From IMG/VR virus record IMGVR_UViG_3300032213_001850, positions 1-64,000 of that record: DNA of 64,000 nucleotides, one strand, 5' to 3'. Position 1 is the stretch's first letter. Each line of letters starts with the position of its first letter. Under the pieces are notes generated by a model that saw nothing but the letters and a program-made list of their open reading frames with translations, did no database searches and had not been told where the DNA came from. This stretch comes from a virus. Below, in pieces: positions 1-64,000 of this stretch. Made by a program: the position numbers and the translations under genes.

Positions 1-8
1 AACCATCC

Positions 9-383
9 GTGAGAATCGCGAATATGGTCCTGAGATGGTGTCGTAGTAATATGGGTATAAACAAACGAAAAAAGTTTGAACCGATTTGGTCAGTAGTGAA
101 AGGATATGATACAGACTGTGGAGTGTATGACGCGGACGACAACGAAGTATACATATACTGGGACCAATGTAGTGATGTGAGAGAGTTAATCAATACGTGT
201 ATACACGAATGGACACACCAACTACAACCAATAAGAACGAAGTATTATAAGTACCCCGGTTCATATAGTAGAAACCCTTACGAAAGACAAGCGAGAAGGA
301 ATGAAGATAAGTATACACCGATAGTGTGGAAAGAATTAAAACATAAAATAAATAAAAAGTATAAAGATGGATTTCGCGATTAA
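9..383 (+). CDS. Putative zinc metallopeptidase (HExxH protein)
   Basis: A 124-residue protein carrying HEWTH at residues 66-70, the zinc-binding and catalytic HExxH motif of gluzincin-type metallopeptidases. An NPYERQA stretch at 89-95 offers Glu92 as third zinc ligand, in the arrangement used by IrrE- and SprT-like minimal domains. It has no signal peptide or membrane segment, so it probably acts in the cytoplasm; the substrate is unknown. The reading frame is open to the window edge and the first usable codon is GTG, so the true start may lie upstream; an ATG at 24 is another choice. It overlaps the next gene by 17 bases. The motif is clear; the exact family is not. Confidence 0.62.
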   Translation: MRIANMVLRWCRSNMGINKRKKFEPIWSVVKGYDTDCGVYDADDNEVYIYWDQCSDVRELINTCIHEWTHQLQPIRTKYYKYPGSYSRNPYERQARRNEDKYTPIVWKELKHKINKKYKDGFRD

Positions 384-597
384 TAAATTAAAAGATGATG
401 AGGTAGTATTGATAAAAAAGATTAAGTCTTTAAAGGATGGAAAACCTAAGTGGAAGTGTAGTGAAGAACTTAACGAGTTACGGTCCGCGATTAAGTTGTT
501 GGAGAGATACAACGATATAACCGAAAGTGATTTACAAAACGAAGATGAATACTTAAAACAAATCTTTGAGGTACACCCCGCAAAAGCAAAAGCTTAA
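367..597 (+). CDS. Small hypothetical protein
   Basis: A 76-residue, highly charged, mostly helical protein that I do not recognise. It starts inside the end of the preceding metallopeptidase-like gene (17-base overlap), which suggests translational coupling and supports it as real. The sequence is rich in Lys, Glu and Leu, with no cysteine pair, membrane segment or known motif. It ends with an Ala/Lys-rich tail. No function can be assigned. Confidence 0.55.
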   Translation: MDFAINKLKDDEVVLIKKIKSLKDGKPKWKCSEELNELRSAIKLLERYNDITESDLQNEDEYLKQIFEVHPAKAKA

Positions 598-630
598 GTC
601 GACAATCTTAATAAAAATAAATTCAGTTAA

Positions 631-834
631 ATGTATAGTAGTATAGACATAGAGAAGTATAATAGTATAGAAGAACAAAGAAACCAAACTATGAGTGATA
701 ATAACTTTATAGAGTGGTGTAAACAATATAACATAGGTAGTAGAGTAGAGATAGTAAGTGAACATAGACTTAACGCAAATGAGTTAATGTCACAATATAC
801 TAAGTACACTAACTACATAAGTAAAAGAAATTAG
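631..834 (+). CDS. Small hypothetical protein
   Basis: A 67-residue soluble protein without a recognised domain. It has phage-like codon use and follows the preceding small gene by 33 bases. It is rich in Asn, Ser, Glu and Tyr and has no membrane segment. Overlapping minus-strand frames in this AT-rich stretch look like shadows of it. It may belong to the group of small early proteins typical of T4-like phages, but that rests on position only. Confidence 0.5.
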   Translation: MYSSIDIEKYNSIEEQRNQTMSDNNFIEWCKQYNIGSRVEIVSEHRLNANELMSQYTKYTNYISKRN

Positions 835-894
835 AGTTGGTTTTCTAATGTTTTCATTTTTTTTATTTTAATTACAAAGAGCTCCGAGAGGATG

Positions 895-920
895 AACCGA
901 TATCGTAAATGATGTCGGTT
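895..920 (+). terminator. Stem-loop, possible terminator or RNA domain
   Basis: AACCGATATC (895-904) pairs with GATGTCGGTT (911-920) across a six-base loop, giving ten pairs including one G-T. The following bases (TCTTTG) are only moderately T-rich, so this may be a domain of a structured RNA rather than a terminator for the genes upstream. Confidence 0.4.
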
Positions 921-1021
921 TCTTTGTGCGCATTTTTCAACAAACTTTTTTCGCGGGGTTGGAGGAAAAACGAAACAGTTACCTGTAGCTCGGCAAAAAG
1001 TCGCTATGAAAAAACGGGTCG

Positions 1022-1052
1022 GACCCGTGCGAATACCGGGGTCAATTTTTTT
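1022..1052 (+). terminator. Intrinsic terminator-like hairpin
   Basis: GACCC (1022-1026) pairs with GGGTC (1039-1043). One more G-C pair forms if a single base is bulged. Two A and then seven T follow (1046-1052). A GC-rich stem with a T run in a very AT-rich genome is a typical intrinsic terminator. Confidence 0.5.
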
Positions 1053-1186
1053 GTGTATAGGAGCTATTTTGACATGGTGTATGATACACACAAAGTGAAA
1101 TTAACTGTTTTTCTTTTACCTAAGATATACTTATTAATACGATATCGGAATAGGTTGACTTATTTCTTAACCAAAACAAATGAAAT

Positions 1187-1297
1187 ATGGAAGTATTAGA
1201 TTTCGTTTTACACTATCCGTTTTGGGTAGGTGTATTAGTAGGGTGGAAATTATTACCTTACGCAATTACTTTTTTCAAAAGGTTTATTAAATTATAA
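1187..1297 (+). CDS. Very small membrane protein (36 aa)
   Basis: A 36-residue frame starting with MEVLDFVLHYPFWVG. A hydrophobic stretch of about 22 residues (residues 5-30, with PFWVGVLVGW and LLPYAITFF) is followed by a basic end (KRFIKL). This is the layout of a single-span inner-membrane peptide with its positive end in the cytoplasm. The gene is closely followed by a strong terminator at 1305-1333, which supports it as the last gene of a transcript. Function unknown; small phage membrane peptides often act in lysis or superinfection control, but nothing here shows which. Confidence 0.5.
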   Translation: MEVLDFVLHYPFWVGVLVGWKLLPYAITFFKRFIKL

Positions 1298-1304
1298 ACT
1301 GAGA

Positions 1305-1333
1305 CCCTCTACTTAAAATGTAGGGGGTTTTTT
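1305..1333 (+). terminator. Rho-independent terminator
   Basis: CCCTCTAC (1305-1312) pairs with GTAGGGGG (1320-1327) over a seven-base loop, with one T-G wobble, and is followed by six T (1328-1333). It sits 7 bases after the 36-residue membrane protein gene and just before a late-type promoter motif, so it separates two transcripts. Confidence 0.8.
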
Positions 1334-1346
1334 ATTTGCATTTGAG

Positions 1347-1355
1347 ATATTTATT
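1347..1355 (+). promoter_or_regulatory. Candidate late promoter ATATTTATT
   Basis: This is one copy of the ATATTTAT(A/T) motif that recurs in front of virion genes. It lies between a terminator and the ATG at 1361, only five bases from the start codon, so the mRNA would have almost no leader. Confidence 0.45.
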
Positions 1356-1360
1356 GGTAT

Positions 1361-1561
1361 ATGAAACTAAAAGAATTATTATTAAATAAGTTAATGGATG
1401 AGGGAGTTTGTGAAAGACTACCTAACGAAACGGACAATGAGTTCTTAACCCGTTGTGCAAATCAAATCTATAATCCAATTGGTTCAGTTGCAGATAGAAG
1501 TAATGTACCTCTTACAATGAAAAAGAAAATCGTTATTCCTATACCAATTAAAAAGAAATAA
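1361..1561 (+). CDS. Small hypothetical protein
   Basis: A 66-residue protein, Leu/Glu-rich at the N-terminus with a basic C-terminal tail (ending IPIPIKKK). It contains two cysteines but no zinc-binding spacing and no domain I recognise. It is the first gene after a terminator and a late-type promoter motif. One base separates it from the next gene, so the genes that follow are probably on the same transcript. That placement would fit a virion or assembly protein, but nothing in the sequence shows it. Confidence 0.55.
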   Translation: MKLKELLLNKLMDEGVCERLPNETDNEFLTRCANQIYNPIGSVADRSNVPLTMKKKIVIPIPIKKK

Positions 1562-1562
1562 T

Positions 1563-1898
1563 ATGTTGGCCGAAAAAACATATACCTCTGCAGCAAACGA
1601 TTTTGGAGTTTCAGTAGGAGTTGCACATATTATACAAAAAGAAATAAAAGAATTAAAAAACAAAAACGAAATTGTAAAGTATAGTGATGATTCGTATATA
1701 AACAATGTAATCAATCGTTGTATTGAGATGGGTAAATATAAGTTATTACAAAGAACTATTTATAGAATAAGAAAAAAAGCAGGCAAAAGAAATATCAAAG
1801 AAGTTAGTATTTATAGAAAATGTTGGTATTTTATAGCAAATGGATATGATAAAAGAAATAAACCAAAATCCGGAGCGATACTCCACCAAATTAGATAG
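1563..1898 (+). CDS. Hypothetical protein
   Basis: A 111-residue, basic, helical protein of unknown function. Its end overlaps the start of the next gene by 59 bases in another frame, a long overlap for this tightly packed genome. Either both frames are used there or the next gene starts later. The early part (TYTSAANDFGVSVGVAHIIQ) has the look of a helix-turn-helix (alternating small and hydrophobic residues), and the Arg/Lys-rich remainder could bind nucleic acid. This is weak evidence and no family is claimed. Confidence 0.5.
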   Translation: MLAEKTYTSAANDFGVSVGVAHIIQKEIKELKNKNEIVKYSDDSYINNVINRCIEMGKYKLLQRTIYRIRKKAGKRNIKEVSIYRKCWYFIANGYDKRNKPKSGAILHQIR

Positions 1899-2871
1899 AT
1901 ACCAAATCTCTGCCACATCCTCTATCAAACCTTTGGATTTACCTTTTGGAGATTTACCAGAAGGTTTGATGCCAGTATTAGAGGTAGATGGCATCATAGT
2001 GAATGTAAATGAGTATAAATTAATTTCTCAAGCAACATTAGATTTAATTAAAGAATCTAATAACCCACACTATGATATAAAGATGAATGGTGAAGTAAAA
2101 ACAACCTCTAATAAAATTGGTACAATCGGACAAACTATCCCCTCTATAACACTCAATATAGATAATTTAATTTCAGTAGGAACGAATAGAGATATATTAA
2201 ATAGAGTTGCAGGTGTAACAGATGTAAACTATGTATATGAAGGTAGTGTTGTTATAGAAGGTACTTTATTAACACAAAACTTAATAGACCAAATTAACTA
2301 TACTCTTAATAAGGATATAGATAGACCAATGGATGAATATACTCTTGCTGAATTAAAACTTTCCGATGCAAAGAACTATGATATAACTGGATTAACCCTT
2401 GCAACAGCTCAAACGGATGATACAATATTCAATAATGATAAACTAAAAGAATTCCTTATCGGTATTAAAGAAAGAATGAAAGCACTTACTTTAGATTTCA
2501 ACATTATAAAGGATATACACTATAAAGGTCAAATACCACCTGATTTTCCTACTTATGTTGTTAAAAGGATGGCAACTGCAGAAGATGAACAAGAAGATGG
2601 TGATTTTAATATTGTAACCAAAACATCCGAATTAGTAAGTGTCGAAAAAACACCGGCTCAAAAACTACAAGAAGAACAACAACTTGCAGCTAAGAAATTA
2701 CAAACACAATTAGAAGAAAGTATAAGTGTACAAGAACAAGCACTTGCAGGTGCACAAGCTGCCGATAATAGAACACAACAATATATTCAACAACAATTGG
2801 AAGTGACTCGTAATCAATTGGCCTCAACAAGTGCTGCATTACAAAGTGTACAAAAAACATTAGAAAAATAA
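1840..2871 (+). CDS. Probable virion-associated protein with C-terminal coiled coil
   Basis: A 343-residue protein that I do not recognise. Residues 1-270 are a mixed alpha/beta region rich in Asp, Asn, Thr and Ile, as is common in phage structural proteins. From about 275 to the end the sequence becomes Gln/Glu/Ala-rich with heptad-like spacing (QKLQEEQQLAAKKLQ and onward), a probable coiled coil for oligomerisation. The candidate late promoter upstream of 1361 may drive it. The chosen ATG overlaps the preceding frame by 59 bases; the next in-frame ATG (residue 44) would remove a well-formed N-terminus, so I keep the first. No membrane segment is seen. Confidence 0.6.
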   Translation: MDMIKEINQNPERYSTKLDRYQISATSSIKPLDLPFGDLPEGLMPVLEVDGIIVNVNEYKLISQATLDLIKESNNPHYDIKMNGEVKTTSNKIGTIGQTIPSITLNIDNLISVGTNRDILNRVAGVTDVNYVYEGSVVIEGTLLTQNLIDQINYTLNKDIDRPMDEYTLAELKLSDAKNYDITGLTLATAQTDDTIFNNDKLKEFLIGIKERMKALTLDFNIIKDIHYKGQIPPDFPTYVVKRMATAEDEQEDGDFNIVTKTSELVSVEKTPAQKLQEEQQLAAKKLQTQLEESISVQEQALAGAQAADNRTQQYIQQQLEVTRNQLASTSAALQSVQKTLEK

Positions 2872-2879
2872 AAAGTTAT

Positions 2880-3152
2880 ATGAAATTAAAGTTATTAAGT
2901 GAAAACACAATCAAATGTATGGAACATATCGGAGTAGTGATGCGAATGATTGCATTTGGAACTCTTTCTATTATGGGCCCTCAAACTCCTTTCTTACCTA
3001 TGTGGATATGGAATACAATCGATGCCGTCATTTTAACATATGCTGCATGGGAAAGAAACAACAAAGCTTATATCATTTTAAATGCCTTTTGGTGTATAGT
3101 TGGATTGGTAGGCATTTACACATCAATTTTTGGAAATGGTATCTCACACTAA
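2880..3152 (+). CDS. Small integral membrane protein, two to three spans
   Basis: A 90-residue hydrophobic protein. Spans are likely at about residues 15-35, 42-56 and 65-85. The last carries LNAFWCIVGLVGIY, a pattern that resembles small CBU_0592-like membrane proteins in which an Asn and Trp precede a Gly-rich helix. Size and topology would also suit a holin, but no endolysin is recognisable nearby. Its last 17 bases are shared with a second small membrane protein in another frame, so the two are probably made together. Confidence 0.6.
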   Translation: MKLKLLSENTIKCMEHIGVVMRMIAFGTLSIMGPQTPFLPMWIWNTIDAVILTYAAWERNNKAYIILNAFWCIVGLVGIYTSIFGNGISH

Positions 3153-3291
3153 GTTAATATCAAACATAGTAACCCTTATAATCCTTTCCCCACTACTTAT
3201 GGTTGCAATGGTTGGTCTTATTATCTATTGGGTGTGTAAGTTTCCGTTTTGGTATATAGAGAGAAGGAAATGGTATAGAAATGAGAAATAG
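3136..3291 (+). CDS. Small single-span membrane protein nested at end of upstream gene
   Basis: A 51-residue frame beginning MVSHTKLISN, starting 17 bases before the end of the 90-residue membrane protein gene in a different frame. Residues 7-33 form one long hydrophobic span (IVTLIILSPLLMVAMVGLII). The end is strongly basic (IERRKWYRNEK), as expected for an inner-membrane protein with its C-terminus inside. The overlap with an upstream membrane gene, a clean stop and the lack of another gene up to 3455 support it. A paired membrane-protein function such as holin and antiholin is possible but unproven. Confidence 0.5.
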   Translation: MVSHTKLISNIVTLIILSPLLMVAMVGLIIYWVCKFPFWYIERRKWYRNEK

Positions 3292-3370
3292 AATGGTACT
3301 ATCAATAGAAGGTATGTTCTAAAAATTTTCTTAAAAAACGACTTTCTCCCCCTACCCCCCTACCCCTTTA

Positions 3371-3400
3371 TTTGGTAATTTAAAAAAATTATTGTATATT
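3371..3400 (+). promoter_or_regulatory. Candidate 30-base promoter element
   Basis: TTTGGTAAT (3371-3379), a 12-base A/T spacer, then TTGTATATT (3392-3400). The total length and spacer match the other copies of this element. A late-type ATATTTATT overlaps its end at 3396-3404. The start codon at 3456 is 55 bases further on, so this mRNA would have a leader. Confidence 0.55.
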
Positions 3401-3421
3401 TATTTAAAATAGATTATAATT

Positions 3422-3430
3422 ATATTTATA
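3422..3430 (+). promoter_or_regulatory. Candidate late promoter ATATTTATA
   Basis: This is a late-type motif 25 bases before the ATG at 3456 and downstream of the 30-base element at 3371-3400. The gene for the Hint-domain protein therefore seems to have both an earlier-type and a late-type promoter. Confidence 0.5.
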
Positions 3431-3455
3431 GAAAGAAATAAAACATAAAAAAAAT

Positions 3456-4901
3456 ATGAAAGCAGTATTAATAGCTACGGATTACATTAAAACACCAACA
3501 AATGATTACAAGGTTTTAGAAATAAACACCCAAGCGGCAATTATTGCAGATATGGATGTTTTAGACTGGACAGGTCTTACTAACTTTATTCAAAGTAATT
3601 CTTTTACAAACGTACATTGTATATTACCAACATACGATAAAAGATTCTCAGTTAAATTAAATCAAATTTGTGATTCTATTGGTGGAATCCAATACCAATC
3701 ATACGAAACAGGTGATAGTTCTATTACCGTACCATATATTGAAGATAATGATAATACACTTATTATAAGACTTTCATATGATACTACTGCAGTTATTGAT
3801 GATGAATATGCAAAAGATATGTATAATTTTTTAAGAGCAATAGGAGGCCAGACTTTTAACGCAAAAACATACATACCAAATATTGTTGATGATTTTTCAA
3901 ATATTGATGATTTTTCATATACATCAAATACACCAAATTTTATTATAAAAAAGAGATATCCAAATTATGATAAAAATTTACATCCTAGATTATACAAAAT
4001 TCAAAATTTAGCAGAATTAAATGCATTAAAAACGGAAGTTGAAGTAGATACCGAATTTTTACAAGAGTTTGTAGACTCAGAAATTTTATCTGGTAAAAGA
4101 ACAATTGTTAGAGGTATTGATATTATATATGGTGCCGATTTAAATGTTATTTCAATGGGTGGTTATAAGGTATCAAGCTTTATTAGAGAAGATATTTGGG
4201 AAACCACTTTTAACGAAACAGGTAAACTATCTAGCAAAGACAGACCTAAATATATAACTTATTACACAAATCTAACAGAATTAAGTGCATATATATACGA
4301 TGCCGACCAACTGGTTTTAATGGCAGATGGTAGTAGAAAAGAATTTTCACAATTAGAGACAGGTGATAGTGTAAAATCAATTTCATTATCAACTTTACCT
4401 TTGGATGAAACCGAATATAAAGTATCCGAGTGGTCTGGTAGTCACACCGAATTTATTGCAAATTTTGAAGTAAGTGAAACAGCGGTAGTAGTAAAAACAA
4501 CAAAAACGCAAAACAATTTTTTCATTAAAATAACCTTAGATGGTACAATAGAGTGGGATGATTTACCTGGAACACAAATTCTTGTTAGAGAAGATGATAT
4601 TATTAGATTCAAACTGGTTAATGAATTGGAAATCGGTGATGTAATGGAATTATTTAGTACCGAAACTGAAACTGTTGTAAGTAAAACTGTAACTGATTTA
4701 GAAATTACATTTAAAGAAAATGCAGAAGTCGGTTCAATTGATGTAGAACCACTTGATTTATTTTTACCATTAGTTACCAATACATTTGCAATTATACAAC
4801 ACAATGCATGTAATACTAACTTTTGTAGACAATATGGTCAGGATTGTAATTGGTACTACAAATGTACCGACTGTTCAGGAGTGCAATGTCCAGCTAAATA
4901 A
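3456..4901 (+). CDS. ATP-grasp-like / degenerate Hint domain protein with cysteine-rich C-terminal tail
   Basis: A 481-residue, three-part protein. Residues 1-270 have features that recall an ATP-grasp fold (YKVLEINT near 18; NFIIKKRYPNYD followed by LQEFVD); this is by eye only. Residues about 280-450 look like a Hint (intein/hedgehog) domain: the strand LVLMADGSRKEF, LETGDSV and LEIGDVM, and an end at His449-Asn450. The usual first Cys is replaced (Ile near 279) and no TxxH block is visible, so N-terminal cleavage should be lost. Residues 452-481 hold six of the protein's eight cysteines (452, 457, 464, 470, 473, 478). C-terminal cleavage at Asn450 could release a 31-residue Cys-rich peptide. 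The gene heads a run of modifying enzymes. A tail or neck protein with a Hint-derived domain is the alternative. Confidence 0.6.
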   Translation: MKAVLIATDYIKTPTNDYKVLEINTQAAIIADMDVLDWTGLTNFIQSNSFTNVHCILPTYDKRFSVKLNQICDSIGGIQYQSYETGDSSITVPYIEDNDNTLIIRLSYDTTAVIDDEYAKDMYNFLRAIGGQTFNAKTYIPNIVDDFSNIDDFSYTSNTPNFIIKKRYPNYDKNLHPRLYKIQNLAELNALKTEVEVDTEFLQEFVDSEILSGKRTIVRGIDIIYGADLNVISMGGYKVSSFIREDIWETTFNETGKLSSKDRPKYITYYTNLTELSAYIYDADQLVLMADGSRKEFSQLETGDSVKSISLSTLPLDETEYKVSEWSGSHTEFIANFEVSETAVVVKTTKTQNNFFIKITLDGTIEWDDLPGTQILVREDDIIRFKLVNELEIGDVMELFSTETETVVSKTVTDLEITFKENAEVGSIDVEPLDLFLPLVTNTFAIIQHNACNTNFCRQYGQDCNWYYKCTDCSGVQCPAK

Positions 4902-4917
4902 ATAAAAACAAATAATT

Positions 4918-5031
4918 ATGGAAATTATAAAAAATGATATAGTAGAAATTACTATTGAAGAAAAAACCGAAATTGCCAATATATTTCAAAGTATTATATT
5001 GAGTATTAAAAATGATATATTAAATCAATAA
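4918..5031 (+). CDS. Very small hypothetical protein (37 aa)
   Basis: A 37-residue frame (starting MEIIKNDIVEITIEEK) placed 16 bases after the Hint-domain gene and ending just before the promoter element at 5035. It is acidic, then Ile/Leu-rich, and probably forms one amphipathic helix; there is no membrane span. Ile-, Asn- and Glu-rich codon use matches its neighbours. It could be a small accessory or leader-like peptide for the modifying enzymes downstream, but no such motif can be shown, and a chance frame is possible. Confidence 0.35.
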   Translation: MEIIKNDIVEITIEEKTEIANIFQSIILSIKNDILNQ

Positions 5032-5034
5032 TTA

Positions 5035-5064
5035 TTTTGTAAATCAAAATATTTTTAGTATATT
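5035..5064 (+). promoter_or_regulatory. Candidate 30-base promoter element
   Basis: TTTTGTAAA (5035-5043), a 12-base spacer, then TAGTATATT (5056-5064). This is a somewhat degenerate copy of the TTTGGTAAT-N12-TCGTATATT element. The ATG at 5071 lies exactly seven bases after its last T, as at 13828 and 38781. Confidence 0.5.
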
Positions 5065-5070
5065 AGTGTT

Positions 5071-5349
5071 ATGGAAATTAATATTAAAGAAATAACAACC
5101 GCATGGTTTGATTCGTTTTGGGGTTCAAAAGAACAAAAACTCTTAGCACAAGATAGATTGGATATATGTCTTAAATGCCCATCAAAAAATGAGTTATTTA
5201 AAGATAAAGAATGGTCACTTTATTGTAAAGAATGTGGTTGTCCATTGAGTAAAAAAATATATTCAAATTTAAGAAATTCATGTCCATTGGGTAAATGGGA
5301 AGAAGCAGCAAAAAAACATGAAAGTGTTTTTATAAAAAAAATGTTATAG
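5071..5349 (+). CDS. Zinc-ribbon protein
   Basis: A 92-residue protein with CLKC near residue 33, then YCKECGCPL near 50-58 and SCPLGKW near 70-76. It probably binds one or two zinc ions. Small proteins with this 'CGCPL...CPLGKW' pattern are common next to modifying enzymes in marine phages; their role is not known to me. It follows a promoter element with no leader and ends two bases before the first oxygenase gene, so it is the first gene of the modifying-enzyme operon. A role in presenting a substrate or binding nucleic acid is possible. Confidence 0.6.
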   Translation: MEINIKEITTAWFDSFWGSKEQKLLAQDRLDICLKCPSKNELFKDKEWSLYCKECGCPLSKKIYSNLRNSCPLGKWEEAAKKHESVFIKKML

Positions 5350-5351
5350 AT

Positions 5352-5873
5352 ATGATTGCATCCATAATAGAATCTGTATATGGATTTTTAAGTGAAGAGG
5401 ATTTAAATTTATTAGATAATTTATGTGTTAATTTTGATATTGACACTTCAATTAGTACAACACCTAAAAAGGGAAATTTCTATTATAGAATGTTTGTAGA
5501 CAACGAAACTCAATTTATTGATTATCAAACTACTATTAAAACTCACATACAAAAAAAATATAAAGTTGATGTTGAAATAGCTGCTATTTGGATAAATAAG
5601 GTTACTTCCGAAACAAATAAAAATGATAAATTTCATCATGATGAATGTGATTTTACGGTTGTATCATATATTAATGATAATTTTGAAGGAGGAGAATTTA
5701 CATTTCAAAAAAATCAAACTCCACCCACCGAAAAAATAAAACCAAAAAGAAATTTAAGTTTAATTACAAACGATAAATTACCACACAAAGTATTACCCGT
5801 AACATCTGGTGAAAGATATTCATTAATAGTTTTTTGTGATATACCCAAAAAAAACAAAAAAACAATGTTATGA
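5352..5873 (+). CDS. 2-oxoglutarate/Fe(II)-dependent oxygenase
   Basis: A 173-residue jelly-roll oxygenase of the prolyl-4-hydroxylase-like class. The iron ligands can be read as His95, Asp97 (FHHDE) and His145 (LPHKV), and Arg155 (GERYSLI) is placed to hold 2-oxoglutarate. NFEGGEFTF between them is the usual beta-hairpin. Such enzymes hydroxylate proteins, nucleobases or small molecules; the substrate cannot be told from sequence. It overlaps the next gene by four bases (ATGA) and begins a run of four oxygenases in this operon, interrupted by one SET-domain gene. Confidence 0.85.
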   Translation: MIASIIESVYGFLSEEDLNLLDNLCVNFDIDTSISTTPKKGNFYYRMFVDNETQFIDYQTTIKTHIQKKYKVDVEIAAIWINKVTSETNKNDKFHHDECDFTVVSYINDNFEGGEFTFQKNQTPPTEKIKPKRNLSLITNDKLPHKVLPVTSGERYSLIVFCDIPKKNKKTML

Positions 5874-6496
5874 CGGAAATAAATTTAAATAATGAAGATA
5901 TAATTTATAAATCAAATTTAAAATTAGAACCTAGATTTGATAAACAAACATTTATAGAAAAATTAATAACTGTTGATAATTTAGTAAAAACTACTAATCA
6001 AAAATTTGGTGCCGGTGCACCGGGTAGACAATCAAGTTTGTCGAAAATGTATATACCTGAACTAATCTTTATAAAAGATAAAATTTGTGAACTATTATCT
6101 AAAACATTTAAAATTAGTAATAATTTCATAATTTATGATTGGTTATATTATAGTGATAAAGACAACGCTTATACTGGATATCATACTCATGATATATTAG
6201 CACCAATACAATCAAGTATTAACCACATTGATAACTTAAAAACAGATTATAGTTTCACTTATTATGTTCAAATGCCAAATAATTTAAAAGATAATCAAGG
6301 TAAATTATTTTTTAAAACAAAATCGGGTTATGAATTTTCAGTATTACCTGAAGAAGATGATATTTTTATTTTTCCAGGTGATTTACAACACAAACCAGAA
6401 ATTAATCCAAATTCTACTAAATCAAGAATAGTGGTCGCGGGTAATGTTGCGTTTTTTGATAATCATATTGCAAAAAGTAAAAAAACTTTTTTATAA
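5870..6496 (+). CDS. 2-oxoglutarate/Fe(II)-dependent oxygenase, divergent type
   Basis: A 208-residue protein with YHTHD at 104-108 giving the first iron ligands, FPGDLQHKPEINP at 168-180 giving the distal His174, and Arg186 in a strand (SRIVVAGNV) for 2-oxoglutarate. This layout resembles the TIGR02466-type putative oxygenases often found in marine phages, and it is clearly different from the three other enzymes in this operon. It has an ATGA-type start/stop overlap with the preceding oxygenase. Substrate unknown. Confidence 0.75.
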   Translation: MTEINLNNEDIIYKSNLKLEPRFDKQTFIEKLITVDNLVKTTNQKFGAGAPGRQSSLSKMYIPELIFIKDKICELLSKTFKISNNFIIYDWLYYSDKDNAYTGYHTHDILAPIQSSINHIDNLKTDYSFTYYVQMPNNLKDNQGKLFFKTKSGYEFSVLPEEDDIFIFPGDLQHKPEINPNSTKSRIVVAGNVAFFDNHIAKSKKTFL

Positions 6497-6510
6497 TTAA
6501 AATAAATAAA

Positions 6511-6876
6511 ATGAATGTTATAAATACAAACCCAAAACTATATCTTAAATATATTGATGATATAAAAGGATTTGGTGTTTTTACTAACCAAAAGATTAAG
6601 AAGGGGGAATTAATTGAAGAATGTTATTCTCTTTGTGTTGATAAATCGGTTAATGGATTTGACCCTTACAATTTTTATTATAGAGGAGATAGTAGATTAT
6701 TACCACTTGGATTTGGTATGATTTATAATCATAATAATAGTGCAAATATTGGCTGGAAAATTATTGATGAAAACAAGAAAATTATAAACTTTTTTGCACT
6801 TACTGATATTGATATAGATTATGAACTTTGCCATAATTACGGACCGTTATATTTAAAACATAGACCATTATTATGA
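6511..6876 (+). CDS. SET-domain protein (putative lysine methyltransferase)
   Basis: A 121-residue minimal SET domain. The N-terminal SAM-binding strand is KGFGVFTNQKIKKGELI (19-35), the NHxxxxN motif is YNHNNSAN (72-79), and the pseudoknot motif is ELCHNYG (105-111) with its catalytic Tyr. Together these are the core signatures of SET methyltransferases, which transfer methyl from SAM to protein lysines. Pre- and post-SET cysteine clusters are missing, as is usual in short viral and bacterial forms. It lies between oxygenase genes and overlaps the next by four bases. The target protein is unknown. Confidence 0.8.
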   Translation: MNVINTNPKLYLKYIDDIKGFGVFTNQKIKKGELIEECYSLCVDKSVNGFDPYNFYYRGDSRLLPLGFGMIYNHNNSANIGWKIIDENKKIINFFALTDIDIDYELCHNYGPLYLKHRPLL

Positions 6877-7460
6877 TTTATCAAGAAAAAATATTTACAA
6901 AAGAAGAATGTGATAAAATTATATCTTATCAAAATGTATATTTAGATTTACTTTTTAGAGATAAAGAACCATCTATTGATTTAGAAAACAGAAGAATAGA
7001 TAATGTGGGCATGGTTATCAAAGGTAAAAAATTAGGTAAATTTTTTAATGTTTGGGATATTGTAAATAATAGTGAATCGGAATGGATGTTTGAAAAACTA
7101 TTTAATTGGTTTTCAAATGTTTCAAAAATTCAATTGAATCCAAATAATAAACCATATGGTTGTTCTTTGCATAAATACTCAAAAGGTGATTCTTTTACAA
7201 AACACATAGATTTGAATACTAATTTTCCAGATAGAAGATGGAATTTGGGAATACAATTAAATGAGGATTATACTGGTGGTGAATATATTTGTTATGATAA
7301 TAACAACAACGAAATAGTATTAAGTAAAGAAGTAGGTACTGCAGTAGCATATAATTCTACAACCTTACATGAAATAAAAGAAATACTTTCAGGAGAAAGA
7401 TGGTCAATTGTTGTACCTGTGTGGAAAAATTACTTATTAGAAAAAAATAATTTACTATGA
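6873..7460 (+). CDS. 2-oxoglutarate/Fe(II)-dependent oxygenase (P4H type), tandem copy 1
   Basis: A 195-residue P4H-type oxygenase. Iron ligands His111 and Asp113 (KHIDLN) and His166 (LHEI), with Arg176 (GERWSIV) for 2-oxoglutarate; YTGGEY lies between them. The next gene is a close paralogue with the same start (MIYxEKIFTxEEC) and the same motif spacing, so the pair arose by tandem duplication. Start and stop overlap by four bases on both sides, which suggests coupled translation. Substrate unknown; hydroxylation of a protein or glycan residue is the general expectation. Confidence 0.87.
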   Translation: MIYQEKIFTKEECDKIISYQNVYLDLLFRDKEPSIDLENRRIDNVGMVIKGKKLGKFFNVWDIVNNSESEWMFEKLFNWFSNVSKIQLNPNNKPYGCSLHKYSKGDSFTKHIDLNTNFPDRRWNLGIQLNEDYTGGEYICYDNNNNEIVLSKEVGTAVAYNSTTLHEIKEILSGERWSIVVPVWKNYLLEKNNLL

Positions 7461-8017
7461 TTTATTATGAAAAAATATTTACATATGAAGAATGTAAAAC
7501 CATTATAGGGTATCATAAAACATATAAAGAATTAGAAGGATGGTTTCCAAAAGAAAATATTAAGGGACAAAGAACATCAGATAGGCGTAAATCATTTTCA
7601 TATGAAGTTTATGTCATTCCAAATAATAATGAAACTGAATGGTTTTTTGATAGATTGATAAAATGGTTTAGTAAAAATAATAATATAAAAATTAACGAAA
7701 ATAATAAAATACCATCATGTACATTACACCGATATACAAAAGGTGACCTTTTTAAAAAACATATAGATTTAACAAAAGAATTTCATGAACGTAGATATAA
7801 TTTAGGAATACAATTAAATGATGAATATTTTGGTGGAGAATATAAAGCATGGGATGATAATGATATTGAACATACTTTACCAAAAGAGCCAGGGACCGCA
7901 ATTTCGTATCATTGTAGAATATTACATGAAATAAAAGAAATTTTAGATGGTGAAAGATGGTCAATTGTTTTACCAATAGAAAAAGATTTTATTATTGAAC
8001 CAAAACATTTTTTATAA
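7457..8017 (+). CDS. 2-oxoglutarate/Fe(II)-dependent oxygenase (P4H type), tandem copy 2
   Basis: A 186-residue paralogue of the preceding gene. His102, Asp104 (KHIDLT), His157 (LHEI) and Arg167 (GERWSIV) are all kept, so both copies should be active. The N-terminal half has diverged more than the catalytic half, which hints at different substrates. The stop and next start share one base (TAATG). It belongs to the modifying-enzyme operon. Confidence 0.87.
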   Translation: MIYYEKIFTYEECKTIIGYHKTYKELEGWFPKENIKGQRTSDRRKSFSYEVYVIPNNNETEWFFDRLIKWFSKNNNIKINENNKIPSCTLHRYTKGDLFKKHIDLTKEFHERRYNLGIQLNDEYFGGEYKAWDDNDIEHTLPKEPGTAISYHCRILHEIKEILDGERWSIVLPIEKDFIIEPKHFL

Positions 8018-8715
8018 TGTCTTTATTAATTAATAATGAATTAATATGGGTATCTGTGCCTAAGTGTGCAAGTTTTTCAATTGAAGTGGCCTTATTAAAA
8101 TCTAATTTAGATATAATACAACATTCGAAAGCCAATAAAAATCAAAAACACCATACCCATATTGCTTTACACATATTAAAAGAAGAATTTGGTGATAAAA
8201 AAAGTATATGTATTAAAAGAGATTGGTTTGAAAGATGGTTAAGTTCTCTACAATATATTTTAGAAAACATAAAACTTAATAATAGTTTGAAACTAATTAA
8301 AGAATGGAAAGATGTTGATAATCAATTTATATATGATACATTTACCGATGAGTTTTCAAATGTATTTCATTCAGGAGAAACAAAATCAGAAAATATATGT
8401 TATGGTAAATTTTTAAAAAATAAAGAAGAAATAATTAAATTTGACAAAAAATCTTCTTTTCATATGCAGAAATTATCAACACTTTTTTCTCAAAATCACT
8501 GGAAAGAAAATAATAAATGTGATTATGAATTTGACATAAACGAAATAGATAAATTTGTAGATTTTATAGAGGAACGATTTGGAGAAAAATTAATAATTAA
8601 TAAACTAAACTCAAACCCAAAAGCAAAAAGTAAAATAATTATAAATGATGAGTTAAAATCGTTTATTTGGGATAAGTTTGAAAAAAGATATAATAAAAAA
8701 AATTATTTGTTATAA
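8017..8715 (+). CDS. Sulfotransferase-like protein
   Basis: A 232-residue protein with the PAPS-binding signatures of cytosolic/Golgi-type sulfotransferases. The 5'-phosphosulfate loop is VPKCASFSIE at 14-23, and the 3'-phosphate strand and helix are SICIKRDWFERWLSS at 63-77. The family moves sulfate from PAPS to sugars, lipids or tyrosines. It has no membrane anchor, so it acts in the cytoplasm, presumably with host PAPS. It lies between an oxygenase and an SGNH hydrolase in one operon. A second sulfotransferase-like gene (10649) ends the same cluster. Confidence 0.75.
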   Translation: MSLLINNELIWVSVPKCASFSIEVALLKSNLDIIQHSKANKNQKHHTHIALHILKEEFGDKKSICIKRDWFERWLSSLQYILENIKLNNSLKLIKEWKDVDNQFIYDTFTDEFSNVFHSGETKSENICYGKFLKNKEEIIKFDKKSSFHMQKLSTLFSQNHWKENNKCDYEFDINEIDKFVDFIEERFGEKLIINKLNSNPKAKSKIIINDELKSFIWDKFEKRYNKKNYLL

Positions 8716-8743
8716 TGCTCACCGAAAGGATAATTTAGTTAAT

Positions 8744-9556
8744 ATGAAAATTTTAAAATATTGGACGGCAGATGAGTTTGAAGTTGCATCTTATAAATGG
8801 AATTTATCAAAAAGAAAAAATAGTATATGGAAAGAATCGGGTAGTGATAAAACTCGTAAATGTACTTACACATATAACGAATTAGGTTTTAGAGGTGATA
8901 GTATTAAAAAAGATGGATTTAAAATCATGTCTTTGGGATGTTCTCATACTGAGGGTGTTGGTGTAAATGATGATGAATCTTGGCCGGCACAATTCACAAA
9001 ATTAATTCCGAATGGTGTTAATATGAACTTTGGAACAGGCGGAAGAAGTGGTGATTTTGTAGTAAGATGTTTAATGAGTTATTATGATTTGATTAAACCA
9101 GATTTAGTATTAATTTTATACCCACCTATCAATAGAAAAGAAATATATACTGCGGATGGTGGAATTGAACCATATATGGCAACATCTGCATGGGGATATA
9201 TGGAAGAAACCGAAGAGGGTAGACTTATCCAAAAAAATTTACTTGAAATTCAAAATACTAATCATGATTTTGTAAATTGGTATAAAAACCATCAATTGGT
9301 AAAATTATTTTTAGAATCCAAAAAATGTAATTTTATTTGGAATGGAAGTTTAACACAATCACCTTATAAAGATGAATTTAGATATGATGGAGATTTTTTT
9401 GTAAATATAATAGATAGAGGTGTTGATGGTAGACATTGCGGCCCAAAACATCTTAAAAATTATGCAACAAAGTTATATGACCATATTAATAATAATTTTC
9501 CTAATTTTTTATTAAATGATAAAACTCAATTAAATGTTAAAAAAGATTTAATATAA
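8744..9556 (+). CDS. SGNH/GDSL-type hydrolase
   Basis: About 270 residues from the ATG at 8744. An upstream in-frame ATG at 8678 would overlap the sulfotransferase gene by 38 bases and add an unconserved-looking basic stretch, so I prefer 8744. MSLGCSHTEGVGV is the block I nucleophile motif (GCS in place of GDS), FGTGGRSGDF carries the block II Gly, and DGRHCGPKHLKNYA supplies the DxxH of block V. Such enzymes remove acyl groups or other esters from sugars and lipids. The protein has no signal peptide, so the target is likely intracellular. Confidence 0.75.
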   Translation: MKILKYWTADEFEVASYKWNLSKRKNSIWKESGSDKTRKCTYTYNELGFRGDSIKKDGFKIMSLGCSHTEGVGVNDDESWPAQFTKLIPNGVNMNFGTGGRSGDFVVRCLMSYYDLIKPDLVLILYPPINRKEIYTADGGIEPYMATSAWGYMEETEEGRLIQKNLLEIQNTNHDFVNWYKNHQLVKLFLESKKCNFIWNGSLTQSPYKDEFRYDGDFFVNIIDRGVDGRHCGPKHLKNYATKLYDHINNNFPNFLLNDKTQLNVKKDLI

Positions 9557-10602
9557 TGAAAGAAGATATATTAAAACAATACATATGTACAACACCATTT
9601 GTTTATTTAGAAGTACATAAAGGTGGGGTACATAGTTGTTGTCCGTCCTGGTTACCAAATAAAATTTCTAGTTTAGAAGATATTGATAAAGCGTGGGGAA
9701 GTGAAGAATTAAAAAAAGTACAAGAATCAATTTTAGATGGTTCATACAAATATTGTTCAAAAACAGAATGTCCGTATTTATCGGAATTACTTATTACTGG
9801 TAGTAAACCAAAAGGATTTATTGATAAAACTAATTTTAATATTAATGATTATAAAAAAGGCCCTACTAATATAAATTTTGCATTTGATAGAAGTTGTAAT
9901 TTATCATGTCCATCTTGTAGAAATGTTGCAATTATGGCAGATGGAACGGAATTGGAATTTATTGATGATACGATAAATAAAATTGTTGATGTGTATGGAA
10001 AAAATATAAAGATGTTATACCTTTCAGGTTCAGCCGACCCATTTGCATCTAAATCTTTTAGGAAATTTTTATTAGAATTTGACAAAAACAAATTACCAAA
10101 TGTAAATCATATTCATCTACATACCAACGCATTATTATTAACTGAAAAAATGTGGAATAGTTTAGGTCACATACATGATTTAATAAAAACCATTGAAATT
10201 AGTATTGATGCTGCAAATGAAGAAACTTATAAAATTGTTAGAAGAGGTGGCGATTGGCAAACATTGTTAAATAATTTAGATTTTATATCAACAATAAAAC
10301 TTCGTAACAAAAATGTTTCTTTTGTTGTACAAGATACGAATTATTTAGAAATGGAAGATTTTTATATATTGATGAATAAAATTTTTAAAAATAATATAAA
10401 TGTATTTTTTAATAAAATAACAAATTGGGGAACATACACATCATCAGAATATGCTATTAAACAAATATGGAATGAATCACATCCAGAATTTCAAATGTTT
10501 TTACATCAGCTTGATAAAATTAATAAAAAATATAAGTGTACCCACAATATGCATGATATAATTGATAAATATTTACCTAAAAAAATAAATGGTTTAATAT
10601 AA
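9556..10602 (+). CDS. Radical SAM enzyme with N-terminal SPASM-like cysteines
   Basis: A 348-residue enzyme with the [4Fe-4S] motif CNLSCPSC (Cys114, Cys118, Cys121) after the strand NINFAFDRS, which is the radical SAM signature. Ahead of it residues 11-72 hold a second cysteine set (C11, C28, C29, C67, C72), like the N-terminal SPASM/twitch-type cluster region of some phage and RiPP enzymes. SIDAANEETY around 217 is the usual mid-barrel strand. These enzymes use 5'-deoxyadenosyl radicals to modify peptides, sugars or nucleotides. It starts on the last base of the preceding stop and shares the operon with oxygenases and sulfotransferases. Confidence 0.85.
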   Translation: MKEDILKQYICTTPFVYLEVHKGGVHSCCPSWLPNKISSLEDIDKAWGSEELKKVQESILDGSYKYCSKTECPYLSELLITGSKPKGFIDKTNFNINDYKKGPTNINFAFDRSCNLSCPSCRNVAIMADGTELEFIDDTINKIVDVYGKNIKMLYLSGSADPFASKSFRKFLLEFDKNKLPNVNHIHLHTNALLLTEKMWNSLGHIHDLIKTIEISIDAANEETYKIVRRGGDWQTLLNNLDFISTIKLRNKNVSFVVQDTNYLEMEDFYILMNKIFKNNINVFFNKITNWGTYTSSEYAIKQIWNESHPEFQMFLHQLDKINKKYKCTHNMHDIIDKYLPKKINGLI

Positions 10603-10648
10603 AATATATCTTAATAAACAAAAAGACCATATTAAAAAAATAATTTAA

Positions 10649-11227
10649 ATGAGAATTGCAATAATTGCTCATCATAGAAGTGGTAGTAATAGTATAAGTC
10701 AATGGTTATCAATGGAATTAGGTTATAAATGGATAACCGAACCATATAATATGGATGATGAATATTGGAACCATGACAAAGAAGAAAGACATCAAAATAG
10801 TTTAATAAATAATAATATAGTTGTAAAATATATTTATGGTCAATTTACTGATTCAAAACAAATAATTGAAATTATTAAATCATTTGATAAATTAATAATA
10901 TTAACTAGAGATAATGTTAGAGAATGTGCAATTAGTTCACTTTACACTAAAGTAACAAATAAATATCATGATAAATATGTATTGAATATCGATTGGTTAA
11001 ACAAAAATGAAAACCAAATAGAAGAAGAAATGTATAATATTAATATAACAAATAATAAATTAAAAAATATAAAAGAAGGATTACAAATAACTTACGAAGG
11101 TATTTTTGAAACTAAAGAAGACATTGCCAAATTAAAAGACTATTTAAAATTAAGTGAATTAAGATATGATAATTTTATAGATAAAAAAAATAAATATACA
11201 AATACTAAAAGGGAAAAATTATTATAA
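10649..11227 (+). CDS. Sulfotransferase-like P-loop protein
   Basis: A 192-residue protein beginning MRIAIIAHHRSGSNSISQWL. The RSGS loop directly after the first strand matches the PAPS-binding loop of sulfotransferase-type P-loop proteins. LIILTRDNVRECAIS around 91-105 fits the 3'-phosphate-binding strand with Arg and Ser. It is shorter than typical family members (about 250-300 residues), so the acceptor part is small. It is the last gene of the modifying cluster, before a promoter element at 11232. The acceptor is unknown. Confidence 0.65.
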   Translation: MRIAIIAHHRSGSNSISQWLSMELGYKWITEPYNMDDEYWNHDKEERHQNSLINNNIVVKYIYGQFTDSKQIIEIIKSFDKLIILTRDNVRECAISSLYTKVTNKYHDKYVLNIDWLNKNENQIEEEMYNINITNNKLKNIKEGLQITYEGIFETKEDIAKLKDYLKLSELRYDNFIDKKNKYTNTKREKLL

Positions 11228-11231
11228 TAAA

Positions 11232-11261
11232 TTTGGTAATGTTAAAAATTTGTCGTATATT
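11232..11261 (+). promoter_or_regulatory. Candidate 30-base promoter element
   Basis: TTTGGTAAT (11232-11240), 12-base spacer, TCGTATATT (11253-11261): a perfect copy of the element, four bases after the preceding stop. The ATG at 11292 is 30 bases further, so this transcript has a short leader. Confidence 0.65.
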
Positions 11262-11291
11262 AGAGTATTATAAAGAATTAAACTCTAAATT

Positions 11292-11933
11292 ATGAAAACA
11301 CAACAAGAATTAGAAACAAATTATGACCGATTTATAGGTATAATTAAGAAGTATTTCACCGGAGAAAGATTGGAGAAATTACTCCATATGTATTCCGAAG
11401 AAGAATTAGGAACAAACCTTACAATATCCCCTGCATCCGGTTCAAAACACTATCACAATGCATATTTTGGTGGATATATAGACCACATTTTTAATGTATG
11501 TAAGAACTCTATGAAAATGAAGGAGTTATTTATTGCACAGGGTGGTATAATTGATTTTACAGATGAAGAATTGATATTTTGTGCATTACATCACGATTTA
11601 GGTAAATTGGGTATTGCAGGTGAAATGCATTACCTACCAAATGATAACGATTGGCAAATTAAAAATCAAGGTAAATTATTCAAGTCAAATGATGTAATTA
11701 CATATATGACTTTAACCGATAGAACATTCTTTACTCTTAATGAATATGGAATTTCTTATAATGAAAAAGAATACTTTGGTATCAAATTAACCGATGGTAT
11801 GTTTGACGAAGATAATCAAAAATACCTAACAGGTCATAATGGTGCAAAAGCTCCAAGATATAAAATTCAATACATTCTACATTGGGCAGATTGGATGTCT
11901 ACCGTAATTGAAAGACAAAATAACGAAATTTAA
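11292..11933 (+). CDS. HD-domain phosphohydrolase-like protein
   Basis: A 213-residue protein with the HD-superfamily metal-binding series: a first His in YIDHIFNVCKNSMK (about 64-77) and the paired His-Asp in FCALHHDLGKLG near 95-106. C-terminal HNGAKAPRYKIQYILHWADWMS adds a later Asp. HD enzymes hydrolyse phosphate esters of nucleotides; phage members are often dNTP or signalling-nucleotide hydrolases. It is the first gene after a well-formed promoter element, as expected for an early or middle metabolic gene. Substrate not determinable. Confidence 0.78.
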   Translation: MKTQQELETNYDRFIGIIKKYFTGERLEKLLHMYSEEELGTNLTISPASGSKHYHNAYFGGYIDHIFNVCKNSMKMKELFIAQGGIIDFTDEELIFCALHHDLGKLGIAGEMHYLPNDNDWQIKNQGKLFKSNDVITYMTLTDRTFFTLNEYGISYNEKEYFGIKLTDGMFDEDNQKYLTGHNGAKAPRYKIQYILHWADWMSTVIERQNNEI

Positions 11934-11956
11934 TGTCATTTTGTCAATAATAATCC

Positions 11957-11988
11957 TTTGGTATATTATTTGGACTATATAGGATATT
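11957..11988 (+). promoter_or_regulatory. Weak promoter-like element before hsp20
   Basis: TTTGGTATA at 11957 and GATATT at 11983-11988 resemble the 30-base element, but the spacer is about two bases too long and both boxes are imperfect. Its place between the HD gene and the hsp20 gene suits a promoter. Confidence 0.3.
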
Positions 11989-12011
11989 ATTAACTAAAAA
12001 ACATTTATATT

Positions 12012-12398
12012 ATGTACATGATTGATTACAGTAAGTTATTCGATGAATTTTTTCCAATTCATCAACCAAAAGAAAGAACAACATATGTTGCTTCAAAATT
12101 TGCAGTAGACATTAAAGAAGATATTGCAACATTGGCGTTGTCCGTAATAGGACATGACCCCAAAGATATTGAAATCAATTGCTTTGAGGACAAAATTGAA
12201 ATTAAATCTAAAAAAACACAAGAGGACAAAGAAAATCCTTTCAATCAACTAATTTCAGACATCGAAGAAAGAGTTCAAGTGGGCAAAAACTTTGATGGTA
12301 GAAAGGCAAAAGCTGAAATTAAAAATGGTATTCTCTTAATTACTATTGAAAGAAAAGAAGAGTCCAAACCAAAAAAATTAACCCCAAAATTAGGTTAA
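12012..12398 (+). CDS. hsp20: Small heat-shock protein (Hsp20/alpha-crystallin)
   Basis: A 128-residue protein whose residues 28-118 form an alpha-crystallin domain: a strand FAVDIKEDIATLALSVIG, DPKDIEINCFEDKIEIKSKK, and the closing AEIKNGILLITIERKEE, the family A-x-x-x-NGxLxIxI motif. The C-terminal tail KKLTPKLG carries a short IxI-like anchor region. Small heat-shock proteins hold unfolding proteins in solution without ATP. T4-like cyanophages commonly carry an Hsp20 gene, and a role in virion folding is assumed there. A second ATG two codons downstream is equally possible as start. A terminator follows at 12421. Confidence 0.88.
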   Translation: MYMIDYSKLFDEFFPIHQPKERTTYVASKFAVDIKEDIATLALSVIGHDPKDIEINCFEDKIEIKSKKTQEDKENPFNQLISDIEERVQVGKNFDGRKAKAEIKNGILLITIERKEESKPKKLTPKLG

Positions 12399-12419
12399 TT
12401 CAGTTATTTTTCGTATATT
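12390..12419 (+). promoter_or_regulatory. Degenerate 30-base promoter element
   Basis: TTAGGTTAA (12390-12398), 12 bases, then a perfect TCGTATATT (12411-12419). The upstream box overlaps the end of the hsp20 gene. A terminator-like hairpin begins two bases after it, so any transcript would start with that hairpin. Confidence 0.4.
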
Positions 12420-12420
12420 G

Positions 12421-12452
12421 AAAAGGTAGGAGATTAAACACTTCTACCTTTT
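12421..12452 (+). terminator. Intrinsic terminator after hsp20
   Basis: AAAAGGTAG (12421-12429) pairs with CTACCTTTT (12444-12452) across a 14-base loop; the T run continues for two more bases. The A/T symmetry means it could end transcription from either side. It closes the hsp20 transcript. Confidence 0.65.
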
Positions 12453-12465
12453 TTATTATAAACAA

Positions 12466-12474
12466 ATATTTATT
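12466..12474 (+). promoter_or_regulatory. Candidate late promoter ATATTTATT
   Basis: A late-type motif in the short gap between a terminator and the ATG at 12478, only three bases from that codon. The next in-frame ATG at 12502 could be the real start if transcription begins after 12478. Confidence 0.45.
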
Positions 12475-12477
12475 ACT

Positions 12478-12654
12478 ATGATATACAACGAAAAAATACA
12501 AATGTTATTAGAATCTTTAGACGGAAAATTAAGGATTTTACAAAACGGAATTACTGGTGCACAATCAATGACACCAACAGTTGCACACACTACATTAGAA
12601 GATGCAAGAAAGATAGTAGAGCGTGTTTCCGAATTAACCAGAATCAATCGATAA
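12478..12654 (+). CDS. Small hypothetical protein (58 aa)
   Basis: A 58-residue helical protein (starting MIYNEKIQMLLESLDGK) with a Gly/Thr-rich middle and an amphipathic C-terminal helix (LEDARKIVERVSELTR). It sits between a terminator/late motif and the next ATG, which follows its stop with no gap. That tight fit and the charged helical pattern make it very likely real. A second ATG at codon 9 may be used. No family recognised; probably a small virion or assembly factor made with the membrane protein downstream. Confidence 0.6.
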   Translation: MIYNEKIQMLLESLDGKLRILQNGITGAQSMTPTVAHTTLEDARKIVERVSELTRINR

Positions 12655-13788
12655 ATGAATTGGCTTAAATATTTAGTCGGATTTTCTGCACTAATTATTG
12701 CCGGATGTGCAGCTTACTTCTCCGTAACGGGTTTAGGTGTTCTATTTAGTGGAGCAGCTGTATCTGTAATGGTGATGGCCGGTGCATTGGAGTTTGCAAA
12801 GTTAGTTGCAGCAACTTATCTAAAACAAGAGTGGGATAATATAAAAGGATTTAATAAGTGGTATTTGACCTCTGCCGTTGCATTATTGATGTTAATCACT
12901 TCTGCGGGTATATTTGGATATCTTTCGAATGCATTCCAATCTCAGTCCTTAAAATTGCAACAGGTAGATAGAGAAGTTTTAGTTTATACAACAAAAATCG
13001 AACAAAATACCGCTCAAATTACTCAACTTAACACTCAATTAGGTAATTTATCCTCAACACAAAACACAATTTTAGAAAAAGGTAAGGTAAATTCTCGTCT
13101 TTTACGTTCAGTAGACCAAAAAGATAGACAAGTTGCAACAATTAACAAAAAAATTGGTAATTTACAAGACGAAAATGCTAAAAATAACGAAAAAATCAAC
13201 GAAATTAAGATTACAAACTTAGATTTGGAGAAAGAAGTGGGTGGATTTAGGTTTATTGCGGAAGCTTTTGGTATGGAATTAAAAAATGTAGTGAAATTCT
13301 TCATATTTTTGATTGTAATTGTATTTGACCCGTTGGCAGTAGCTTTAATTATCGCATTTAATGGTTTAATTGAAACTAAAAAACAAAAACAAAGAAGACT
13401 TTTGGCGGAAATGGTAGAACATGACCAAAAATTGGGTTTATATGATGATTTAGACTATTTGATGGAAGAAAACTATAAAGGTTACGAAGTTTACGGAGAT
13501 GATATTATTAACGAAAACAAAAAAGATGAGATTAACAAGAAAAAAGAAGATACAAATGTTAAATCTACTGATGTTGTGGTTGATGCTACACCAATTTCTG
13601 AAAATGTAGAAGAAAAACTTCCAGATTTAAAATGGGAAGAATATATGCATCCGGAATTTCCTTGGAATAAGAGAAATTTATGGATAAATAACCCAAAGGC
13701 TGTTAATTATTGGTTATCGACTAGAGGTGGTAATGTTAGAGACCTTGCAAGAATTAGAAGTGAAGAAGAAAATACCAAAACTTATTAA
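12655..13788 (+). CDS. Multi-span membrane protein with central coiled coil
   Basis: A 377-residue protein with hydrophobic spans at about 5-27, 31-53 and 68-90, a long Gln/Asn/Lys-rich coiled-coil stretch at about 95-195, and a fourth span at about 213-237 (FFIFLIVIVFDPLAVALIIAF). A charged, disordered region and a Trp-rich C-terminal segment (PWNKRNLWINNPKAVNYW) follow. With four spans the coiled coil would face outside the cytoplasm if both ends are inside. I recall similar membrane/coil proteins in marine T4-like phages but know no function. It abuts the 58-residue gene and may share its late-type promoter. A role at the host membrane during infection is possible. Confidence 0.65.
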   Translation: MNWLKYLVGFSALIIAGCAAYFSVTGLGVLFSGAAVSVMVMAGALEFAKLVAATYLKQEWDNIKGFNKWYLTSAVALLMLITSAGIFGYLSNAFQSQSLKLQQVDREVLVYTTKIEQNTAQITQLNTQLGNLSSTQNTILEKGKVNSRLLRSVDQKDRQVATINKKIGNLQDENAKNNEKINEIKITNLDLEKEVGGFRFIAEAFGMELKNVVKFFIFLIVIVFDPLAVALIIAFNGLIETKKQKQRRLLAEMVEHDQKLGLYDDLDYLMEENYKGYEVYGDDIINENKKDEINKKKEDTNVKSTDVVVDATPISENVEEKLPDLKWEEYMHPEFPWNKRNLWINNPKAVNYWLSTRGGNVRDLARIRSEEENTKTY

Positions 13789-13791
13789 AAA

Positions 13792-13821
13792 TTTGGTAAT
13801 TTAGAATTATTTTCGTATATT
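13792..13821 (+). promoter_or_regulatory. Candidate 30-base promoter element
   Basis: TTTGGTAAT (13792-13800), 12-base spacer, TCGTATATT (13813-13821), a perfect copy three bases after the preceding stop. The uvsE start codon at 13828 is exactly seven bases after the last T, so its mRNA is probably leaderless. Confidence 0.68.
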
Positions 13822-13827
13822 ACATAT

Positions 13828-14715
13828 ATGAGTATAGGATATGCATGTATTAACCTTTCATTAGGTAAAAAGATTACAACGAATAGAACAATGGTCAAAC
13901 GAACTTTCATAGCAAAGGGATTAGACTATGTATCGGATTTGGTATTGCAGAATGTTACAGACCTCGAACAAATTATAGATTGGAACGAACAAAACGGAAT
14001 TAAAATGTATCGTATGAGTAGTGATATGTTTCCTTGGGCAACCGAATACGAATTTACTAAATTAAAAGACTGGAACGAAATACAAAAGATACTACAAAGA
14101 TGTGGTGCAAAGGCAACGATGTATAAACAAAGATTATCATTTCACCCCGGTCCGTTTAATGTATTAGTATCCCCAAAAGAAAATGTGGTATTGAATACGA
14201 TTAAAGATTTAGAAGTGCATGGTCGTATAATGGATGCAATGGAATTATCTAAAACACCTTACAATAAAATTAATATACATTGCAACGGAGTATATGGTGA
14301 CAAGATTGCAGCAATGGATAGGTTTATAACTAACTTTGACAAACTATCTAATTCAGTAAAGAGTAGACTAACAATTGAAAATGATGACAAAGCAAGTATG
14401 TATTCAGTTAAAGACTTAATGTATATACACAATGCAATAAAGATACCTATTGTATTTGACTATCACCACCACACATTTAACACAGGGGATTTGAGTGAAC
14501 GAGATGCATTGGCATTAGCAATTACAACGTGGCCGAAAGGTATAACACCGGCAGTTCATTATTCCGAATCAAAAGCATTACATGAAAACAATACAAAAAT
14601 TAAAGCACAAGCACATTCCGATTATATTACAACCCTCCCCGATACATACGACATGGGTGTGGACATTATGGTTGAAGCAAAACAAAAAGATTTAGCAATA
14701 TTAAAATTTATATAA
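13828..14715 (+). CDS. uvsE: UV damage endonuclease (UvsE/UVDE)
   Basis: A 295-residue TIM-barrel nuclease of the UVDE family, normal in length. It opens with the family start GYACINLSLGKK, has the MYRMSSDMFPW strand near 70, RLSFHPGPFNVL near 110-121, LTIENDDKASMYS near 187-199, and FDYHHHTFNTG near 215. These supply the His, Glu and Asp residues for the metal centre. The enzyme nicks DNA 5' of UV photoproducts and starts an alternative excision repair, useful for a sunlit-water phage. It is the first gene after a perfect promoter element and shares one base with the next gene. Confidence 0.9.
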   Translation: MSIGYACINLSLGKKITTNRTMVKRTFIAKGLDYVSDLVLQNVTDLEQIIDWNEQNGIKMYRMSSDMFPWATEYEFTKLKDWNEIQKILQRCGAKATMYKQRLSFHPGPFNVLVSPKENVVLNTIKDLEVHGRIMDAMELSKTPYNKINIHCNGVYGDKIAAMDRFITNFDKLSNSVKSRLTIENDDKASMYSVKDLMYIHNAIKIPIVFDYHHHTFNTGDLSERDALALAITTWPKGITPAVHYSESKALHENNTKIKAQAHSDYITTLPDTYDMGVDIMVEAKQKDLAILKFI

Positions 14716-15074
14716 TGAAAAAATACGCATTATTCATCGGAAGATGGCAAACATGGCACAAAGGACATGAATGGTTAATTAATCAACAATTAAAAAAGGG
14801 AAAGAATTGTTGGGTTGCAATTAGAGATGTACAAAAGGATGAAAATAATCCTAAATCAGCACAAGAAGTATTACAAGAATTACAAAAAGAACCATTTTTT
14901 ACTCAAAATTGGGATAAAATCTTATTATCGATTATTCCAGATATTGAAAGTGTAAATTATGGTAGAGGTGTTGGATATGAGGTTATATACCATGAACCTC
15001 CTACTAACATTGAAGTAATTAGTGGAACTAAAATCCGTAAAGGTGAAATTGAAAAAGATGGTAGTAGAGCGTAA
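14715..15074 (+). CDS. Cytidylyltransferase-like nucleotidyltransferase
   Basis: A 119-residue minimal nucleotidyltransferase of the cytidylyltransferase/NMN adenylyltransferase superfamily. GRWQTWHKGHEWLI at 9-22 is the (H/T)xGH nucleotide-binding motif, and VISGTKIRKGE near 102-112 is the ISGTxIR phosphate-binding motif. It is shorter than full-length NadM- or CTP-type enzymes (about 150-180 residues) but keeps both ends of the active site. The acceptor could be NMN, a phosphosugar or a phospholipid head group. It overlaps uvsE by one base and the DUF2061 gene by 17. Confidence 0.78.
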   Translation: MKKYALFIGRWQTWHKGHEWLINQQLKKGKNCWVAIRDVQKDENNPKSAQEVLQELQKEPFFTQNWDKILLSIIPDIESVNYGRGVGYEVIYHEPPTNIEVISGTKIRKGEIEKDGSRA

Positions 15075-15267
15075 AAGACACATTGCAAAAACTATCTCAT
15101 ATCGTATTATAAGTACCATAGTTGGTTTCTTATTAATGTGGTTGATAAGTGGTTCAATAAAAGTTGGAGCAGCATTTGGAGTAGCAGAATTGATTTATAA
15201 ACCCATACAATATTATATTCACGAAAGAGTTTGGTATAAGTGGATTAAATACGGATTAAAAAAATAA
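15058..15267 (+). CDS. DUF2061-family small membrane protein
   Basis: A 69-residue protein from the ATG at 15058; an upstream in-frame ATG at 15022 would lie deeper inside the preceding gene and add a Lys-rich stretch. RHIAKTISYRIISTIVGFLL, a second span through SIKVGAAFGVAELIYK and the end YIHERVWYKW match the DUF2061 family of two-span membrane proteins. In bacteria DUF2061 is often linked to sulfate-activation genes (adenylylsulfate kinase), which is of interest beside two sulfotransferase-like genes. The molecular role is unknown. Confidence 0.75.
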   Translation: MVVERKRHIAKTISYRIISTIVGFLLMWLISGSIKVGAAFGVAELIYKPIQYYIHERVWYKWIKYGLKK

Positions 15268-15291
15268 AAACATTATTATAATAATCAAGCT

Positions 15292-15873
15292 ATGGAATTT
15301 ACATATACAATAGAACCCAATTTCTTATCAAAAGAAGAATGTAATGAGATATTAAATTTTTCATTAAAAGAATTAAAATTAGTACCATCCAAAATTGTTA
15401 GTAGCTATATAGATGATACTATTGATACTAATGTAAGAAAATCAAATCAAGTATTTTACCCTTATTATGAAAAATTTCCATTTTTATTGGAAAAAATGAC
15501 TAAATTATTAAATCAATATATTTTTGTTAAAGGTTTTGATTTAGATTATAAAGATAGTCAATTTCAATTTACAGAATATCATCCAGGTGGCCACTTCAAA
15601 TGGCACAGAGATGTTTCTGGAAAAAAAATAACAAATTATGATAGGTATTGTTCGTTGGTGATACAATTAAACGATGAATATGAGGAAGGTGATTTGCAAA
15701 TAAAAGATGATAAAAATAAAACACTAATAGTTGAAAAGGGTGTTGGAAATTTAATATTATTTTTATCTAATATTGAACATAGAGTTATACCCGTAAAAAG
15801 TGGGATTAGATATACATTAGTTAATTGGGTAAAGTTGATAGAAAATAAAAATTATAAAAAAACATTATTATAA
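15292..15873 (+). CDS. 2-oxoglutarate/Fe(II)-dependent oxygenase (P4H type)
   Basis: A 193-residue P4H-type oxygenase, the fifth in the window and separate from the other four. Iron ligands His105 and Asp107 (FKWHRDVSG) and His163 (IEHRVIPV), with Arg173 (GIRYTLVNW) for 2-oxoglutarate. YHPGGHF before the first ligand and EEGDLQI are typical of the PhyH/P4Hc-like PKHD subgroup. It is followed one base later by an SGNH hydrolase gene, repeating the oxygenase-SGNH pairing seen at 7.5-9.5 kb. Substrate unknown. Confidence 0.87.
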   Translation: MEFTYTIEPNFLSKEECNEILNFSLKELKLVPSKIVSSYIDDTIDTNVRKSNQVFYPYYEKFPFLLEKMTKLLNQYIFVKGFDLDYKDSQFQFTEYHPGGHFKWHRDVSGKKITNYDRYCSLVIQLNDEYEEGDLQIKDDKNKTLIVEKGVGNLILFLSNIEHRVIPVKSGIRYTLVNWVKLIENKNYKKTLL

Positions 15874-15874
15874 T

Positions 15875-16528
15875 ATGGGAACTCTTTGGGTATTCGGTGA
15901 TTCTTTTACTAATGGTGATGGGTGTATTAAAACAAAGGGAATTAGAGATGGTGGTACTAAATACTATTATGAATATAAAAAAGCCGGTGACGATATCTGG
16001 CCAAACCATTTAGGGAATTTGTTAAATCTAAAAGTAAAAAATTGTGGCATAAGTGGTGCAAGTAATGATAAAATAATTGATAGAATTATTGATGAATTTA
16101 ATAATTTTAAAAAAGATGATATCGTTTTAATTCAAAAAACATTTTCACAAAGATTTGACACACCAAGTAATAATGAATTAGAGACACATTTTGGTGAATC
16201 ACTTACTATTATGGCTCAAGACTTAGAAAAAAATCCACATATAAAAAATAAATCAGAATTAGAATGTGTGTTAAATTATGGTGTTTTATTTTCGGATAGT
16301 ATCTTATTTAAAGAAAGACACAATAAAAGATTTAATTTTATTAAAAATGTAGTGGATTCCAAAGTTTATAAATGTCATATGTGGGATATTTTTTATTTTA
16401 TGAAATCATTTGAAAACATATCTGAACATACTAACGGTAAAATTATAGACTATCATTTAAGTTTTAATGGCCATAAAAATTTTGCAGACACTTACTATAA
16501 ATTATTATCTAATAAAACATTAATATAA
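15875..16528 (+). CDS. SGNH/GDSL-type hydrolase
   Basis: A 217-residue protein. FGDSFTNGDG (residues 7-16) is block I with the nucleophile Ser10, NCGISGASND has the block II Gly and an Asn, and DYHLSFNGHKNFA near 190 provides the DxxH-like catalytic Asp/His block. No export signal. It follows a 2OG oxygenase gene by one base, so both are surely co-transcribed. Ester removal from a carbohydrate or lipid is the family activity; the substrate is open. Confidence 0.78.
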   Translation: MGTLWVFGDSFTNGDGCIKTKGIRDGGTKYYYEYKKAGDDIWPNHLGNLLNLKVKNCGISGASNDKIIDRIIDEFNNFKKDDIVLIQKTFSQRFDTPSNNELETHFGESLTIMAQDLEKNPHIKNKSELECVLNYGVLFSDSILFKERHNKRFNFIKNVVDSKVYKCHMWDIFYFMKSFENISEHTNGKIIDYHLSFNGHKNFADTYYKLLSNKTLI

Positions 16529-16574
16529 TCTACGATATAAATAAATAAAATACATACTTAAAAAACAAAAAAAT

Positions 16575-17210
16575 ATGAAATTAATACTTGACAAAGGTTC
16601 TAACGGACTAATAACAAGAGAGTTTGCGGAGTATCTCAAAACTCCTGTGTTAAAATCGGAAATAACACAACAGGAATCCGATGAGTTAAGATTGCAACTA
16701 AGTGAAGCTTTAGTAAAACACCCAGGATTAGGTATTTCTGCAACACAAATTGGAATTAAAAAAAGAGCTTGTTTAATTAAATTTGGTGATGAGGAATTAT
16801 TCTTAGTAAATCCAATTGTAAAAGAAAAATCAAAAGAAGGATTCTTATTTTTGGAAGGATGTTTATCAATTCCATCAACTTTAAGGTCACCGGTTAGAAC
16901 TATTAGAGCTTCTAAAGTTGTAATAGATACGGACAATTTAGGTGAATTAACATTTGAAATAAATCCAGAAGGAGATGAGGCAAATAAAACAGTTTCAAAA
17001 GAAACAATGATGACCGTTATCGTTCAACATGAAATTGACCATTTAGACGGAATTACAATTAAAGATAGAGTATATAACACACAGATTGTCAAAAAAACTA
17101 CATATGGTAGAAATGATAAGATTGTTATGAAGTCTCCAAAAGGTGATTTGGAAGAGATTAAATACAAACATGCAAACAAATATTTTTTACAAGGATATGA
17201 AATCGTTTAA
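16575..17210 (+). CDS. def: Peptide deformylase
   Basis: A 211-residue enzyme with all three deformylase motifs: GLGISATQIG (51-60; motif I, with Ser in place of the first Ala), EGCLS (94-98; metal ligand Cys96), and QHEIDHLDG (151-159; His152, His156 and catalytic Glu153). It removes the formyl group from the first Met of new proteins. Deformylases are frequent in marine T4-like phages, where they are thought to support phage or photosystem protein turnover. It is somewhat longer than bacterial enzymes (about 170 residues), with a basic C-terminal extension. Cytoplasmic. Confidence 0.92.
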   Translation: MKLILDKGSNGLITREFAEYLKTPVLKSEITQQESDELRLQLSEALVKHPGLGISATQIGIKKRACLIKFGDEELFLVNPIVKEKSKEGFLFLEGCLSIPSTLRSPVRTIRASKVVIDTDNLGELTFEINPEGDEANKTVSKETMMTVIVQHEIDHLDGITIKDRVYNTQIVKKTTYGRNDKIVMKSPKGDLEEIKYKHANKYFLQGYEIV

Positions 17211-17211
17211 T

Positions 17212-17481
17212 ATGGAAATGATATTAATTATACTATTCCTAGTTTTAGGATTTGCAACAATAATAAGAAATCTTTTATTTAAATTAGAAAAATACGAAGA
17301 TATAATCGAAGAGAATGATAAATTCATCGAATCAGAATTACAAAGAAACGAAGCATTACTGGAGGCATTACGAGAAATTGATACTCGTCAAATGTTTGAG
17401 AAGGATGATGAAGTAGGTTCTATATTTTATCAAATAAAAGAAACTATCGAAAAATTCAAAACAAAACAAAATGCCAATTAG
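17212..17481 (+). CDS. Small membrane-anchored coiled-coil protein
   Basis: About 89 residues from the ATG at 17212, one base after the deformylase stop; a longer in-frame start at 17143 would lie inside def and is less likely. Residues 3-22 are a hydrophobic anchor (ILIILFLVLGFATIIRNLLF). The rest is a charged helix with heptad spacing (KYEDIIEENDKFIESELQ onward), a likely coiled coil. The layout resembles spanin-like or cell-division-like small membrane proteins, but no function is assignable. It overlaps the sigma-factor gene by 11 bases. Confidence 0.55.
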   Translation: MEMILIILFLVLGFATIIRNLLFKLEKYEDIIEENDKFIESELQRNEALLEALREIDTRQMFEKDDEVGSIFYQIKETIEKFKTKQNAN

Positions 17482-18169
17482 AAAAAAAAGGGGCCCTAAT
17501 AGACAATACTTTACGAAGGATACGGAAGATGCTATCATTGAATATAATCTTACAACCGACCAATATATTAAAGATAAATTGTATAGAGAAAGAATTGCAT
17601 CTGCATTTGACAAACTTGCAGAGATAGTTTACAACAAATGGAAGTTTACTTATTTCGATGATGACCCAAAAGATGTAATGGCAGAGGTTGTTGCATTTAT
17701 GATTGAAAAAATTCATATGTATAAAAATGGTAAAGGTAAAGCTTTCTCATACTTTACAATTGTTGCAAGAAACTATCTTATCTTAAATAATAATGCAAAC
17801 TACAAAAGATACAAAGATACGGATATAATGTCTGGTTTACCCGAATCGTTTGATACTGAAAATAATTTTAGAGAAGAGGAGAGAAACGAAGAGCATAGAA
17901 CATTTAATGTTAGAATGTTACAATATTGGGATAAACATTTAGAAAACTATTTTCCTAAAAAAAGAGACATGCAAATTGCAGATTCTGTTTTGGAATTATT
18001 TAGAAGAGCAAATTATATAGAAAACTTTAATAAAAAATCATTATATTTACTTATTAGAGAAATGACCGGACATCCGACTCATTACATAACCAAAGTTGTC
18101 AACAAAATGAAAGAAAGACAAATGGAGTTATATAATGAATTTGATAAAGAAGGTGATATAAAAATTTAA
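17471..18169 (+). CDS. 55: Late-transcription sigma factor, T4 gp55-like
   Basis: A 232-residue protein resembling the minimal sigma-70 family factor gp55. An N-terminal basic segment is followed by helices that fit sigma region 2: FDKLAEIVYNKWKF (47-60) and GKAFSYFTIVARNYLILNNN (89-108), where aromatic residues would open the promoter. A C-terminal helical part (YLLIREMTGHPTHYITKVVNKMKE) could serve as region-4-like or HTH element. In T4, gp55 with the sliding clamp directs host polymerase to late promoters. A recurring ATATTTAT(A/T) motif in front of virion genes in this window is its likely site. It sits three bases before the carbamoyltransferase gene. Confidence 0.7.
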   Translation: MPIRKKRGPNRQYFTKDTEDAIIEYNLTTDQYIKDKLYRERIASAFDKLAEIVYNKWKFTYFDDDPKDVMAEVVAFMIEKIHMYKNGKGKAFSYFTIVARNYLILNNNANYKRYKDTDIMSGLPESFDTENNFREEERNEEHRTFNVRMLQYWDKHLENYFPKKRDMQIADSVLELFRRANYIENFNKKSLYLLIREMTGHPTHYITKVVNKMKERQMELYNEFDKEGDIKI

Positions 18170-18172
18170 TTT

Positions 18173-19870
18173 ATGATACAATTAGGTTTATCAGGATTTT
18201 ACCACGATTCAGCAGCAGCTTTAGTTATAGATGGTAAAGTTATATGTGCAATTGAAGAAGAAAAACTATCCGGCGAAAAGCATGATAGTTCTTTTCCGTT
18301 TAAAGCAATTCAATGGTGTTTAGAATACGCAAAGATAACAATTGATGAAGTTGATATGGTTTGTTGGTATGAAAACCCAAACGATAAATTTGAAAGAGTT
18401 AGAGAAACGATTGGTAAGTGGGGTGGTTTAAGATACCCAATGAAATGGAGACAATTCTTAAAAAGATGGAATCAATCGGAAGGTAATTTAAAAGGAATAT
18501 TAAAATCAATTGGATATGATGGAGAAATTTTATATTCATTACACCATCATTCACATTTAGCACTATCTTACTACACATCACCATTTGATAAAGCAATAGG
18601 TTTGTCAATTGATGGAGTTGGTGAATCACATACGATATATGCAGCAATGTGTGATGAGTTTGGTTTTCATAAAATACAAACATTACACTTTCCACATTCA
18701 TTGGGATTGATTTATTCAGCATTTACTGCTTATTTAGGATTTAAACCAAACGAAGGTGAGTATAAAGTAATGGGCCTTGCTCCATATGGTGATAATGAAA
18801 AATATAATAAGATATTTGATAAAGTTGTTACTACCGGTGGTGAAATAGACATTGTAAAGATGGATATGTCTTACTTTACATGGCATACATCGGATAACGA
18901 TATGTTTAATGATAAGTTGATTGATTTAATTGGATTTCCACCAAGATTCAAAGATGAACCAATAGAACAACATCATAAAGACTTAGCTGCTTCATTACAA
19001 AGATGGTATGAAGCTGCGTTATACTTTATTATCAATAGAATTACAAATACTTGGGAATGTGAGAATTTAGTATTAGGTGGTGGTTGTGCATATAATGGAA
19101 CTGCTAATGGTAAAATTAAACAATTCACTGCAATTAAGAATGTATTCATTCCATTTGCTCCATCGGATAGTGGTTCTGCAATTGGTGCATGTTTATATCA
19201 TTATCATCAAACATTTGGCAATCCCAAAGTAAAAGGTGGAGATAACCAATCACCATATTTGGGTGAGGAGTGGAGTAATCCTGAATTACTTAAAATTATA
19301 TTACAAAATCATAGAAGTAAGGTTGTAATGTATGATACCAATGATGTATTATGTAAAGAAGTTGCAAAGTTAATCAATGAAGGTAATATTGTAGGATGGT
19401 TTCAAGGTAGAACTGAATTTGGTGCAAGAGCATTGGGTAATCGTTCTATATTAGGTAATCCACATTTGTCCGACATTAGAGATAGAATTAATAAGGTTGT
19501 CAAAAAGAGAGAGATGTTTAGACCATTTGCTCCATCGGTTACAATTGAAGATTATCAAAAGTATTTCCTATCAGAAGAAGATGTTCCTTATATGAATCAG
19601 GTTGTCAAAGTTAAAAAAGGAGTAAACATTCCGTCAGTAACCCATGTTGACAATTCTGCAAGGATACAGACACTTAAAAGAGAGGATAATCCACTTTACT
19701 ATGACTTATTAAAGGAGTTCGAAAAACTAACAGGAACACCCATTCTATTGAATACATCATTTAACTTAAAAGACCACACAATGACAAATGACCCACAAAA
19801 AGCAATTTGGACATTTAATAATTGTGATATGAATTATTTAGTATTAGGTAAATTTTTAATTAGCAAATAA
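18173..19870 (+). CDS. NodU/CmcH-type carbamoyltransferase
   Basis: A 565-residue, full-length enzyme. The N-terminal TsaD-like domain shows GFYHDSAAAL (8-17), the GVGES loop near 147, NEGEYKVMGLAPYGD near 195 and LGGGCAYNGTANGKI near 300. The C-terminal YrdC-like domain carries WFQGRTEFGARALGNRS near 409 and MFRPFAPS. Carbamoyl-phosphate and ATP give carbamoyl-AMP, and the carbamoyl group then goes to a hydroxyl of a sugar or other small molecule. Phage members may decorate glycans or modified nucleobases. It shares a base with the SGNH gene downstream. Confidence 0.92.
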   Translation: MIQLGLSGFYHDSAAALVIDGKVICAIEEEKLSGEKHDSSFPFKAIQWCLEYAKITIDEVDMVCWYENPNDKFERVRETIGKWGGLRYPMKWRQFLKRWNQSEGNLKGILKSIGYDGEILYSLHHHSHLALSYYTSPFDKAIGLSIDGVGESHTIYAAMCDEFGFHKIQTLHFPHSLGLIYSAFTAYLGFKPNEGEYKVMGLAPYGDNEKYNKIFDKVVTTGGEIDIVKMDMSYFTWHTSDNDMFNDKLIDLIGFPPRFKDEPIEQHHKDLAASLQRWYEAALYFIINRITNTWECENLVLGGGCAYNGTANGKIKQFTAIKNVFIPFAPSDSGSAIGACLYHYHQTFGNPKVKGGDNQSPYLGEEWSNPELLKIILQNHRSKVVMYDTNDVLCKEVAKLINEGNIVGWFQGRTEFGARALGNRSILGNPHLSDIRDRINKVVKKREMFRPFAPSVTIEDYQKYFLSEEDVPYMNQVVKVKKGVNIPSVTHVDNSARIQTLKREDNPLYYDLLKEFEKLTGTPILLNTSFNLKDHTMTNDPQKAIWTFNNCDMNYLVLGKFLISK

Positions 19871-20646
19871 TGAAAATACATGCATTTGGAGATAGTTGGA
19901 CAGAAGGAGAAGGAACTAACTGGTCCATAGAACAATCATTTAAAGACAGAAAACAATTACAACTATTCAGAAATGAAAGTAGTTGGGTAAACATTCTTGC
20001 CAATAAATTAGGATTAGAACCTGTAAATAATGGGTGGAGTGGTAAAGCAAATAATGTTATTTTTAATGAGGTTATAAATGATTTAAGAAATGGTAAAATT
20101 CATAAAGATGATTTTATTGTTATCATGTGGAGTTCATCGTTAAGAGATTATGTTCCATTTTTACCAAAAGGTGAATGGATAAGTTGGGGACAAATGGAAT
20201 TATCAGCCTTACCACATAAGTTTACAGAATCATATACATACGGAGATGAGAAGTTTAATAATTTTTTGGCTGAGTATAAAAAATTCTTTTTAGGAAATTT
20301 ATTTACACAAAATTATTATAATATAATAAATCAAAATTATATAATTTATTTACAACATATGTTAAATGAATATGGTGTAAAATATATTATGTGTGATGCA
20401 TTTGACTTAATGATTCAAAATTTAGATAAAAAAGATGATAACACTTATTTAATTGATAAATCAACATATTGGGGTTTTGCAAACGAATCTTTGGAATCAT
20501 GGTTAATGAAAAATTATAAAGGTAAAGATGTTTGGGAAAAGAAAATTCCAAACCCAATGAAAGTTGCACAACATCCAAATAAAGAAGGTTACAATCTAAT
20601 AAGTCAGGAACTTTATAATTATATAATAAAGAACAACATAATATAA
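19870..20646 (+). CDS. SGNH/GDSL-like hydrolase
   Basis: A 258-residue protein starting MKIHAFGDSWTEGEGTNW, a clear block I with Ser9 as nucleophile. NNGWSGKANNVIFNEV supplies the block II Gly and Asn, IVIMWSSSLRD the third strand, and AQHPNKEGYNLIS near 235-247 the final His. The DxxH Asp position holds Ala-Gln before His (so the Asp is missing in the usual place); activity is likely but not certain. It lies between the carbamoyltransferase and the first baseplate-module gene. One of six SGNH-like proteins in the window. Confidence 0.7.
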   Translation: MKIHAFGDSWTEGEGTNWSIEQSFKDRKQLQLFRNESSWVNILANKLGLEPVNNGWSGKANNVIFNEVINDLRNGKIHKDDFIVIMWSSSLRDYVPFLPKGEWISWGQMELSALPHKFTESYTYGDEKFNNFLAEYKKFFLGNLFTQNYYNIINQNYIIYLQHMLNEYGVKYIMCDAFDLMIQNLDKKDDNTYLIDKSTYWGFANESLESWLMKNYKGKDVWEKKIPNPMKVAQHPNKEGYNLISQELYNYIIKNNII

Positions 20647-21053
20647 TGTCAAACGAATTTCAATTATTTGATGGTAAAAACTTATCATCATTATTTAAAG
20701 ATATATACGAAAACCAACAAAACAAAAAGAAAAACATTTCCGATTTGATTGAATCACTTCGTAAATTGATTAAAAATGTTGGTGAAGCAACGGTCATTGC
20801 ACCTATCATAAAAGATTTAATTGAGGTATCGGTTAAAAATGATGACCATTTAATTAAACTTGCAACAATTGCACAAAGACTTGCAGCTGCAGAAGCCAAA
20901 GGTATTGGTGAGGATGGTTGGTTAAGTGAACAAGAAAAAGAACAATTACTTGCAGATATGGAGGACGCAATAGATGCTGTTGAAGAAAAAACCAAAGAAA
21001 AAATGGTTGATTTGGAAATAGAAATTGAAGAAATAAAAACTAAAGTAAAATAA
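20646..21053 (+). CDS. Hypothetical coiled-coil virion-module protein
   Basis: A 135-residue acidic helical protein. Residues 25-85 are hydrophobic heptad-like helices, residues 95-135 a very acidic coiled coil (KEQLLADMEDAIDAVEEKT). No cysteine or membrane span. Its start shares one base with the SGNH stop and its stop with the next gene, the gp5-like baseplate protein. By position it is probably an assembly factor or minor baseplate/tail component. Not recognised. Confidence 0.6.
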   Translation: MSNEFQLFDGKNLSSLFKDIYENQQNKKKNISDLIESLRKLIKNVGEATVIAPIIKDLIEVSVKNDDHLIKLATIAQRLAAAEAKGIGEDGWLSEQEKEQLLADMEDAIDAVEEKTKEKMVDLEIEIEEIKTKVK

Positions 21054-22279
21054 TGGAAATAAATTCATTTTTAGCAACTGTTGAAACTGTATATACATCT
21101 TTACCAACTGATAGAAAAATAGATATAGATAGTAATTTCATTCCAAAATATAATGATAATAAAAATTATATTGAATCATTTGATAATATGGAGTATTTGG
21201 GTGCAATTAAATTCAAATCAAATAAAGTAAATTCAAAAAGTGAAAACATTGCATTTCCTTTTGATAAAAATAATATAACATATCCAATAACAGGTGAAAC
21301 TATTGTAATTTTAAAAATACAAGATGGATATTATTGGTTACCATATAGTATTTCTTTATACCCAAATTATAGAGAAAATGCTGCAATTTCTATATCAACT
21401 ACGGATAGGGAACCAATAAGTTTAAATACATCTAATAAAAATGCAGATTATAAATCTGCAAAAGATGGTACACCAAATTCTGCACCTACTAAATCCGATT
21501 CCCAAAAATCTTTATATAAAAAAAATGAAAAGATTAAATTTTTATTACCAAAAGAAGGTGATACAATTTTACAAGGTAGAGTTGGCAATACAATTCGTTT
21601 TAGTGAGTTCTTTTTGACAGAAGATGATAAAACTTCCTCACCTGGAATTTATATTCGTAATAAACAAAATAACGAATTAGATTCTGAGCCGATTGGAACA
21701 TTGGTCGAGGAGAATATTAATAAAGATGGAACTTCTGTATATTTCACATCAGGTAAAGTAAAAGTCCCATTCAAAGAAACAATTAAAAAACAAAAAATAG
21801 CATTTACTAACTATCCAAATTCAACGGATTTGACTGGTGACCAATTATTTGTAAATTCCGATAGAATAGTGTTATCTGCAAAATCAAAAGAATTTATTAT
21901 ATTTGGTAAAAGTAATACGGGTATAATAACTGATGGTAAATTTAGTGTAGATTCTATTGGTGATTCACATATACATTCCAATAACAACATTATATTACAA
22001 ACAAAAAGAAACGTTGTAATATCAACGGATGGTGTTGGTAATATTTGGTTAGGTGAAGTTAAAAAAACATCAGGAAAAGCCGGTGAGCCGGTTCAAAGAG
22101 CAGTATTGGCGGGAGAATTAATTGCATTAATGGAAGAAATGTTGGATGCAATCAATAAGATGGTTTTTGCAACAGGAGTAGGCCCAAGTGGAGCAGGGCC
22201 ACATAATGCTGCAATTTTTACCTCAATTAAGAAAAGATTAGGTAAAATACAATCAAGTAGAACATTTTTAAGTAAATAA
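21053..22279 (+). CDS. Baseplate hub/spike protein, gp5-like OB domain and beta-rich stalk
   Basis: A 408-residue protein. Residues about 165-200 (LPKEGDTILQGRVGNTIRFSEFF) look like the OB-fold of T4 gp5/VgrG-type hub proteins, where GDxxxxGRxGNxIRF is the recurrent strand pattern. Residues 255-330 are a run of short beta strands (SDRIVLSAKSKEFIIFG, then NNIILQTKRNVVISTDG), like the triple-stranded beta-helix of a membrane-piercing spike. No lysozyme domain is present, unlike T4 gp5. The protein would sit at the centre of the baseplate. It is followed by other baseplate genes. Confidence 0.7.
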   Translation: MEINSFLATVETVYTSLPTDRKIDIDSNFIPKYNDNKNYIESFDNMEYLGAIKFKSNKVNSKSENIAFPFDKNNITYPITGETIVILKIQDGYYWLPYSISLYPNYRENAAISISTTDREPISLNTSNKNADYKSAKDGTPNSAPTKSDSQKSLYKKNEKIKFLLPKEGDTILQGRVGNTIRFSEFFLTEDDKTSSPGIYIRNKQNNELDSEPIGTLVEENINKDGTSVYFTSGKVKVPFKETIKKQKIAFTNYPNSTDLTGDQLFVNSDRIVLSAKSKEFIIFGKSNTGIITDGKFSVDSIGDSHIHSNNNIILQTKRNVVISTDGVGNIWLGEVKKTSGKAGEPVQRAVLAGELIALMEEMLDAINKMVFATGVGPSGAGPHNAAIFTSIKKRLGKIQSSRTFLSK

Positions 22280-22280
22280 T

Positions 22281-23735
22281 ATGTGGGCAATTTTTAAATT
22301 GAATGTTTTGACCGCAATGGTTACAGGACAATTTAAGGCTGACCCGGATGAGTTTGCTGAATTTTATGCAAATGAATACGATAAGGCAATAAAAAGTGGT
22401 GGTGATTTATTGTATGGAGTCAACGTTATCAATGGTAGTGTTAAAGGTATGGCAGATGCTATAAAAATTGCATTAAAAAAAGGAACGGATAGTGTTGGTA
22501 GTAATTTTAATGTATTGGCGGAAATATATCCCGCAGCATTTGATGCATATTGGTTGGGTGCAGAAATGTCACCATTACCAAACCCATTAATAAAGCCTTT
22601 GGGATGGCCTACAACACCACCTGCACCTGGTACAATACAAAATATTGGCCCGGACCCGATATCATTGGCAGCTACTGCAACATTACATAAAGCAGAAGTG
22701 GAAATATTAAAAGCGTTGGAAGATGAGTTGAAAAAACAAACAATAACATTACCGGCAATTGCACCATTACCATCAATCACTATTCCTGTATATGAAACTG
22801 CCCAAAAAATAATAAACAAAGAAGCAGTTGCACCGGATATAAAAAATCATCCGGTGGTTAAAGGTGCAGTTGAGATAATAAAAAAATTAAAAGAAGCTAA
22901 AAAGAAAAAACCAGCAATAGGAAAACAAATTAAAAAGGCCTTAAAATTTGAATTTCCAAAATTACCAGATAGGAAAAAAATAATAGAAGAAACAAAAGAA
23001 AAATTATTAGAAAAAGCAATTGAAGAGATTAAAAATCAAATTATACCTCCAATTGAAGATATCATACTACAACCAATATATCAGTATGTTCAAATGGCAG
23101 TTGCAATATTAGATTCTATTCCAAGTCCAAAACCAACTACATCAGAAATTAAAAAATTTGTAAAAGATACTGCAAAGGGGTTAATACCTGAAATAGATAT
23201 ACCAATTGAAATTCCAAATATACCAACGAAAGAAGAATTACAAGAACAAATTGATGCTAAAACTCCTACTGACGAGGAAATAAGAGCATTAGCAGAAGAA
23301 AAAATAAAAGATTTAATTCCAGACCCACCATTCATTAGTTTTACCCCACCTAGTTTTATTTTTAGTACCAAAACAAATGTAATGATTGACCCGTTTCTTC
23401 AACTTGCACAGGTACATTTAATGGGTGTTGGTGGTAATATGATGGTGACATCACAATATACACCACCTGCACCACCTGCACCTGCAATTATAAATTATAC
23501 GGGATACCAAGTAAAATCAGGACCACCTGTGCCAGATTTTCCTTCAACGGTTGAATTTCCTCAAATTGATTTGGGTAGTATTGAAATTCCTAGTTTTCCG
23601 GAATTACCACAATTGCCAAACATAAGTCCTGTCGATTTATTAACATCATTGGCAATATCTTTACCTGATGTAAAAATAAATGCACCAAAGGTTGATGTAA
23701 ACATTAAAATACCAACAATACCAAATGTTGGATAA
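22281..23735 (+). CDS. Proline-rich virion structural protein
   Basis: A 484-residue protein in the baseplate module. Residues 1-170 are mixed helices, 200-330 are Lys/Glu-rich helices with Pro-rich breaks, and 370-484 form a Pro/Ile-rich beta-like tail with repeated 'xIxxPxxPxLP' turns (EIPSFPELPQLPNIS). Pro-rich, cysteine-free sequences of this kind are typical of tail and baseplate proteins in marine myoviruses. No catalytic motif. One base separates it from the gp5-like gene. A tape-measure role is unlikely because it is too short and too Pro-rich. Confidence 0.6.
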   Translation: MWAIFKLNVLTAMVTGQFKADPDEFAEFYANEYDKAIKSGGDLLYGVNVINGSVKGMADAIKIALKKGTDSVGSNFNVLAEIYPAAFDAYWLGAEMSPLPNPLIKPLGWPTTPPAPGTIQNIGPDPISLAATATLHKAEVEILKALEDELKKQTITLPAIAPLPSITIPVYETAQKIINKEAVAPDIKNHPVVKGAVEIIKKLKEAKKKKPAIGKQIKKALKFEFPKLPDRKKIIEETKEKLLEKAIEEIKNQIIPPIEDIILQPIYQYVQMAVAILDSIPSPKPTTSEIKKFVKDTAKGLIPEIDIPIEIPNIPTKEELQEQIDAKTPTDEEIRALAEEKIKDLIPDPPFISFTPPSFIFSTKTNVMIDPFLQLAQVHLMGVGGNMMVTSQYTPPAPPAPAIINYTGYQVKSGPPVPDFPSTVEFPQIDLGSIEIPSFPELPQLPNISPVDLLTSLAISLPDVKINAPKVDVNIKIPTIPNVG

Positions 23736-23748
23736 TTATTTAAATCAA

Positions 23749-23757
23749 ATATTTATT
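23749..23757 (+). promoter_or_regulatory. Candidate late promoter ATATTTATT
   Basis: A late-type motif in the short gap before the ATG at 23781 (23 bases apart). It would start a transcript running into the gp25 and gp6 genes. Confidence 0.5.
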
Positions 23758-23780
23758 ACTAAAACATACAAACAATTATT

Positions 23781-24278
23781 ATGAAATCAGACATTTTATT
23801 AACTTTAATTAAAGAAGTTGTTAAAAACGAAGTTAAACAACAAGTTAAAGAAGAACTTGTTAAACTAATTAAATCTGGTGCAGTTACATTGAACTCACAA
23901 ACAAAAACATCTACTCCATCGTTAAGAGAGATGACAGAAGTTACTCCTACACCGGTTAAAAGACAACAACCTGTACAACAACCACAAAGACCACAAAGAG
24001 AATTTTCAAAAGACCCAATGATAAATGAAATTTTGAATATGACTCAACCATTTACTTCCGAACAAAGGAAAGAGGGTGCACAGGCAGTTGGAAGTGTATT
24101 GGATATGATTAAACCAGAATTAAGGGTCGATGAAAGTGAGTGGGAAACAATGGATTTTAGAGAGGTAAATGTACCATCCAATGTCCCAAATTTTGAATCA
24201 ACCGGTGATGGTTTACAAGATGCTACAATAAAAGCATTGACAAGAGATTATAGTGAATTAGTAAAAAGATTTAAATAA
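23781..24278 (+). CDS. Hypothetical baseplate-module protein
   Basis: A 165-residue protein: an N-terminal amphipathic helix (LLTLIKEVVKNEVKQQVKEEL), a Thr/Pro/Gln-rich linker (60-90) and an acidic C-terminal half. The helix-linker-acidic layout, with a disordered middle, is common in phage assembly chaperones. It is the first gene after a late-type motif and overlaps gp25 by one base, so it is surely in the late baseplate operon. Function not recognised. Confidence 0.6.
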   Translation: MKSDILLTLIKEVVKNEVKQQVKEELVKLIKSGAVTLNSQTKTSTPSLREMTEVTPTPVKRQQPVQQPQRPQREFSKDPMINEILNMTQPFTSEQRKEGAQAVGSVLDMIKPELRVDESEWETMDFREVNVPSNVPNFESTGDGLQDATIKALTRDYSELVKRFK

Positions 24279-24715
24279 TGGCAATAGAGTTAGGAAAAAT
24301 TAATGTAGACGACTTATCGGAAAATAATTACAAAGTATTGGGTATTGGTATTAATAGAACATCCAATTCTAATGGTATTTTTTCCGTTAATTATACTACC
24401 CTATCTCAGGCCAAAGATAATATTATAAATCTAGTAATGACCGCAAAAGGTGAAAGAGAAATGAACCCAAATTTTGGATGTGATGTTTGGCAAGTTTTAT
24501 TTGAACCAATTATAGATGAAACGATTTCTCAAAAAATAGAAGATAGTATTTTAGATGCTGTTAAAACTTGGTTACCTTATATTGAAATTCAACAAATAAT
24601 CTTTGATTATGATAGTGATGATATAGATGCAAATAAGATATTATTAGAAATACAATTTTCTTTAGCAGCAAATCCATCTCTATCGGATACGATAACCTTA
24701 AAAATAGAAAAATAA
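24278..24715 (+). CDS. 25: Baseplate wedge protein, gp25/gpW family
   Basis: A 145-residue protein of the GPW/gp25 family, normal length. NIINLVMTAKGEREMNPNFGCDVWQVLFEP (about 46-75) is the family core, with the conserved Glu-Arg and the G-x-D-V-W loop. ISQKIEDSILDAVKTWLPYIEI is the following helix and strand. In T4, gp25 forms the core of each baseplate wedge with gp6 and gp53 and links to the sheath. It is directly followed by the gp6 gene, the standard order in T4-like and other contractile injection systems. Confidence 0.92.
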   Translation: MAIELGKINVDDLSENNYKVLGIGINRTSNSNGIFSVNYTTLSQAKDNIINLVMTAKGEREMNPNFGCDVWQVLFEPIIDETISQKIEDSILDAVKTWLPYIEIQQIIFDYDSDDIDANKILLEIQFSLAANPSLSDTITLKIEK

Positions 24716-24719
24716 TAAA

Positions 24720-26732
24720 ATGGCTATAAAGTCTATAAATAAAAATTGGGGAAACACCAAAAACATAAATTACTTAGGTAAGGATTTTGATGCATTAAAA
24801 CAAAATCTTATTGATTTTACTAAGACATATTTTCCAAATCAATATTCGGATTTCAATGATGCATCTCCGGGTATGGTTTTCTTAGAACAAGCTGCAGCAA
24901 TTGGTGATATGTTATCTTTTTATCAAGATATACAACTTAAAGAATCAATGTTATCAAATGCAACTGAAAGGAAAAATGTAATTGCATTGGCTCAATCTAT
25001 GGGATACAAACCAAAAGTAACAACCCCGGCCGTAACAACATTAACTGTTTATCAATTAATTAAAAGTATTGGTTCAGGTGTAAACAACAAACCAGATGAT
25101 AGCTTATTTTTAAAAATTAAAAGTGGAATGGAAGTTACATCAAAAAGTAACTCGAATGTAGTTTTTAGAACAATTGATGCAGTCGATTTTGCAAATTCAA
25201 GTAGTAGAGAAATTGACGTTTATAGTAGAGATGGAAGTGGAGAACCGACACAATATTTGATAACTAAACAAGTTCAGGCAATATCTGCTAGAGAAGTTTC
25301 TACAACTATTACGGTTTCAAATTCAACGGATTACCCAATTATAACATTATCGGATTCAAATATTATACAAATAACAAATGTTGTTGATGAAGAAAACATT
25401 CAATATTATGAAGTCCCATATTTGGCACAAGAAACTATTTTTGTGGAACAACCAAATACACTATTAAACAATAATGAAAATGATATATCTGCAGACGTTC
25501 CTTATATTTTAGAAGTTCAAAAAGTACCTTATAGATTTTCGACCAAAGTAAATTCAGATAATACTATTGACTTACAATTTGGAAATGGTAGTTTAAGTGA
25601 AAGTGATGAAATCCTTTTGCCAAACCCAAAAAATGTTGGATTGGGATTAGCAAATTCAATACAAAGATTAAATGAAGGTATTGACCCATCTAACTTTTTA
25701 AAAACAAATACATTGGGTATTGCACCTAACGGAAAACAATTAACTATAAAATATTTAGTTGGTGGTGGGGTATCATCTAATGTAAATGCAAACGATTTAA
25801 CAACCATTTCAAAAATAGAATTTGAAGAAGATTTGGCATCTATAACTGATATAAATTTATATAGTTTATATAAACAATCAATTGGAGTTGAAAATTCCGA
25901 TGCTGCAACTGGTGGTAGAGATAGTGAATCAATTGAAGAAATTAGACAAAATGGTTTGGCAATGTTTGGGTCTCAAAACAGAGCAGTAACTAGACAGGAT
26001 TATATTGTGAGAGCATTATCTATGCCAGAAAGATATGGCAGTGTTGCAAAAGTATATGTTAGTCCCGATGGTGAGGTGGATAATAATTCTCCATCATCTA
26101 TTTTGGCATCACCACAAAATATTAATGAATTTGTTAATTTAGTTGATGGATTAAAAAATAGTTCTAGACAAGATATACAAAAAGAATTAGTTAAATATCT
26201 TAGTCAAAAGAAAACATCTATTAGTGAAGTAAATAATCCATTTGCAATTAATATGTATGTATTGGGGTATAATTCTAATAAAAATTTAACAATAATAAAC
26301 AAATCAGTTAAACAAAATCTAAAAACGTATTTAGGAGAATATAGAATGTTAACCGATGGTGTTAATATTATTGATGGGTTTATTATTAATATTGGTGTAG
26401 ACTTCGATGTAGTTGTTTATTCAAATTATAATAAGAGAGAAGTTATTACAAACTGCTTAACAGAATTGCAAACTTATTTTAATATAGATAATTGGACATT
26501 CAACAAACCAATAAATCTTTCAGAAATAGAATTGATACTAGCAAATGTGGAAGGGGTAATGAGTGTTCCATCCGTAAAAATTTCAAACTTATGTGGTGGG
26601 GACGGTAATTATTCACCAAACAGATATAACATAGATGAGGCAACCAAAGGAAAGATTGTCTACCCTTCCTTAGACCCTTCTATATTTGAAATTAAATATC
26701 CAAACAAAGACATAAAAGGGAGGGCATTATAA
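24720..26732 (+). CDS. 6: Baseplate wedge protein, gp6-like
   Basis: A 670-residue protein matching T4 gp6 in size and start. The N-terminal part has YLGKDFDALKQNLIDFTKTYFP (residues 18-39), then the SPGMVFLEQAAAIGDMLSFYQD helix and NATERKNVIALAQSMGYKP near 80-98, which are family signatures. Around residue 390-430 is GGRDSESIEEIRQNGLAMFGSQNRAVTRQDY, the conserved J-like core. gp6 dimers form the inner ring of the baseplate that changes shape on infection. The gene lies four bases after gp25. No cysteine-based or enzymatic motif is present. Confidence 0.92.
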   Translation: MAIKSINKNWGNTKNINYLGKDFDALKQNLIDFTKTYFPNQYSDFNDASPGMVFLEQAAAIGDMLSFYQDIQLKESMLSNATERKNVIALAQSMGYKPKVTTPAVTTLTVYQLIKSIGSGVNNKPDDSLFLKIKSGMEVTSKSNSNVVFRTIDAVDFANSSSREIDVYSRDGSGEPTQYLITKQVQAISAREVSTTITVSNSTDYPIITLSDSNIIQITNVVDEENIQYYEVPYLAQETIFVEQPNTLLNNNENDISADVPYILEVQKVPYRFSTKVNSDNTIDLQFGNGSLSESDEILLPNPKNVGLGLANSIQRLNEGIDPSNFLKTNTLGIAPNGKQLTIKYLVGGGVSSNVNANDLTTISKIEFEEDLASITDINLYSLYKQSIGVENSDAATGGRDSESIEEIRQNGLAMFGSQNRAVTRQDYIVRALSMPERYGSVAKVYVSPDGEVDNNSPSSILASPQNINEFVNLVDGLKNSSRQDIQKELVKYLSQKKTSISEVNNPFAINMYVLGYNSNKNLTIINKSVKQNLKTYLGEYRMLTDGVNIIDGFIINIGVDFDVVVYSNYNKREVITNCLTELQTYFNIDNWTFNKPINLSEIELILANVEGVMSVPSVKISNLCGGDGNYSPNRYNIDEATKGKIVYPSLDPSIFEIKYPNKDIKGRAL

Positions 26733-27790
26733 TGCATATATTTTACACATCATCATATGACGCAAGTGTATATCTACAACAACCTGAACAAAATGCAGGT
26801 AGAGATGAGATATTGGAAGTAGGTAAACTTTACTACGGAGGAGTAAAGGATATTGCTAGAACTTTTATTAAGTTTGATGTTTCTAATTTGGAAACCGGCA
26901 GTAATTGGAAAGCTTATCTTAATCTTAAATCTGCAAATTCTGAAGAAATTCCACTGGAATATACAATATATGCAAATGCAGTTTCTCAAAGTTGGACAAT
27001 GGGGACTGGTACAAAATTCGATAATATAACTTCTGATGGTATTAGTTGGAAATATAGAAATGGAATAGATAGTTGGCAAGATAATGTAATAGCAGGGACT
27101 GCGGTGTTTACCAATGGAACAACGGGTTCTGCAAATGCAGAAGGAGGTACTTGGTATTTAAGTGGTTCTGCATCACAATCATTTAATAATGAACCAGACG
27201 ACATCAGAATGGATGTAACAAATATTGTAAGCCTTTGGTTGAGTGGTTCGTTGCCAAATAATGGATTTATAGTACATCATAGTTTAAATTCGGAAAATGA
27301 TTCATTAGACTATGGATTATTAAAGTTCTTTTCAAAAGAAACTAATACAATATACGAACCAAAATTAGAAGTAGTTTGGAATGATATTTCGTTTGTAACT
27401 GGAAGTTTATTACCTGTAACAGGTTCTGCAGAGGATGGATACAAGGTTGTAATTACAAATCTTAAAAACGAATACTCATCAAATACAAAGGTAAAAATTA
27501 GAGTTAAGGGTAGAGATATGTATCCTTTAAAATCTTTTGGAACAACATTTGCATACGACCAATCAAAATATATAACAAATATTTATTATCAATTAGAAGA
27601 TTATATTACATCTGAAGTTATTTTACCTTTCGGAGATTATACAAAAGTAAGTTGTGATTCAACATCAAATTATTTTATTATGAATTTGAATAGTCTTCCA
27701 AAAAATAGAACTTATAAATTAAAATTGAAAGTTATAGAGGGTGGTATATCAACAATAATTGATGAAAAATATATTTTTGATTTAGTATAA
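26732..27790 (+). CDS. Baseplate/tail structural protein with DNRLRE-like beta domain
   Basis: A 352-residue beta-rich protein. Residues 1-210 resemble a DNRLRE/CBM-like jelly roll (DIARTFIKFDVSNLE, SWTMGTGTKFDN, WRN-like WKYRNG, RMDVTNIVSLWLSG, GFIVHHS). Residues 220-352 form a second beta-rich part with YPLKSFGTTFAYDQ. The DNRLRE fold is used in surface proteins and binds glycans or other proteins. It overlaps gp6 by one base, so it is part of the baseplate operon, where it may decorate or extend a wedge. The domain call is by pattern only. Confidence 0.6.
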   Translation: MHIFYTSSYDASVYLQQPEQNAGRDEILEVGKLYYGGVKDIARTFIKFDVSNLETGSNWKAYLNLKSANSEEIPLEYTIYANAVSQSWTMGTGTKFDNITSDGISWKYRNGIDSWQDNVIAGTAVFTNGTTGSANAEGGTWYLSGSASQSFNNEPDDIRMDVTNIVSLWLSGSLPNNGFIVHHSLNSENDSLDYGLLKFFSKETNTIYEPKLEVVWNDISFVTGSLLPVTGSAEDGYKVVITNLKNEYSSNTKVKIRVKGRDMYPLKSFGTTFAYDQSKYITNIYYQLEDYITSEVILPFGDYTKVSCDSTSNYFIMNLNSLPKNRTYKLKLKVIEGGISTIIDEKYIFDLV

Positions 27791-27791
27791 T

Positions 27792-28928
27792 ATGACAGGA
27801 TTAGAAGCAATAGCAGAAAAATTACAAGAACAAAAAAAGAAACAATTCGAAGAAATTCTAAGTGTATCCGGTTCGTCTGCAATATCAAAAAATGATTATA
27901 ATGTAACCATCGTTGATAATGTAAATCCCGCAACTTCATTAATATTTAAAGGGTTAGATAAACCAAAATACGATGAAACCGAATTACTTAAAGCAGTAAA
28001 TGTATCAGTCACAGAATTGGCACCGAATATACCAATAGCAAATTTGGATTTAATTCCAAAACCAATATATGATGCAGAGGTAACATCTAGTAATGAACTA
28101 AGAATTCAAAATACAAGATTACAATTAACAATAGATTCATTAAATAATACTATTACCGATTTAAGAGCACAAGTTCAAACTGAAATAAATAATAGATTAA
28201 CAATTGAACAAACAAATGATGCTTTAGTAAATCAATTAGATACTTTAAATGGAACAATTACGGATTTTACAGGTCAAATTACTACATCATTACAAAAATC
28301 GGTAGATGAAAGTATTTTAAGAGCATCGTTACAGTCACAAAATACAGGATTTAAAGCACAGATTAAAGCACTTATTAAACAAATTGATTCTTTAAATTCA
28401 ATCATTGAAGGTTTACAAGCTCAATTGGGTGCATTACAACAACAACAAGCAATTGAACAATCTGCACAAAATGTAGCATTTGCATCTGGTGCTGAAGTTA
28501 TTAATGAGGTTGGTTTAGTTAAATTTACATCTAAAGGAAATGATACGGATGGATGGATAACTGCTGCAGTATCTACACATCAATTAGAAAGAAAAAGACA
28601 ACAAAAATGGCAATATGGTGAAACGATAGAGTTTACAAATAATGATAAGTTTCCAATTACAATCAATATAAACACTACATTTGGGACGAAAGGTAAGTGG
28701 TTTAGCCTTACAGAAACTAGTTTCACTTTAGGAGCAGGTAGTGCAAAATCACTAAAACCCACATTATATAAGGGTAGGCCCCCATTAAAATTTGGTGATA
28801 GAGAACGTAGTTCCGATTCTATTGGTAATATAGCTATCGAAGTAGTAAGACAAGATGGTTCTAAAAAATCAAAAAGTTTTAAAACCAAATTAATGGTGAG
28901 ACATCCTGATTCTTTTCCAGGATTTTAA
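27792..28928 (+). CDS. Virion protein with long central coiled coil and beta C-terminus
   Basis: A 378-residue protein. Residues 1-95 are mixed; 98-235 show unbroken heptad-like spacing of Leu/Ile with Gln, Asn and Thr (LQLTIDSLNNTITDLRAQV and onward), a long trimeric or dimeric coiled coil; 240-378 are beta-rich with repeated Lys/Ser/Gly and a Pro-Phe end. The layout is like phage tail-fibre or whisker-type trimers: thin stalk with small globular end. It lies one base after the DNRLRE-like gene. No match to a named family. Confidence 0.6.
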   Translation: MTGLEAIAEKLQEQKKKQFEEILSVSGSSAISKNDYNVTIVDNVNPATSLIFKGLDKPKYDETELLKAVNVSVTELAPNIPIANLDLIPKPIYDAEVTSSNELRIQNTRLQLTIDSLNNTITDLRAQVQTEINNRLTIEQTNDALVNQLDTLNGTITDFTGQITTSLQKSVDESILRASLQSQNTGFKAQIKALIKQIDSLNSIIEGLQAQLGALQQQQAIEQSAQNVAFASGAEVINEVGLVKFTSKGNDTDGWITAAVSTHQLERKRQQKWQYGETIEFTNNDKFPITININTTFGTKGKWFSLTETSFTLGAGSAKSLKPTLYKGRPPLKFGDRERSSDSIGNIAIEVVRQDGSKKSKSFKTKLMVRHPDSFPGF

Positions 28929-28938
28929 AAAATAAAAT

Positions 28939-29832
28939 ATGAGTATAAAAAAATATACAAATTTTGAAAATATAAATAATAAAACCGAAAATTCTGGTCA
29001 ATTTTTGGAAGATAAAGATTTGTTCATAGTTTCAAAAAAAGAAATACAAATAAGTGAGTTTGGTAACACTCCATATGATGTTATGGAAATATCGGTTTAT
29101 GATATTAATAATAATTTGTTACCACACAAATCTGGAAATAATGTAGCATATATAAAATCTACGGATATTAAGAACTACATGTACGATATTACAAATAATT
29201 TAGGTAAAAAAGAAGTTGCAATTGATATTGAAAAATTATTAAGTGATTTAGGATTTACCAATGGTATATTAAAAATAAATCTTAACTTTGTTAGAAATAG
29301 AGTTGGTAACGAAAATGAATTACAAAGGGTTTGGATACATGAAATATCACCTTCAAGAGAAGAAATTCGTATTTTGCCATTAAAAACAAATAACGAAAGT
29401 ATAAATAAACTTAATATAAACCAATTTAAGAATTTAAAAGCGTTATCTAAAGATTTTATTTTTTATAAGGAAAGTATTTTAAATACTATAAATTCTTTTG
29501 ATAATTCTTTTCTATCAAAGGTGGATGATTATTTAATTTCTCAATATGGAAACGATTATATTAAAATTTTAAAAAAGGATTTTGGTATTAATGATTTTGA
29601 AGGATACAAAAAAAGAATAGTAGAAAATTTTAAAAATTCCGTTAATTATTTTTTGACAAATAAGGAATATAAAATAGGAAATCCCAATTTTGGAAAACCA
29701 TCAGAAGTTAGATTCTATGATTACGAACAATATGCATATGAATATTTACTTAATGAAATTAATAGTATGTTACTGGATTGTATAAAATACAATTCATCTA
29801 TTTTTAAAAGAAGAGATATAATTGTTAAATAA
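28939..29832 (+). CDS. Hypothetical baseplate-module protein
   Basis: A 297-residue protein. The N-terminal 160 residues are beta-rich (ISEFGNTPYDVMEISVYDIN), the rest mostly helical with many Asn, Lys, Phe and Tyr. EISPSREEIRILP near 137-149 is a pattern I associate with proteins that contact large wedge proteins in marine myoviruses, but this is weak. It is the last gene before a late-type motif and the 1656-residue protein. Virion component by position; function not recognised. Confidence 0.55.
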   Translation: MSIKKYTNFENINNKTENSGQFLEDKDLFIVSKKEIQISEFGNTPYDVMEISVYDINNNLLPHKSGNNVAYIKSTDIKNYMYDITNNLGKKEVAIDIEKLLSDLGFTNGILKINLNFVRNRVGNENELQRVWIHEISPSREEIRILPLKTNNESINKLNINQFKNLKALSKDFIFYKESILNTINSFDNSFLSKVDDYLISQYGNDYIKILKKDFGINDFEGYKKRIVENFKNSVNYFLTNKEYKIGNPNFGKPSEVRFYDYEQYAYEYLLNEINSMLLDCIKYNSSIFKRRDIIVK

Positions 29833-29833
29833 A

Positions 29834-29842
29834 ATATTTATA
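29834..29842 (+). promoter_or_regulatory. Candidate late promoter ATATTTATA
   Basis: A late-type motif starting one base after the preceding stop and 14 bases before the GTG start of the 1656-residue structural gene. Confidence 0.5.
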
Positions 29843-29856
29843 TAAAATAATAAATT

Positions 29857-32800
29857 GTGCAGAATATAAATCCAGACGCTTTCGAAAATATTCAAATAAA
29901 TAATGAATCAGGCCGTGCCGAAATTATTGGTGGAGGTGGTGGTGGAGGTTCATCGACATCAAATACAACGGGCACATTTAATCTATATTTAAATTGTGCT
30001 GATATTGCGGAATACTTTGATGGAAACAATACATTGGGAGTTGGTACATCTCAATATATATCATATGCACCTGTAACAACATTTGGTTCGTCTAGAACAT
30101 ATACATCAAAAATAGATAATAAAGTTGCAAAAAATTACTTTGTAGTATTTTTGAACAATGAATCCAAAGGATACAACCAACAAACCGGTGAACCAACTTA
30201 TTATGAATCAATAAGAGCATCGGAATATAGATTAAAACCCGGAAGTCAAACCGAATATGAGTTTTATGAATATAAAAATTTACCAGGAGTAGATGGTACT
30301 ATGGAGTTACAATTTTTATTCGAACCGAAAAAAGTTGCAGATGACCCTATTATAACTCCTGCTACTAAAAATTACGATTTTAAATTAAATTTAAATTCAA
30401 ATTTTTCAAATGAATTAGAAAATTCTTTTTCATTAAAATATGAAATTGTTAAGTTAAATCAAGTTATATTAACTGGTAATTTAACACCAACGGTAGATAG
30501 TACAGATTTATTATCTTTGAGTGAAGAAATATTAAATTCTTCAAATGTTGTTTTTAGTGTTGTAGGAGACCTTCCGAAAAATTTTACTTTTGAAAATATA
30601 AAAATAAAAAAAGGAGCGGTTATAAGTTTTTCTCCCGATATTGCATCATCAACTGACCGAATATTAACAATACCTGCATCCAATTTAAAAAGTGGAAATG
30701 TAGATATTGATGTTACATTTGCAAAAAACATTCCACAACCAGTTGTTAGTACAATTGATACACAATACAATGACCAGGTTAAAGATAGTGATTCCGATAA
30801 AGTAATTGAAATACCTTTTACAACATCGAATGCAAATAGTATAAACGTAACATTTCCAAATGGTAGTGTAAGAAATATAACAACTACATCGTTTAGCGTA
30901 TCATTTAAAAACGATTTAGGTGGAAGTTTTGATTTACAAAAATTAATACTAACTCCTGTTTTTGATAATATTTTAGGAGCATCTAAAGAAGTATTTGTTA
31001 AATTTGTAAGAATTAACAATACTCCCGATATTGTAAGTGTTTCATACCCTGCATCCATTGATATTCCGGCGTTTTCGGACTACAATATTGAATATGAGGT
31101 AAAATATGAAGCATCGAATACAACTCATGTAAAAGTTGAATTATTACAAAAAGATAATACAAAAATTGTTTATTTAGATAAATTGACACCGATTGGTTCT
31201 TTTAAGGTAAATATTAAAGCTTTAAAACAAAAATTTGTAAATTGGGAAGGAAATATATCTTTTATATTTACATCAATTAATAATGCTGGTGATGTTACAT
31301 TGAGTAGTAATACCTATTCATATACAACAAATGTTATATATCCAACAATACAAATGGATGAAGATTTAATTAATACATCTTTATTCAATGCATTTAAGAA
31401 TCAAATTAAAATTCCAGATTTAGATAAAGATAGTAAATATTTAACACATCTTACTAATTTTGGAGATGATAATCAATTTTTGGTTTCAAGTTGGGAAAAT
31501 GATGATTGGACATTATCAAAAAAATCCACAGATGAATTAGGTAATGAATTTGTTAGGCCAGAAGATAAGGTTGAAAGTTTAATATTAAAATTATACAAAC
31601 CACTTTCGGCAAATATTACAAATAATTCAACATTATGGATTACCAAATTATTAACGAATCCATTAATTGAAACTATTGTTTTAAATCAACAAGATGATTT
31701 AAAATGTCCACCTTTAAAAGGCCCTAATTTTAATGTTGAGGTGGATTTTGTAACAGGAAAATCAACCGGATACGAATCGTTGGATGATTTAATATTGAGC
31801 GGTTCTACTTCATCTGCACAATTGGTAAATAAATATCTAAGTGGTTCCGTTATTGACACAGAATATTTAAATATAGAATATACAAGTGGTTCGGAATATC
31901 TTTGGGAAAACTTTGTTCATTTTAGTTCTGCAACTGAGAGAGTGGATAATTTTGTATATAAAGTTAAATTAATTGAATTATATGAACAATTAATAATAAG
32001 TGCATCCACAAACTATACAGGAGGTTCGTCTGGGTCGTATACTGGTTCAATTTCATCATTACAAGAAGTTGATAGACAGAATACAAAGAAAAATCAAATT
32101 ATCCAATCATTTGATGGGTTTGAAACATTTTTATACAACGAATCATCTTCATCTTTAAATTGGCCATATACGAATGGTAATAGAGATTTAAGTGTATCGA
32201 ATAATGTTTCCAATTGGTATGAAAATATAATAACATTGGCAGAAGATTTTGATATTGAAAATAGAAACTGGATTAATAATAATATTCCACAATATATTGT
32301 AAATAATGAAGATAATGCAAGTTTGTTATTATTCTTTTCAATGATTGGCCAACACTTTGATAACATATATTTTCATACGAAGGCAATTGAAAAAAGTAGA
32401 GGTTTGGGATACAAACAAACAGGAAATATTTCTGATAAACTATTATTTGATATTTTAAAATCTTTTAATTGGGATGCTAAAAATTTAGCTGCAGATAATC
32501 AACTTTGGAGTTTAGTATTTGGTGTTGATAAAGCTGGAGATGAAGTAAATTCAAACCCTGCAAAACAAAGAAATTTTGAAGTTTGGAGAAGAATTGTAAA
32601 CAACTTACCTTACTTATTAAAACATAAAGGTACAAGACAAGGTATTTATGCATTATTGGCTTGTTATGGTATTCCATCATCAAACCTTTCAGTTTTAGAA
32701 TTTGGCGGGCCGGAAGTGACCGAAGAACAAAAAGGTAAATTGGTAATGGATAATATTACTAATGCTCTTAAATTTAATAGTGGTGCTAAAATAGAAGTAG

Positions 32801-34827
32801 AATGGAAAAATACTGATAAAGGTAGAAGGCCAAATACAATTGAATTATTTATAAAACCAGATTCAGCACAAAGCTCTTCTATCATATCTGGAACTAATTG
32901 GGATGTTGTAGTGAGTGGTTCTACTAATAGTGAATATGGTAAAGTATTTTTTAATTATAGTGGTTCTACTAATATATCAACATCATTATTACCAATATTT
33001 AATGGTAGATTTTTTGGTATATCAGTAAGTAGTGGTTCAACTGGGTTAAAATTAGATGTAAGACAATCGGAAAAAGAAAGAACTATATTTGAAGAATCGA
33101 TTACGGGTTCTTCATTAACTAATTGGAATAATGGCTCTACATTAAATATTGGTGGTACATATGTTGGTAGTGTAGATGAATTCCGTTTATGGAGTGAACA
33201 ATTAAATACCGATGTATTTTATCAACACGTTTCATTCCCTGAAATGGTTAATGGTAATTCTTACACAGCATCAACTGATGATTTGTATTTCCGTTTAGAT
33301 TTCGAATATCCTAAAAACTTAGCTCAAACATCTTCTTTAATAAATGTAGATACAAACATATATTTTAGTAGTAGTGTTAGTAGAAATCATTTAGAAGGTG
33401 GAAATGTATCAATTATATCTGGCTCAACTATATTATCTGAAAATACAAACGCATTATATTCAGCTAGTGCTAGTGGGTTTAGTTCAAGTGTAACGTATCC
33501 ATTCCAATTTGAACCAATAGATAGAACAATTGTAATGTCTTATCCAGATGGTGGTGCAAGTAGATTTCAAACATCAAAAATTAGATTTGAAGAACAAACT
33601 TTAATTTCCGATTTATCTTCAAAAAGTAGAGCAACTAAAAAATCATTTGACCAATCTCCAACGGATTCTAATAGAGTTGGTTTATTTTTCTCTCCTACAA
33701 AGGAATTAAATATTGATATTGCAAAGTCATTGGGTGGATTAAATTTGGACAATTATATTGGTGACCCATCGGATGAATATAAATCAAATTATGTTAGATT
33801 AGATGAATTAAGACAATATTATTTCCAAAGATTTGATAATAGAGACATATATGCATATATCAACTTAATCAAATTATATGAGAAGTCTATGTTTGATGAT
33901 ATTAAAAAAATGTTACCGGCAAGGGTTAAAGCTACAACCGGTTTATTAATCGAACCTCACTTTTTAGAAAGAAGTAAAATTGCAAGAAAAAGACCAGTTG
34001 GTGAAGATTATCAATTAAATACCGAAATAAAATATAGTGATACAACATTAACAACGGCTGAAAATAATCAATATGAAAGTATACTTGATGCAAATTTAAG
34101 TGAAAATTTAATTGGAGAAAATAATCAATATGAATCACTAATTTCAACAACCGATACACAAAGAACAATTGCAGAAAATTATCAATATACGGCATCTTAT
34201 GTATATTTTGATGATACATCGTTAACGGCTGAAAATTTGCAATATGAAGTAAGTATAGATGCCAAATTGGAGCAACCTACTATTACAACGGAAATTGATT
34301 TAGGAGTAGAAACTTATGGTGAAACCGCGTATGAGACTATTGGATTTGGTATTTATGCACAAAATGGTAATACAATTAGAACTTATTTAGACAAAGATAA
34401 TAGAAGAGTAAAAGAAAGAATTAGAGTTCAATTGATTACAGAGGAAAAAGAAAGAATGATAACTAAATTTGCAGTGACCGCATCTGCAACTGGATTTGGA
34501 GACCCACGTGGAGGATATGTTTCTGCTATTGAAACATATAATCAAACTTATTTAAACATCCAACCATTTAGTGGTTCCACAATTCCTACAGTTCAAAATA
34601 ATATAGTTGCAGTAGTACCTGTGGACGGATATTTACCGACACATTATAGAAATACATCGGATTTAACAAGAGGATTGGAAAATTCATATTATAGAGGGTC
34701 AAAAAATACTGCAGCAACTACTTTGGATGGTTCATCACCAATTGAAACATTTGTATCTAATCCAAATACATTAACGGTAAATAGAACAGGCAGAAATACA
34801 TCAGAACCAATTTTGGAAGTAGAATAA
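29857..34827 (+). CDS. Giant baseplate/tail protein with LamG-like domain and 19-residue repeats
   Basis: A 1656-residue, almost cysteine-free protein starting with GTG; no better ATG is near, and a late-type motif lies 14 bases upstream. After a Gly-rich linker (GGGGGGGSS near residue 27) come beta-rich, Ig-like stretches (about 165-500), a helical middle with repeated Trp (about 720-930: HFDNIYFHTK, LLKHKGTRQGIYALLACYG), and a LamG-like beta domain (about 980-1130). A helical region (about 1310-1370) and four 19-residue repeats at 1401-1476 follow. The helical motif YLLKHKGT...ALLACYGIP recalls large baseplate proteins of cyanophages. By size and place it should be a peripheral wedge protein, comparable in role to T4 gp7 or gp10. 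Confidence 0.65.
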   Translation: MQNINPDAFENIQINNESGRAEIIGGGGGGGSSTSNTTGTFNLYLNCADIAEYFDGNNTLGVGTSQYISYAPVTTFGSSRTYTSKIDNKVAKNYFVVFLNNESKGYNQQTGEPTYYESIRASEYRLKPGSQTEYEFYEYKNLPGVDGTMELQFLFEPKKVADDPIITPATKNYDFKLNLNSNFSNELENSFSLKYEIVKLNQVILTGNLTPTVDSTDLLSLSEEILNSSNVVFSVVGDLPKNFTFENIKIKKGAVISFSPDIASSTDRILTIPASNLKSGNVDIDVTFAKNIPQPVVSTIDTQYNDQVKDSDSDKVIEIPFTTSNANSINVTFPNGSVRNITTTSFSVSFKNDLGGSFDLQKLILTPVFDNILGASKEVFVKFVRINNTPDIVSVSYPASIDIPAFSDYNIEYEVKYEASNTTHVKVELLQKDNTKIVYLDKLTPIGSFKVNIKALKQKFVNWEGNISFIFTSINNAGDVTLSSNTYSYTTNVIYPTIQMDEDLINTSLFNAFKNQIKIPDLDKDSKYLTHLTNFGDDNQFLVSSWENDDWTLSKKSTDELGNEFVRPEDKVESLILKLYKPLSANITNNSTLWITKLLTNPLIETIVLNQQDDLKCPPLKGPNFNVEVDFVTGKSTGYESLDDLILSGSTSSAQLVNKYLSGSVIDTEYLNIEYTSGSEYLWENFVHFSSATERVDNFVYKVKLIELYEQLIISASTNYTGGSSGSYTGSISSLQEVDRQNTKKNQIIQSFDGFETFLYNESSSSLNWPYTNGNRDLSVSNNVSNWYENIITLAEDFDIENRNWINNNIPQYIVNNEDNASLLLFFSMIGQHFDNIYFHTKAIEKSRGLGYKQTGNISDKLLFDILKSFNWDAKNLAADNQLWSLVFGVDKAGDEVNSNPAKQRNFEVWRRIVNNLPYLLKHKGTRQGIYALLACYGIPSSNLSVLEFGGPEVTEEQKGKLVMDNITNALKFNSGAKIEVEWKNTDKGRRPNTIELFIKPDSAQSSSIISGTNWDVVVSGSTNSEYGKVFFNYSGSTNISTSLLPIFNGRFFGISVSSGSTGLKLDVRQSEKERTIFEESITGSSLTNWNNGSTLNIGGTYVGSVDEFRLWSEQLNTDVFYQHVSFPEMVNGNSYTASTDDLYFRLDFEYPKNLAQTSSLINVDTNIYFSSSVSRNHLEGGNVSIISGSTILSENTNALYSASASGFSSSVTYPFQFEPIDRTIVMSYPDGGASRFQTSKIRFEEQTLISDLSSKSRATKKSFDQSPTDSNRVGLFFSPTKELNIDIAKSLGGLNLDNYIGDPSDEYKSNYVRLDELRQYYFQRFDNRDIYAYINLIKLYEKSMFDDIKKMLPARVKATTGLLIEPHFLERSKIARKRPVGEDYQLNTEIKYSDTTLTTAENNQYESILDANLSENLIGENNQYESLISTTDTQRTIAENYQYTASYVYFDDTSLTAENLQYEVSIDAKLEQPTITTEIDLGVETYGETAYETIGFGIYAQNGNTIRTYLDKDNRRVKERIRVQLITEEKERMITKFAVTASATGFGDPRGGYVSAIETYNQTYLNIQPFSGSTIPTVQNNIVAVVPVDGYLPTHYRNTSDLTRGLENSYYRGSKNTAATTLDGSSPIETFVSNPNTLTVNRTGRNTSEPILEVE
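34057..34284 (+). repeat. Four in-frame 57-base repeats (19 residues each)
   Basis: Residues 1401-1476 of the giant structural protein consist of four units of exactly 19 residues, each opening with (A/G)EN-x-QY; the Glu residues are 1402, 1421, 1440 and 1459. DNA identity between units is moderate, so the expansion is not recent. It may form a beta-solenoid or a stacked stalk. Confidence 0.75.
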
Positions 34828-34846
34828 CTAAATTTAAAAAATAATT

Positions 34847-34855
34847 ATATTTATA
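34847..34855 (+). promoter_or_regulatory. Candidate late promoter ATATTTATA
   Basis: A late-type motif in the 48-base gap before the ATG at 34876, 20 bases from it. Confidence 0.5.
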
Positions 34856-34875
34856 AACAAAGATAATATTAAACT

Positions 34876-35499
34876 ATGGGATATTTAAGTAACACAGAAC
34901 TAACCGTTGACGCCATTCTTACCAAAAAAGGTAGAGAAAAATTAGCAGCAGGTCAAGGTTTAAACATTACTCAATTTGCATTAGCGGATGATGAGATTGA
35001 TTACACATTATACGAACCGGCTCACCCATTAGGTTCATCTTATTATGATGCATCTATTAAAAATATGCCTGTATTAGAAGCTAATCCAGATGAAACTCAA
35101 GTAATGAAGTATAAGTTGGTAACTTTACCTAAAAATACAACTAGAATTCCAGTTGTTGAATTTGGTGTTCCTAACATTGCAGTTAATCAAAGAAGTGGTG
35201 AGGTATCACTATCTCCAACTACATCTCCTGCAGGTAATAGAACAATGGGATATACGATTATTCTTTCTAATAAAAATGCGGGTGATATTGTAGGTGAAGG
35301 TGTGACATCAGATGCTGGAACAACTCCGGTATTCATTGGTGATAATGCATCTGCAACGGCAGCAATCGCTAAAGGATTATCTTTCAAATTTATTCCAAAC
35401 CCATCATTGACTTCGACTATCAAAACAACAATAACTGTTTATGGTAACGAAACTGGTGGTTCACAAACTATTCCAATCACAGTAACTTACGTTCAATAA
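34876..35499 (+). CDS. Virion structural protein
   Basis: A 207-residue protein starting MGYLSNTELTVDAILTKKGREKLAAG, followed by ITQFALADDEIDYTLYEP. I recognise this opening from conserved structural proteins of marine T4-like phages, where it precedes a beta-rich domain; its position in the particle is not known to me. Residues 100-207 are beta strands with many Thr, Ser and Gly. It is the first gene after a late-type motif, and its neighbours are the two paralogous tail proteins downstream. Confidence 0.65.
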   Translation: MGYLSNTELTVDAILTKKGREKLAAGQGLNITQFALADDEIDYTLYEPAHPLGSSYYDASIKNMPVLEANPDETQVMKYKLVTLPKNTTRIPVVEFGVPNIAVNQRSGEVSLSPTTSPAGNRTMGYTIILSNKNAGDIVGEGVTSDAGTTPVFIGDNASATAAIAKGLSFKFIPNPSLTSTIKTTITVYGNETGGSQTIPITVTYVQ

Positions 35500-35508
35500 T
35501 AAAATACT

Positions 35509-36762
35509 ATGGCATTAATACGAGACAATAGAGGAGCCCTTTTAGCAAGTAATTTATCAAATTATTTAGCAGGTGCGTCAAACACAACGGGAACACCTGT
35601 CGATACGACACAATTGATAAGTATCATTAACCAATTTTTAGGAGCAGGTGAACAAATATCTGCCGATGTAACTACCATTACAAATGGTATTTATAAAAAG
35701 TTTGGTTCAATCGATAAAGTAGTAAATAGAACACAAATTGTAACTTCTGGAATATGGAGTGGTGATACTGGTTCATTGGACGCCAAAGCAACTTATACAT
35801 CATCTACTCAGGCTGCATCTACAAGTGGTAGATACTATTTAGATGTATATAATGGATTACCATCATCAGGTACTTCGGAGGTTCAATTCTCAATTGCATA
35901 TGGTGATGCCAACGGATTTGGTGCACCAACTATAACACAAAATGACGATTCAACCTTACCAACCAAAGCAACTTATAATCAATTCAAAAATATATTATTA
36001 GACCCTGCAGATAATTACTTTAGTGTTTATACAGGTTCAGTTGCAGGTGGCCATGATATGAAAAATTTCTATGTATTAAATGTTAATAGAGCAAGATACA
36101 AAGAAAGACTAGACCCAGGAAATATTTCAATAGATTTATCTGGTTCAGTTAGAAGTATTACTTTAATTGATGATAGTGGTGGTAGTGATGAAAATGTAAC
36201 AACTGCGGGTAGAGTTTACAACTTAGTTAGTGGTTCATTAAATATCGGTTCGGCATTAACTGCTTCAATCGCTATAACCGGTGGATATAGTGCAGCACAA
36301 AATGGACAAGGATATGGTTTATTTTATCCAGATATGGGTATTATATTATTAAATCCATTAGCATTAGCAGCTGCATGTGACCCAAATTTAGCACCTGCAA
36401 CAAATTCAATACAATCAGTTTATCATCAAAATAATGGTAATAAGTCAGGTTCAGTTGCATTATTGATGGCCATTAGTGGTGGTGCAGACTTACAAATAAG
36501 AAGAACTGAAAATATTTCAACTTCTCATTACTTTGTAAGAGCAAATAATAGAGAATTTAATTTCTCAAATAACCCAACATTTACAACAGGTTCAGTTGGT
36601 GCATTTGTTAACCCATTATTTGAAAGAGACCCACATGTATACATTACATCGGTAGGTTTATATGATGATGCAAATGAATTATTAGCAGTTGCAAAAACTT
36701 CTCAACCAATTGAAAAATCTTTTGATAAAGAGATAGCAATTAAAGTTAAATTAGATTTCTAA
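35509..36762 (+). CDS. Virion structural protein, paralogue A
   Basis: A 417-residue protein rich in Ser, Thr, Gly and Asn. The last 90 residues (NREFNFSNNPTF, then YITSVGLYDDANELLAVAKTSQPIEK, ending IKVKLDF) are shared with the next protein. This C-terminal domain is widespread in marine myovirus structural proteins and probably docks the protein on a common partner. The first 300 residues are unique here: a short helical start, then beta-rich sequence. A strong terminator lies 24 bases after the stop. Exact place in the virion unknown. Confidence 0.65.
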   Translation: MALIRDNRGALLASNLSNYLAGASNTTGTPVDTTQLISIINQFLGAGEQISADVTTITNGIYKKFGSIDKVVNRTQIVTSGIWSGDTGSLDAKATYTSSTQAASTSGRYYLDVYNGLPSSGTSEVQFSIAYGDANGFGAPTITQNDDSTLPTKATYNQFKNILLDPADNYFSVYTGSVAGGHDMKNFYVLNVNRARYKERLDPGNISIDLSGSVRSITLIDDSGGSDENVTTAGRVYNLVSGSLNIGSALTASIAITGGYSAAQNGQGYGLFYPDMGIILLNPLALAAACDPNLAPATNSIQSVYHQNNGNKSGSVALLMAISGGADLQIRRTENISTSHYFVRANNREFNFSNNPTFTTGSVGAFVNPLFERDPHVYITSVGLYDDANELLAVAKTSQPIEKSFDKEIAIKVKLDF

Positions 36763-36785
36763 TCGGAGAATAAAATAAAAACTAT

Positions 36786-36811
36786 AACCCACCTTAATTT
36801 GGTGGGTTTTT
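36786..36811 (+). terminator. Rho-independent terminator
   Basis: AACCCACC (36786-36793) and GGTGGGTT (36801-36808) form a perfect eight-pair stem over a seven-base loop, and T residues follow. It separates two paralogous structural genes; a new late-type motif starts 10 bases later. Confidence 0.85.
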
Positions 36812-36820
36812 AGTTTTAGA

Positions 36821-36829
36821 ATATTTATA
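36821..36829 (+). promoter_or_regulatory. Candidate late promoter ATATTTATA
   Basis: A late-type motif between a perfect terminator and the ATG at 36836, six bases from the codon, so the mRNA would be nearly leaderless. Its isolation between a terminator and a gene makes this one of the best-supported copies. Confidence 0.55.
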
Positions 36830-36835
36830 TACGAT

Positions 36836-38029
36836 ATGTTAAAAAGAATACCAAAGTCAGATATTAGTATTAGGCCGTTTAAGGCATACAAAGAATGGAG
36901 TTTCAATAACTTTGATTCTGGTTCAATTACTATGTTAGATGCAAATGAAGCTTCAACGGATTTAAATTTAATTACAACGGGTAGCTTAACAGGTTCTACA
37001 TATCCTAAAAATTCATTATTCGGTCAATTAAGAGCTCAATTTTACAATGATTTAGGAGATAATCCATTTTTAAGAACCGGAGAAAAAACAAATTATTATT
37101 CAAATAAACCAAAAGCTCAAGAAAGATTTTTAAGTGGTTCGGCAAAAGTAATATCAATTCCAAACATTTATGTAGGTGAGGGGATTAAAAAGGGTTCTTT
37201 AATATTGATAGATAATGGAACAACTTATTTTGATGATACATATGGTAATTTAGTTGGTGATGTTCCTGATAGAATTTATTTTGGAAAAATAGATGTGGAA
37301 AACCAAACAATTAATTTTACCGATATTGCAGATAATGCATATAGTGGAACAATTGATTCTTATTTTTTAGATATTGAAAACAATGAATTTACAATGTCGT
37401 ATTCAGGAACAGAATATGATATGGTAATAGTGTCTTTTGATATAGAATCTGGATTAATGTTGGTTGATGATATACCATTTTTAGAACCAGAAGCACAGAT
37501 AATTAGATTTGGTAATGTTTTTTATAATCAAGGATTAATAGTAATGACACGTGAATTTGATTCTTTATTAAATTCAAATTGGGATTTATCATTTAAATCA
37601 ACTAAAACAATTTATGAACACGAATATTTGTTAATAGCCGAACAAGATGAGTTCAATGTATCACAAAACCCATCTGCAATTATTAATGTAGGTAGACAAT
37701 CACAGAGATATATAACATCGGATGGTAAATCTATGAGTATTATTACAAATCCAGGAGTAAATTATATCAAAAAGAAAACTATACTAGAAAATGGAAATAT
37801 ATTAGATTATAGATTTACATCATCTTACAATGAAACGACATTGGCTGGGTTTGAACATTATTTTGAAAGTGGTTCTGCAGATACTACCGGTTCTTTTTTA
37901 ACACCATTTATTACAACAATAGGATTATATGATGACGATTGTAATTTGGTTGCAGTAGCAAAATTACCACAACCAATAAAATCGGAACATGATTTGACTG
38001 TAAACTTTATTGTACGATTTGACACATAA
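36836..38029 (+). CDS. Virion structural protein, paralogue B
   Basis: A 397-residue protein whose C-terminal domain matches the preceding gene: DEFNVSQNPSA aligns with NREFNFSNNPTF, and TTIGLYDDDCNLVAVAKLPQPIK with TSVGLYDDANELLAVAKTSQPIE; both end in a strand closing with FD or DF. The N-terminal 300 residues differ, opening with KSDISIRPFKAYKEWSF. The shared tail and different heads suggest two proteins docking on the same ring or tube. It has its own late-type motif and terminator-insulated transcript. Probable tail or baseplate component. Confidence 0.65.
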   Translation: MLKRIPKSDISIRPFKAYKEWSFNNFDSGSITMLDANEASTDLNLITTGSLTGSTYPKNSLFGQLRAQFYNDLGDNPFLRTGEKTNYYSNKPKAQERFLSGSAKVISIPNIYVGEGIKKGSLILIDNGTTYFDDTYGNLVGDVPDRIYFGKIDVENQTINFTDIADNAYSGTIDSYFLDIENNEFTMSYSGTEYDMVIVSFDIESGLMLVDDIPFLEPEAQIIRFGNVFYNQGLIVMTREFDSLLNSNWDLSFKSTKTIYEHEYLLIAEQDEFNVSQNPSAIINVGRQSQRYITSDGKSMSIITNPGVNYIKKKTILENGNILDYRFTSSYNETTLAGFEHYFESGSADTTGSFLTPFITTIGLYDDDCNLVAVAKLPQPIKSEHDLTVNFIVRFDT

Positions 38030-38033
38030 TCTT

Positions 38034-38042
38034 ATATTTATA
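38034..38042 (+). promoter_or_regulatory. Candidate late promoter ATATTTATA
   Basis: A late-type motif starting five bases after the preceding stop and 18 bases before the ATG at 38061. Confidence 0.5.
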
Positions 38043-38060
38043 TTTAAAAAAACAAACACA

Positions 38061-38306
38061 ATGGCAAGTATTATAGAAATGTATAATGAGGATAAAAAAT
38101 TACAAGTAGCTACGACATCCGATAAAACACCATACTATTCAGAAGGAACCGATGGTAAAACTGCAAATTTAGTAGATGAAAAATCTATATCCGAATTGGA
38201 GAAAAAATTATCTACCAAAAGATATGGTGCTGGTGTGGGAGATTGGGGTGCAGTATATAGTGATGCAACGGGGAAAAATTATAGCAAAGTAGTAAAAAAG
38301 GATTAA
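38061..38306 (+). CDS. Small hypothetical protein
   Basis: An 81-residue protein from the ATG at 38061. A longer in-frame start at 38010 would begin inside the preceding gene and translate the promoter-like motif, so it is rejected. It has a hydrophilic, Lys/Asp/Ser-rich sequence with KRYGAGVGDWGAVYSDATGKNYSK in the C-terminal half; no cysteine, no membrane span. Its late-type motif and place after structural genes suggest a minor virion protein, while its downstream neighbour is a nuclease. Not recognised. Confidence 0.55.
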   Translation: MASIIEMYNEDKKLQVATTSDKTPYYSEGTDGKTANLVDEKSISELEKKLSTKRYGAGVGDWGAVYSDATGKNYSKVVKKD

Positions 38307-38314
38307 TTAATTTA

Positions 38315-38740
38315 ATGGCTAAAAAAGTTACAAAAAAGAACAATTCAAAATGGGTTGCTAAAAAGTATGGATTTAAGTCTGGTTTAGAAGAAACCATATC
38401 ATCCCAAATTGAAAGTAGAGGTATAGTCGTAGAATATGAAACGGAAAAGGTTGCATATATCATACCGGCATCAGAACACAACTATCATCCAGATTTTAAA
38501 TTACCGAATGGTATAAGAGTTGAGACCAAAGGTAGATTTGTTGCCGCAGACCGTAAGAAACACCAATTGGTAAAAGAACAAAATCCCAATTTGGACATTC
38601 GTTTCGTATTTTCCAATTCAAAGAACAAAATCAGCAAAAACTCTAAAACTACATACGGAATGTGGTGTGAAAAGAACGGATTTAAGTATTCGGACAAATT
38701 CATCCCAGAAGAGTGGTTTTTAGAGGAAAATAGACCGTAA
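38315..38740 (+). CDS. T7-type endonuclease I (Holliday junction resolvase)
   Basis: A 141-residue nuclease. Residues Glu25 (SGLEE), Asp60 (YHPDF), Glu70 and Lys72 (RVETKG) reproduce the catalytic set of T7 endonuclease I (Glu20, Asp55, Glu65, Lys67), with the same spacing of 35, 10 and 2 residues. The enzyme works as a domain-swapped dimer, cutting four-way junctions and branched DNA before packaging. The Lys-rich N-terminus probably helps DNA binding. T4-like phages normally use endonuclease VII for this, so a T7-type enzyme here is a replacement. It is followed by a promoter element and the primase gene. Confidence 0.87.
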   Translation: MAKKVTKKNNSKWVAKKYGFKSGLEETISSQIESRGIVVEYETEKVAYIIPASEHNYHPDFKLPNGIRVETKGRFVAADRKKHQLVKEQNPNLDIRFVFSNSKNKISKNSKTTYGMWCEKNGFKYSDKFIPEEWFLEENRP

Positions 38741-38744
38741 ATTA

Positions 38745-38774
38745 TTTGGTAATATCAAATATTTGTCGTATATT
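38745..38774 (+). promoter_or_regulatory. Candidate 30-base promoter element
   Basis: TTTGGTAAT (38745-38753), 12 bases, TCGTATATT (38766-38774): a perfect copy just after the endonuclease stop. The primase start at 38781 is seven bases after the last T, as for uvsE. Confidence 0.68.
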
Positions 38775-38780
38775 TAGGGG

Positions 38781-39722
38781 GTGTTGAAGCAAAATGATAA
38801 GAATATAGTCGTATCTACCCTAAGTGGCGTTTTGGGTAGTCACCTCACTCTTAAAGGGAATGAGTTGGCATTTTACTGTCCTTTCTGCAATCATCACAAA
38901 CCAAAACTTCAAGTCAATACCGAAACTCAAAAGTGGCATTGTTGGACTTGCAATAGTGGTGGTAAGAAATTGACCTCATTATTAAAAAAGTTAGATGTTG
39001 ATAGAAAGACTATTTCAATCATTAGAGAAATCTACGGAGATAACAATTATAACCCACAATTAGAGGACGCCGATACAAAGGTGTTCATTTCCCTACCAAA
39101 AGAATTTATCAGTCTTAGTGAGACTCCAAAGGGGTTTAATCCAGAATTTAAACATGCAATACATTACCTTACTCAAAGAGGTATTACTGAAAAGGACATA
39201 ATCAAATATAACATAGGATATTGTAAAGAAGGGTTGTATGGACAAAGAGTAATTATACCATCATACAATTCCGATGGTACATTAAATTACTTTGTTTCTC
39301 GTTCGTATTATCCGGAGAACAAAATGAAATACAAAAATCCTCCAATCAGTAAAAATATAATATGTTTTGACTCTCAAGTAAATTGGAGTGAACCGATTAT
39401 ACTTTGTGAGGGTGTATTTGATGCAATCACAATTAAAAGAAATGCAATTCCACTTTTAGGTAAATTTCCATCAAGAATATTGGTTGAAAAAATCTTTATG
39501 AGCGGTATTACCGATATTATTATTTCATTAGACAACGATGCAATAAATGAGGCACTTAAAGCTGCCGAATATTTTAGAAAACAAGGTATTCATGTAAAAA
39601 TGATGTATCTTAAAGACAAAGATGCCGCCGATATGGGGTATGAAAAATTCTATGAGGAATTAAAGAAAACCAAAGAGTTTTCTCCCGAAGAATTATTATT
39701 AAACAAAATAAACTCACTATGA
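38781..39722 (+). CDS. DNA primase (CHC2-type zinc finger and Toprim)
   Basis: A 313-residue primase. The zinc finger has Cys33, Cys36, Cys54 and Cys57 (YCPFCNHH and WHCWTCNSG). The Toprim domain has Glu210 (ILCEGVFDAI) and Asp251/Asp253 (SLDNDA), which bind the catalytic metals. It is compact, without a helicase domain, like the primase half of T7 gp4 or a short DnaG. It lays RNA primers for lagging-strand synthesis. The likely start is GTG at 38781, at the expected first transcribed base of the promoter element; TTG at 38784 is another choice. It overlaps the next gene by four bases. Confidence 0.87.
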   Translation: MLKQNDKNIVVSTLSGVLGSHLTLKGNELAFYCPFCNHHKPKLQVNTETQKWHCWTCNSGGKKLTSLLKKLDVDRKTISIIREIYGDNNYNPQLEDADTKVFISLPKEFISLSETPKGFNPEFKHAIHYLTQRGITEKDIIKYNIGYCKEGLYGQRVIIPSYNSDGTLNYFVSRSYYPENKMKYKNPPISKNIICFDSQVNWSEPIILCEGVFDAITIKRNAIPLLGKFPSRILVEKIFMSGITDIIISLDNDAINEALKAAEYFRKQGIHVKMMYLKDKDAADMGYEKFYEELKKTKEFSPEELLLNKINSL

Positions 39723-40342
39723 AAGGGAATGAACAAATAGAGGTTTTTGGAGAAAAAATTGAAATTCAAAATACAAAAAAGAATGGTAACAATGTCATTA
39801 TGCATATTGGAGAAAAATATTTAATGACTAAACTTGCAGAAATTGTTACAAAAAACGGAGGTGACATATTAGAAATTGGATTTGGAATGCATTTATCTGC
39901 CGATGCTATACAATCAAATGCAAATGTGACATCACATACCATAATAGAAATTCATCCAGTACAATATGAAAGAGCATTAGAATGGGCAAAGTTACAAAAA
40001 ATAAAAACAACAGTTATATTAGGTGATTGGATTGAATTATTACCATTGACTAATATGAAGTTTGATGGAGTATTACATGATACACATTTAGACCCGAATA
40101 TACCTAAATTTTTAGATTATATAGTAGATAATTGTAAAAAAGGTACAATTGTAGGTTTTTTTGAATTTCAAAAATTTGACGCTCGTTTAAATGGATATAG
40201 GGTTAATATACCTGAGGCAGAGTATCAAACGATTCCATATAAAGAAAATTTATCTTTTAAAGACAATCAATTTGAACTAAAATACACCACATTTGATGGT
40301 GATGAATTTTATAGTGAAAAGAATATAAATAAACTATTATGA
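39719..40342 (+). CDS. Class I SAM-dependent methyltransferase
   Basis: A 207-residue Rossmann-fold methyltransferase. DILEIGFGMHLSADAIQ near 49-65 is motif I, TIIEIHP near 74-80 the acidic end of strand 2, VILGDWIELLP near 97-107 motif III, and FDGVLHDTH near 114-122 motif IV. The GFGMxxSA version of motif I is typical of the guanidinoacetate/arginine N-methyltransferase group, so a guanidino or small-molecule acceptor is possible. Placed between primase and the recombination nuclease with four-base overlaps at both ends. Substrate unknown. Confidence 0.72.
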   Translation: MKGNEQIEVFGEKIEIQNTKKNGNNVIMHIGEKYLMTKLAEIVTKNGGDILEIGFGMHLSADAIQSNANVTSHTIIEIHPVQYERALEWAKLQKIKTTVILGDWIELLPLTNMKFDGVLHDTHLDPNIPKFLDYIVDNCKKGTIVGFFEFQKFDARLNGYRVNIPEAEYQTIPYKENLSFKDNQFELKYTTFDGDEFYSEKNINKLL

Positions 40343-43300
40343 GTTTAAAAACAATTTACCACATTGCCGATGTTCACATCCGTAATGTAAAAAGACACAA
40401 AGAGTATAGACAGGTATTTGAAAAAATGTTTGAGGAAATCCGTAAAAGAGGAACCGAAGATGCAATCATTTATTTAGCAGGTGATATTGCCCACGCTAAA
40501 TTAGAAATGTCTCCTGAATTAGTCAACGAAATAAGTTGGTTATTCAAAGAGTGTGCTAAAACTTGTCCTACAATTCTTATTACTGGAAATCACGATTGTA
40601 ATATGAACAATATGGATAGAATGGATGTTCTTACTCCATTGGTTGATGCATTAGAATTAGAAAACTTTTATTATTTAAGAGACACACAAGTATTTTCTAT
40701 TGGTGGTATTGATTTTTCAGTATTTTCAATTTTAGATAACAAAGACAATTGGATTAGTGCTGACAAAATGTTTGGTAATAAAAAGATTGCTTTATTCCAC
40801 GGGCCTGTTGATAATTCACAAACTGATATAGGTTATGTGGTAAGTAGTAGACATTTTACAACGGATATATTTGATGGATTTGATTTAGCCTTATTAGGTG
40901 ATATTCATAAGCGTCAAGAAATGATAAGTCCGAAAGGTTGTAAGGTAGTTTACGCAGGTTCTCTATTACAACAAAACTTTGGTGAGACATTGGATAGACA
41001 TGGTTTTTTAGCTTGGGATTTAGATACAATGACCTATGAGGAAATTGACATTCAAAATGACTATGGTTATTATACTATGGATATTGACAATGGTAAGGTT
41101 CCAGTTGTAAACGATATGCCAAAACATCCTCGTTTGAGAGTAAGATTGTCAAACACCGATACTGCGGACACTAAAAAGGTAATTGCAGAAATCAAAATGA
41201 AATATGGTGTTGATGACTTTACAATTATTAGAACGGACTCTCTATCAAAAAAGAAAACAGGAGATAGAAGTAATAAATTAGACTTTGAAAACATTGCAGA
41301 TATAAACTATCAAAACTCTTTAATAAATGAGTATGTGGAAAGAATGATGCCGTTTGTTGATGCAAAAGACTTAGGTGAATTGGAAAAGATAAATAGAGAT
41401 GTTAATAGTAGAATTACACATGAGGAAACTTTAAGAAACATTTATTGGAAACCGATTAGATTTGAGTTTTCTAATATGTTTAGTTATGGTGAGGACAATA
41501 AGATTGATTTTAGTAAGTTAAACGGATTGATGGGATTGTTTGCACCAAATGCACAAGGTAAATCATCTATATTTGATGCAATTTCATTCTGTCTTTATGA
41601 TAAGAGTAGTAGAGCATTCAAAGCACAAAATATCTTAAACAATAGAAAGCAAGATTTTAGTTGTCATTTACATTTTCAAATTGAAGGTATAGATTATCAT
41701 ATTGAAAGAACTGCAAAAACTATAAACAAAGGAAAAAATGTAAAAGTTGATGTTCAGTTTTATAGACAAGATGGTGATGACAAAACTTCTTTGAACGGAA
41801 CCGAAAGGAGAGACACAAATACAGTAATTGAACAATATGTTGGTAAGTATGAAGATTTCGTATTGACTGCATTATCGTTACAAGGTAATAACTCCATATT
41901 CATTGACAAATCACAAAGTGAGAGAAAAGACTTACTTGCTCAATTTATGGGATTGAATGTTTTTGACAAATTATACGATACGGCAATTGAAGATATCAAA
42001 GAAGTTTCGGTATTGATTAAAAACTTTAAGAAAAACGACTTTACTACCGAACTTGCGGATAAAGCAAATGACTTAAAAGAAAAGAAAGGTGAGTTAAAAG
42101 AATTAGATAAAGAATTAGCTAGATTGAATGGTGATAAGGATGGATTAGATAGTGTTATATTAGAATTAAGTAGAAACCTTACTCCAATTGATGGTAATTC
42201 AAATATTGATGATTTAAATACTCGTAAAGAAAAATTAAAAAGTGACATTGAAATAAATGAAATTTATATAGAAAACAAAGTTGGTAATATTAACGCCATA
42301 ACTGAAAAGATGGTTGAGTTATTACAAAGTGTAAACGAAAAGAAACAATCAAATGGTATTGATATAGAAATTGTCTATTCAAACTATCAACGAGAACAAA
42401 AATCTTTAATTGAAGCAGAGAAAGTATATTCAAATGCAAAGTTATATTTAAGTTTAGCTGAAGAAAAAATAAAACATTTGGATAAACATGAGTATGACCC
42501 AAATTGTAAATATTGTTGTGATAATACATTTGTTAAAGATGCGATGGTTGCAAAAAATGCATTACCTGAATTGGAAGCAATAGTTAAACAAGCAATGATT
42601 GATTGTGTTGGTATTCAACAAACTCTGGATACTATGGAGGACATTGAAGAACAATATAATGAATGGAATGACTTTAAAAATAAATTGGAACAATCTAAAT
42701 CTATTCATAAAACTTATGTATTAGAATTTGATGGTTTGAATACTAAAAAAGAATTATTAGAAACCCAATTAGACAATGTAGAGGATGATATTGAAAAGTA
42801 TTATGAGAATGAGGACACTATTCAAAGCAATAAAGAGTTAGAAAAACAAATCAAAGACTTAGAAATTGCAAAGAAAGGATTTGAGTCGGACATTAAAGAT
42901 ATTACTAAACAAATAGCAACTACAAATGGTTCTATATCATCATTACAGACTTATATAGACAACATCAAACAAAAGATGAATGAGGTTAAGGACTTAGAGG
43001 AAAAGAACCGATTATACACCTATTATTTAGATGCCGTAAAGAGAGATGGTATTCCATATGAATTGATTTCAAAAGCTTTACCTGTTATTGAGAATGAGGT
43101 AAACAATATCCTTGCACAAGTTGTAGACTTTGGTGTTACAATGGAAATGGATGGTAAATCAATAAATGCAAAAATAGTTTACGAAGACCAGGAATGGCCA
43201 TTGGAGATGTGTAGTGGAATGGAGAAGTTCGTTAGTGGACTTGCTATTAGAGTTGCACTTATTAATGTATGTAACTTACCTCGTCCGAATTTCTTAGTAG

Positions 43301-43482
43301 TAGACGAAGGATTTGGAACATTGGATGCAGATAATTTATCATCTTTATTTATGATGATGCAATATCTTAAAACTCAATTTGATTTCATTTGGGTTATTTC
43401 TCACTTAGAACAAATGAGAGATATCGTAGATGGATTGATAGAAATAAAAAAAGAGAATGGATTTAGTAAGATTGATTTCTAA
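40339..43482 (+). CDS. 47-46: Fused Mre11-Rad50-type recombination nuclease (gp47-gp46 fusion)
   Basis: A 1047-residue protein that joins two T4 genes. Residues 1-370 are a calcineurin-like nuclease of the SbcD/Mre11/gp47 type: DVH (11-13), LAGD (Asp49), GNHD (83-86), FHGP and LLGDIHKRQ. From residue 370 a SbcC/Rad50/gp46 ATPase follows: Walker A APNAQGKSS (402-410), a long coiled coil (560-900) with zinc hook CKYC (723-726) at its tip, signature CSGMEKF (958-964) and Walker B VVDEGFGTLD (987-996). The complex resects DNA ends for recombination-dependent replication. A frame break between the two halves is not seen, so the fusion looks genuine. Its last 20 bases overlap a convergent gene. Confidence 0.92.
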   Translation: MSLKTIYHIADVHIRNVKRHKEYRQVFEKMFEEIRKRGTEDAIIYLAGDIAHAKLEMSPELVNEISWLFKECAKTCPTILITGNHDCNMNNMDRMDVLTPLVDALELENFYYLRDTQVFSIGGIDFSVFSILDNKDNWISADKMFGNKKIALFHGPVDNSQTDIGYVVSSRHFTTDIFDGFDLALLGDIHKRQEMISPKGCKVVYAGSLLQQNFGETLDRHGFLAWDLDTMTYEEIDIQNDYGYYTMDIDNGKVPVVNDMPKHPRLRVRLSNTDTADTKKVIAEIKMKYGVDDFTIIRTDSLSKKKTGDRSNKLDFENIADINYQNSLINEYVERMMPFVDAKDLGELEKINRDVNSRITHEETLRNIYWKPIRFEFSNMFSYGEDNKIDFSKLNGLMGLFAPNAQGKSSIFDAISFCLYDKSSRAFKAQNILNNRKQDFSCHLHFQIEGIDYHIERTAKTINKGKNVKVDVQFYRQDGDDKTSLNGTERRDTNTVIEQYVGKYEDFVLTALSLQGNNSIFIDKSQSERKDLLAQFMGLNVFDKLYDTAIEDIKEVSVLIKNFKKNDFTTELADKANDLKEKKGELKELDKELARLNGDKDGLDSVILELSRNLTPIDGNSNIDDLNTRKEKLKSDIEINEIYIENKVGNINAITEKMVELLQSVNEKKQSNGIDIEIVYSNYQREQKSLIEAEKVYSNAKLYLSLAEEKIKHLDKHEYDPNCKYCCDNTFVKDAMVAKNALPELEAIVKQAMIDCVGIQQTLDTMEDIEEQYNEWNDFKNKLEQSKSIHKTYVLEFDGLNTKKELLETQLDNVEDDIEKYYENEDTIQSNKELEKQIKDLEIAKKGFESDIKDITKQIATTNGSISSLQTYIDNIKQKMNEVKDLEEKNRLYTYYLDAVKRDGIPYELISKALPVIENEVNNILAQVVDFGVTMEMDGKSINAKIVYEDQEWPLEMCSGMEKFVSGLAIRVALINVCNLPRPNFLVVDEGFGTLDADNLSSLFMMMQYLKTQFDFIWVISHLEQMRDIVDGLIEIKKENGFSKIDF

Positions 43483-43648
43483 GAACTACCTTATCAGCCT
43501 TCAACACACTAGATTGTGGTTTTGAGACACCGATGTGTTTCTTAATTAGATTTTCAACTAGGCTACCCATTTTAAACCCGTGTTCTTCACAATACCCTTT
43601 GAGAAGTTCATGGGTTTCTTTTTTGATTTGTAACATTGCGTATTTCAT
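43463..43648 (-). CDS. Ribbon-helix-helix-like DNA-binding protein (only minus-strand gene)
   Basis: A 61-residue basic protein. MLQIKKETHELLKGYCEEHGFKMGSLVENLIKKHI fits an Arc/CopG-type ribbon-helix-helix fold: a short N-terminal strand, helix A, a turn with Gly, and helix B (SLVENLIKKH). A Lys/Arg-rich tail follows. Such dimers put the strand into the major groove of short repeated operators. It is the sole gene on this strand, converges on the nuclease gene with a 20-base overlap, and is preceded by three phased TTAGTTTTCT repeats and an inverted late-type motif. Self-regulation and control of the divergent tail-fibre gene are likely. Confidence 0.68.
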   Translation of the reverse strand: MKYAMLQIKKETHELLKGYCEEHGFKMGSLVENLIKKHIGVSKPQSSVLKADKVVLRNQSY

Positions 43649-43654
43649 AACTTA

Positions 43655-43705
43655 TTTAGTTTTCTTTAGTTTTCTATAATACATTAAAGTATTTATTAGT
43701 TTTCT
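43655..43705. repeat. Three phased direct repeats, likely operator of the RHH protein
   Basis: TTAGTTTTCT occurs at 43656-43665, 43666-43675 and 43696-43705. The spacing is 10 and then 30 bases, one and three helical turns, so all copies face the same side of the DNA. They lie between the RHH-like gene and its upstream promoter motif. RHH repressors such as Arc, CopG and MetJ bind tandem sites of this kind. Confidence 0.6.
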
Positions 43706-43708
43706 TTA

Positions 43709-43717
43709 TATAAATAT
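43709..43717 (-). promoter_or_regulatory. Candidate promoter for minus-strand gene (ATATTTATA on - strand)
   Basis: TATAAATAT on the + strand is ATATTTATA read on the minus strand, the late-type motif in inverted orientation. It lies 60 bases upstream of the RHH-like start codon, with the three repeats at or just after the predicted transcription start. That the motif flips with the only minus-strand gene supports it as a promoter. Confidence 0.45.
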
Positions 43718-43738
43718 GTGATAATAATTTTTTTGAAG

Positions 43739-43747
43739 ATATTTATT
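43739..43747 (+). promoter_or_regulatory. Candidate late promoter ATATTTATT
   Basis: A late-type motif 12 bases before the ATG of the 1724-residue tail-fibre gene. The RHH repeats end 34 bases upstream, so a bound repressor could also affect this promoter. Confidence 0.5.
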
Positions 43748-43759
43748 TAAAAAGATTAA

Positions 43760-46700
43760 ATGGCTGTTATAAAGAAAACCTTATTTGCAAAAAATTTAGA
43801 TAAATATGCGGTATTAGTAAATGATACTCAACCGGATAGTAAATATTTTAAAATAAGTGAACTATCCGACACATTCACAGGTGGTAAAAATGCATTTTTA
43901 ATTGCAGGTTCGGAATACTTAGTTCCTGATACAAAAATACAAATTGAATTAAAGGATTCGGCTGGTAATGTTATTTATCACGAACCAGGTGAAGGTATGA
44001 TATCATCATCAATTAATGGTGAATCATTTGTTGCAGAATATTATGAAGGTGTTTCTAAGGTAGTTGCAGTTTATGTATACCCGGATACTGCATATGGCCC
44101 TTGTACTCTTACAATATTAGGTGAATTAAACCAATATGTAGATGGAAATGGTTTTACTAAACCCGTATCTTTAGATTGGGAAAATAAGTATAATGTAAAA
44201 TGGCAAAAACAAATTAATGTAAATCCATCATTAGCAAACACAACTAAAATTAGATTTTATAAAAGGCCAATTGTAAGTATTACCGAATTGTTGGAACCAG
44301 TTTATAGAATAGAAAGTGGTTCTAAGGTAAGTTCGGGGATAAATCAATCTTTTGCAAACATAAAAATATCCAATTTAGAAACTTTTGCAGGTGATGTAAA
44401 AAGAGTAAAAGTATTTAGAACATCATTTGGTGATATATCCGATTTTAGTTTGATACAAGATATATTGGTTGAATCAAAAGAACTATTAACCACATTTGAA
44501 TTATCAGGAAGTGTTGTAGGAAATACCGGAATATTTACATCGGAAACTCTTAAAAATTACTGGAATACGAGTTCATTAAATGTAGAATTATCAAATAATA
44601 GAGTTGAGAGTGGTATAAAAATGATTGGTAGTGGAAAATTAACATATACCTCATCTTTAGATATAAGAAGTGCAAATACATATGAATTAAATTTAGATGC
44701 ATTTTATTCTGCATCCACATCTAGCAATTTAGGAATATATTTAAATTATGTGTCTCAATCTACAACATTTACAAGTAGTATTGGAACATTGGTAGGAACA
44801 CAGCCAACTAAAAATTTATTAGACACCACTATACCATTTAAAATAGATAAAGATTATCCATCTGCTAGTTTATATTTTTCACAATCTCAAGGTGAATGGC
44901 ATTTAGGAAATATAAGTTTAAAATTATCACAAGATACTGCTTTTTCTCCTGATGAGGTTTCTTTTATTACAACAATGCCTACTGTGATTGGTAATGAAGA
45001 TTTTAATTTTAAGTTTGAATTTTATGATGTTAATAATAACTATGTACCTGTATTTGTTACACAAAGTGCAAATTTTACAGGTGGTTCAAATACAATTACA
45101 AAATTATTAACATTTGAGTCCGATAGAACTGCATTTAGATTTTCAACTGGGTCTTTTGCAAATCCACCAAATCAATCGGTAAGATTTAAAACTATAAAAA
45201 CTAATTTCACAGGTTCTATAACATATGCATCATCTGCATTTGATGTTGGTGGTAATTACATTCAACCATCAACTTACGCTGGAACATATCCAGGTGCATT
45301 TGTATCTCAAAATGATAATGGTGCACTTTTAAATATAGCCAGTTTTAGTGGAAGTGTTGCAAGTGTATTAGTTGGTTCAATTGTTTATACCGCATCATGT
45401 GAAGGTTTTACTGAATTTGAAACCATTTATAGATTTGAAGATGGTGATAATGCACCCGGTGTATTCGTAACTGCAAATACAAATCAATTTATTTATAAGG
45501 CAACCGACTTATCTCTTAACCCAACGGGTCAAGTTATTACAATAGAAGCAAAACGTAAAAACTTAGCATCAGCTTCAACTCCATTGACTATAAATTCTGG
45601 AAGTGGGAAACCACCTCTAACATATGTTTCTACAAATACTACAAATGGTGTAGATACTTATACAATATCCGGAACTTCATATCCATATTCAACCAATGAA
45701 ACAATTTATTCCATTTCCGGTTCTGACCAATTTGGTAACGTTTTTTCTGATGCAATTAAAATAAGTCCTGTAAAAATATTAGACGGTTTTTCGGTTGCAA
45801 CCAGTAATGAGAATACATCGTTCCCTGCTAATTCAGCGGGTTCGGTGATTGGTGGGTTTGCTGCAAGTAGTGGTTCTATAACTGTTAAAGTTGGTAACGA
45901 AGTTATAAGTTATGCATCACCTATTGCTAATAACAAATTTAGTGCAAGTATTTCTGCAACTTCTGGATTAACTGCTAATACATTTAATGGAACAAATTAT
46001 TCAATAAATGCTTTAAGCCAAGATAGTGGTTCCTTAACGTTATTAGTAAAATATCAAGATGGTGGTGGTACTATAATAAGTTCTTCAAAAGAAGTAACAT
46101 ATTCAAAGGTTAAAAAGGCTGCACCGGTATTATCTTTTGTAATTGGTAATAATAATCAAACTGTAACTGCAAAATCAACGGGTGCACAAATTGACGCATT
46201 TGTAACTGCAAGTTTATCTGTAATTGAAACATATGATGGTATTAGTTCTACTAAAACATTAACTGCGTCACCTACCACTACTGCTACCAATTCATATACA
46301 ATTGGTAATAAAACAACTACAACAATTGCATTACCAAATATGGCAAACGGAACCGATTCGGTTGATATTACAATAACAGGTTCGGTAGTTGATTCGGAAA
46401 ATACAACAAGATTGGTTTATGGTAATATTTCATTAGCAAAAAGTAAAAAGGCCGTTCCAAATATAGTAATAACTGCTACACCACAGGCACAATCGGTGTT
46501 GGCAAATTCATCAGGTGTCCAAACTGGAACATTATCAAATGTTACAATTGAAGCACTGGAAGGTAGTACGAGTCGATTTACATCAATGACTGGGACATAT
46601 AGTGGATTTTCTACTAATCCAACAATTAGTGATAATATTTTAACTATGACATCTGCCGTTATGAACGCTGCAGAAGCGTCGGTAACATTGACGGTAACTC

Positions 46701-48934
46701 ATACTGATAGTGAAGGAACCACCGGTCAAACTAAAACAATAGTAGTAAGGACAACAAAGGTAAACGTTGGAACAAATGGAACTAATGGTGACCCCGGTGC
46801 ACCTGGTAGTACCGGTGTAACTGGACCCGGTGTAGTTCATACCGGAGTTTGGACAAGTGGTAGAACATATCAATTTTCAAATGGGTTAACGGATGGTACA
46901 GGTAGGAGAGATACGGTTTTATGGAGTTCAACTGGAAATGCACCTTATAATACATACTATGCGTCCACCAGACAACATCTTTCAGCAACAGGTAACGTAA
47001 TAAATGGTGCACCACACCAATCATCACAAACGGCTTGGACTTCTTTAGGTGCACAAGATTTTTTTGTAGCTGCTAAAGTAGGTATATTTGAAGACTCTTT
47101 TGTTCAAAACACGTTAAACATTGGTACGAATTCGAATGGAGCGTTGTCATCCGCAAATATTACTTTGGCGGGTGGTAGTGCGTATCCGTATATATCCATC
47201 GGTCAAAGTTCAACTGCAGGTGAACAAGGATACAATGTAAATGGTATTTTTATTGGAGTGGTCAATGTTAGTGATTCACCTGTGTATAGATTATCTTTAA
47301 AATCTGCCAGTAATTCTTTATTATGGAATGGTACATCTTTGACTATAAATGGTGGAGGAACATTTAGTGGTGACATATCAGCAGCTACTGGTACATTTAC
47401 AGGAGGAGTTTCAGGAACAGGATATAGCTTAAATAATTCGGGATTAAGTTTAACAAATGCCGGTTCATCTATATCATTGGGTAATGGTGTTACATTAAAT
47501 AGTAGTGGGTTAAGTGGAACGGGATTTAGTTTAACCACAACGGGTGTGGTTGCAAATACTGGTACAATTGCTGGATGGGGAATCACCGGTGCCGAATTAT
47601 TCAAATCCAATGGTGTACATACCATTAGCTTAAATTCGACAGATGCTGCATATTATATTACAAGAAATAGTACCAATCAAACAAAAGTAAAAATATCACC
47701 GGCCACCTACTATAACAAAATAACTGTTTCTTCTTCTGACTTTGTTAATTTTACATATGCATATACCACAAGATTGACAGGTACCGGTAATAGTTCTCAA
47801 GAAGAAACTAGAACATTACCCGCAACAAGTGGAAGACACGATGCTGCCGGTGGGCCAGGAACTGATGGGCCCACATTTGGTGTTATACAATTAATATATC
47901 CCACCGAAGAAATTTGGGTTGATTCTGATGGTGTAAATGGTTTAGATTTTTTAGGATTTATAGCAACTATTGCTGCTAGTGGTGGAACGATTAATAATGA
48001 TGATGGGGTGGATGCAAAGTATAGATTAACATTGGTTGCGGAAAAATTTGCAAATTATACCGATGCTGCCAATAGAACCAATATAATTCAAACATATAGG
48101 TCAACTATTGTTGAAAATACTTTAAAAAAACCTGCAGGTGAAACTTTTACTTATGCCGATTATTCATTTGGTCTTTCTGGTGGTGGTTTTCAAGTAGATA
48201 GTAATTTAAACTGGTTTTATGTTTATTTAGAACAATACGTTAGTTGTACAACTACCAATGGTGTACCAGAAGAAGACTCTGCATTGATTGAGGTGCGCGA
48301 TTTTGGTGGAACTGTAAAAGTACAGTTTGGTAGAGTAGATAATGGATTTTCACAATTGGCACCTGCAGGTTTGCAAGTGTATACGGGTGTTAGAACTTAT
48401 ATGAATGCATCGGTGTCGGGTGTAAGTGGAGACAACTTTTTTGAAGTTAAAGGTAAATCTGCATTTTTATCAGGATTAGCTGTTAATGGTACATTTTCTG
48501 CGACTACTAAACAATTCCAAATTACACACCCATTAAATGAAAATAAATGGTTATATCATACTGCAATTGAGGGCCCTCAAGCAGACTTGATTTATAGAGG
48601 TAAATTAAATTTAATAAATGGTGAAGGTAGTTGTAATATAGATGTTTCTTCAAGATTAACAAATGGAACATTTAATTCATTAACAAGAAATCCACAATTA
48701 TTTTTGCAAAACAATGATTCATTTGATAGAATAAAAGGTAAAATTGAAAATGGAAATGTATATGTTGTTAGTGAAAACGAAAACTCTTCTGCATCGGTTG
48801 ATTGGACAGTTATTGCTGAAAGATGTGATACGGAAATATTGATGGGTGGTACATATGGTGGTGATGGTAAATATAAAACCGAAAAGTGGAAAAGGGAATT
48901 TCGTGATACTTTAATGATAACGGGTTCTGTATGA
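43760..48934 (+). CDS. Tail-fibre-like protein with Ig-like repeats and collagen-like segment
   Basis: A 1724-residue, beta-rich Ser/Thr/Gly/Asn protein. Residues 1-150 open with an anchor-like part (DKYAVLVNDTQPDSKYFKIS). Beta domains follow to about 670. Three related units of roughly 111 residues begin near 672, 783 and 894 (each 'P..KxxxxF...NxxxxAxSxG'). A collagen-like stretch with Gly every third residue (GTNGTNGDPGAPGSTG) lies near 1003, then short strand repeats (1195-1270), and a C-terminal domain near 1580-1724 with ITHPLNENKWLYHTAIEGPQ. This is the layout of a long receptor-binding fibre: anchor, shaft, trimerising segment and tip. The glycan-module genes follow directly, the first overlapping it by four bases. 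Confidence 0.75.
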   Translation: MAVIKKTLFAKNLDKYAVLVNDTQPDSKYFKISELSDTFTGGKNAFLIAGSEYLVPDTKIQIELKDSAGNVIYHEPGEGMISSSINGESFVAEYYEGVSKVVAVYVYPDTAYGPCTLTILGELNQYVDGNGFTKPVSLDWENKYNVKWQKQINVNPSLANTTKIRFYKRPIVSITELLEPVYRIESGSKVSSGINQSFANIKISNLETFAGDVKRVKVFRTSFGDISDFSLIQDILVESKELLTTFELSGSVVGNTGIFTSETLKNYWNTSSLNVELSNNRVESGIKMIGSGKLTYTSSLDIRSANTYELNLDAFYSASTSSNLGIYLNYVSQSTTFTSSIGTLVGTQPTKNLLDTTIPFKIDKDYPSASLYFSQSQGEWHLGNISLKLSQDTAFSPDEVSFITTMPTVIGNEDFNFKFEFYDVNNNYVPVFVTQSANFTGGSNTITKLLTFESDRTAFRFSTGSFANPPNQSVRFKTIKTNFTGSITYASSAFDVGGNYIQPSTYAGTYPGAFVSQNDNGALLNIASFSGSVASVLVGSIVYTASCEGFTEFETIYRFEDGDNAPGVFVTANTNQFIYKATDLSLNPTGQVITIEAKRKNLASASTPLTINSGSGKPPLTYVSTNTTNGVDTYTISGTSYPYSTNETIYSISGSDQFGNVFSDAIKISPVKILDGFSVATSNENTSFPANSAGSVIGGFAASSGSITVKVGNEVISYASPIANNKFSASISATSGLTANTFNGTNYSINALSQDSGSLTLLVKYQDGGGTIISSSKEVTYSKVKKAAPVLSFVIGNNNQTVTAKSTGAQIDAFVTASLSVIETYDGISSTKTLTASPTTTATNSYTIGNKTTTTIALPNMANGTDSVDITITGSVVDSENTTRLVYGNISLAKSKKAVPNIVITATPQAQSVLANSSGVQTGTLSNVTIEALEGSTSRFTSMTGTYSGFSTNPTISDNILTMTSAVMNAAEASVTLTVTHTDSEGTTGQTKTIVVRTTKVNVGTNGTNGDPGAPGSTGVTGPGVVHTGVWTSGRTYQFSNGLTDGTGRRDTVLWSSTGNAPYNTYYASTRQHLSATGNVINGAPHQSSQTAWTSLGAQDFFVAAKVGIFEDSFVQNTLNIGTNSNGALSSANITLAGGSAYPYISIGQSSTAGEQGYNVNGIFIGVVNVSDSPVYRLSLKSASNSLLWNGTSLTINGGGTFSGDISAATGTFTGGVSGTGYSLNNSGLSLTNAGSSISLGNGVTLNSSGLSGTGFSLTTTGVVANTGTIAGWGITGAELFKSNGVHTISLNSTDAAYYITRNSTNQTKVKISPATYYNKITVSSSDFVNFTYAYTTRLTGTGNSSQEETRTLPATSGRHDAAGGPGTDGPTFGVIQLIYPTEEIWVDSDGVNGLDFLGFIATIAASGGTINNDDGVDAKYRLTLVAEKFANYTDAANRTNIIQTYRSTIVENTLKKPAGETFTYADYSFGLSGGGFQVDSNLNWFYVYLEQYVSCTTTNGVPEEDSALIEVRDFGGTVKVQFGRVDNGFSQLAPAGLQVYTGVRTYMNASVSGVSGDNFFEVKGKSAFLSGLAVNGTFSATTKQFQITHPLNENKWLYHTAIEGPQADLIYRGKLNLINGEGSCNIDVSSRLTNGTFNSLTRNPQLFLQNNDSFDRIKGKIENGNVYVVSENENSSASVDWTVIAERCDTEILMGGTYGGDGKYKTEKWKREFRDTLMITGSV

Positions 48935-49914
48935 TAGTTTTTATTACAACAGGTTACGGAAAAAATGTTATTGGGGGGGCCGATTTATGGTGCAATAACT
49001 TTATTGAAAATGTTTTACCATTAGTCAAAGAAGATTACAAAATTATAATTGATGGTAGACCTTTGATTAGAGAAATTGATGCAATATACACTTTTGGAAA
49101 CGAAAAAGAAGTTGATAAAATATTAGACGAATGTGATAAGATTATTTTCTTACACCATTCTTACAAACAAAATCCTATCATTAAAAACTATTTACACAAA
49201 ACTTATCTTACATTTGTCCATGCTTTTATTCCTGACATGTTGGGTTTAAATTCTGATTATGAAAATATAATGACAAAAGTTGATTGGGAATGGCAAAAAG
49301 AAATATTAGATAATTCCGACAATATAGTTTGGATAGGTTATGAAAAAGATTCGATACATAAACAATATCCTAAAACAAAAACTATCACAAATTATTATGA
49401 GTGGAAACATAATAAACCATTTACAGGAATAATAACTAATAAAATTGGATATGCTGCAAGATGTGAGACCAGAAAGAATGCACACTATTTAGATTATATT
49501 CCATCGATTATCTTTTCAAACAAATACGATTACAAAAGAATGTTGGAGGGGTCAAAAACCAATTCCGACTATCATAGGTTTATGGAATTTGATTATACAT
49601 TTCATAATAAATTTTTTGAAGGTAATTTTCAAATATTTCATGGATGTTATACAAAAGAACCATTTGGATATGCAATTTTCGATGCAGTTGATAATGGTAA
49701 AGTTCCAATCATACATACCGATTGGATGACACATATTGATTACAAATATAGAGCAAGTAGTAAAGGAGAATTTCATCAAAGATATTTAGAAATACAAGAA
49801 GATAGTTTTGAAAAAATAAATTTAGAATTTTGTAAATTAAGAGACGGATTAACAAAATATACAAATAAACAAAATTGGATTAAAAAAATATGCAGTTACT
49901 TAATCAAAAATTAA
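48931..49914 (+). CDS. GT-B glycosyltransferase
   Basis: A 327-residue protein with a GT-B two-domain pattern. The N-terminal acceptor domain opens with a Gly-rich loop (VIGGADLWCNNF near 14-25). The C-terminal donor domain starts at IGYAARCETRKNAHYLD near 178-194 and has EPFGYAIFDAVDNGKVPIIH near 243-262, the GT4-like nucleotide-sugar site with its Glu. It moves a sugar from an activated donor to an unknown acceptor. It starts in the stop of the tail-fibre gene (ATGA), so the two are translated together, which suggests that the fibre or its receptor is the target. Confidence 0.78.
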   Translation: MIVFITTGYGKNVIGGADLWCNNFIENVLPLVKEDYKIIIDGRPLIREIDAIYTFGNEKEVDKILDECDKIIFLHHSYKQNPIIKNYLHKTYLTFVHAFIPDMLGLNSDYENIMTKVDWEWQKEILDNSDNIVWIGYEKDSIHKQYPKTKTITNYYEWKHNKPFTGIITNKIGYAARCETRKNAHYLDYIPSIIFSNKYDYKRMLEGSKTNSDYHRFMEFDYTFHNKFFEGNFQIFHGCYTKEPFGYAIFDAVDNGKVPIIHTDWMTHIDYKYRASSKGEFHQRYLEIQEDSFEKINLEFCKLRDGLTKYTNKQNWIKKICSYLIKN

Positions 49915-50645
49915 TAAAAGAATATCTTACCAACAATCACACCATTGATGAAAACGGAAACATGATTTTGGAACCAGTAAAATATCGTTGGTCACATGGT
50001 GCAACCGATTTACACTTAGGAGATGGATTGCTGATATATTCACTCATAATGTTTAATAGAGCAAAGATATGTGTATGTATTGGGTCAGGAGGTGGATTTA
50101 TACCACGTCTTATGACACAAGCTAGAAAAGATTTATGGGAACAAAAGATATTTGAAGGAAATCCACAACAAGAATGGGGAGATATTGGAACTACAATTAT
50201 AGTGGATGCTGCAAATGGTATTGGGGGACATACTGATTGGTTAAATGAAGATTCTTTTTTAAGATATCATTTTACACCACAAATAATTTTAGAAACATCG
50301 GAAAAATCATTTTATGATTATTTTGTAAGACAAGATATTAAAATAGATTATTTGCATATCGATGGTGACCATTCTTATGAGGGAGTTAAAAAAGATTTTG
50401 AATTATATTCAACAATTATGTCTGAAAATTCAATTATTACTATTCATGATAGTGACCAAAATTACCATGATACACTTATAGTTACTGAAAATTCTAAAAA
50501 AGATTTTGTTCCTTTTGAAGGGCCTGCAAGGTTTATTAAAGATTTAGAAAAAAATGAGGATTGGAATTTGGTAAATTTAAAAAATTTCCGTATGTTTGAT
50601 AAAAAAGTTACAAGTACAGGTTTAACACTGTTAACTAGAAAATAA
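49890..50645 (+). CDS. SAM-dependent methyltransferase, class I
   Basis: A 251-residue Rossmann-fold protein. ICVCIGSGGGFIPRLM near 60-75 is the SAM-binding Gly-rich loop, and IDYLHIDGDHSYEGVKKDFELY near 151-172 is the signature strand and loop of the Methyltransf_24/cephalosporin-hydroxylase-like group, with HDSD (190-193) near the active site. Members methylate sugars or other hydroxyl/amino groups in surface-glycan clusters. It overlaps the glycosyltransferase by 25 bases. A sugar O-methyltransferase is the best guess. Confidence 0.75.
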   Translation: MQLLNQKLIKEYLTNNHTIDENGNMILEPVKYRWSHGATDLHLGDGLLIYSLIMFNRAKICVCIGSGGGFIPRLMTQARKDLWEQKIFEGNPQQEWGDIGTTIIVDAANGIGGHTDWLNEDSFLRYHFTPQIILETSEKSFYDYFVRQDIKIDYLHIDGDHSYEGVKKDFELYSTIMSENSIITIHDSDQNYHDTLIVTENSKKDFVPFEGPARFIKDLEKNEDWNLVNLKNFRMFDKKVTSTGLTLLTRK

Positions 50646-50654
50646 AAAAACTAA

Positions 50655-51497
50655 ATGAAAAAAACAAGATTAGTAACAGTTACAGGTTCAAGAACATTAA
50701 CACTTTGGCATATGTTAAATCATTATAAAAATATGGTGGATGAAATGTATGTCGTAGTTTATGAGTGGGATGGTACAAATATTTTAAAAGAAGTTGGTAG
50801 AATATTAGAAAATTTTCCAACTGCTAAGATTGTTAAAGTAGAAAGGAGGGAAAAGTTTAATTGGGAAGTTGTTACACAATTATATAATGAAACTAAATTG
50901 ATGCATCCTGATGATTGGTGGGTTGTTTCTGATGATGATGAATTTCATGTATATCAAATGCCTTTACCATTTATGATTGAAGATTGTGAAGAAAATAATT
51001 GGGATATGATAAGAGGTGGGTTTATTGATAGAATTGGTGAAGATGGTAGTTTTCCTGAAATACAACCATATAAAAATATATTTGAACAATTTCCACTTGC
51101 AGGATTTTTTAGATATCCATTATCAGGTGCTTGTCCTAATAAAGTGTGTGTTATGAAAGGATATGTTGAGATAACTCCTGGCCAACACTATGCTAAATTA
51201 AATGGTGAAACTACTTGGGGTTTGCAAGACAACAATAAATTAATAGCACCTATTGATAGATATTCTACTCAGGTCCACCATTTTAAATGGGATAGTACGT
51301 GTATAGAAAGAATTAAAGCTGTAGCAGATATTAAAAAAGATTATGCATATTCAAAAGAATATCTAAAAATGTATCAAGCAATTAGAAGTAATAATTTTCA
51401 AATTGATATTACTAATCCGGAATTTATGATGGAGAATATAGGTGAAGGAGAATATTCTCAATGGAAAAATCTTTTTGCAAAAATTGTTACAATATAG
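50655..51497 (+). CDS. Glycosyltransferase, GT-A (GT2/GT92-like)
   Basis: A 280-residue protein. Residues 5-60 form the nucleotide-binding half (VTVTGSRTLTLWHMLNHYKN, then VVYEWDG), WWVVSDDDEFHVY at 89-101 carries the DxD metal-binding motif, and ACPNKVCVMKGYVEI with HYAKLNG sits in the acceptor half. The pattern resembles GT92/DUF23-type and related GT-A enzymes rather than classical GT2. Donor and acceptor unknown. Its stop is followed directly by a promoter element at 51498. Confidence 0.7.
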   Translation: MKKTRLVTVTGSRTLTLWHMLNHYKNMVDEMYVVVYEWDGTNILKEVGRILENFPTAKIVKVERREKFNWEVVTQLYNETKLMHPDDWWVVSDDDEFHVYQMPLPFMIEDCEENNWDMIRGGFIDRIGEDGSFPEIQPYKNIFEQFPLAGFFRYPLSGACPNKVCVMKGYVEITPGQHYAKLNGETTWGLQDNNKLIAPIDRYSTQVHHFKWDSTCIERIKAVADIKKDYAYSKEYLKMYQAIRSNNFQIDITNPEFMMENIGEGEYSQWKNLFAKIVTI

Positions 51498-51527
51498 TTT
51501 GGTAATTTGAATAAAAAATCATATATT
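51498..51527 (+). promoter_or_regulatory. Candidate 30-base promoter element
   Basis: TTTGGTAAT (51498-51506), 12 bases, TCATATATT (51519-51527), one mismatch in the second box. It begins at the first base after the preceding stop. The ATG at 51545 is 17 bases downstream. Confidence 0.6.
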
Positions 51528-51544
51528 TAAAAAAATAAGTTATT

Positions 51545-51760
51545 ATGGCAAAAACAACAACAAAAACAGAAACAACGGCAACTAATCAAAATGAATTATT
51601 TTTATTAGAACAAAGAAAAGTAAAAGCTTTAGAAAAAATAGGCAATTCTTTGGATGCTTTAGTTATTTGGTTTGAAGAAATTAATAAAGATGAGTGGAGT
51701 GAAAGAACTCAATATTATTTATCCGAATTCCATAGAAAGATTATAAATAATGAGGATTAG
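51545..51760 (+). CDS. Small hypothetical protein
   Basis: A 71-residue protein: a Thr/Lys-rich start (TTTKTETTATNQ), then an amphipathic helix (LLEQRKVKALEKIGNSLDALVIWFEEI) and a charged end. It overlaps the galactosyltransferase-like gene by 11 bases, so both are probably coupled, and it is the first gene after a promoter element. Unknown function; perhaps a small partner of the fusion enzyme downstream. Confidence 0.55.
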   Translation: MAKTTTKTETTATNQNELFLLEQRKVKALEKIGNSLDALVIWFEEINKDEWSERTQYYLSEFHRKIINNED

Positions 51761-53168
51761 TCCATATAGATTGGGAGTAATAGTACCTTACAGAAATCGT
51801 TATGAACATTTAGAAAGATTTAAAACGGTAATGACTACCTATTTAGATTATCTAAAAATAAAATACGAATTGATTATTGTCGAGCAAGATGATGCAAAAC
51901 AATTTAATAGAGGTATGTTATTAAACATTGGTTTTAAAATTGCAAAAGAAAAAAAATGTCACTATGTTGTATTTCACGATGTAGATATGCTTCCGGTTGG
52001 TGTTGATTATTCTTATTCGGAAATTCCATTACATTTATCAACAAACTTTATTACGGAACCTGGTGAAAAAGAAAGAATTTTATTTGATACTTACTTTGGA
52101 GGTGTTACATTATTTCCTGTAAAAGATTTCGAAGAAATTGATGGATATTCTAATAAATACTGGGGATGGGGATATGAAGATGATGATTTACTATTTAGAT
52201 GTAAGGAAAAAATGATTCCATTAAATACACTAAAAATTAAAAATTTGGGTAAAAAAGGAAAAGCATTAAAATTTAATGGAATAAATTCATATGTTAAATC
52301 TAAAAATATAATTGATTTTAATTCAAATTTTACAATTTTTGTATCGTTTTATCCCGATGAATTAGAGTTAAATTATTTAAAAGAATGGGACGAGTTTACT
52401 ATATTCAGTATACCTGGATATGATTTTGCAATTAGTTATAGTTCTTTTAAAAGATATAATTTTTGTACATTTGACAATAAAAAAAATGCATTATATGTTA
52501 ATTCAAATATAAAAACAAATTATAAAACAAACTTTACAATTACATCGGATATAAAATCAAAAACGTTCAAAGTATATCAGGATGGAAAATTCATAGGAGA
52601 AACAAATTCATATAAAAAGTTATATAATTATTCCGAACAACCGAATTTTTATTTAGGTGTAGGTAATCCGGAAAGAGAAGGTGACGAAAGATTTTTTAAA
52701 GGACATATGGATTCATTTGCTTATTATGATTCTTTATTATCAGATGAACAAATTTTAGAAATATCAACTACTCAAGAAAATTTTAGAAAATTAGAATCCA
52801 ATTTTAATTTAAAAACTTATTATAATGCAAATGATATGATTGATTATAAATTAAAAGATTTATCAAGAAATAAAAATATTGGAGAAATATTTGGATGTGA
52901 AATAGTTGATTTGGATTTTGATGAATATACTGAAATACAAATACCACATAGAAGACCATCTACATTTCATTCTTTAAAACACGAAGAAAATGGATTTGTT
53001 ACCAATAGTTGGAAAGATAAAGCAACAAGATGGAATCAATTAAGATTTGAAAATGAAGTAACAAAACATTCATCATTAATAACAAGAGATGGAATTTCTA
53101 CATTAGATTATGCTGTTCATGGTATTGTAGAAAACGGAAAAATAACACAAGTAAATGTAGCAATATAA
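51750..53168 (+). CDS. Beta-1,4-galactosyltransferase-like (GT7) enzyme fused to LamG-like domain
   Basis: A 472-residue two-domain protein. Residues 5-155 match animal-type GT7 beta-1,4-galactosyltransferases in order: VPYRNRYEHL (12-21), FNRGMLLN (52-59), HDVDM metal site (76-80), YFGGV (115-119) and YWGWGYEDDDL (137-147). Residues about 165-360 form a LamG/concanavalin-type beta sandwich (INSYVKSKNIIDF, FTIFVSF, FKVYQDGKFIGET, FKGHMDSFAYYD), probably a glycan-binding module. No signal peptide or stem region is present, so it acts in the cytoplasm. It moves a sugar, perhaps Gal or GalNAc, to a beta-linked acceptor. A paralogue follows, sharing one base. Confidence 0.83.
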   Translation: MRISPYRLGVIVPYRNRYEHLERFKTVMTTYLDYLKIKYELIIVEQDDAKQFNRGMLLNIGFKIAKEKKCHYVVFHDVDMLPVGVDYSYSEIPLHLSTNFITEPGEKERILFDTYFGGVTLFPVKDFEEIDGYSNKYWGWGYEDDDLLFRCKEKMIPLNTLKIKNLGKKGKALKFNGINSYVKSKNIIDFNSNFTIFVSFYPDELELNYLKEWDEFTIFSIPGYDFAISYSSFKRYNFCTFDNKKNALYVNSNIKTNYKTNFTITSDIKSKTFKVYQDGKFIGETNSYKKLYNYSEQPNFYLGVGNPEREGDERFFKGHMDSFAYYDSLLSDEQILEISTTQENFRKLESNFNLKTYYNANDMIDYKLKDLSRNKNIGEIFGCEIVDLDFDEYTEIQIPHRRPSTFHSLKHEENGFVTNSWKDKATRWNQLRFENEVTKHSSLITRDGISTLDYAVHGIVENGKITQVNVAI

Positions 53169-54571
53169 TGAAATTAGGAGTTTGTGTCCCATATCGTAAC
53201 AGAGAAGAGCATATGAATATATTTGTTCCTCATGTATCAAAGTTCTTAGAAGAAAGAGGAATTGAACACACAATATATCTTGCACACCAATGTGACGATA
53301 AATTATTCAATAGAGGTTTAATGAAAAACATTGCAGCAAAGTATGCATTTGACGATGGGTGTGATTATATAGTATGGCACGATATTGATATGGTTCCTGA
53401 AGATGATAGTTGTGATTATTCATTTCCAAAAGATAATCCACAACACATAGCAGTTCGAATTTCACAATCTGATTATCAATTAAAATATGAGGAATACTTT
53501 GGAGGTGCAGTTGTATTCTCAAAAGAACAAGTTGAAAAAACAAATGGTTATTCAAATGATTATTGGGATTGGGGTATGGAAGATGATGATTTGTTTTGGA
53601 GATGTGTAATGGAGGGATATGCAGAAAAAACTAAATTGGATTATAATGTAGAAAAATTTGTAGGATACTTTAATGGTACGGATGCAAAGATAAGTTATAA
53701 ACCTTCTAGAGAACAAAAAGATTGTTTACATGAATCACATACGGTATCAATATTGGTAAAATCAGACCAACAAATAGAAAAAGCACCAATTTGGTTAATA
53801 GGTGACGCCGATAGACAATTTATAGAATACCCAATATTCAGAAAACCTGGTTATGATTGGGGATTATCTTTTAATAATAGTAGAGCATATACAATGCAAC
53901 TTTGGGATAGAATGCGAAATCATTTATATCAATGGATTAAACGATATGAAAATCAATGGAGTTGGATAACAATGGCCGTTGATGCTGAGAATAAAAAAAT
54001 ACATTTCTATCTAAATGGTAGAGAAAGTGATGCAAGATTAGGAACAGGTACACAATCACCATTGAAATATGATGAATCTTTAAAAAGATATGCAATGGAA
54101 CCATTCAATATTGGTTATTCTAAATCTCCTGTTGAAATATTTTTTAAAGGATACATTTCTGATATTAAAATGTGGAATAGATACTTAACTGCAAATGAAA
54201 TAAAAAATTTACACAAGAAAACTCCACAAGAAAATTTGATATTAGATTTTGACTTTGACAATGAAGTAGATAATTTAGAAAATGTAGAAATTTTAAAAGA
54301 AAAAATAGAAATACCACATACAATATTACCTTATAGAAAAGATGGTAAATTTTTATGTTTACCACATCAAACTGAGGGATTGATTAACGAAGGCGGAATT
54401 GATAAATGGGCAAAAGGTAAAACAACGGCAGAAAATGAAAGAAGATATGTGCTTCAAATGCAACAAGGTAAAATAAATTATAAAAAAGATGGAATCAATA
54501 GTATGAAATACGAATTTATTTCAATAGACACTATTTATAATAAGCACAAAATGATAAATGTAAAAGCATAG
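53168..54571 (+). CDS. Beta-1,4-galactosyltransferase-like (GT7) enzyme fused to LamG-like domain, second copy
   Basis: A 467-residue paralogue of the preceding protein. VPYRNREEHM (7-16), FNRGLMKN (47-54), HDIDM (71-75), EYFGGAV and NGYSNDYWDWGMEDDDL are all kept, so it should be active. Its LamG-like part (about 165-370) has HTVSILVKS, KIHFYLNGRES, FNIGYSKSP and FFKGYISDIKMWNRYLT. After it both copies have a C-terminal segment that starts near IEIPHT/IQIPHR, so the whole two-domain unit was duplicated. Divergence between copies is large, which suggests different acceptors. The stop lies two bases before the radical SAM gene. Confidence 0.83.
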   Translation: MKLGVCVPYRNREEHMNIFVPHVSKFLEERGIEHTIYLAHQCDDKLFNRGLMKNIAAKYAFDDGCDYIVWHDIDMVPEDDSCDYSFPKDNPQHIAVRISQSDYQLKYEEYFGGAVVFSKEQVEKTNGYSNDYWDWGMEDDDLFWRCVMEGYAEKTKLDYNVEKFVGYFNGTDAKISYKPSREQKDCLHESHTVSILVKSDQQIEKAPIWLIGDADRQFIEYPIFRKPGYDWGLSFNNSRAYTMQLWDRMRNHLYQWIKRYENQWSWITMAVDAENKKIHFYLNGRESDARLGTGTQSPLKYDESLKRYAMEPFNIGYSKSPVEIFFKGYISDIKMWNRYLTANEIKNLHKKTPQENLILDFDFDNEVDNLENVEILKEKIEIPHTILPYRKDGKFLCLPHQTEGLINEGGIDKWAKGKTTAENERRYVLQMQQGKINYKKDGINSMKYEFISIDTIYNKHKMINVKA

Positions 54572-54573
54572 TT

Positions 54574-55974
54574 ATGGCATATAAAAAACCTCTTTACGAA
54601 GATGTAAAGAATACTTTGGATGGAGTTGGTAAAGGGATGTGTTTGGCAAAATGGACACAAGTAACAGCCCACTTACACACAGGACACAATCATAGTTGTC
54701 ACCACCCAAATACACATAAAATATCAGAACAAGAAATTAAAAGAAACCCATCTGCAATTCATAACACTTTGTTTAAAAAACAGAGAAGAAAAGAAATGAT
54801 GAATGGTGCAAGACCTACTGAATGTGATTATTGTTGGGGTGTAGAAGATAATTCCGATTTATATTCTGATAGAGTTTTTAAATCATCCGAAGATTGGAGT
54901 TGGCCATTGGCAGACCAAATTATTAATTCAAATTGGAGAGATGATTTTAACCCACGTTATGTGGAAGTTGCATTCTCTAATACTTGTAATTTTAAATGCT
55001 CTTATTGTTCACCAACATTCTCTACAACTTGGATGGATGAGATTCAACAATTTGGTGGTTATAATACAACTGACCATTTTAATGATTTGAAACACCTTGC
55101 TGCGGAACAAAAAATGCCAATACCAAATAGAGAACACAATCCATATGTAGAAGCATTTTGGAAATGGTGGCCGGATTTATATAGGGATTTACACACATTT
55201 AGAATTACAGGTGGTGAACCATTATTATCAAAAGATACTTGGAAAGTATTGGATTATATTATTGATGAACCAAACCCAAACAAAAATTTAGATTTTTCAA
55301 TAAACACTAACTTAGGTGTACCTGATGAACTAATTACTAAATTAATTGAAAAATTAAAAAGAATTACTGAAGAAGATAAAGTAAAAGGATTTGTATTATT
55401 TACATCTTGTGATGCATGGGGTGAACAAGCTGAATACATTCGTAATGGTTTAGAGTTTCCTAGATTTTGGAATAATGTAAATAGAATTTTAAGAGAAGTT
55501 CCAAGAATCACTATTACATTTATGGTAACTTATAATATGTTATCTGTATTTAGTTTTGATAAATTAATTAAAGGTGTATATCAATTAAAAAATGATTATG
55601 CAGGAGACGATAGATATTGGTTATCACCGGTATTATTAGATACATCGTATTTAAGACACCCTCGTCATCAAACGGTTCAAATACTTCCACATCAATTTAA
55701 ACAAAACATATTTGACCAAGCTCAGTTAGCATTCTATCATGGTATTCCATATTATTCAAAAGGATATGTTGGGTATTCCGATTTAGAAATTCAAAAACTA
55801 AAAAGAACATACGATTGGGCAATATCACCAATAAAAGATGAAGAATTACACAAAGCAAGATATAATTTTTATCAATTCTTTAGTGAACATGATAAAAGAA
55901 GAGGAACAAACTTTTGTAAAACATTCCCAGAATTAGAAGAATTTTATCATTTCACAAAAACAATACAGTTATAA
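54574..55974 (+). CDS. Radical SAM enzyme, twitch-domain type
   Basis: A 466-residue enzyme. CNFKCSYC (Cys138, Cys142, Cys145) is the radical SAM cluster motif, and FRITGGEPLLSKD near 208-220 the SAM-binding GGEP motif. N-terminal residues 20-90 hold C23, HSCHHP (around C42) and CDYCWG (C84, C87), a likely auxiliary iron-sulfur site as in twitch-domain radical SAM proteins common in marine phages. It lies between the galactosyltransferase pair and the stand-alone LamG protein. The modified substrate is unknown; a glycan or glycan-linked peptide would fit the setting. Confidence 0.85.
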   Translation: MAYKKPLYEDVKNTLDGVGKGMCLAKWTQVTAHLHTGHNHSCHHPNTHKISEQEIKRNPSAIHNTLFKKQRRKEMMNGARPTECDYCWGVEDNSDLYSDRVFKSSEDWSWPLADQIINSNWRDDFNPRYVEVAFSNTCNFKCSYCSPTFSTTWMDEIQQFGGYNTTDHFNDLKHLAAEQKMPIPNREHNPYVEAFWKWWPDLYRDLHTFRITGGEPLLSKDTWKVLDYIIDEPNPNKNLDFSINTNLGVPDELITKLIEKLKRITEEDKVKGFVLFTSCDAWGEQAEYIRNGLEFPRFWNNVNRILREVPRITITFMVTYNMLSVFSFDKLIKGVYQLKNDYAGDDRYWLSPVLLDTSYLRHPRHQTVQILPHQFKQNIFDQAQLAFYHGIPYYSKGYVGYSDLEIQKLKRTYDWAISPIKDEELHKARYNFYQFFSEHDKRRGTNFCKTFPELEEFYHFTKTIQL

Positions 55975-55975
55975 T

Positions 55976-56710
55976 ATGCACAAAATAGAACATAAAAAAC
56001 CTTTAATAATGGCAGATTTGCCATGGTGGCCACATAATGCATATGGTATTATAGATACCGCTGCATTCTATGTTATGAATGAAAATGATTGGACAATAAG
56101 TGGTACATGGAAAAGAAGTGAGAATTCCGATAATGCCGACGAAATGGCAGGTATTTTTATTCGTAGGGGATTACATACGGGTATTGTTTATAGAAAACCT
56201 GATATGATTATGATAAATTTTTGGTATATTGAAAACGATGAAGAAAAATATGCCGATAGAATTTTATTTTACAAAGACCAAAAGTTTTGGGATAAACCAC
56301 ATTTATTTACATTAAATTGGGATTCTAAAACATTTACATATGAATTATGGATTGATAATGAAATGGTTAATACCGAAACATTGGGTGGTAAATTGAGAGA
56401 TTATGTAAATTCACCATATTTTATTGGAGCGGCAGATACAAAAGGAGAATTCAGTTGGGCCCAAGAATGTTATACGGATTTCTTTATGGTATCTAAGAAA
56501 AAATTAGATGGTAAAACTTGCAACAATTTTAGAAGAAATATAAAAAAATATACAAAACCAAATAAATATGGGTTTAATATAGTTGATAAAGAACCATTAG
56601 GATTATTGGCATGTTTTGATTTCCAAAACGAAACACCATATAAATTTTGGGATGTAACGGGAAATAATAATCATTTAATGAAACATTGTAAAGCCTTAGA
56701 AATGTTATAA
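55976..56710 (+). CDS. Stand-alone LamG/concanavalin-like lectin protein
   Basis: A 244-residue beta-sandwich-like protein resembling the C-terminal halves of the two upstream galactosyltransferase fusions. Shared features are a central strand with Trp (ENDWTISGTWKR), HLFTLNWDSKTFTYELWIDNEMVN (compare KTFKVYQDGKFIGE), NSPYFIGAADTKGEF and ECYTDFFMVSKKKLD. No catalytic motif and no signal peptide. It may hold an acceptor glycan for the enzymes around it, or be a loose lectin part of the virion. It lies one base from both neighbours. Confidence 0.65.
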   Translation: MHKIEHKKPLIMADLPWWPHNAYGIIDTAAFYVMNENDWTISGTWKRSENSDNADEMAGIFIRRGLHTGIVYRKPDMIMINFWYIENDEEKYADRILFYKDQKFWDKPHLFTLNWDSKTFTYELWIDNEMVNTETLGGKLRDYVNSPYFIGAADTKGEFSWAQECYTDFFMVSKKKLDGKTCNNFRRNIKKYTKPNKYGFNIVDKEPLGLLACFDFQNETPYKFWDVTGNNNHLMKHCKALEML

Positions 56711-56711
56711 T

Positions 56712-57683
56712 ATGAAAATACTAATTACAGGAGGAGCTGGTTATCTTGGTTCGGTTATAACCGGCCATATGTTAAAAGAAGGTTATAAAGTAATTGTTTT
56801 GGATAAATTAATTTTTAACCAAACATCATTACTCCAATATACTTCAAATAATAATTTTAAATTTATTCATGGTGATGTGCGTAATGAAAAATTATTAGAA
56901 AAACTTTGCAATGAAGTGGATGTAATAATTCCTCTTGCTGCAATTGTAGGATTTCCTGCATGTGCATCTGAACCTGATTTGGCAAGAGAAATTAATTTCC
57001 AACAAATAGTAAACATAGTTAAATTTACAAACGGAAAAGGTAAAAAGATTTTATATCCAAATACAAATAGTGGATATGGTTTAAGTACAGGACAATTAGA
57101 ATGTACCGAAGAATCACCACTAACTCCAATATCAGTTTATGGTACTACTAAATGTGAAGCTGAAAACTTTTTAAGAACTGCAACCGATTCAATTATATTT
57201 AGATTAGCAACTGTATTTGGTGTCTCACAAAGAATGAGAACAGATTTATTAATTAATGATTTTACTTATAAAGCAATTACCGACAAATATATTGTTGTAT
57301 TTGAAAAAACATTTAAAAGAAATTTTATTCATATAGAAGATGTTGCAAATGCATTTGTGTTTATGTTAAAAAATTATGATAAATATAAAGGTGAAGTTTT
57401 CAATGTAGGATTAAGTGATGCAAATCTTTCAAAGCAAGAATTGCTCGAAAAAATACAGACACATGTAAAAGATTTTGCAGTAGTATATGATGATTATTAT
57501 GAAGACCCGGATAAACGAAATTATATTGTATCTAATGAAAAAATAGAAGCAACTGGTTGGAAACCGGAATGGAATTTAGATAGAGGTATTGAACAATTAA
57601 TAATGGCTTACCAAATGATTGTACCAAAAATGGGTGCAGAATTTAGAAATGGATTTCCTTTGGGATACGCAAATCAAACATAG
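56712..57683 (+). CDS. NAD(P)-dependent sugar epimerase/dehydratase (extended SDR)
   Basis: A 323-residue extended short-chain dehydrogenase. ITGGAGYLGS (5-14) is the NAD-binding GxxGxxG, HGDVRN (54-59) and PLAAIVGFPA (76-85) follow, and VYGTTKCEAE near 138-147 contains the catalytic YxxxK (Tyr139-Lys143), with Ser/Thr just upstream. It resembles UDP-glucose 4-epimerase and related sugar-nucleotide enzymes. It probably prepares a nucleotide sugar for the glycosyltransferases. RmlC follows directly. Confidence 0.85.
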   Translation: MKILITGGAGYLGSVITGHMLKEGYKVIVLDKLIFNQTSLLQYTSNNNFKFIHGDVRNEKLLEKLCNEVDVIIPLAAIVGFPACASEPDLAREINFQQIVNIVKFTNGKGKKILYPNTNSGYGLSTGQLECTEESPLTPISVYGTTKCEAENFLRTATDSIIFRLATVFGVSQRMRTDLLINDFTYKAITDKYIVVFEKTFKRNFIHIEDVANAFVFMLKNYDKYKGEVFNVGLSDANLSKQELLEKIQTHVKDFAVVYDDYYEDPDKRNYIVSNEKIEATGWKPEWNLDRGIEQLIMAYQMIVPKMGAEFRNGFPLGYANQT

Positions 57684-57684
57684 T

Positions 57685-58230
57685 ATGAGTAATAAATGGG
57701 ATGAGTTTCAAATTACTCCATCAAAAAAATTTGGTTATGAAGTACCAACATATACTCCATCAATTTATAGAGAATATAGAGGTGAGATATTTACAACCTT
57801 TCATTCGGAGGAACATCCAGTAATGACACAAATACATTATGATAAAAGTGAGATTAGTATTCATGGTAGATTTTCAAAATCATACAAAGGTGTATTAAGA
57901 GGATTACATTGGGATAGTAAAACGTGGAAATTAGTACAAGCTGCAGTGGGTGATATCTATTTAGTCGTTTTAGATATGAGACTAAACTCACCAACATCAG
58001 GAGAGTGGGAGTCTTTTATTATATCCGAAAGAAATAGAAATCAAGTATTAGTTCCACCAGGCTTTGCAAATGGACATTACGCATTAACTGATTGTATGTT
58101 TCATTATAACTTATTTTACAAAGATGGTTATGTTGATGCAGATGAGCAAGGTGTAGTTAAATGGAATGACCCGGAATATCAAATGGAATGGCCAACTACA
58201 AATCCAATACTACAAAAAAGAGATAGATAA
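57685..58230 (+). CDS. rmlC: dTDP-4-dehydrorhamnose 3,5-epimerase-like protein (RmlC)
   Basis: About 181 residues from the ATG at 57685, one base after the preceding stop; an earlier in-frame ATG at 57619 would lie inside the preceding gene. GVLRGLHWD near 70-78 is the RmlC signature with the catalytic His, KLVQAAVGDIYLVVLDMR follows, and LVPPGFANGHYALTD near 123-137 and HYNLFYKDGYVDADEQGVVKW carry the cupin strands with the Asp-Tyr pair. It epimerises 4-keto-sugar nucleotides. RmlA, B and D are not in the window, so the host may supply the precursor, or the substrate is another 4-keto sugar. Confidence 0.88.
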   Translation: MSNKWDEFQITPSKKFGYEVPTYTPSIYREYRGEIFTTFHSEEHPVMTQIHYDKSEISIHGRFSKSYKGVLRGLHWDSKTWKLVQAAVGDIYLVVLDMRLNSPTSGEWESFIISERNRNQVLVPPGFANGHYALTDCMFHYNLFYKDGYVDADEQGVVKWNDPEYQMEWPTTNPILQKRDR

Positions 58231-58961
58231 TGTATGATTTAATAATAGGTTTTGGTTGTTCTTTTATGGAAGGTGGAGGACTTGATAATCCAGAAATTCA
58301 TAAAAGAATAAATAAATTAAATAAAGTGGCAGAATTGGAAGATGCTATTATTTTTAAACATAAAAATAATTTTATTGCATATTTGGGAGAAATTTATAAA
58401 TGTGAATATATCAATTTAGCAGAATCTAGATGTCCAAATGATTTGATTTTTCAAAATATATACAATTATTTTAACAATAAAAAAATTGATAAAAAAATAT
58501 TAATGGTCGGCCAAATTAGTTTATTTAGTCGTTTATATCTTTATTATGAAAAAACAAAAGAATATTTAAAATTAAATAGTTTAGATTTTAATTTACCACC
58601 ATTTAATAGTGAAGATAGATATAAAGAATTATATCAATATTATCAAAATTATTTATCATATGTATACAATGAAAATTTGGTATATAATAAAATTATTAGA
58701 GATATTGTAACATACACAAAATGGTTAGAATCCATTGGAATTAGTTGTATTTGGTTGTCGTATGATGGAACACCACATCAATTTTCAGAATCAAAAAATT
58801 TTATAAAATTCAACGGAGATAATTTAGGTGCATGGATTGAAAAAAATAAATTAAGATTGTGTGATATTTCTGAATTAGAAACGGGAGATTTGCATATGTC
58901 AATTGAAGGGCATGAGTTGGTAGCAAAAAAAATATATGAACATTTAAATAAAAATATATGA
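58230..58961 (+). CDS. SGNH/GDSL-like protein
   Basis: A 243-residue protein. IIGFGCSFMEGGGL (5-18) is a block I motif with GCS in place of GDS, LAESRCPNDLIF carries a block II-like Asn, and GDLHMSIEGHELVAKKIYEHL near 220-240 is the DxxH-like end. It shares one base with rmlC and overlaps the TPP-enzyme gene by four, so it belongs to the sugar module. The role may be removing acetyl or another ester from a glycan; it may also be a transferase, since some SGNH-fold proteins add acyl groups. Confidence 0.68.
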   Translation: MYDLIIGFGCSFMEGGGLDNPEIHKRINKLNKVAELEDAIIFKHKNNFIAYLGEIYKCEYINLAESRCPNDLIFQNIYNYFNNKKIDKKILMVGQISLFSRLYLYYEKTKEYLKLNSLDFNLPPFNSEDRYKELYQYYQNYLSYVYNENLVYNKIIRDIVTYTKWLESIGISCIWLSYDGTPHQFSESKNFIKFNGDNLGAWIEKNKLRLCDISELETGDLHMSIEGHELVAKKIYEHLNKNI

Positions 58962-59596
58962 TAAAAAATTTAGAACAATATCCAATAGTAAGAACTGAGA
59001 CCGAAATTGGTTGGACACCGGAAAAATTAATCAGATTTGAAAATAGAATAGTAGAACATTGGGAAAATGCAAAAATCACAGGCCCTATACACTTATCAAA
59101 TGGTAATGAAGAACAATTGATTGAAATATTCAAAAGAGTTTCTGAAAATGATTGGGTATTCAGTACTTGGCGTTCACACTACCATTGGTTGTTAAAAGGA
59201 ATATCGTCCGATTATGCAGAGGAACTTATTTTGCAAGGTAAATCTATTACTTTATGTGATATAGACCATAAATTCTATGCTTCTGCAATTGTAGGAGGTA
59301 CTCTATCAATTGCATTGGGAGTTGCAATGGGAATTAAGCAAAAAGGAACTGACGAAAAAGTATTTGTATTCATTGGTGATATGTCATTTGAAAGTGGTAT
59401 ATTTTATGAAGTTCATAAATATGCAAGAAACTTTGACTTACCAATTGTATTTGTTGTAGAAGATAATGATGTTTCAACTTATACACCAACCGAAGCAACT
59501 TGGAATACAAAAAGAGAAATCCCATCGGATGTAATTCATTATACATATAAATCAAAATTCCCACATTATGGAACTGGAAAGTGGATTGCCTTTTAA
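58958..59596 (+). CDS. TPP-dependent dehydrogenase E1 alpha-like / transketolase-like N-terminal protein
   Basis: A 212-residue protein. WRSHYHWLLKG near 68-78 and AIVGGTLSIALGVAMGIK near 108-125 match E1-alpha-type pyrophosphate-domain signatures. GDMSFESGIFYEVHKYARNF, followed by VVEDND (about 142-172), is the GDG-N-like thiamine diphosphate motif. It is shorter than mitochondrial-type E1 alpha (about 330 residues) but close to the short forms found in some surface-sugar clusters, where a separate partner subunit completes the site. No beta-type partner is seen in the window. It may make or shorten a sugar side chain. It overlaps the next gene by 29 bases. Confidence 0.72.
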   Translation: MIKNLEQYPIVRTETEIGWTPEKLIRFENRIVEHWENAKITGPIHLSNGNEEQLIEIFKRVSENDWVFSTWRSHYHWLLKGISSDYAEELILQGKSITLCDIDHKFYASAIVGGTLSIALGVAMGIKQKGTDEKVFVFIGDMSFESGIFYEVHKYARNFDLPIVFVVEDNDVSTYTPTEATWNTKREIPSDVIHYTYKSKFPHYGTGKWIAF

Positions 59597-60890
59597 GTTT
59601 TACTTTGAAAACATAGATTCTTATGGAAGAACTTTGCCAAATAATTTATCTAAAAAAGAATTAGAAGAATATAACTCTCTATGCTCTGAAGAATATAATT
59701 GGAATTCACATATAGAAAGTGGAAGAACCCAAAAATTAATTAATACATTTTATAGTTGGTTATCAGATAATAATGCAATTGCAAAAAATATCAACGATTC
59801 AAATTTAGTATATTTGTGTGAATCATATACTCCCCCCGCATATTATAAAAATTTATTCGTAGAAAATTTAAGCACGGAAGTATATAATAAAATTAAAAAC
59901 GGAGAAATTATTGTTATTTTTAGTTGGTTTAGTGAACCATTATATGATTCCGATTTTAATGAAAACATAGAAAAAATTTGTGAAGAAAATAATTTTGATG
60001 TTAATAAATTTTTTGTTTTTACTAGTGGAAATAATATAAAAAATACCTCGAAAATTAAACACATATCCGACCATTTCTTTCTAAAAAATTCAGCTGAGTT
60101 TTTAAAATATTTTTTACAAAATAAAATTTTCAAACCAAATACATTTGATTATGTTTGTGAAATTGTTAATCAAAATATATTTCAACAAAAGAAAGAAAAA
60201 CATTTTTTATGTTTAAATAGAAGTGCAGATAGACCACATAGATTTGGATTAGGAATGTTTATTGAAAAACATAATCTATGGGATAAAGGTGAATTTACTT
60301 TTTTATTATGTGACAAGAAAAAAGAAGATGATGAACTTGTTGAAGCATTTAGTTGTGAAACATTGAAAGAATATACTGAATATAAGGATTCTTTTTATAA
60401 TAAATTACCAATGGAAATTGACACTAAATTTTTAATGAAAGGTAATGAACTTTTTAACTTTGGAACATCTAGAATTTATTACAAACCAATATATGAAAAA
60501 ACTGCAATCAATATTGTAACAGAAACCACATTTACAAAAAATAAAGTTTTTATATCAGAAAAAACATTTCATCCAATAATTAACTTACAACCATTTATAA
60601 TGTTTGCATCAAACGGACAATTACAAGAACTTCGTAATTTAGGATTTAAAACCTATGGCCATATAATTGATGAAAGTTATGATGATGAAGAAAATAATCA
60701 CATAAGATTTAAAATGGTATGTGATGAAATATTAAGATTATCAGAAATGTCTATTGATGAAATAAATAAATTATTTTTATCCTGTAAAGATATATGTATT
60801 TATAATAGAAATCATTTATTAAGTTTTACAAAATATGATGTTTTCAAAAATAGTTTAGAAAAATTAAATAAAATTTGTTATGGAATTTAA
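59568..60890 (+). CDS. Putative glycosyltransferase
   Basis: A 440-residue protein not matched to a named family with certainty. The C-terminal third has NIVTETTFTKNKVFISEKTFHPI near 323-345, then LQPFIMFASNGQLQELRNLGFKTYG and DESYDDEENNHIRF. I associate this set with GT10-like or other nucleotide-sugar transferases in phage and bacterial glycan clusters, where the SEKTF loop holds the donor phosphate. The N-terminal half is helical and unlike known families. The ATG overlaps the preceding gene by 29 bases; a start further in is possible but would cut the conserved-looking N-terminus. Confidence 0.55.
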   Translation: MELESGLPFKFYFENIDSYGRTLPNNLSKKELEEYNSLCSEEYNWNSHIESGRTQKLINTFYSWLSDNNAIAKNINDSNLVYLCESYTPPAYYKNLFVENLSTEVYNKIKNGEIIVIFSWFSEPLYDSDFNENIEKICEENNFDVNKFFVFTSGNNIKNTSKIKHISDHFFLKNSAEFLKYFLQNKIFKPNTFDYVCEIVNQNIFQQKKEKHFLCLNRSADRPHRFGLGMFIEKHNLWDKGEFTFLLCDKKKEDDELVEAFSCETLKEYTEYKDSFYNKLPMEIDTKFLMKGNELFNFGTSRIYYKPIYEKTAINIVTETTFTKNKVFISEKTFHPIINLQPFIMFASNGQLQELRNLGFKTYGHIIDESYDDEENNHIRFKMVCDEILRLSEMSIDEINKLFLSCKDICIYNRNHLLSFTKYDVFKNSLEKLNKICYGI

Positions 60891-61881
60891 AGGAAAAAAA
60901 GTTATTATAACCGGTGCAAACGGTTTAGTTGGATTACCAACAGTTAAAAAGTGTTTAGATGAAGGTGCTGAAACAGTATATGCAGTAGACCTTAGAATTG
61001 GAGACAATCTTAAATTTTTACAAACAATGTATGGTGCCAATAAATTGGCATTGGTTACAACTGACCTAACATATCTTTCTCATTGTGAAAATTTATTTAA
61101 ACAAGAAAAAATAGATATAGTTCTTCACATTGCAGGTGTTAAAGGTTCACCGGCTAGGTCATCAACTCAACCTGCAGATTATTTATTCCCAATGTTGATG
61201 TTTAATACAAATATGATTAAAGCATCATTTGAAGCAAAAGTAGATTGGTTCGTGTATCTTTCATCGGTTGGAGTTTATAACCCATCAGAGATAATGAATG
61301 AAGAAGACATTTGGTCACAAGAAGAAACTTGGGCATCAACTCCATCTCGTTTAGATTGGCATCCAGGTTGGACAAAAAGAATGGGTGAATTAACTTTAGA
61401 TTCTTTAAGAGTTCAATATGGTTGGAAAAACTATACAGTTATTAGACCTTCAAACATCTATGGTGTAAATGACAACTTTGCAGAAGATGCAACTGTTATT
61501 AGTTCCAACATTTGGAAATTATTTAATGTAGAAGGTGACGACATGGTATGTTGGGGTAATGGTTCTTCTCGTAGAGACTTTGTATTTGGTGACGATGTTG
61601 CACAAGCTGCAATTGATGTAGTTAAAAAAGAAGTTAGTGATATTATTAATTTTGGATGTGCAGAAGCAGTCACTATTAAAGAAACAATTGAAACTATTGT
61701 TGAATGTTATACAGAACTTACAGGAAAAACTAAAAATATTGTTTGGGATGAAAGTAAAACAAATGGTGACCCCATCAGATGTTTAGGTTCTAAGAAACAA
61801 AAACAATATGGTATTTTACCACAAACCACTTTAAAAGATGGTATCATGCAATCAATTAAACAATATAAGAGTAGATTATAA
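60880..61881 (+). CDS. NAD(P)-dependent epimerase/dehydratase (GDP-fucose synthase-like SDR)
   Basis: A 333-residue extended SDR. ITGANGLVGL (8-17) binds the cofactor, LHIAGVKGSPARSS near 86-99 resembles the GDP-fucose-synthase-like loop, VYLSSVGVY is the Ser strand and VIRPSNIYG the substrate strand. At the catalytic YxxxK the sequence is HPGWTKRMGE: the Lys is kept, but Pro takes the place of the Tyr. Activity could use another residue, or the protein works by a different mechanism. It overlaps the putative transferase by 11 bases and shares a base with the next SGNH gene. Part of nucleotide-sugar supply. Confidence 0.8.
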   Translation: MEFKGKKVIITGANGLVGLPTVKKCLDEGAETVYAVDLRIGDNLKFLQTMYGANKLALVTTDLTYLSHCENLFKQEKIDIVLHIAGVKGSPARSSTQPADYLFPMLMFNTNMIKASFEAKVDWFVYLSSVGVYNPSEIMNEEDIWSQEETWASTPSRLDWHPGWTKRMGELTLDSLRVQYGWKNYTVIRPSNIYGVNDNFAEDATVISSNIWKLFNVEGDDMVCWGNGSSRRDFVFGDDVAQAAIDVVKKEVSDIINFGCAEAVTIKETIETIVECYTELTGKTKNIVWDESKTNGDPIRCLGSKKQKQYGILPQTTLKDGIMQSIKQYKSRL

Positions 61882-62903
61882 TGAAACATTTAATAACTGC
61901 AGGATGTTCATTTACAAGTTTAACAAAACCAAATGTAGATTTTTCTGTTGAAATTGAAATACCCCTAAGGCATAAGAATGTAAATATGTGGACGTGGGTT
62001 GATTGGGTTAGACATTATAATACAGAAACTCATATAGTATATAATTACGGTTGCCCTACAAATGATAATACAACTATAACAGAAAGTGCTTTATATGGTA
62101 TTAATAAATTAATTAAAGCAGGTGCAAATCCAAAAGATATTGAACTTGTAATCCAGTGGTCATGTGCAACCAGAAATTCTTTTTTTATACCAAATGGAGT
62201 TGTTGATAGAGAAAAATTACAAAGAGAACATCTTAACGATTTTGTTTCTGAAAAAAAATATAATTTTGAAAACGGATTTAAATATCTAACAGGTGGATAT
62301 AATAAAACGTCCCAACCAGATGAATTGAATGATATTTCTTTTAGTTATCTTGCAAATCAATTTTCACATGAAGAAAGAATAATTAATTGGTTAAAAAATA
62401 TTATTCTAATTTCTTCATTCTGTAAAAATTTGGGAATTAAGTATAAGTTTTTTCAACTTAATAATAATATTTCATCTTTCTTTTATACATCATATAAAGA
62501 AATGAATAAAGTAGAGAAAAGAAATTCAGAACCAGGAATACCAGCATCGGAAAATTTCCTAAAAACAAAAGAAATACAAAATACTTGGGAAGATAGTATA
62601 TTTTTGGATAACCCATATATAAATTATTTATTAGAGTTAGTTGATTTAAAAAACGATTTTTGGTTTTATGAAAGAGAAAATCATCACAAATTTGGTGGTT
62701 CTTTAGAATGGACAATCGATGCATGGGAAGATGATTTAAAAAATGATAGTGAATTTTCTTTATCAAATGTAATCTATTATGAATTAGAAGGTATGACCGA
62801 AAAAGAACAAAAAGCTTATTTTAAAAAAACAACATACGGACACCCCTCATCTTTGATGTGGAGAAAATTTTATTTAGAAGTTATAAAACCTAAATTTTTA
62901 TGA
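61881..62903 (+). CDS. SGNH-like protein, tandem paralogue 1
   Basis: A 340-residue protein opening MKHLITAGCSFTSLTKP, a GCSFT block I. NYGCPTNDNTTI is block II-like, LVIQWSCATRNSFF the third strand, and FWFYERENHHKFGGSLEWT plus GHPSSLMWRKF supply His residues near the end. It is longer than typical family members (about 200-260), with an inserted helical part (FSHEERIINWLKN). The next gene is a paralogue with the same motif order. No export signal. The target is unknown; its place after sugar-nucleotide genes suggests a glycan ester. Confidence 0.62.
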   Translation: MKHLITAGCSFTSLTKPNVDFSVEIEIPLRHKNVNMWTWVDWVRHYNTETHIVYNYGCPTNDNTTITESALYGINKLIKAGANPKDIELVIQWSCATRNSFFIPNGVVDREKLQREHLNDFVSEKKYNFENGFKYLTGGYNKTSQPDELNDISFSYLANQFSHEERIINWLKNIILISSFCKNLGIKYKFFQLNNNISSFFYTSYKEMNKVEKRNSEPGIPASENFLKTKEIQNTWEDSIFLDNPYINYLLELVDLKNDFWFYERENHHKFGGSLEWTIDAWEDDLKNDSEFSLSNVIYYELEGMTEKEQKAYFKKTTYGHPSSLMWRKFYLEVIKPKFL

Positions 62904-64000
62904 AGTATTTAATTTGCAATGGTTGTTCATTTACAAGAGCTGGTAGATTGAACATAGATGTTACCGATGATAATTTTTTAACCGAAGATAATACTGCATC
63001 ACATTCATCAACAAATTCAAATGAATTTTATTATTATCCACATCAAATTCAATTATTACATCCTGAAATAAAAGTTATTAATTTAGGAAATGTTACAAAC
63101 GATAATCAAGTAATAGCTAGAAATATTATTTATAAAATTGAAAAACTAAAAAAAGAAGGATTTGATACGAAAGATATTTCCGTAATTGTTCAATGGTCAT
63201 CCTTTTACAGAAACTCATATTTTGTATCTCCATCAAAAATAGAAGAAAATAAAAAATTAAAATTAACACAACATAGAAAAAGATGGGATGATGATTATGC
63301 ACATATAAACGATTTTGCAGAAGAAAAAACTGAAGTTGGTGAAAATGGATATTATTTTTTATCTGGTAATTTTGGAATGGAACATGTTAAAAATCCTATG
63401 AAAGATTTTGCACATTTATATTTGGGACATTTGCATTCACACGAAGAACGATTATTGGTATTTTTGGAAACAATTATGATGTTACAATTGTATTTAAAAT
63501 CTAATGGTATTAAATATAAAATGTTTAATATAGCAAACAATTTTTCAGATACATATGTTTATAATTCTAATAAAGGTTCTGGATTTCCAATATTCAAACC
63601 AGAAAATTCTAAGAATAATGAAATGTATGAAATTATAAAAAATAAACATATACCAAATACTTGGAATGATAAAATGGAATATTTTAATAATCCTTATTTA
63701 AATTATTATTGGAATATTATCGATTGGAATGATTTTTGGTTTTATGAAGAAAATGGATTACATAAATATGGTGGTGTAACTGAGTGGGCTATTAGAAATT
63801 TTAATATAAATGACCCAATAAGAGATTTGAATTATAAAAATACTTTATTTTTAGAACAAGAATTAAAAAACGGAAAAGAATATACGGAAGATAATTTGAT
63901 AGATATTTATCAACAAGGTATGTGTCCATTAGGTCATGTATCGGCTAGAATGTATAAAATATTTGTGGATAAAATTGTATCAAAATGGGAACTATATTAA
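62900..64000 (+). CDS. SGNH-like protein, tandem paralogue 2
   Basis: A 366-residue paralogue of the preceding gene, overlapping it by four bases; its stop is the last codon of the window. MKYLICNGCSFTRAGRL, LGNVTNDNQVIARNI, VIVQWSSFYRNSYF, SHEERLLVFLETI, FWFYEENGLHKYGGVTEWA and GHVSARMYKIF match paralogue 1 block by block. A duplicated pair with a conserved GCSF and His-rich end suggests two related activities. More genes of the sugar module may lie beyond the window. Confidence 0.62.
   Translation: MKYLICNGCSFTRAGRLNIDVTDDNFLTEDNTASHSSTNSNEFYYYPHQIQLLHPEIKVINLGNVTNDNQVIARNIIYKIEKLKKEGFDTKDISVIVQWSSFYRNSYFVSPSKIEENKKLKLTQHRKRWDDDYAHINDFAEEKTEVGENGYYFLSGNFGMEHVKNPMKDFAHLYLGHLHSHEERLLVFLETIMMLQLYLKSNGIKYKMFNIANNFSDTYVYNSNKGSGFPIFKPENSKNNEMYEIIKNKHIPNTWNDKMEYFNNPYLNYYWNIIDWNDFWFYEENGLHKYGGVTEWAIRNFNINDPIRDLNYKNTLFLEQELKNGKEYTEDNLIDIYQQGMCPLGHVSARMYKIFVDKIVSKWELY

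Follow-up and report, generated by a model that had tools for sequence, protein, structure and literature searches.

A putative phage precursor protein combining a permuted ATP-grasp-like domain, a Hint domain without Cys1 and a variable cysteine-rich peptide

Described systems that resemble the precursor

The protein studied here is encoded in a stretch of phage DNA of 64,000 nt (hereafter the window), which accounts for the greater part of an 81,379-base virus record. The closest described systems each resemble one part of it. BIL and Hint/Hedgehog autoprocessing domains have the fold and the terminal HN for Asn cyclisation in common with it, whereas the phage Hint domain lacks Cys1 and the TxxH block and is fused to an ATP-grasp domain and a Cys-rich peptide. 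In the PT-HINT polymorphic toxins (PMC3482391), a Hint domain likewise stands directly before a variable C-terminal cargo, and a small gene follows directly downstream. The present gene differs from them in that it belongs to a phage, carries a tiny cargo predicted to be of the disulfide type, has an enzyme at its N-terminus and contains no secretion module. Borosins are RiPPs in which the modifying enzyme is fused to the core peptide (PMC7878506); as in the phage protein, the enzyme and a substrate-like peptide share one chain, with the peptide at the C-terminal end. In the phage protein, however, an ATP-grasp domain takes the place of the N-methyltransferase, a predicted self-cleaving domain is built in, and modification of the peptide is a conjecture. 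The arrangement by which RiPPs are recognised, a precursor peptide beside or fused with an enzyme, is found here in the fusion and in the clustering of oxygenase genes, and these enzymes may act on the peptide. The precursor shows the defining features of neither PT-HINT toxins nor borosins in full.

The remaining comparisons concern single domains and neighbours. Glutathione synthetase, YgiC and YjfC share with the N-terminal domain the predicted fold and an ExN metal motif that precedes the ATP-binding Lys, although sequence similarity to these permuted ATP-grasp ligases is barely detectable and the phage domain is fused to Hint and peptide. The S74/ICA domain of phage tail spikes and MYRF (PMC3742443) shares its HMM family and the spacing of its Ser...Lys dyad with one subgroup of relatives; there it stands behind the Cys-rich segment of a Hint precursor, unlike the S74 domain of tail spikes, which follows a beta-helix fibre, and it is absent from the window's protein. 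VirX1 is a marine viral halogenase of cyanophage Syn10 (Gkotsi 2019, as cited in PMC10452541). In 23/34 contigs, flavin-dependent halogenases of its family occur close to the precursor gene, but the window's phage has no halogenase and cyanophages carry theirs without this precursor. Within the terms searched, the open-access full-text literature held no description of such an ATP-grasp-Hint-peptide precursor.

The precursor gene, its family and its predicted folds

The full precursor gene (positions 3456..4901, plus strand) is an intact ORF with an ATG start and encodes 481 amino acids, comprising the ATP-grasp-like domain, the Hint domain and the Cys-rich peptide. The full-length gene occurs in one copy only in the window's phage record. 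The precursor is also single copy in the large contigs that were checked, in which two additional weak matches proved to be other Hint proteins. An earlier note, made from the window alone, had described a 31-residue tail with six cysteines after His449-Asn450 and just two cysteines upstream. Reading of the ORF confirmed this, as the protein has eight cysteines, two in the body (C55 and C72) and the other six within the 31 residues that follow His449-Asn450, and the observation extends to a phage-only family of 107 confirmed stretches in IMG/VR. A first IMG/VR scan with the window protein as query yielded three close relatives; a second scan, with the alignment of close relatives as query, led to the 107 confirmed stretches, of which 80 were retained. 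The order N-terminal domain, Hint, HN and Cys-rich tail is found in nearly all complete relatives. The architecture is not a product of chance, because relatives at 29-86% identity preserve it entirely.

The 50,697 named phage records searched contained no relative, either at E<=1 with the window protein as query or at E<=0.01 with a main-clade member as query. A bacterial origin of the family was rejected, since one scan of GTDB genomes that used the family alignment returned 57 pattern matches, none of them a relative. The PDB sequence search returned chance matches only, for example to nanobodies. Few Shine-Dalgarno sites and A-rich upstream regions are the pattern of Bacteroidota. In the window, Shine-Dalgarno sites are present at 3/51 gene starts, the upstream regions are A-rich and the GC content is 29%; from these features, the host of the window's phage is probably a member of Bacteroidota. 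The phages of the family, which come from environmental sequence surveys, apparently infect Bacteroidota-type bacteria.

An AlphaFold2 model of the window protein, built on 41 diverse relatives, reached a mean pLDDT of 80.8. With residues 1-275 (3456..4280, plus strand), Foldseek returned YjfC (E 1.7e-6), YgiC (1.8e-5) and yeast glutathione synthase (2.3e-5). The invariant residues of this domain are D9, E22, N24, R105, D109, D115, K165, E204, R219 and D222. The metal-site-like motif D9...E22-x-N24 (LEINT; 3480..3527, plus strand) is invariant in 34/34 members of alignment A5. In ordinary ATP-grasps, such a metal-site element lies at the C-terminal end. Here it is N-terminal and is followed by K165, E204, R219 and D222, which is the permuted order of the site residues. 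Homology to ATP-grasp detected from sequence alone is weak, with RimK at E 0.057 in two members. The hhalign comparison with E. coli YgiC, which we take to group with the permuted ATP-grasp ligases, aligned D9...E22-x-N24 to DLAWDGTGEPKLLENNADT, with a probability of only 0.7% and an E of 0.085. On the strength of the model, residues 1-275 are predicted to form a permuted ATP-grasp like that of glutathione synthetase and YgiC, the glutathione synthetase group being known for this permutation (Polekhina 1999, cited in PMC2213659).

The Hint domain spans residues 276-450 (4281..4805, plus strand). Foldseek matched it to the BIL domain 6y75 (E 1.6e-8) and Hedgehog 1at0 (2.9e-8), and to inteins too. 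Both fold assignments of the earlier note, an ATP-grasp resemblance at the N-terminus and a Hint fold for residues 280-450, are borne out by these structural matches, and its remark that the usual Cys1 and TxxH are missing holds as well. Ile280 stands at the Cys1 place in the window protein; among 41 nonredundant relatives this position is His in 32, Ile in 7, Val in one and Ser in one, its equivalence to Cys1 being taken from a by-eye alignment to the second Hint domain of the relative L036. No TxxH block B is visible on reading the window protein sequence. His449-Asn450 (4800..4805, plus strand), the predicted Asn-cyclisation cleavage site, is strictly conserved: HN is invariant in 75/75 aligned main-family sequences and is present in 17/17 sequences of the S74-type subgroup. 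D395 and D434 are likewise invariant in the 41 nonredundant members, and Asp434 occupies the position of block F of inteins. The +1 residue after HN varies among S, A, P, T, Q, G, V and others and is Ala in the window. This free variation rules out ordinary splicing, and canonical intein splicing was rejected on the absence of Cys1, the absence of TxxH and the variable +1. Since Cys1 and TxxH are lost, C-terminal cleavage alone is possible for this Hint domain. The invariant HN and Asp434, the lost N-terminal nucleophile and the varying +1 residue fit a pattern that would be expected from selection for C-terminal Asn cyclisation only, in support of the earlier note's suggestion that a peptide may be released by cleavage at this end alone.

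The cysteine-rich segment and the genes around it

Residues 451-481 (ACNTNFCRQYGQDCNWYYKCTDCSGVQCPAK; 4806..4898, plus strand) constitute the predicted released peptide with its six cysteines. The pLDDT of residues 453-481 is below 50 in the AlphaFold2 model. In the 41 nonredundant members, Cys464, Cys470 and Cys473 are present without exception, and Cys452 and Cys457 are almost invariant. An even number of cysteines is found in 58/59 distinct main-family tails (53 with six, five with eight and one with seven) and in 17/17 S74-type segments, which have 67-108 residues and 6, 8, 10 or 12 cysteines; these counts are not phylogenetically independent and are inflated by shared ancestry. The S74-type segments differ strongly from one another in length and Cys number, the Cys spacing of the tail is very variable, and one additional CC...CC pair was acquired jointly. 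The even counts favour disulfides over a metal site, so that the tail cysteines would be paired. In pairs with a Hint identity of 0.85-0.995, the identity of the non-Cys tail positions is 0.74 as compared with 0.93 for the Hint domain. In the closest S74-type pairs, the identity of the non-Cys segment positions is 0.41, against 0.76 for the ATP-grasp domain and 0.76 for S74. The non-Cys tail positions evolve faster than the flanking domains. The variation is confined to loop residues within the preserved Cys frame, and there is no replacement by unrelated folds. A cargo that is held in a fixed frame and yet changes fast suggests a role of the peptide in conflict or recognition. A conserved Lys, conceivably a ligase site, was also seen near the C-terminus of the precursor.

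Three alternatives follow the Cys-rich segment, namely a natural stop in the main family, a second Hint domain with Cys1, or an S74 domain. The second Hint stands directly after the tail in L019 (6001-7923), L036 (6001-7917) and L061 (2076-3998). It has Cys1 (CFIGE or CFVGD) and a block that reads TVGHP or TIGHP, ends in VHN, and matches the Intein_splicing profile with a best E of 2.3e-12 and intein_Cterm above the cut-off. In these three relatives the peptide lies between a Hint domain without Cys1 and a complete Hint domain with Cys1, an order reminiscent of the way split inteins are arranged for cyclisation.

In the S74-type (L012-type) subgroup (L086-L104), a long and very variable Cys-rich segment ends in YCNxxK and is followed by the S74 chaperone. 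The best match to PF13884 has an E of 7.8e-4, below the curated cut-off, and tblastn gave 2e-4 to a putative chaperone of endosialidase. The S74 region has a confident local model in structure prediction; Foldseek on the S74 segment gave no match. Ser74 and Lys79 (Ser-x4-Lys) are invariant in the 14 sequences of alignment A6, and their spacing equals that of S578/K583, the catalytic pair of the S74 autocleavage domain (PMC3742443). The loss of S74 in L093 was dropped as independent evidence: a remnant of the S74 end lies after the stop in another frame, which points to a derived deletion or an assembly flaw. The S74 remnant is absent in L104. Autocleaving modules beyond the segment in relatives strengthen the idea that the segment is excised. 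The presence of two unrelated modules of this kind beyond the same variable segment would be hard to explain unless the segment is cut free, and so suggests that it is.

A small ORF of 37 aa (MEIIKNDIVEITIEEKTEIANIFQSIILSIKNDILNQ; 4918..5031, plus strand) lies directly downstream of the precursor gene. An ORF of 36-52 aa starts within 51 bases of the end of the precursor gene in 58/58 loci examined. Its C-terminal half is weakly conserved and often ends in IKxKHLS, and no significant Pfam or PHROG family was found for it. The next gene encodes a 92-aa Cys-rich zinc-ribbon-like protein (5071..5349, plus strand; phrog_13558), relatives of which are found near the precursor gene in 34/41 main loci and 15/16 S74-type loci. 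It is followed by 2OG-Fe(II) oxygenase genes (5352-5873, 5870-6496, 6873-7460 and 7457-8017, plus strand; PF13640, phrog_81), with a 121-aa ORF (6511-6876) between them. In seven contigs larger than 150 kb, 14/21 PF13640 matches lie within 5 kb of the precursor gene, where about 1.1 would be expected by area. A sulfotransferase-like P-loop protein (neighbour cluster 2; 8017..8715, plus strand) is found in 37/41 loci. One relative within this cluster matches the sulfotransferase phrog_3347. The genome-wide search for the sulfotransferase family PF13469 gave essentially nothing, with one match at 8e-4 below the cut-off, and this near-absence makes the sulfotransferase label of the neighbours weak. 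A Twitch-type radical SAM protein (9556..10602, plus strand; NF033640 at E 1.8e-17, below the curated cut-off) is found in 16/41 loci, and SGNH hydrolases are also among the neighbours.

The halogenases that lie near the precursor gene belong to the tryptophan-halogenase family. Trp-containing tails occur in 8/10 main-type contigs without a halogenase. A halogenase acting on tail Trp was rejected, as the association is real but does not follow Trp content, and the halogenase occurs without the precursor elsewhere. HTVC008M and cyanophage Syn10 have halogenases with 2OG oxygenases and without such a precursor, and the Syn10 set adjoins Gly-rich tail-fibre-like proteins.

Proposed release of the peptide and rival explanations

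We propose that an enzyme-autoprotease-peptide precursor frees a small disulfide-rich peptide by Asn cyclisation, with the neighbours tailoring it and the small ORF as a partner, and we give this reading somewhat better than an even chance. The ATP-grasp domain, with its conserved metal- and ATP-site residues, would act as a ligase. The Hint domain, having lost the Cys1 half and kept the HN half, would cut the chain after residue 450 by cyclisation of Asn450 and so free a C-terminal peptide of ~31 residues. The freed peptide would be oxidised to a compact disulfide form outside the reducing cytoplasm, its pairing being suggested by the parity of the cysteines. No export signal is evident in the precursor. 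The fused ATP-grasp enzyme might modify the peptide before or during release, and the neighbouring 2OG oxygenases, sulfotransferase-like proteins and halogenases might conceivably do so too; both steps are held with less confidence than the cut. The small ORF would be an obligate partner, perhaps a chaperone, a guide or an immunity peptide. In other lineages, the far end of the peptide may be trimmed also, by the second Hint domain with Cys1 or by the S74 autoprotease.

The S74 module points towards a trimeric virion appendage. According to the main rival explanation, the protein forms such a trimer as part of a tail or whisker, with the variable Cys-rich segment as its attached receptor-binding or surface tip, and the Hint domain is structural or a slow-cutting relic, like those in other structural proteins of phages. 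S74 chaperones mature tail spikes (PMC3742443), one subgroup carries S74, an S74-containing tail-fibre gene lies near the precursor in G015, other virion-like proteins of these phages have Hint domains, and fast-changing tips are typical of receptor-binding proteins. An ATP-grasp with conserved catalytic-site residues would nevertheless be odd in a fibre, there are no fibre repeats, and a trimerisation module is lacking in the main family. A relic should decay, yet HN is strictly invariant, and the second Hint domain with Cys1 right behind the peptide would sever an attached tip. No structural family was matched by the window protein; PHROGs with the name virion structural protein were matched by a few relatives, probably via Hint. 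We regard an attached virion tip as unlikely, although it is the alternative to be taken most seriously.

Another possibility is that the Hint domain frees an antibacterial peptide at lysis or entry, in the manner of polymorphic toxins, with the small ORF as immunity partner. HINT-released variable C-terminal toxins with immunity genes are known (PMC3482391), and the variable tip after Hint and the small ORF that follows the gene at every locus examined conform to that layout, but no known toxin domain or trafficking module was found with Pfam and NCBIfam, no trafficking signal was seen, and the tip varies at loops around its kept Cys frame, where toxin tips would be swapped for unrelated folds. 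Such a toxin-immunity pair amounts to a special case of the release model, and we consider it improbable. Least probable is that the six cysteines hold a zinc or Fe-S centre serving the ATP-grasp enzyme, with Hint a mere linker: CxxC-like pairs and the zinc-ribbon-like neighbour gene speak for it, but the near-perfect parity across 6, 8, 10 and 12 cysteines, the joint gain of the CC...CC pair and the very variable spacing speak against it, and the invariant HN and the far-side autocleavage modules would be left unexplained.

If the peptide is released as we propose, a processed disulfide mini-protein is a product of many uncultured phages, freed via a built-in half-intein, a release route not described for phages. 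The peptide would be a candidate substrate for phage oxygenases, sulfotransferases and halogenases without known targets. A wider claim is that the locus is a self-contained phage peptide-maturation system, in which a single chain unites ligase, autoprotease and core peptide and in which tailoring oxygenases, sulfotransferases and halogenases are encoded alongside. The system would free a modified disulfide-rich peptide and represent a class of ribosomal natural products that is new and specific to phages. We advance this claim tentatively, with doubt prevailing; if it is true, some of the halogenases and oxygenases carried by phages would gain a candidate natural substrate. The Hint domain, as a predicted natural C-cleaving domain without Cys1, may serve as a protein-release tag.

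Several minor observations were made in the same loci. The window is dense in auxiliary genes between 5870 and 17210, with 2OG oxygenases, sulfotransferase-like proteins, SGNH hydrolases, the Twitch radical SAM protein, and Hsp20-like and peptide-deformylase-like proteins. Most S74-type loci (L088 to L103) also encode, close to the precursor gene, a protein of 426-447 aa that is possibly glycosyltransferase-like. Other virion-like proteins with internal Hint domains are encoded at L122 and L123 (in G003, ~216 kb, and G011, ~163 kb), and these Hint domains have CLLFG/CLTID starts, THP/EHP blocks and HNK ends. Many proteins encoded downstream in the window end in KK-x-LL, FL or LI, most likely because the codons for these ends double as the A-rich region at the start of the following gene, with its stop-start overlap.
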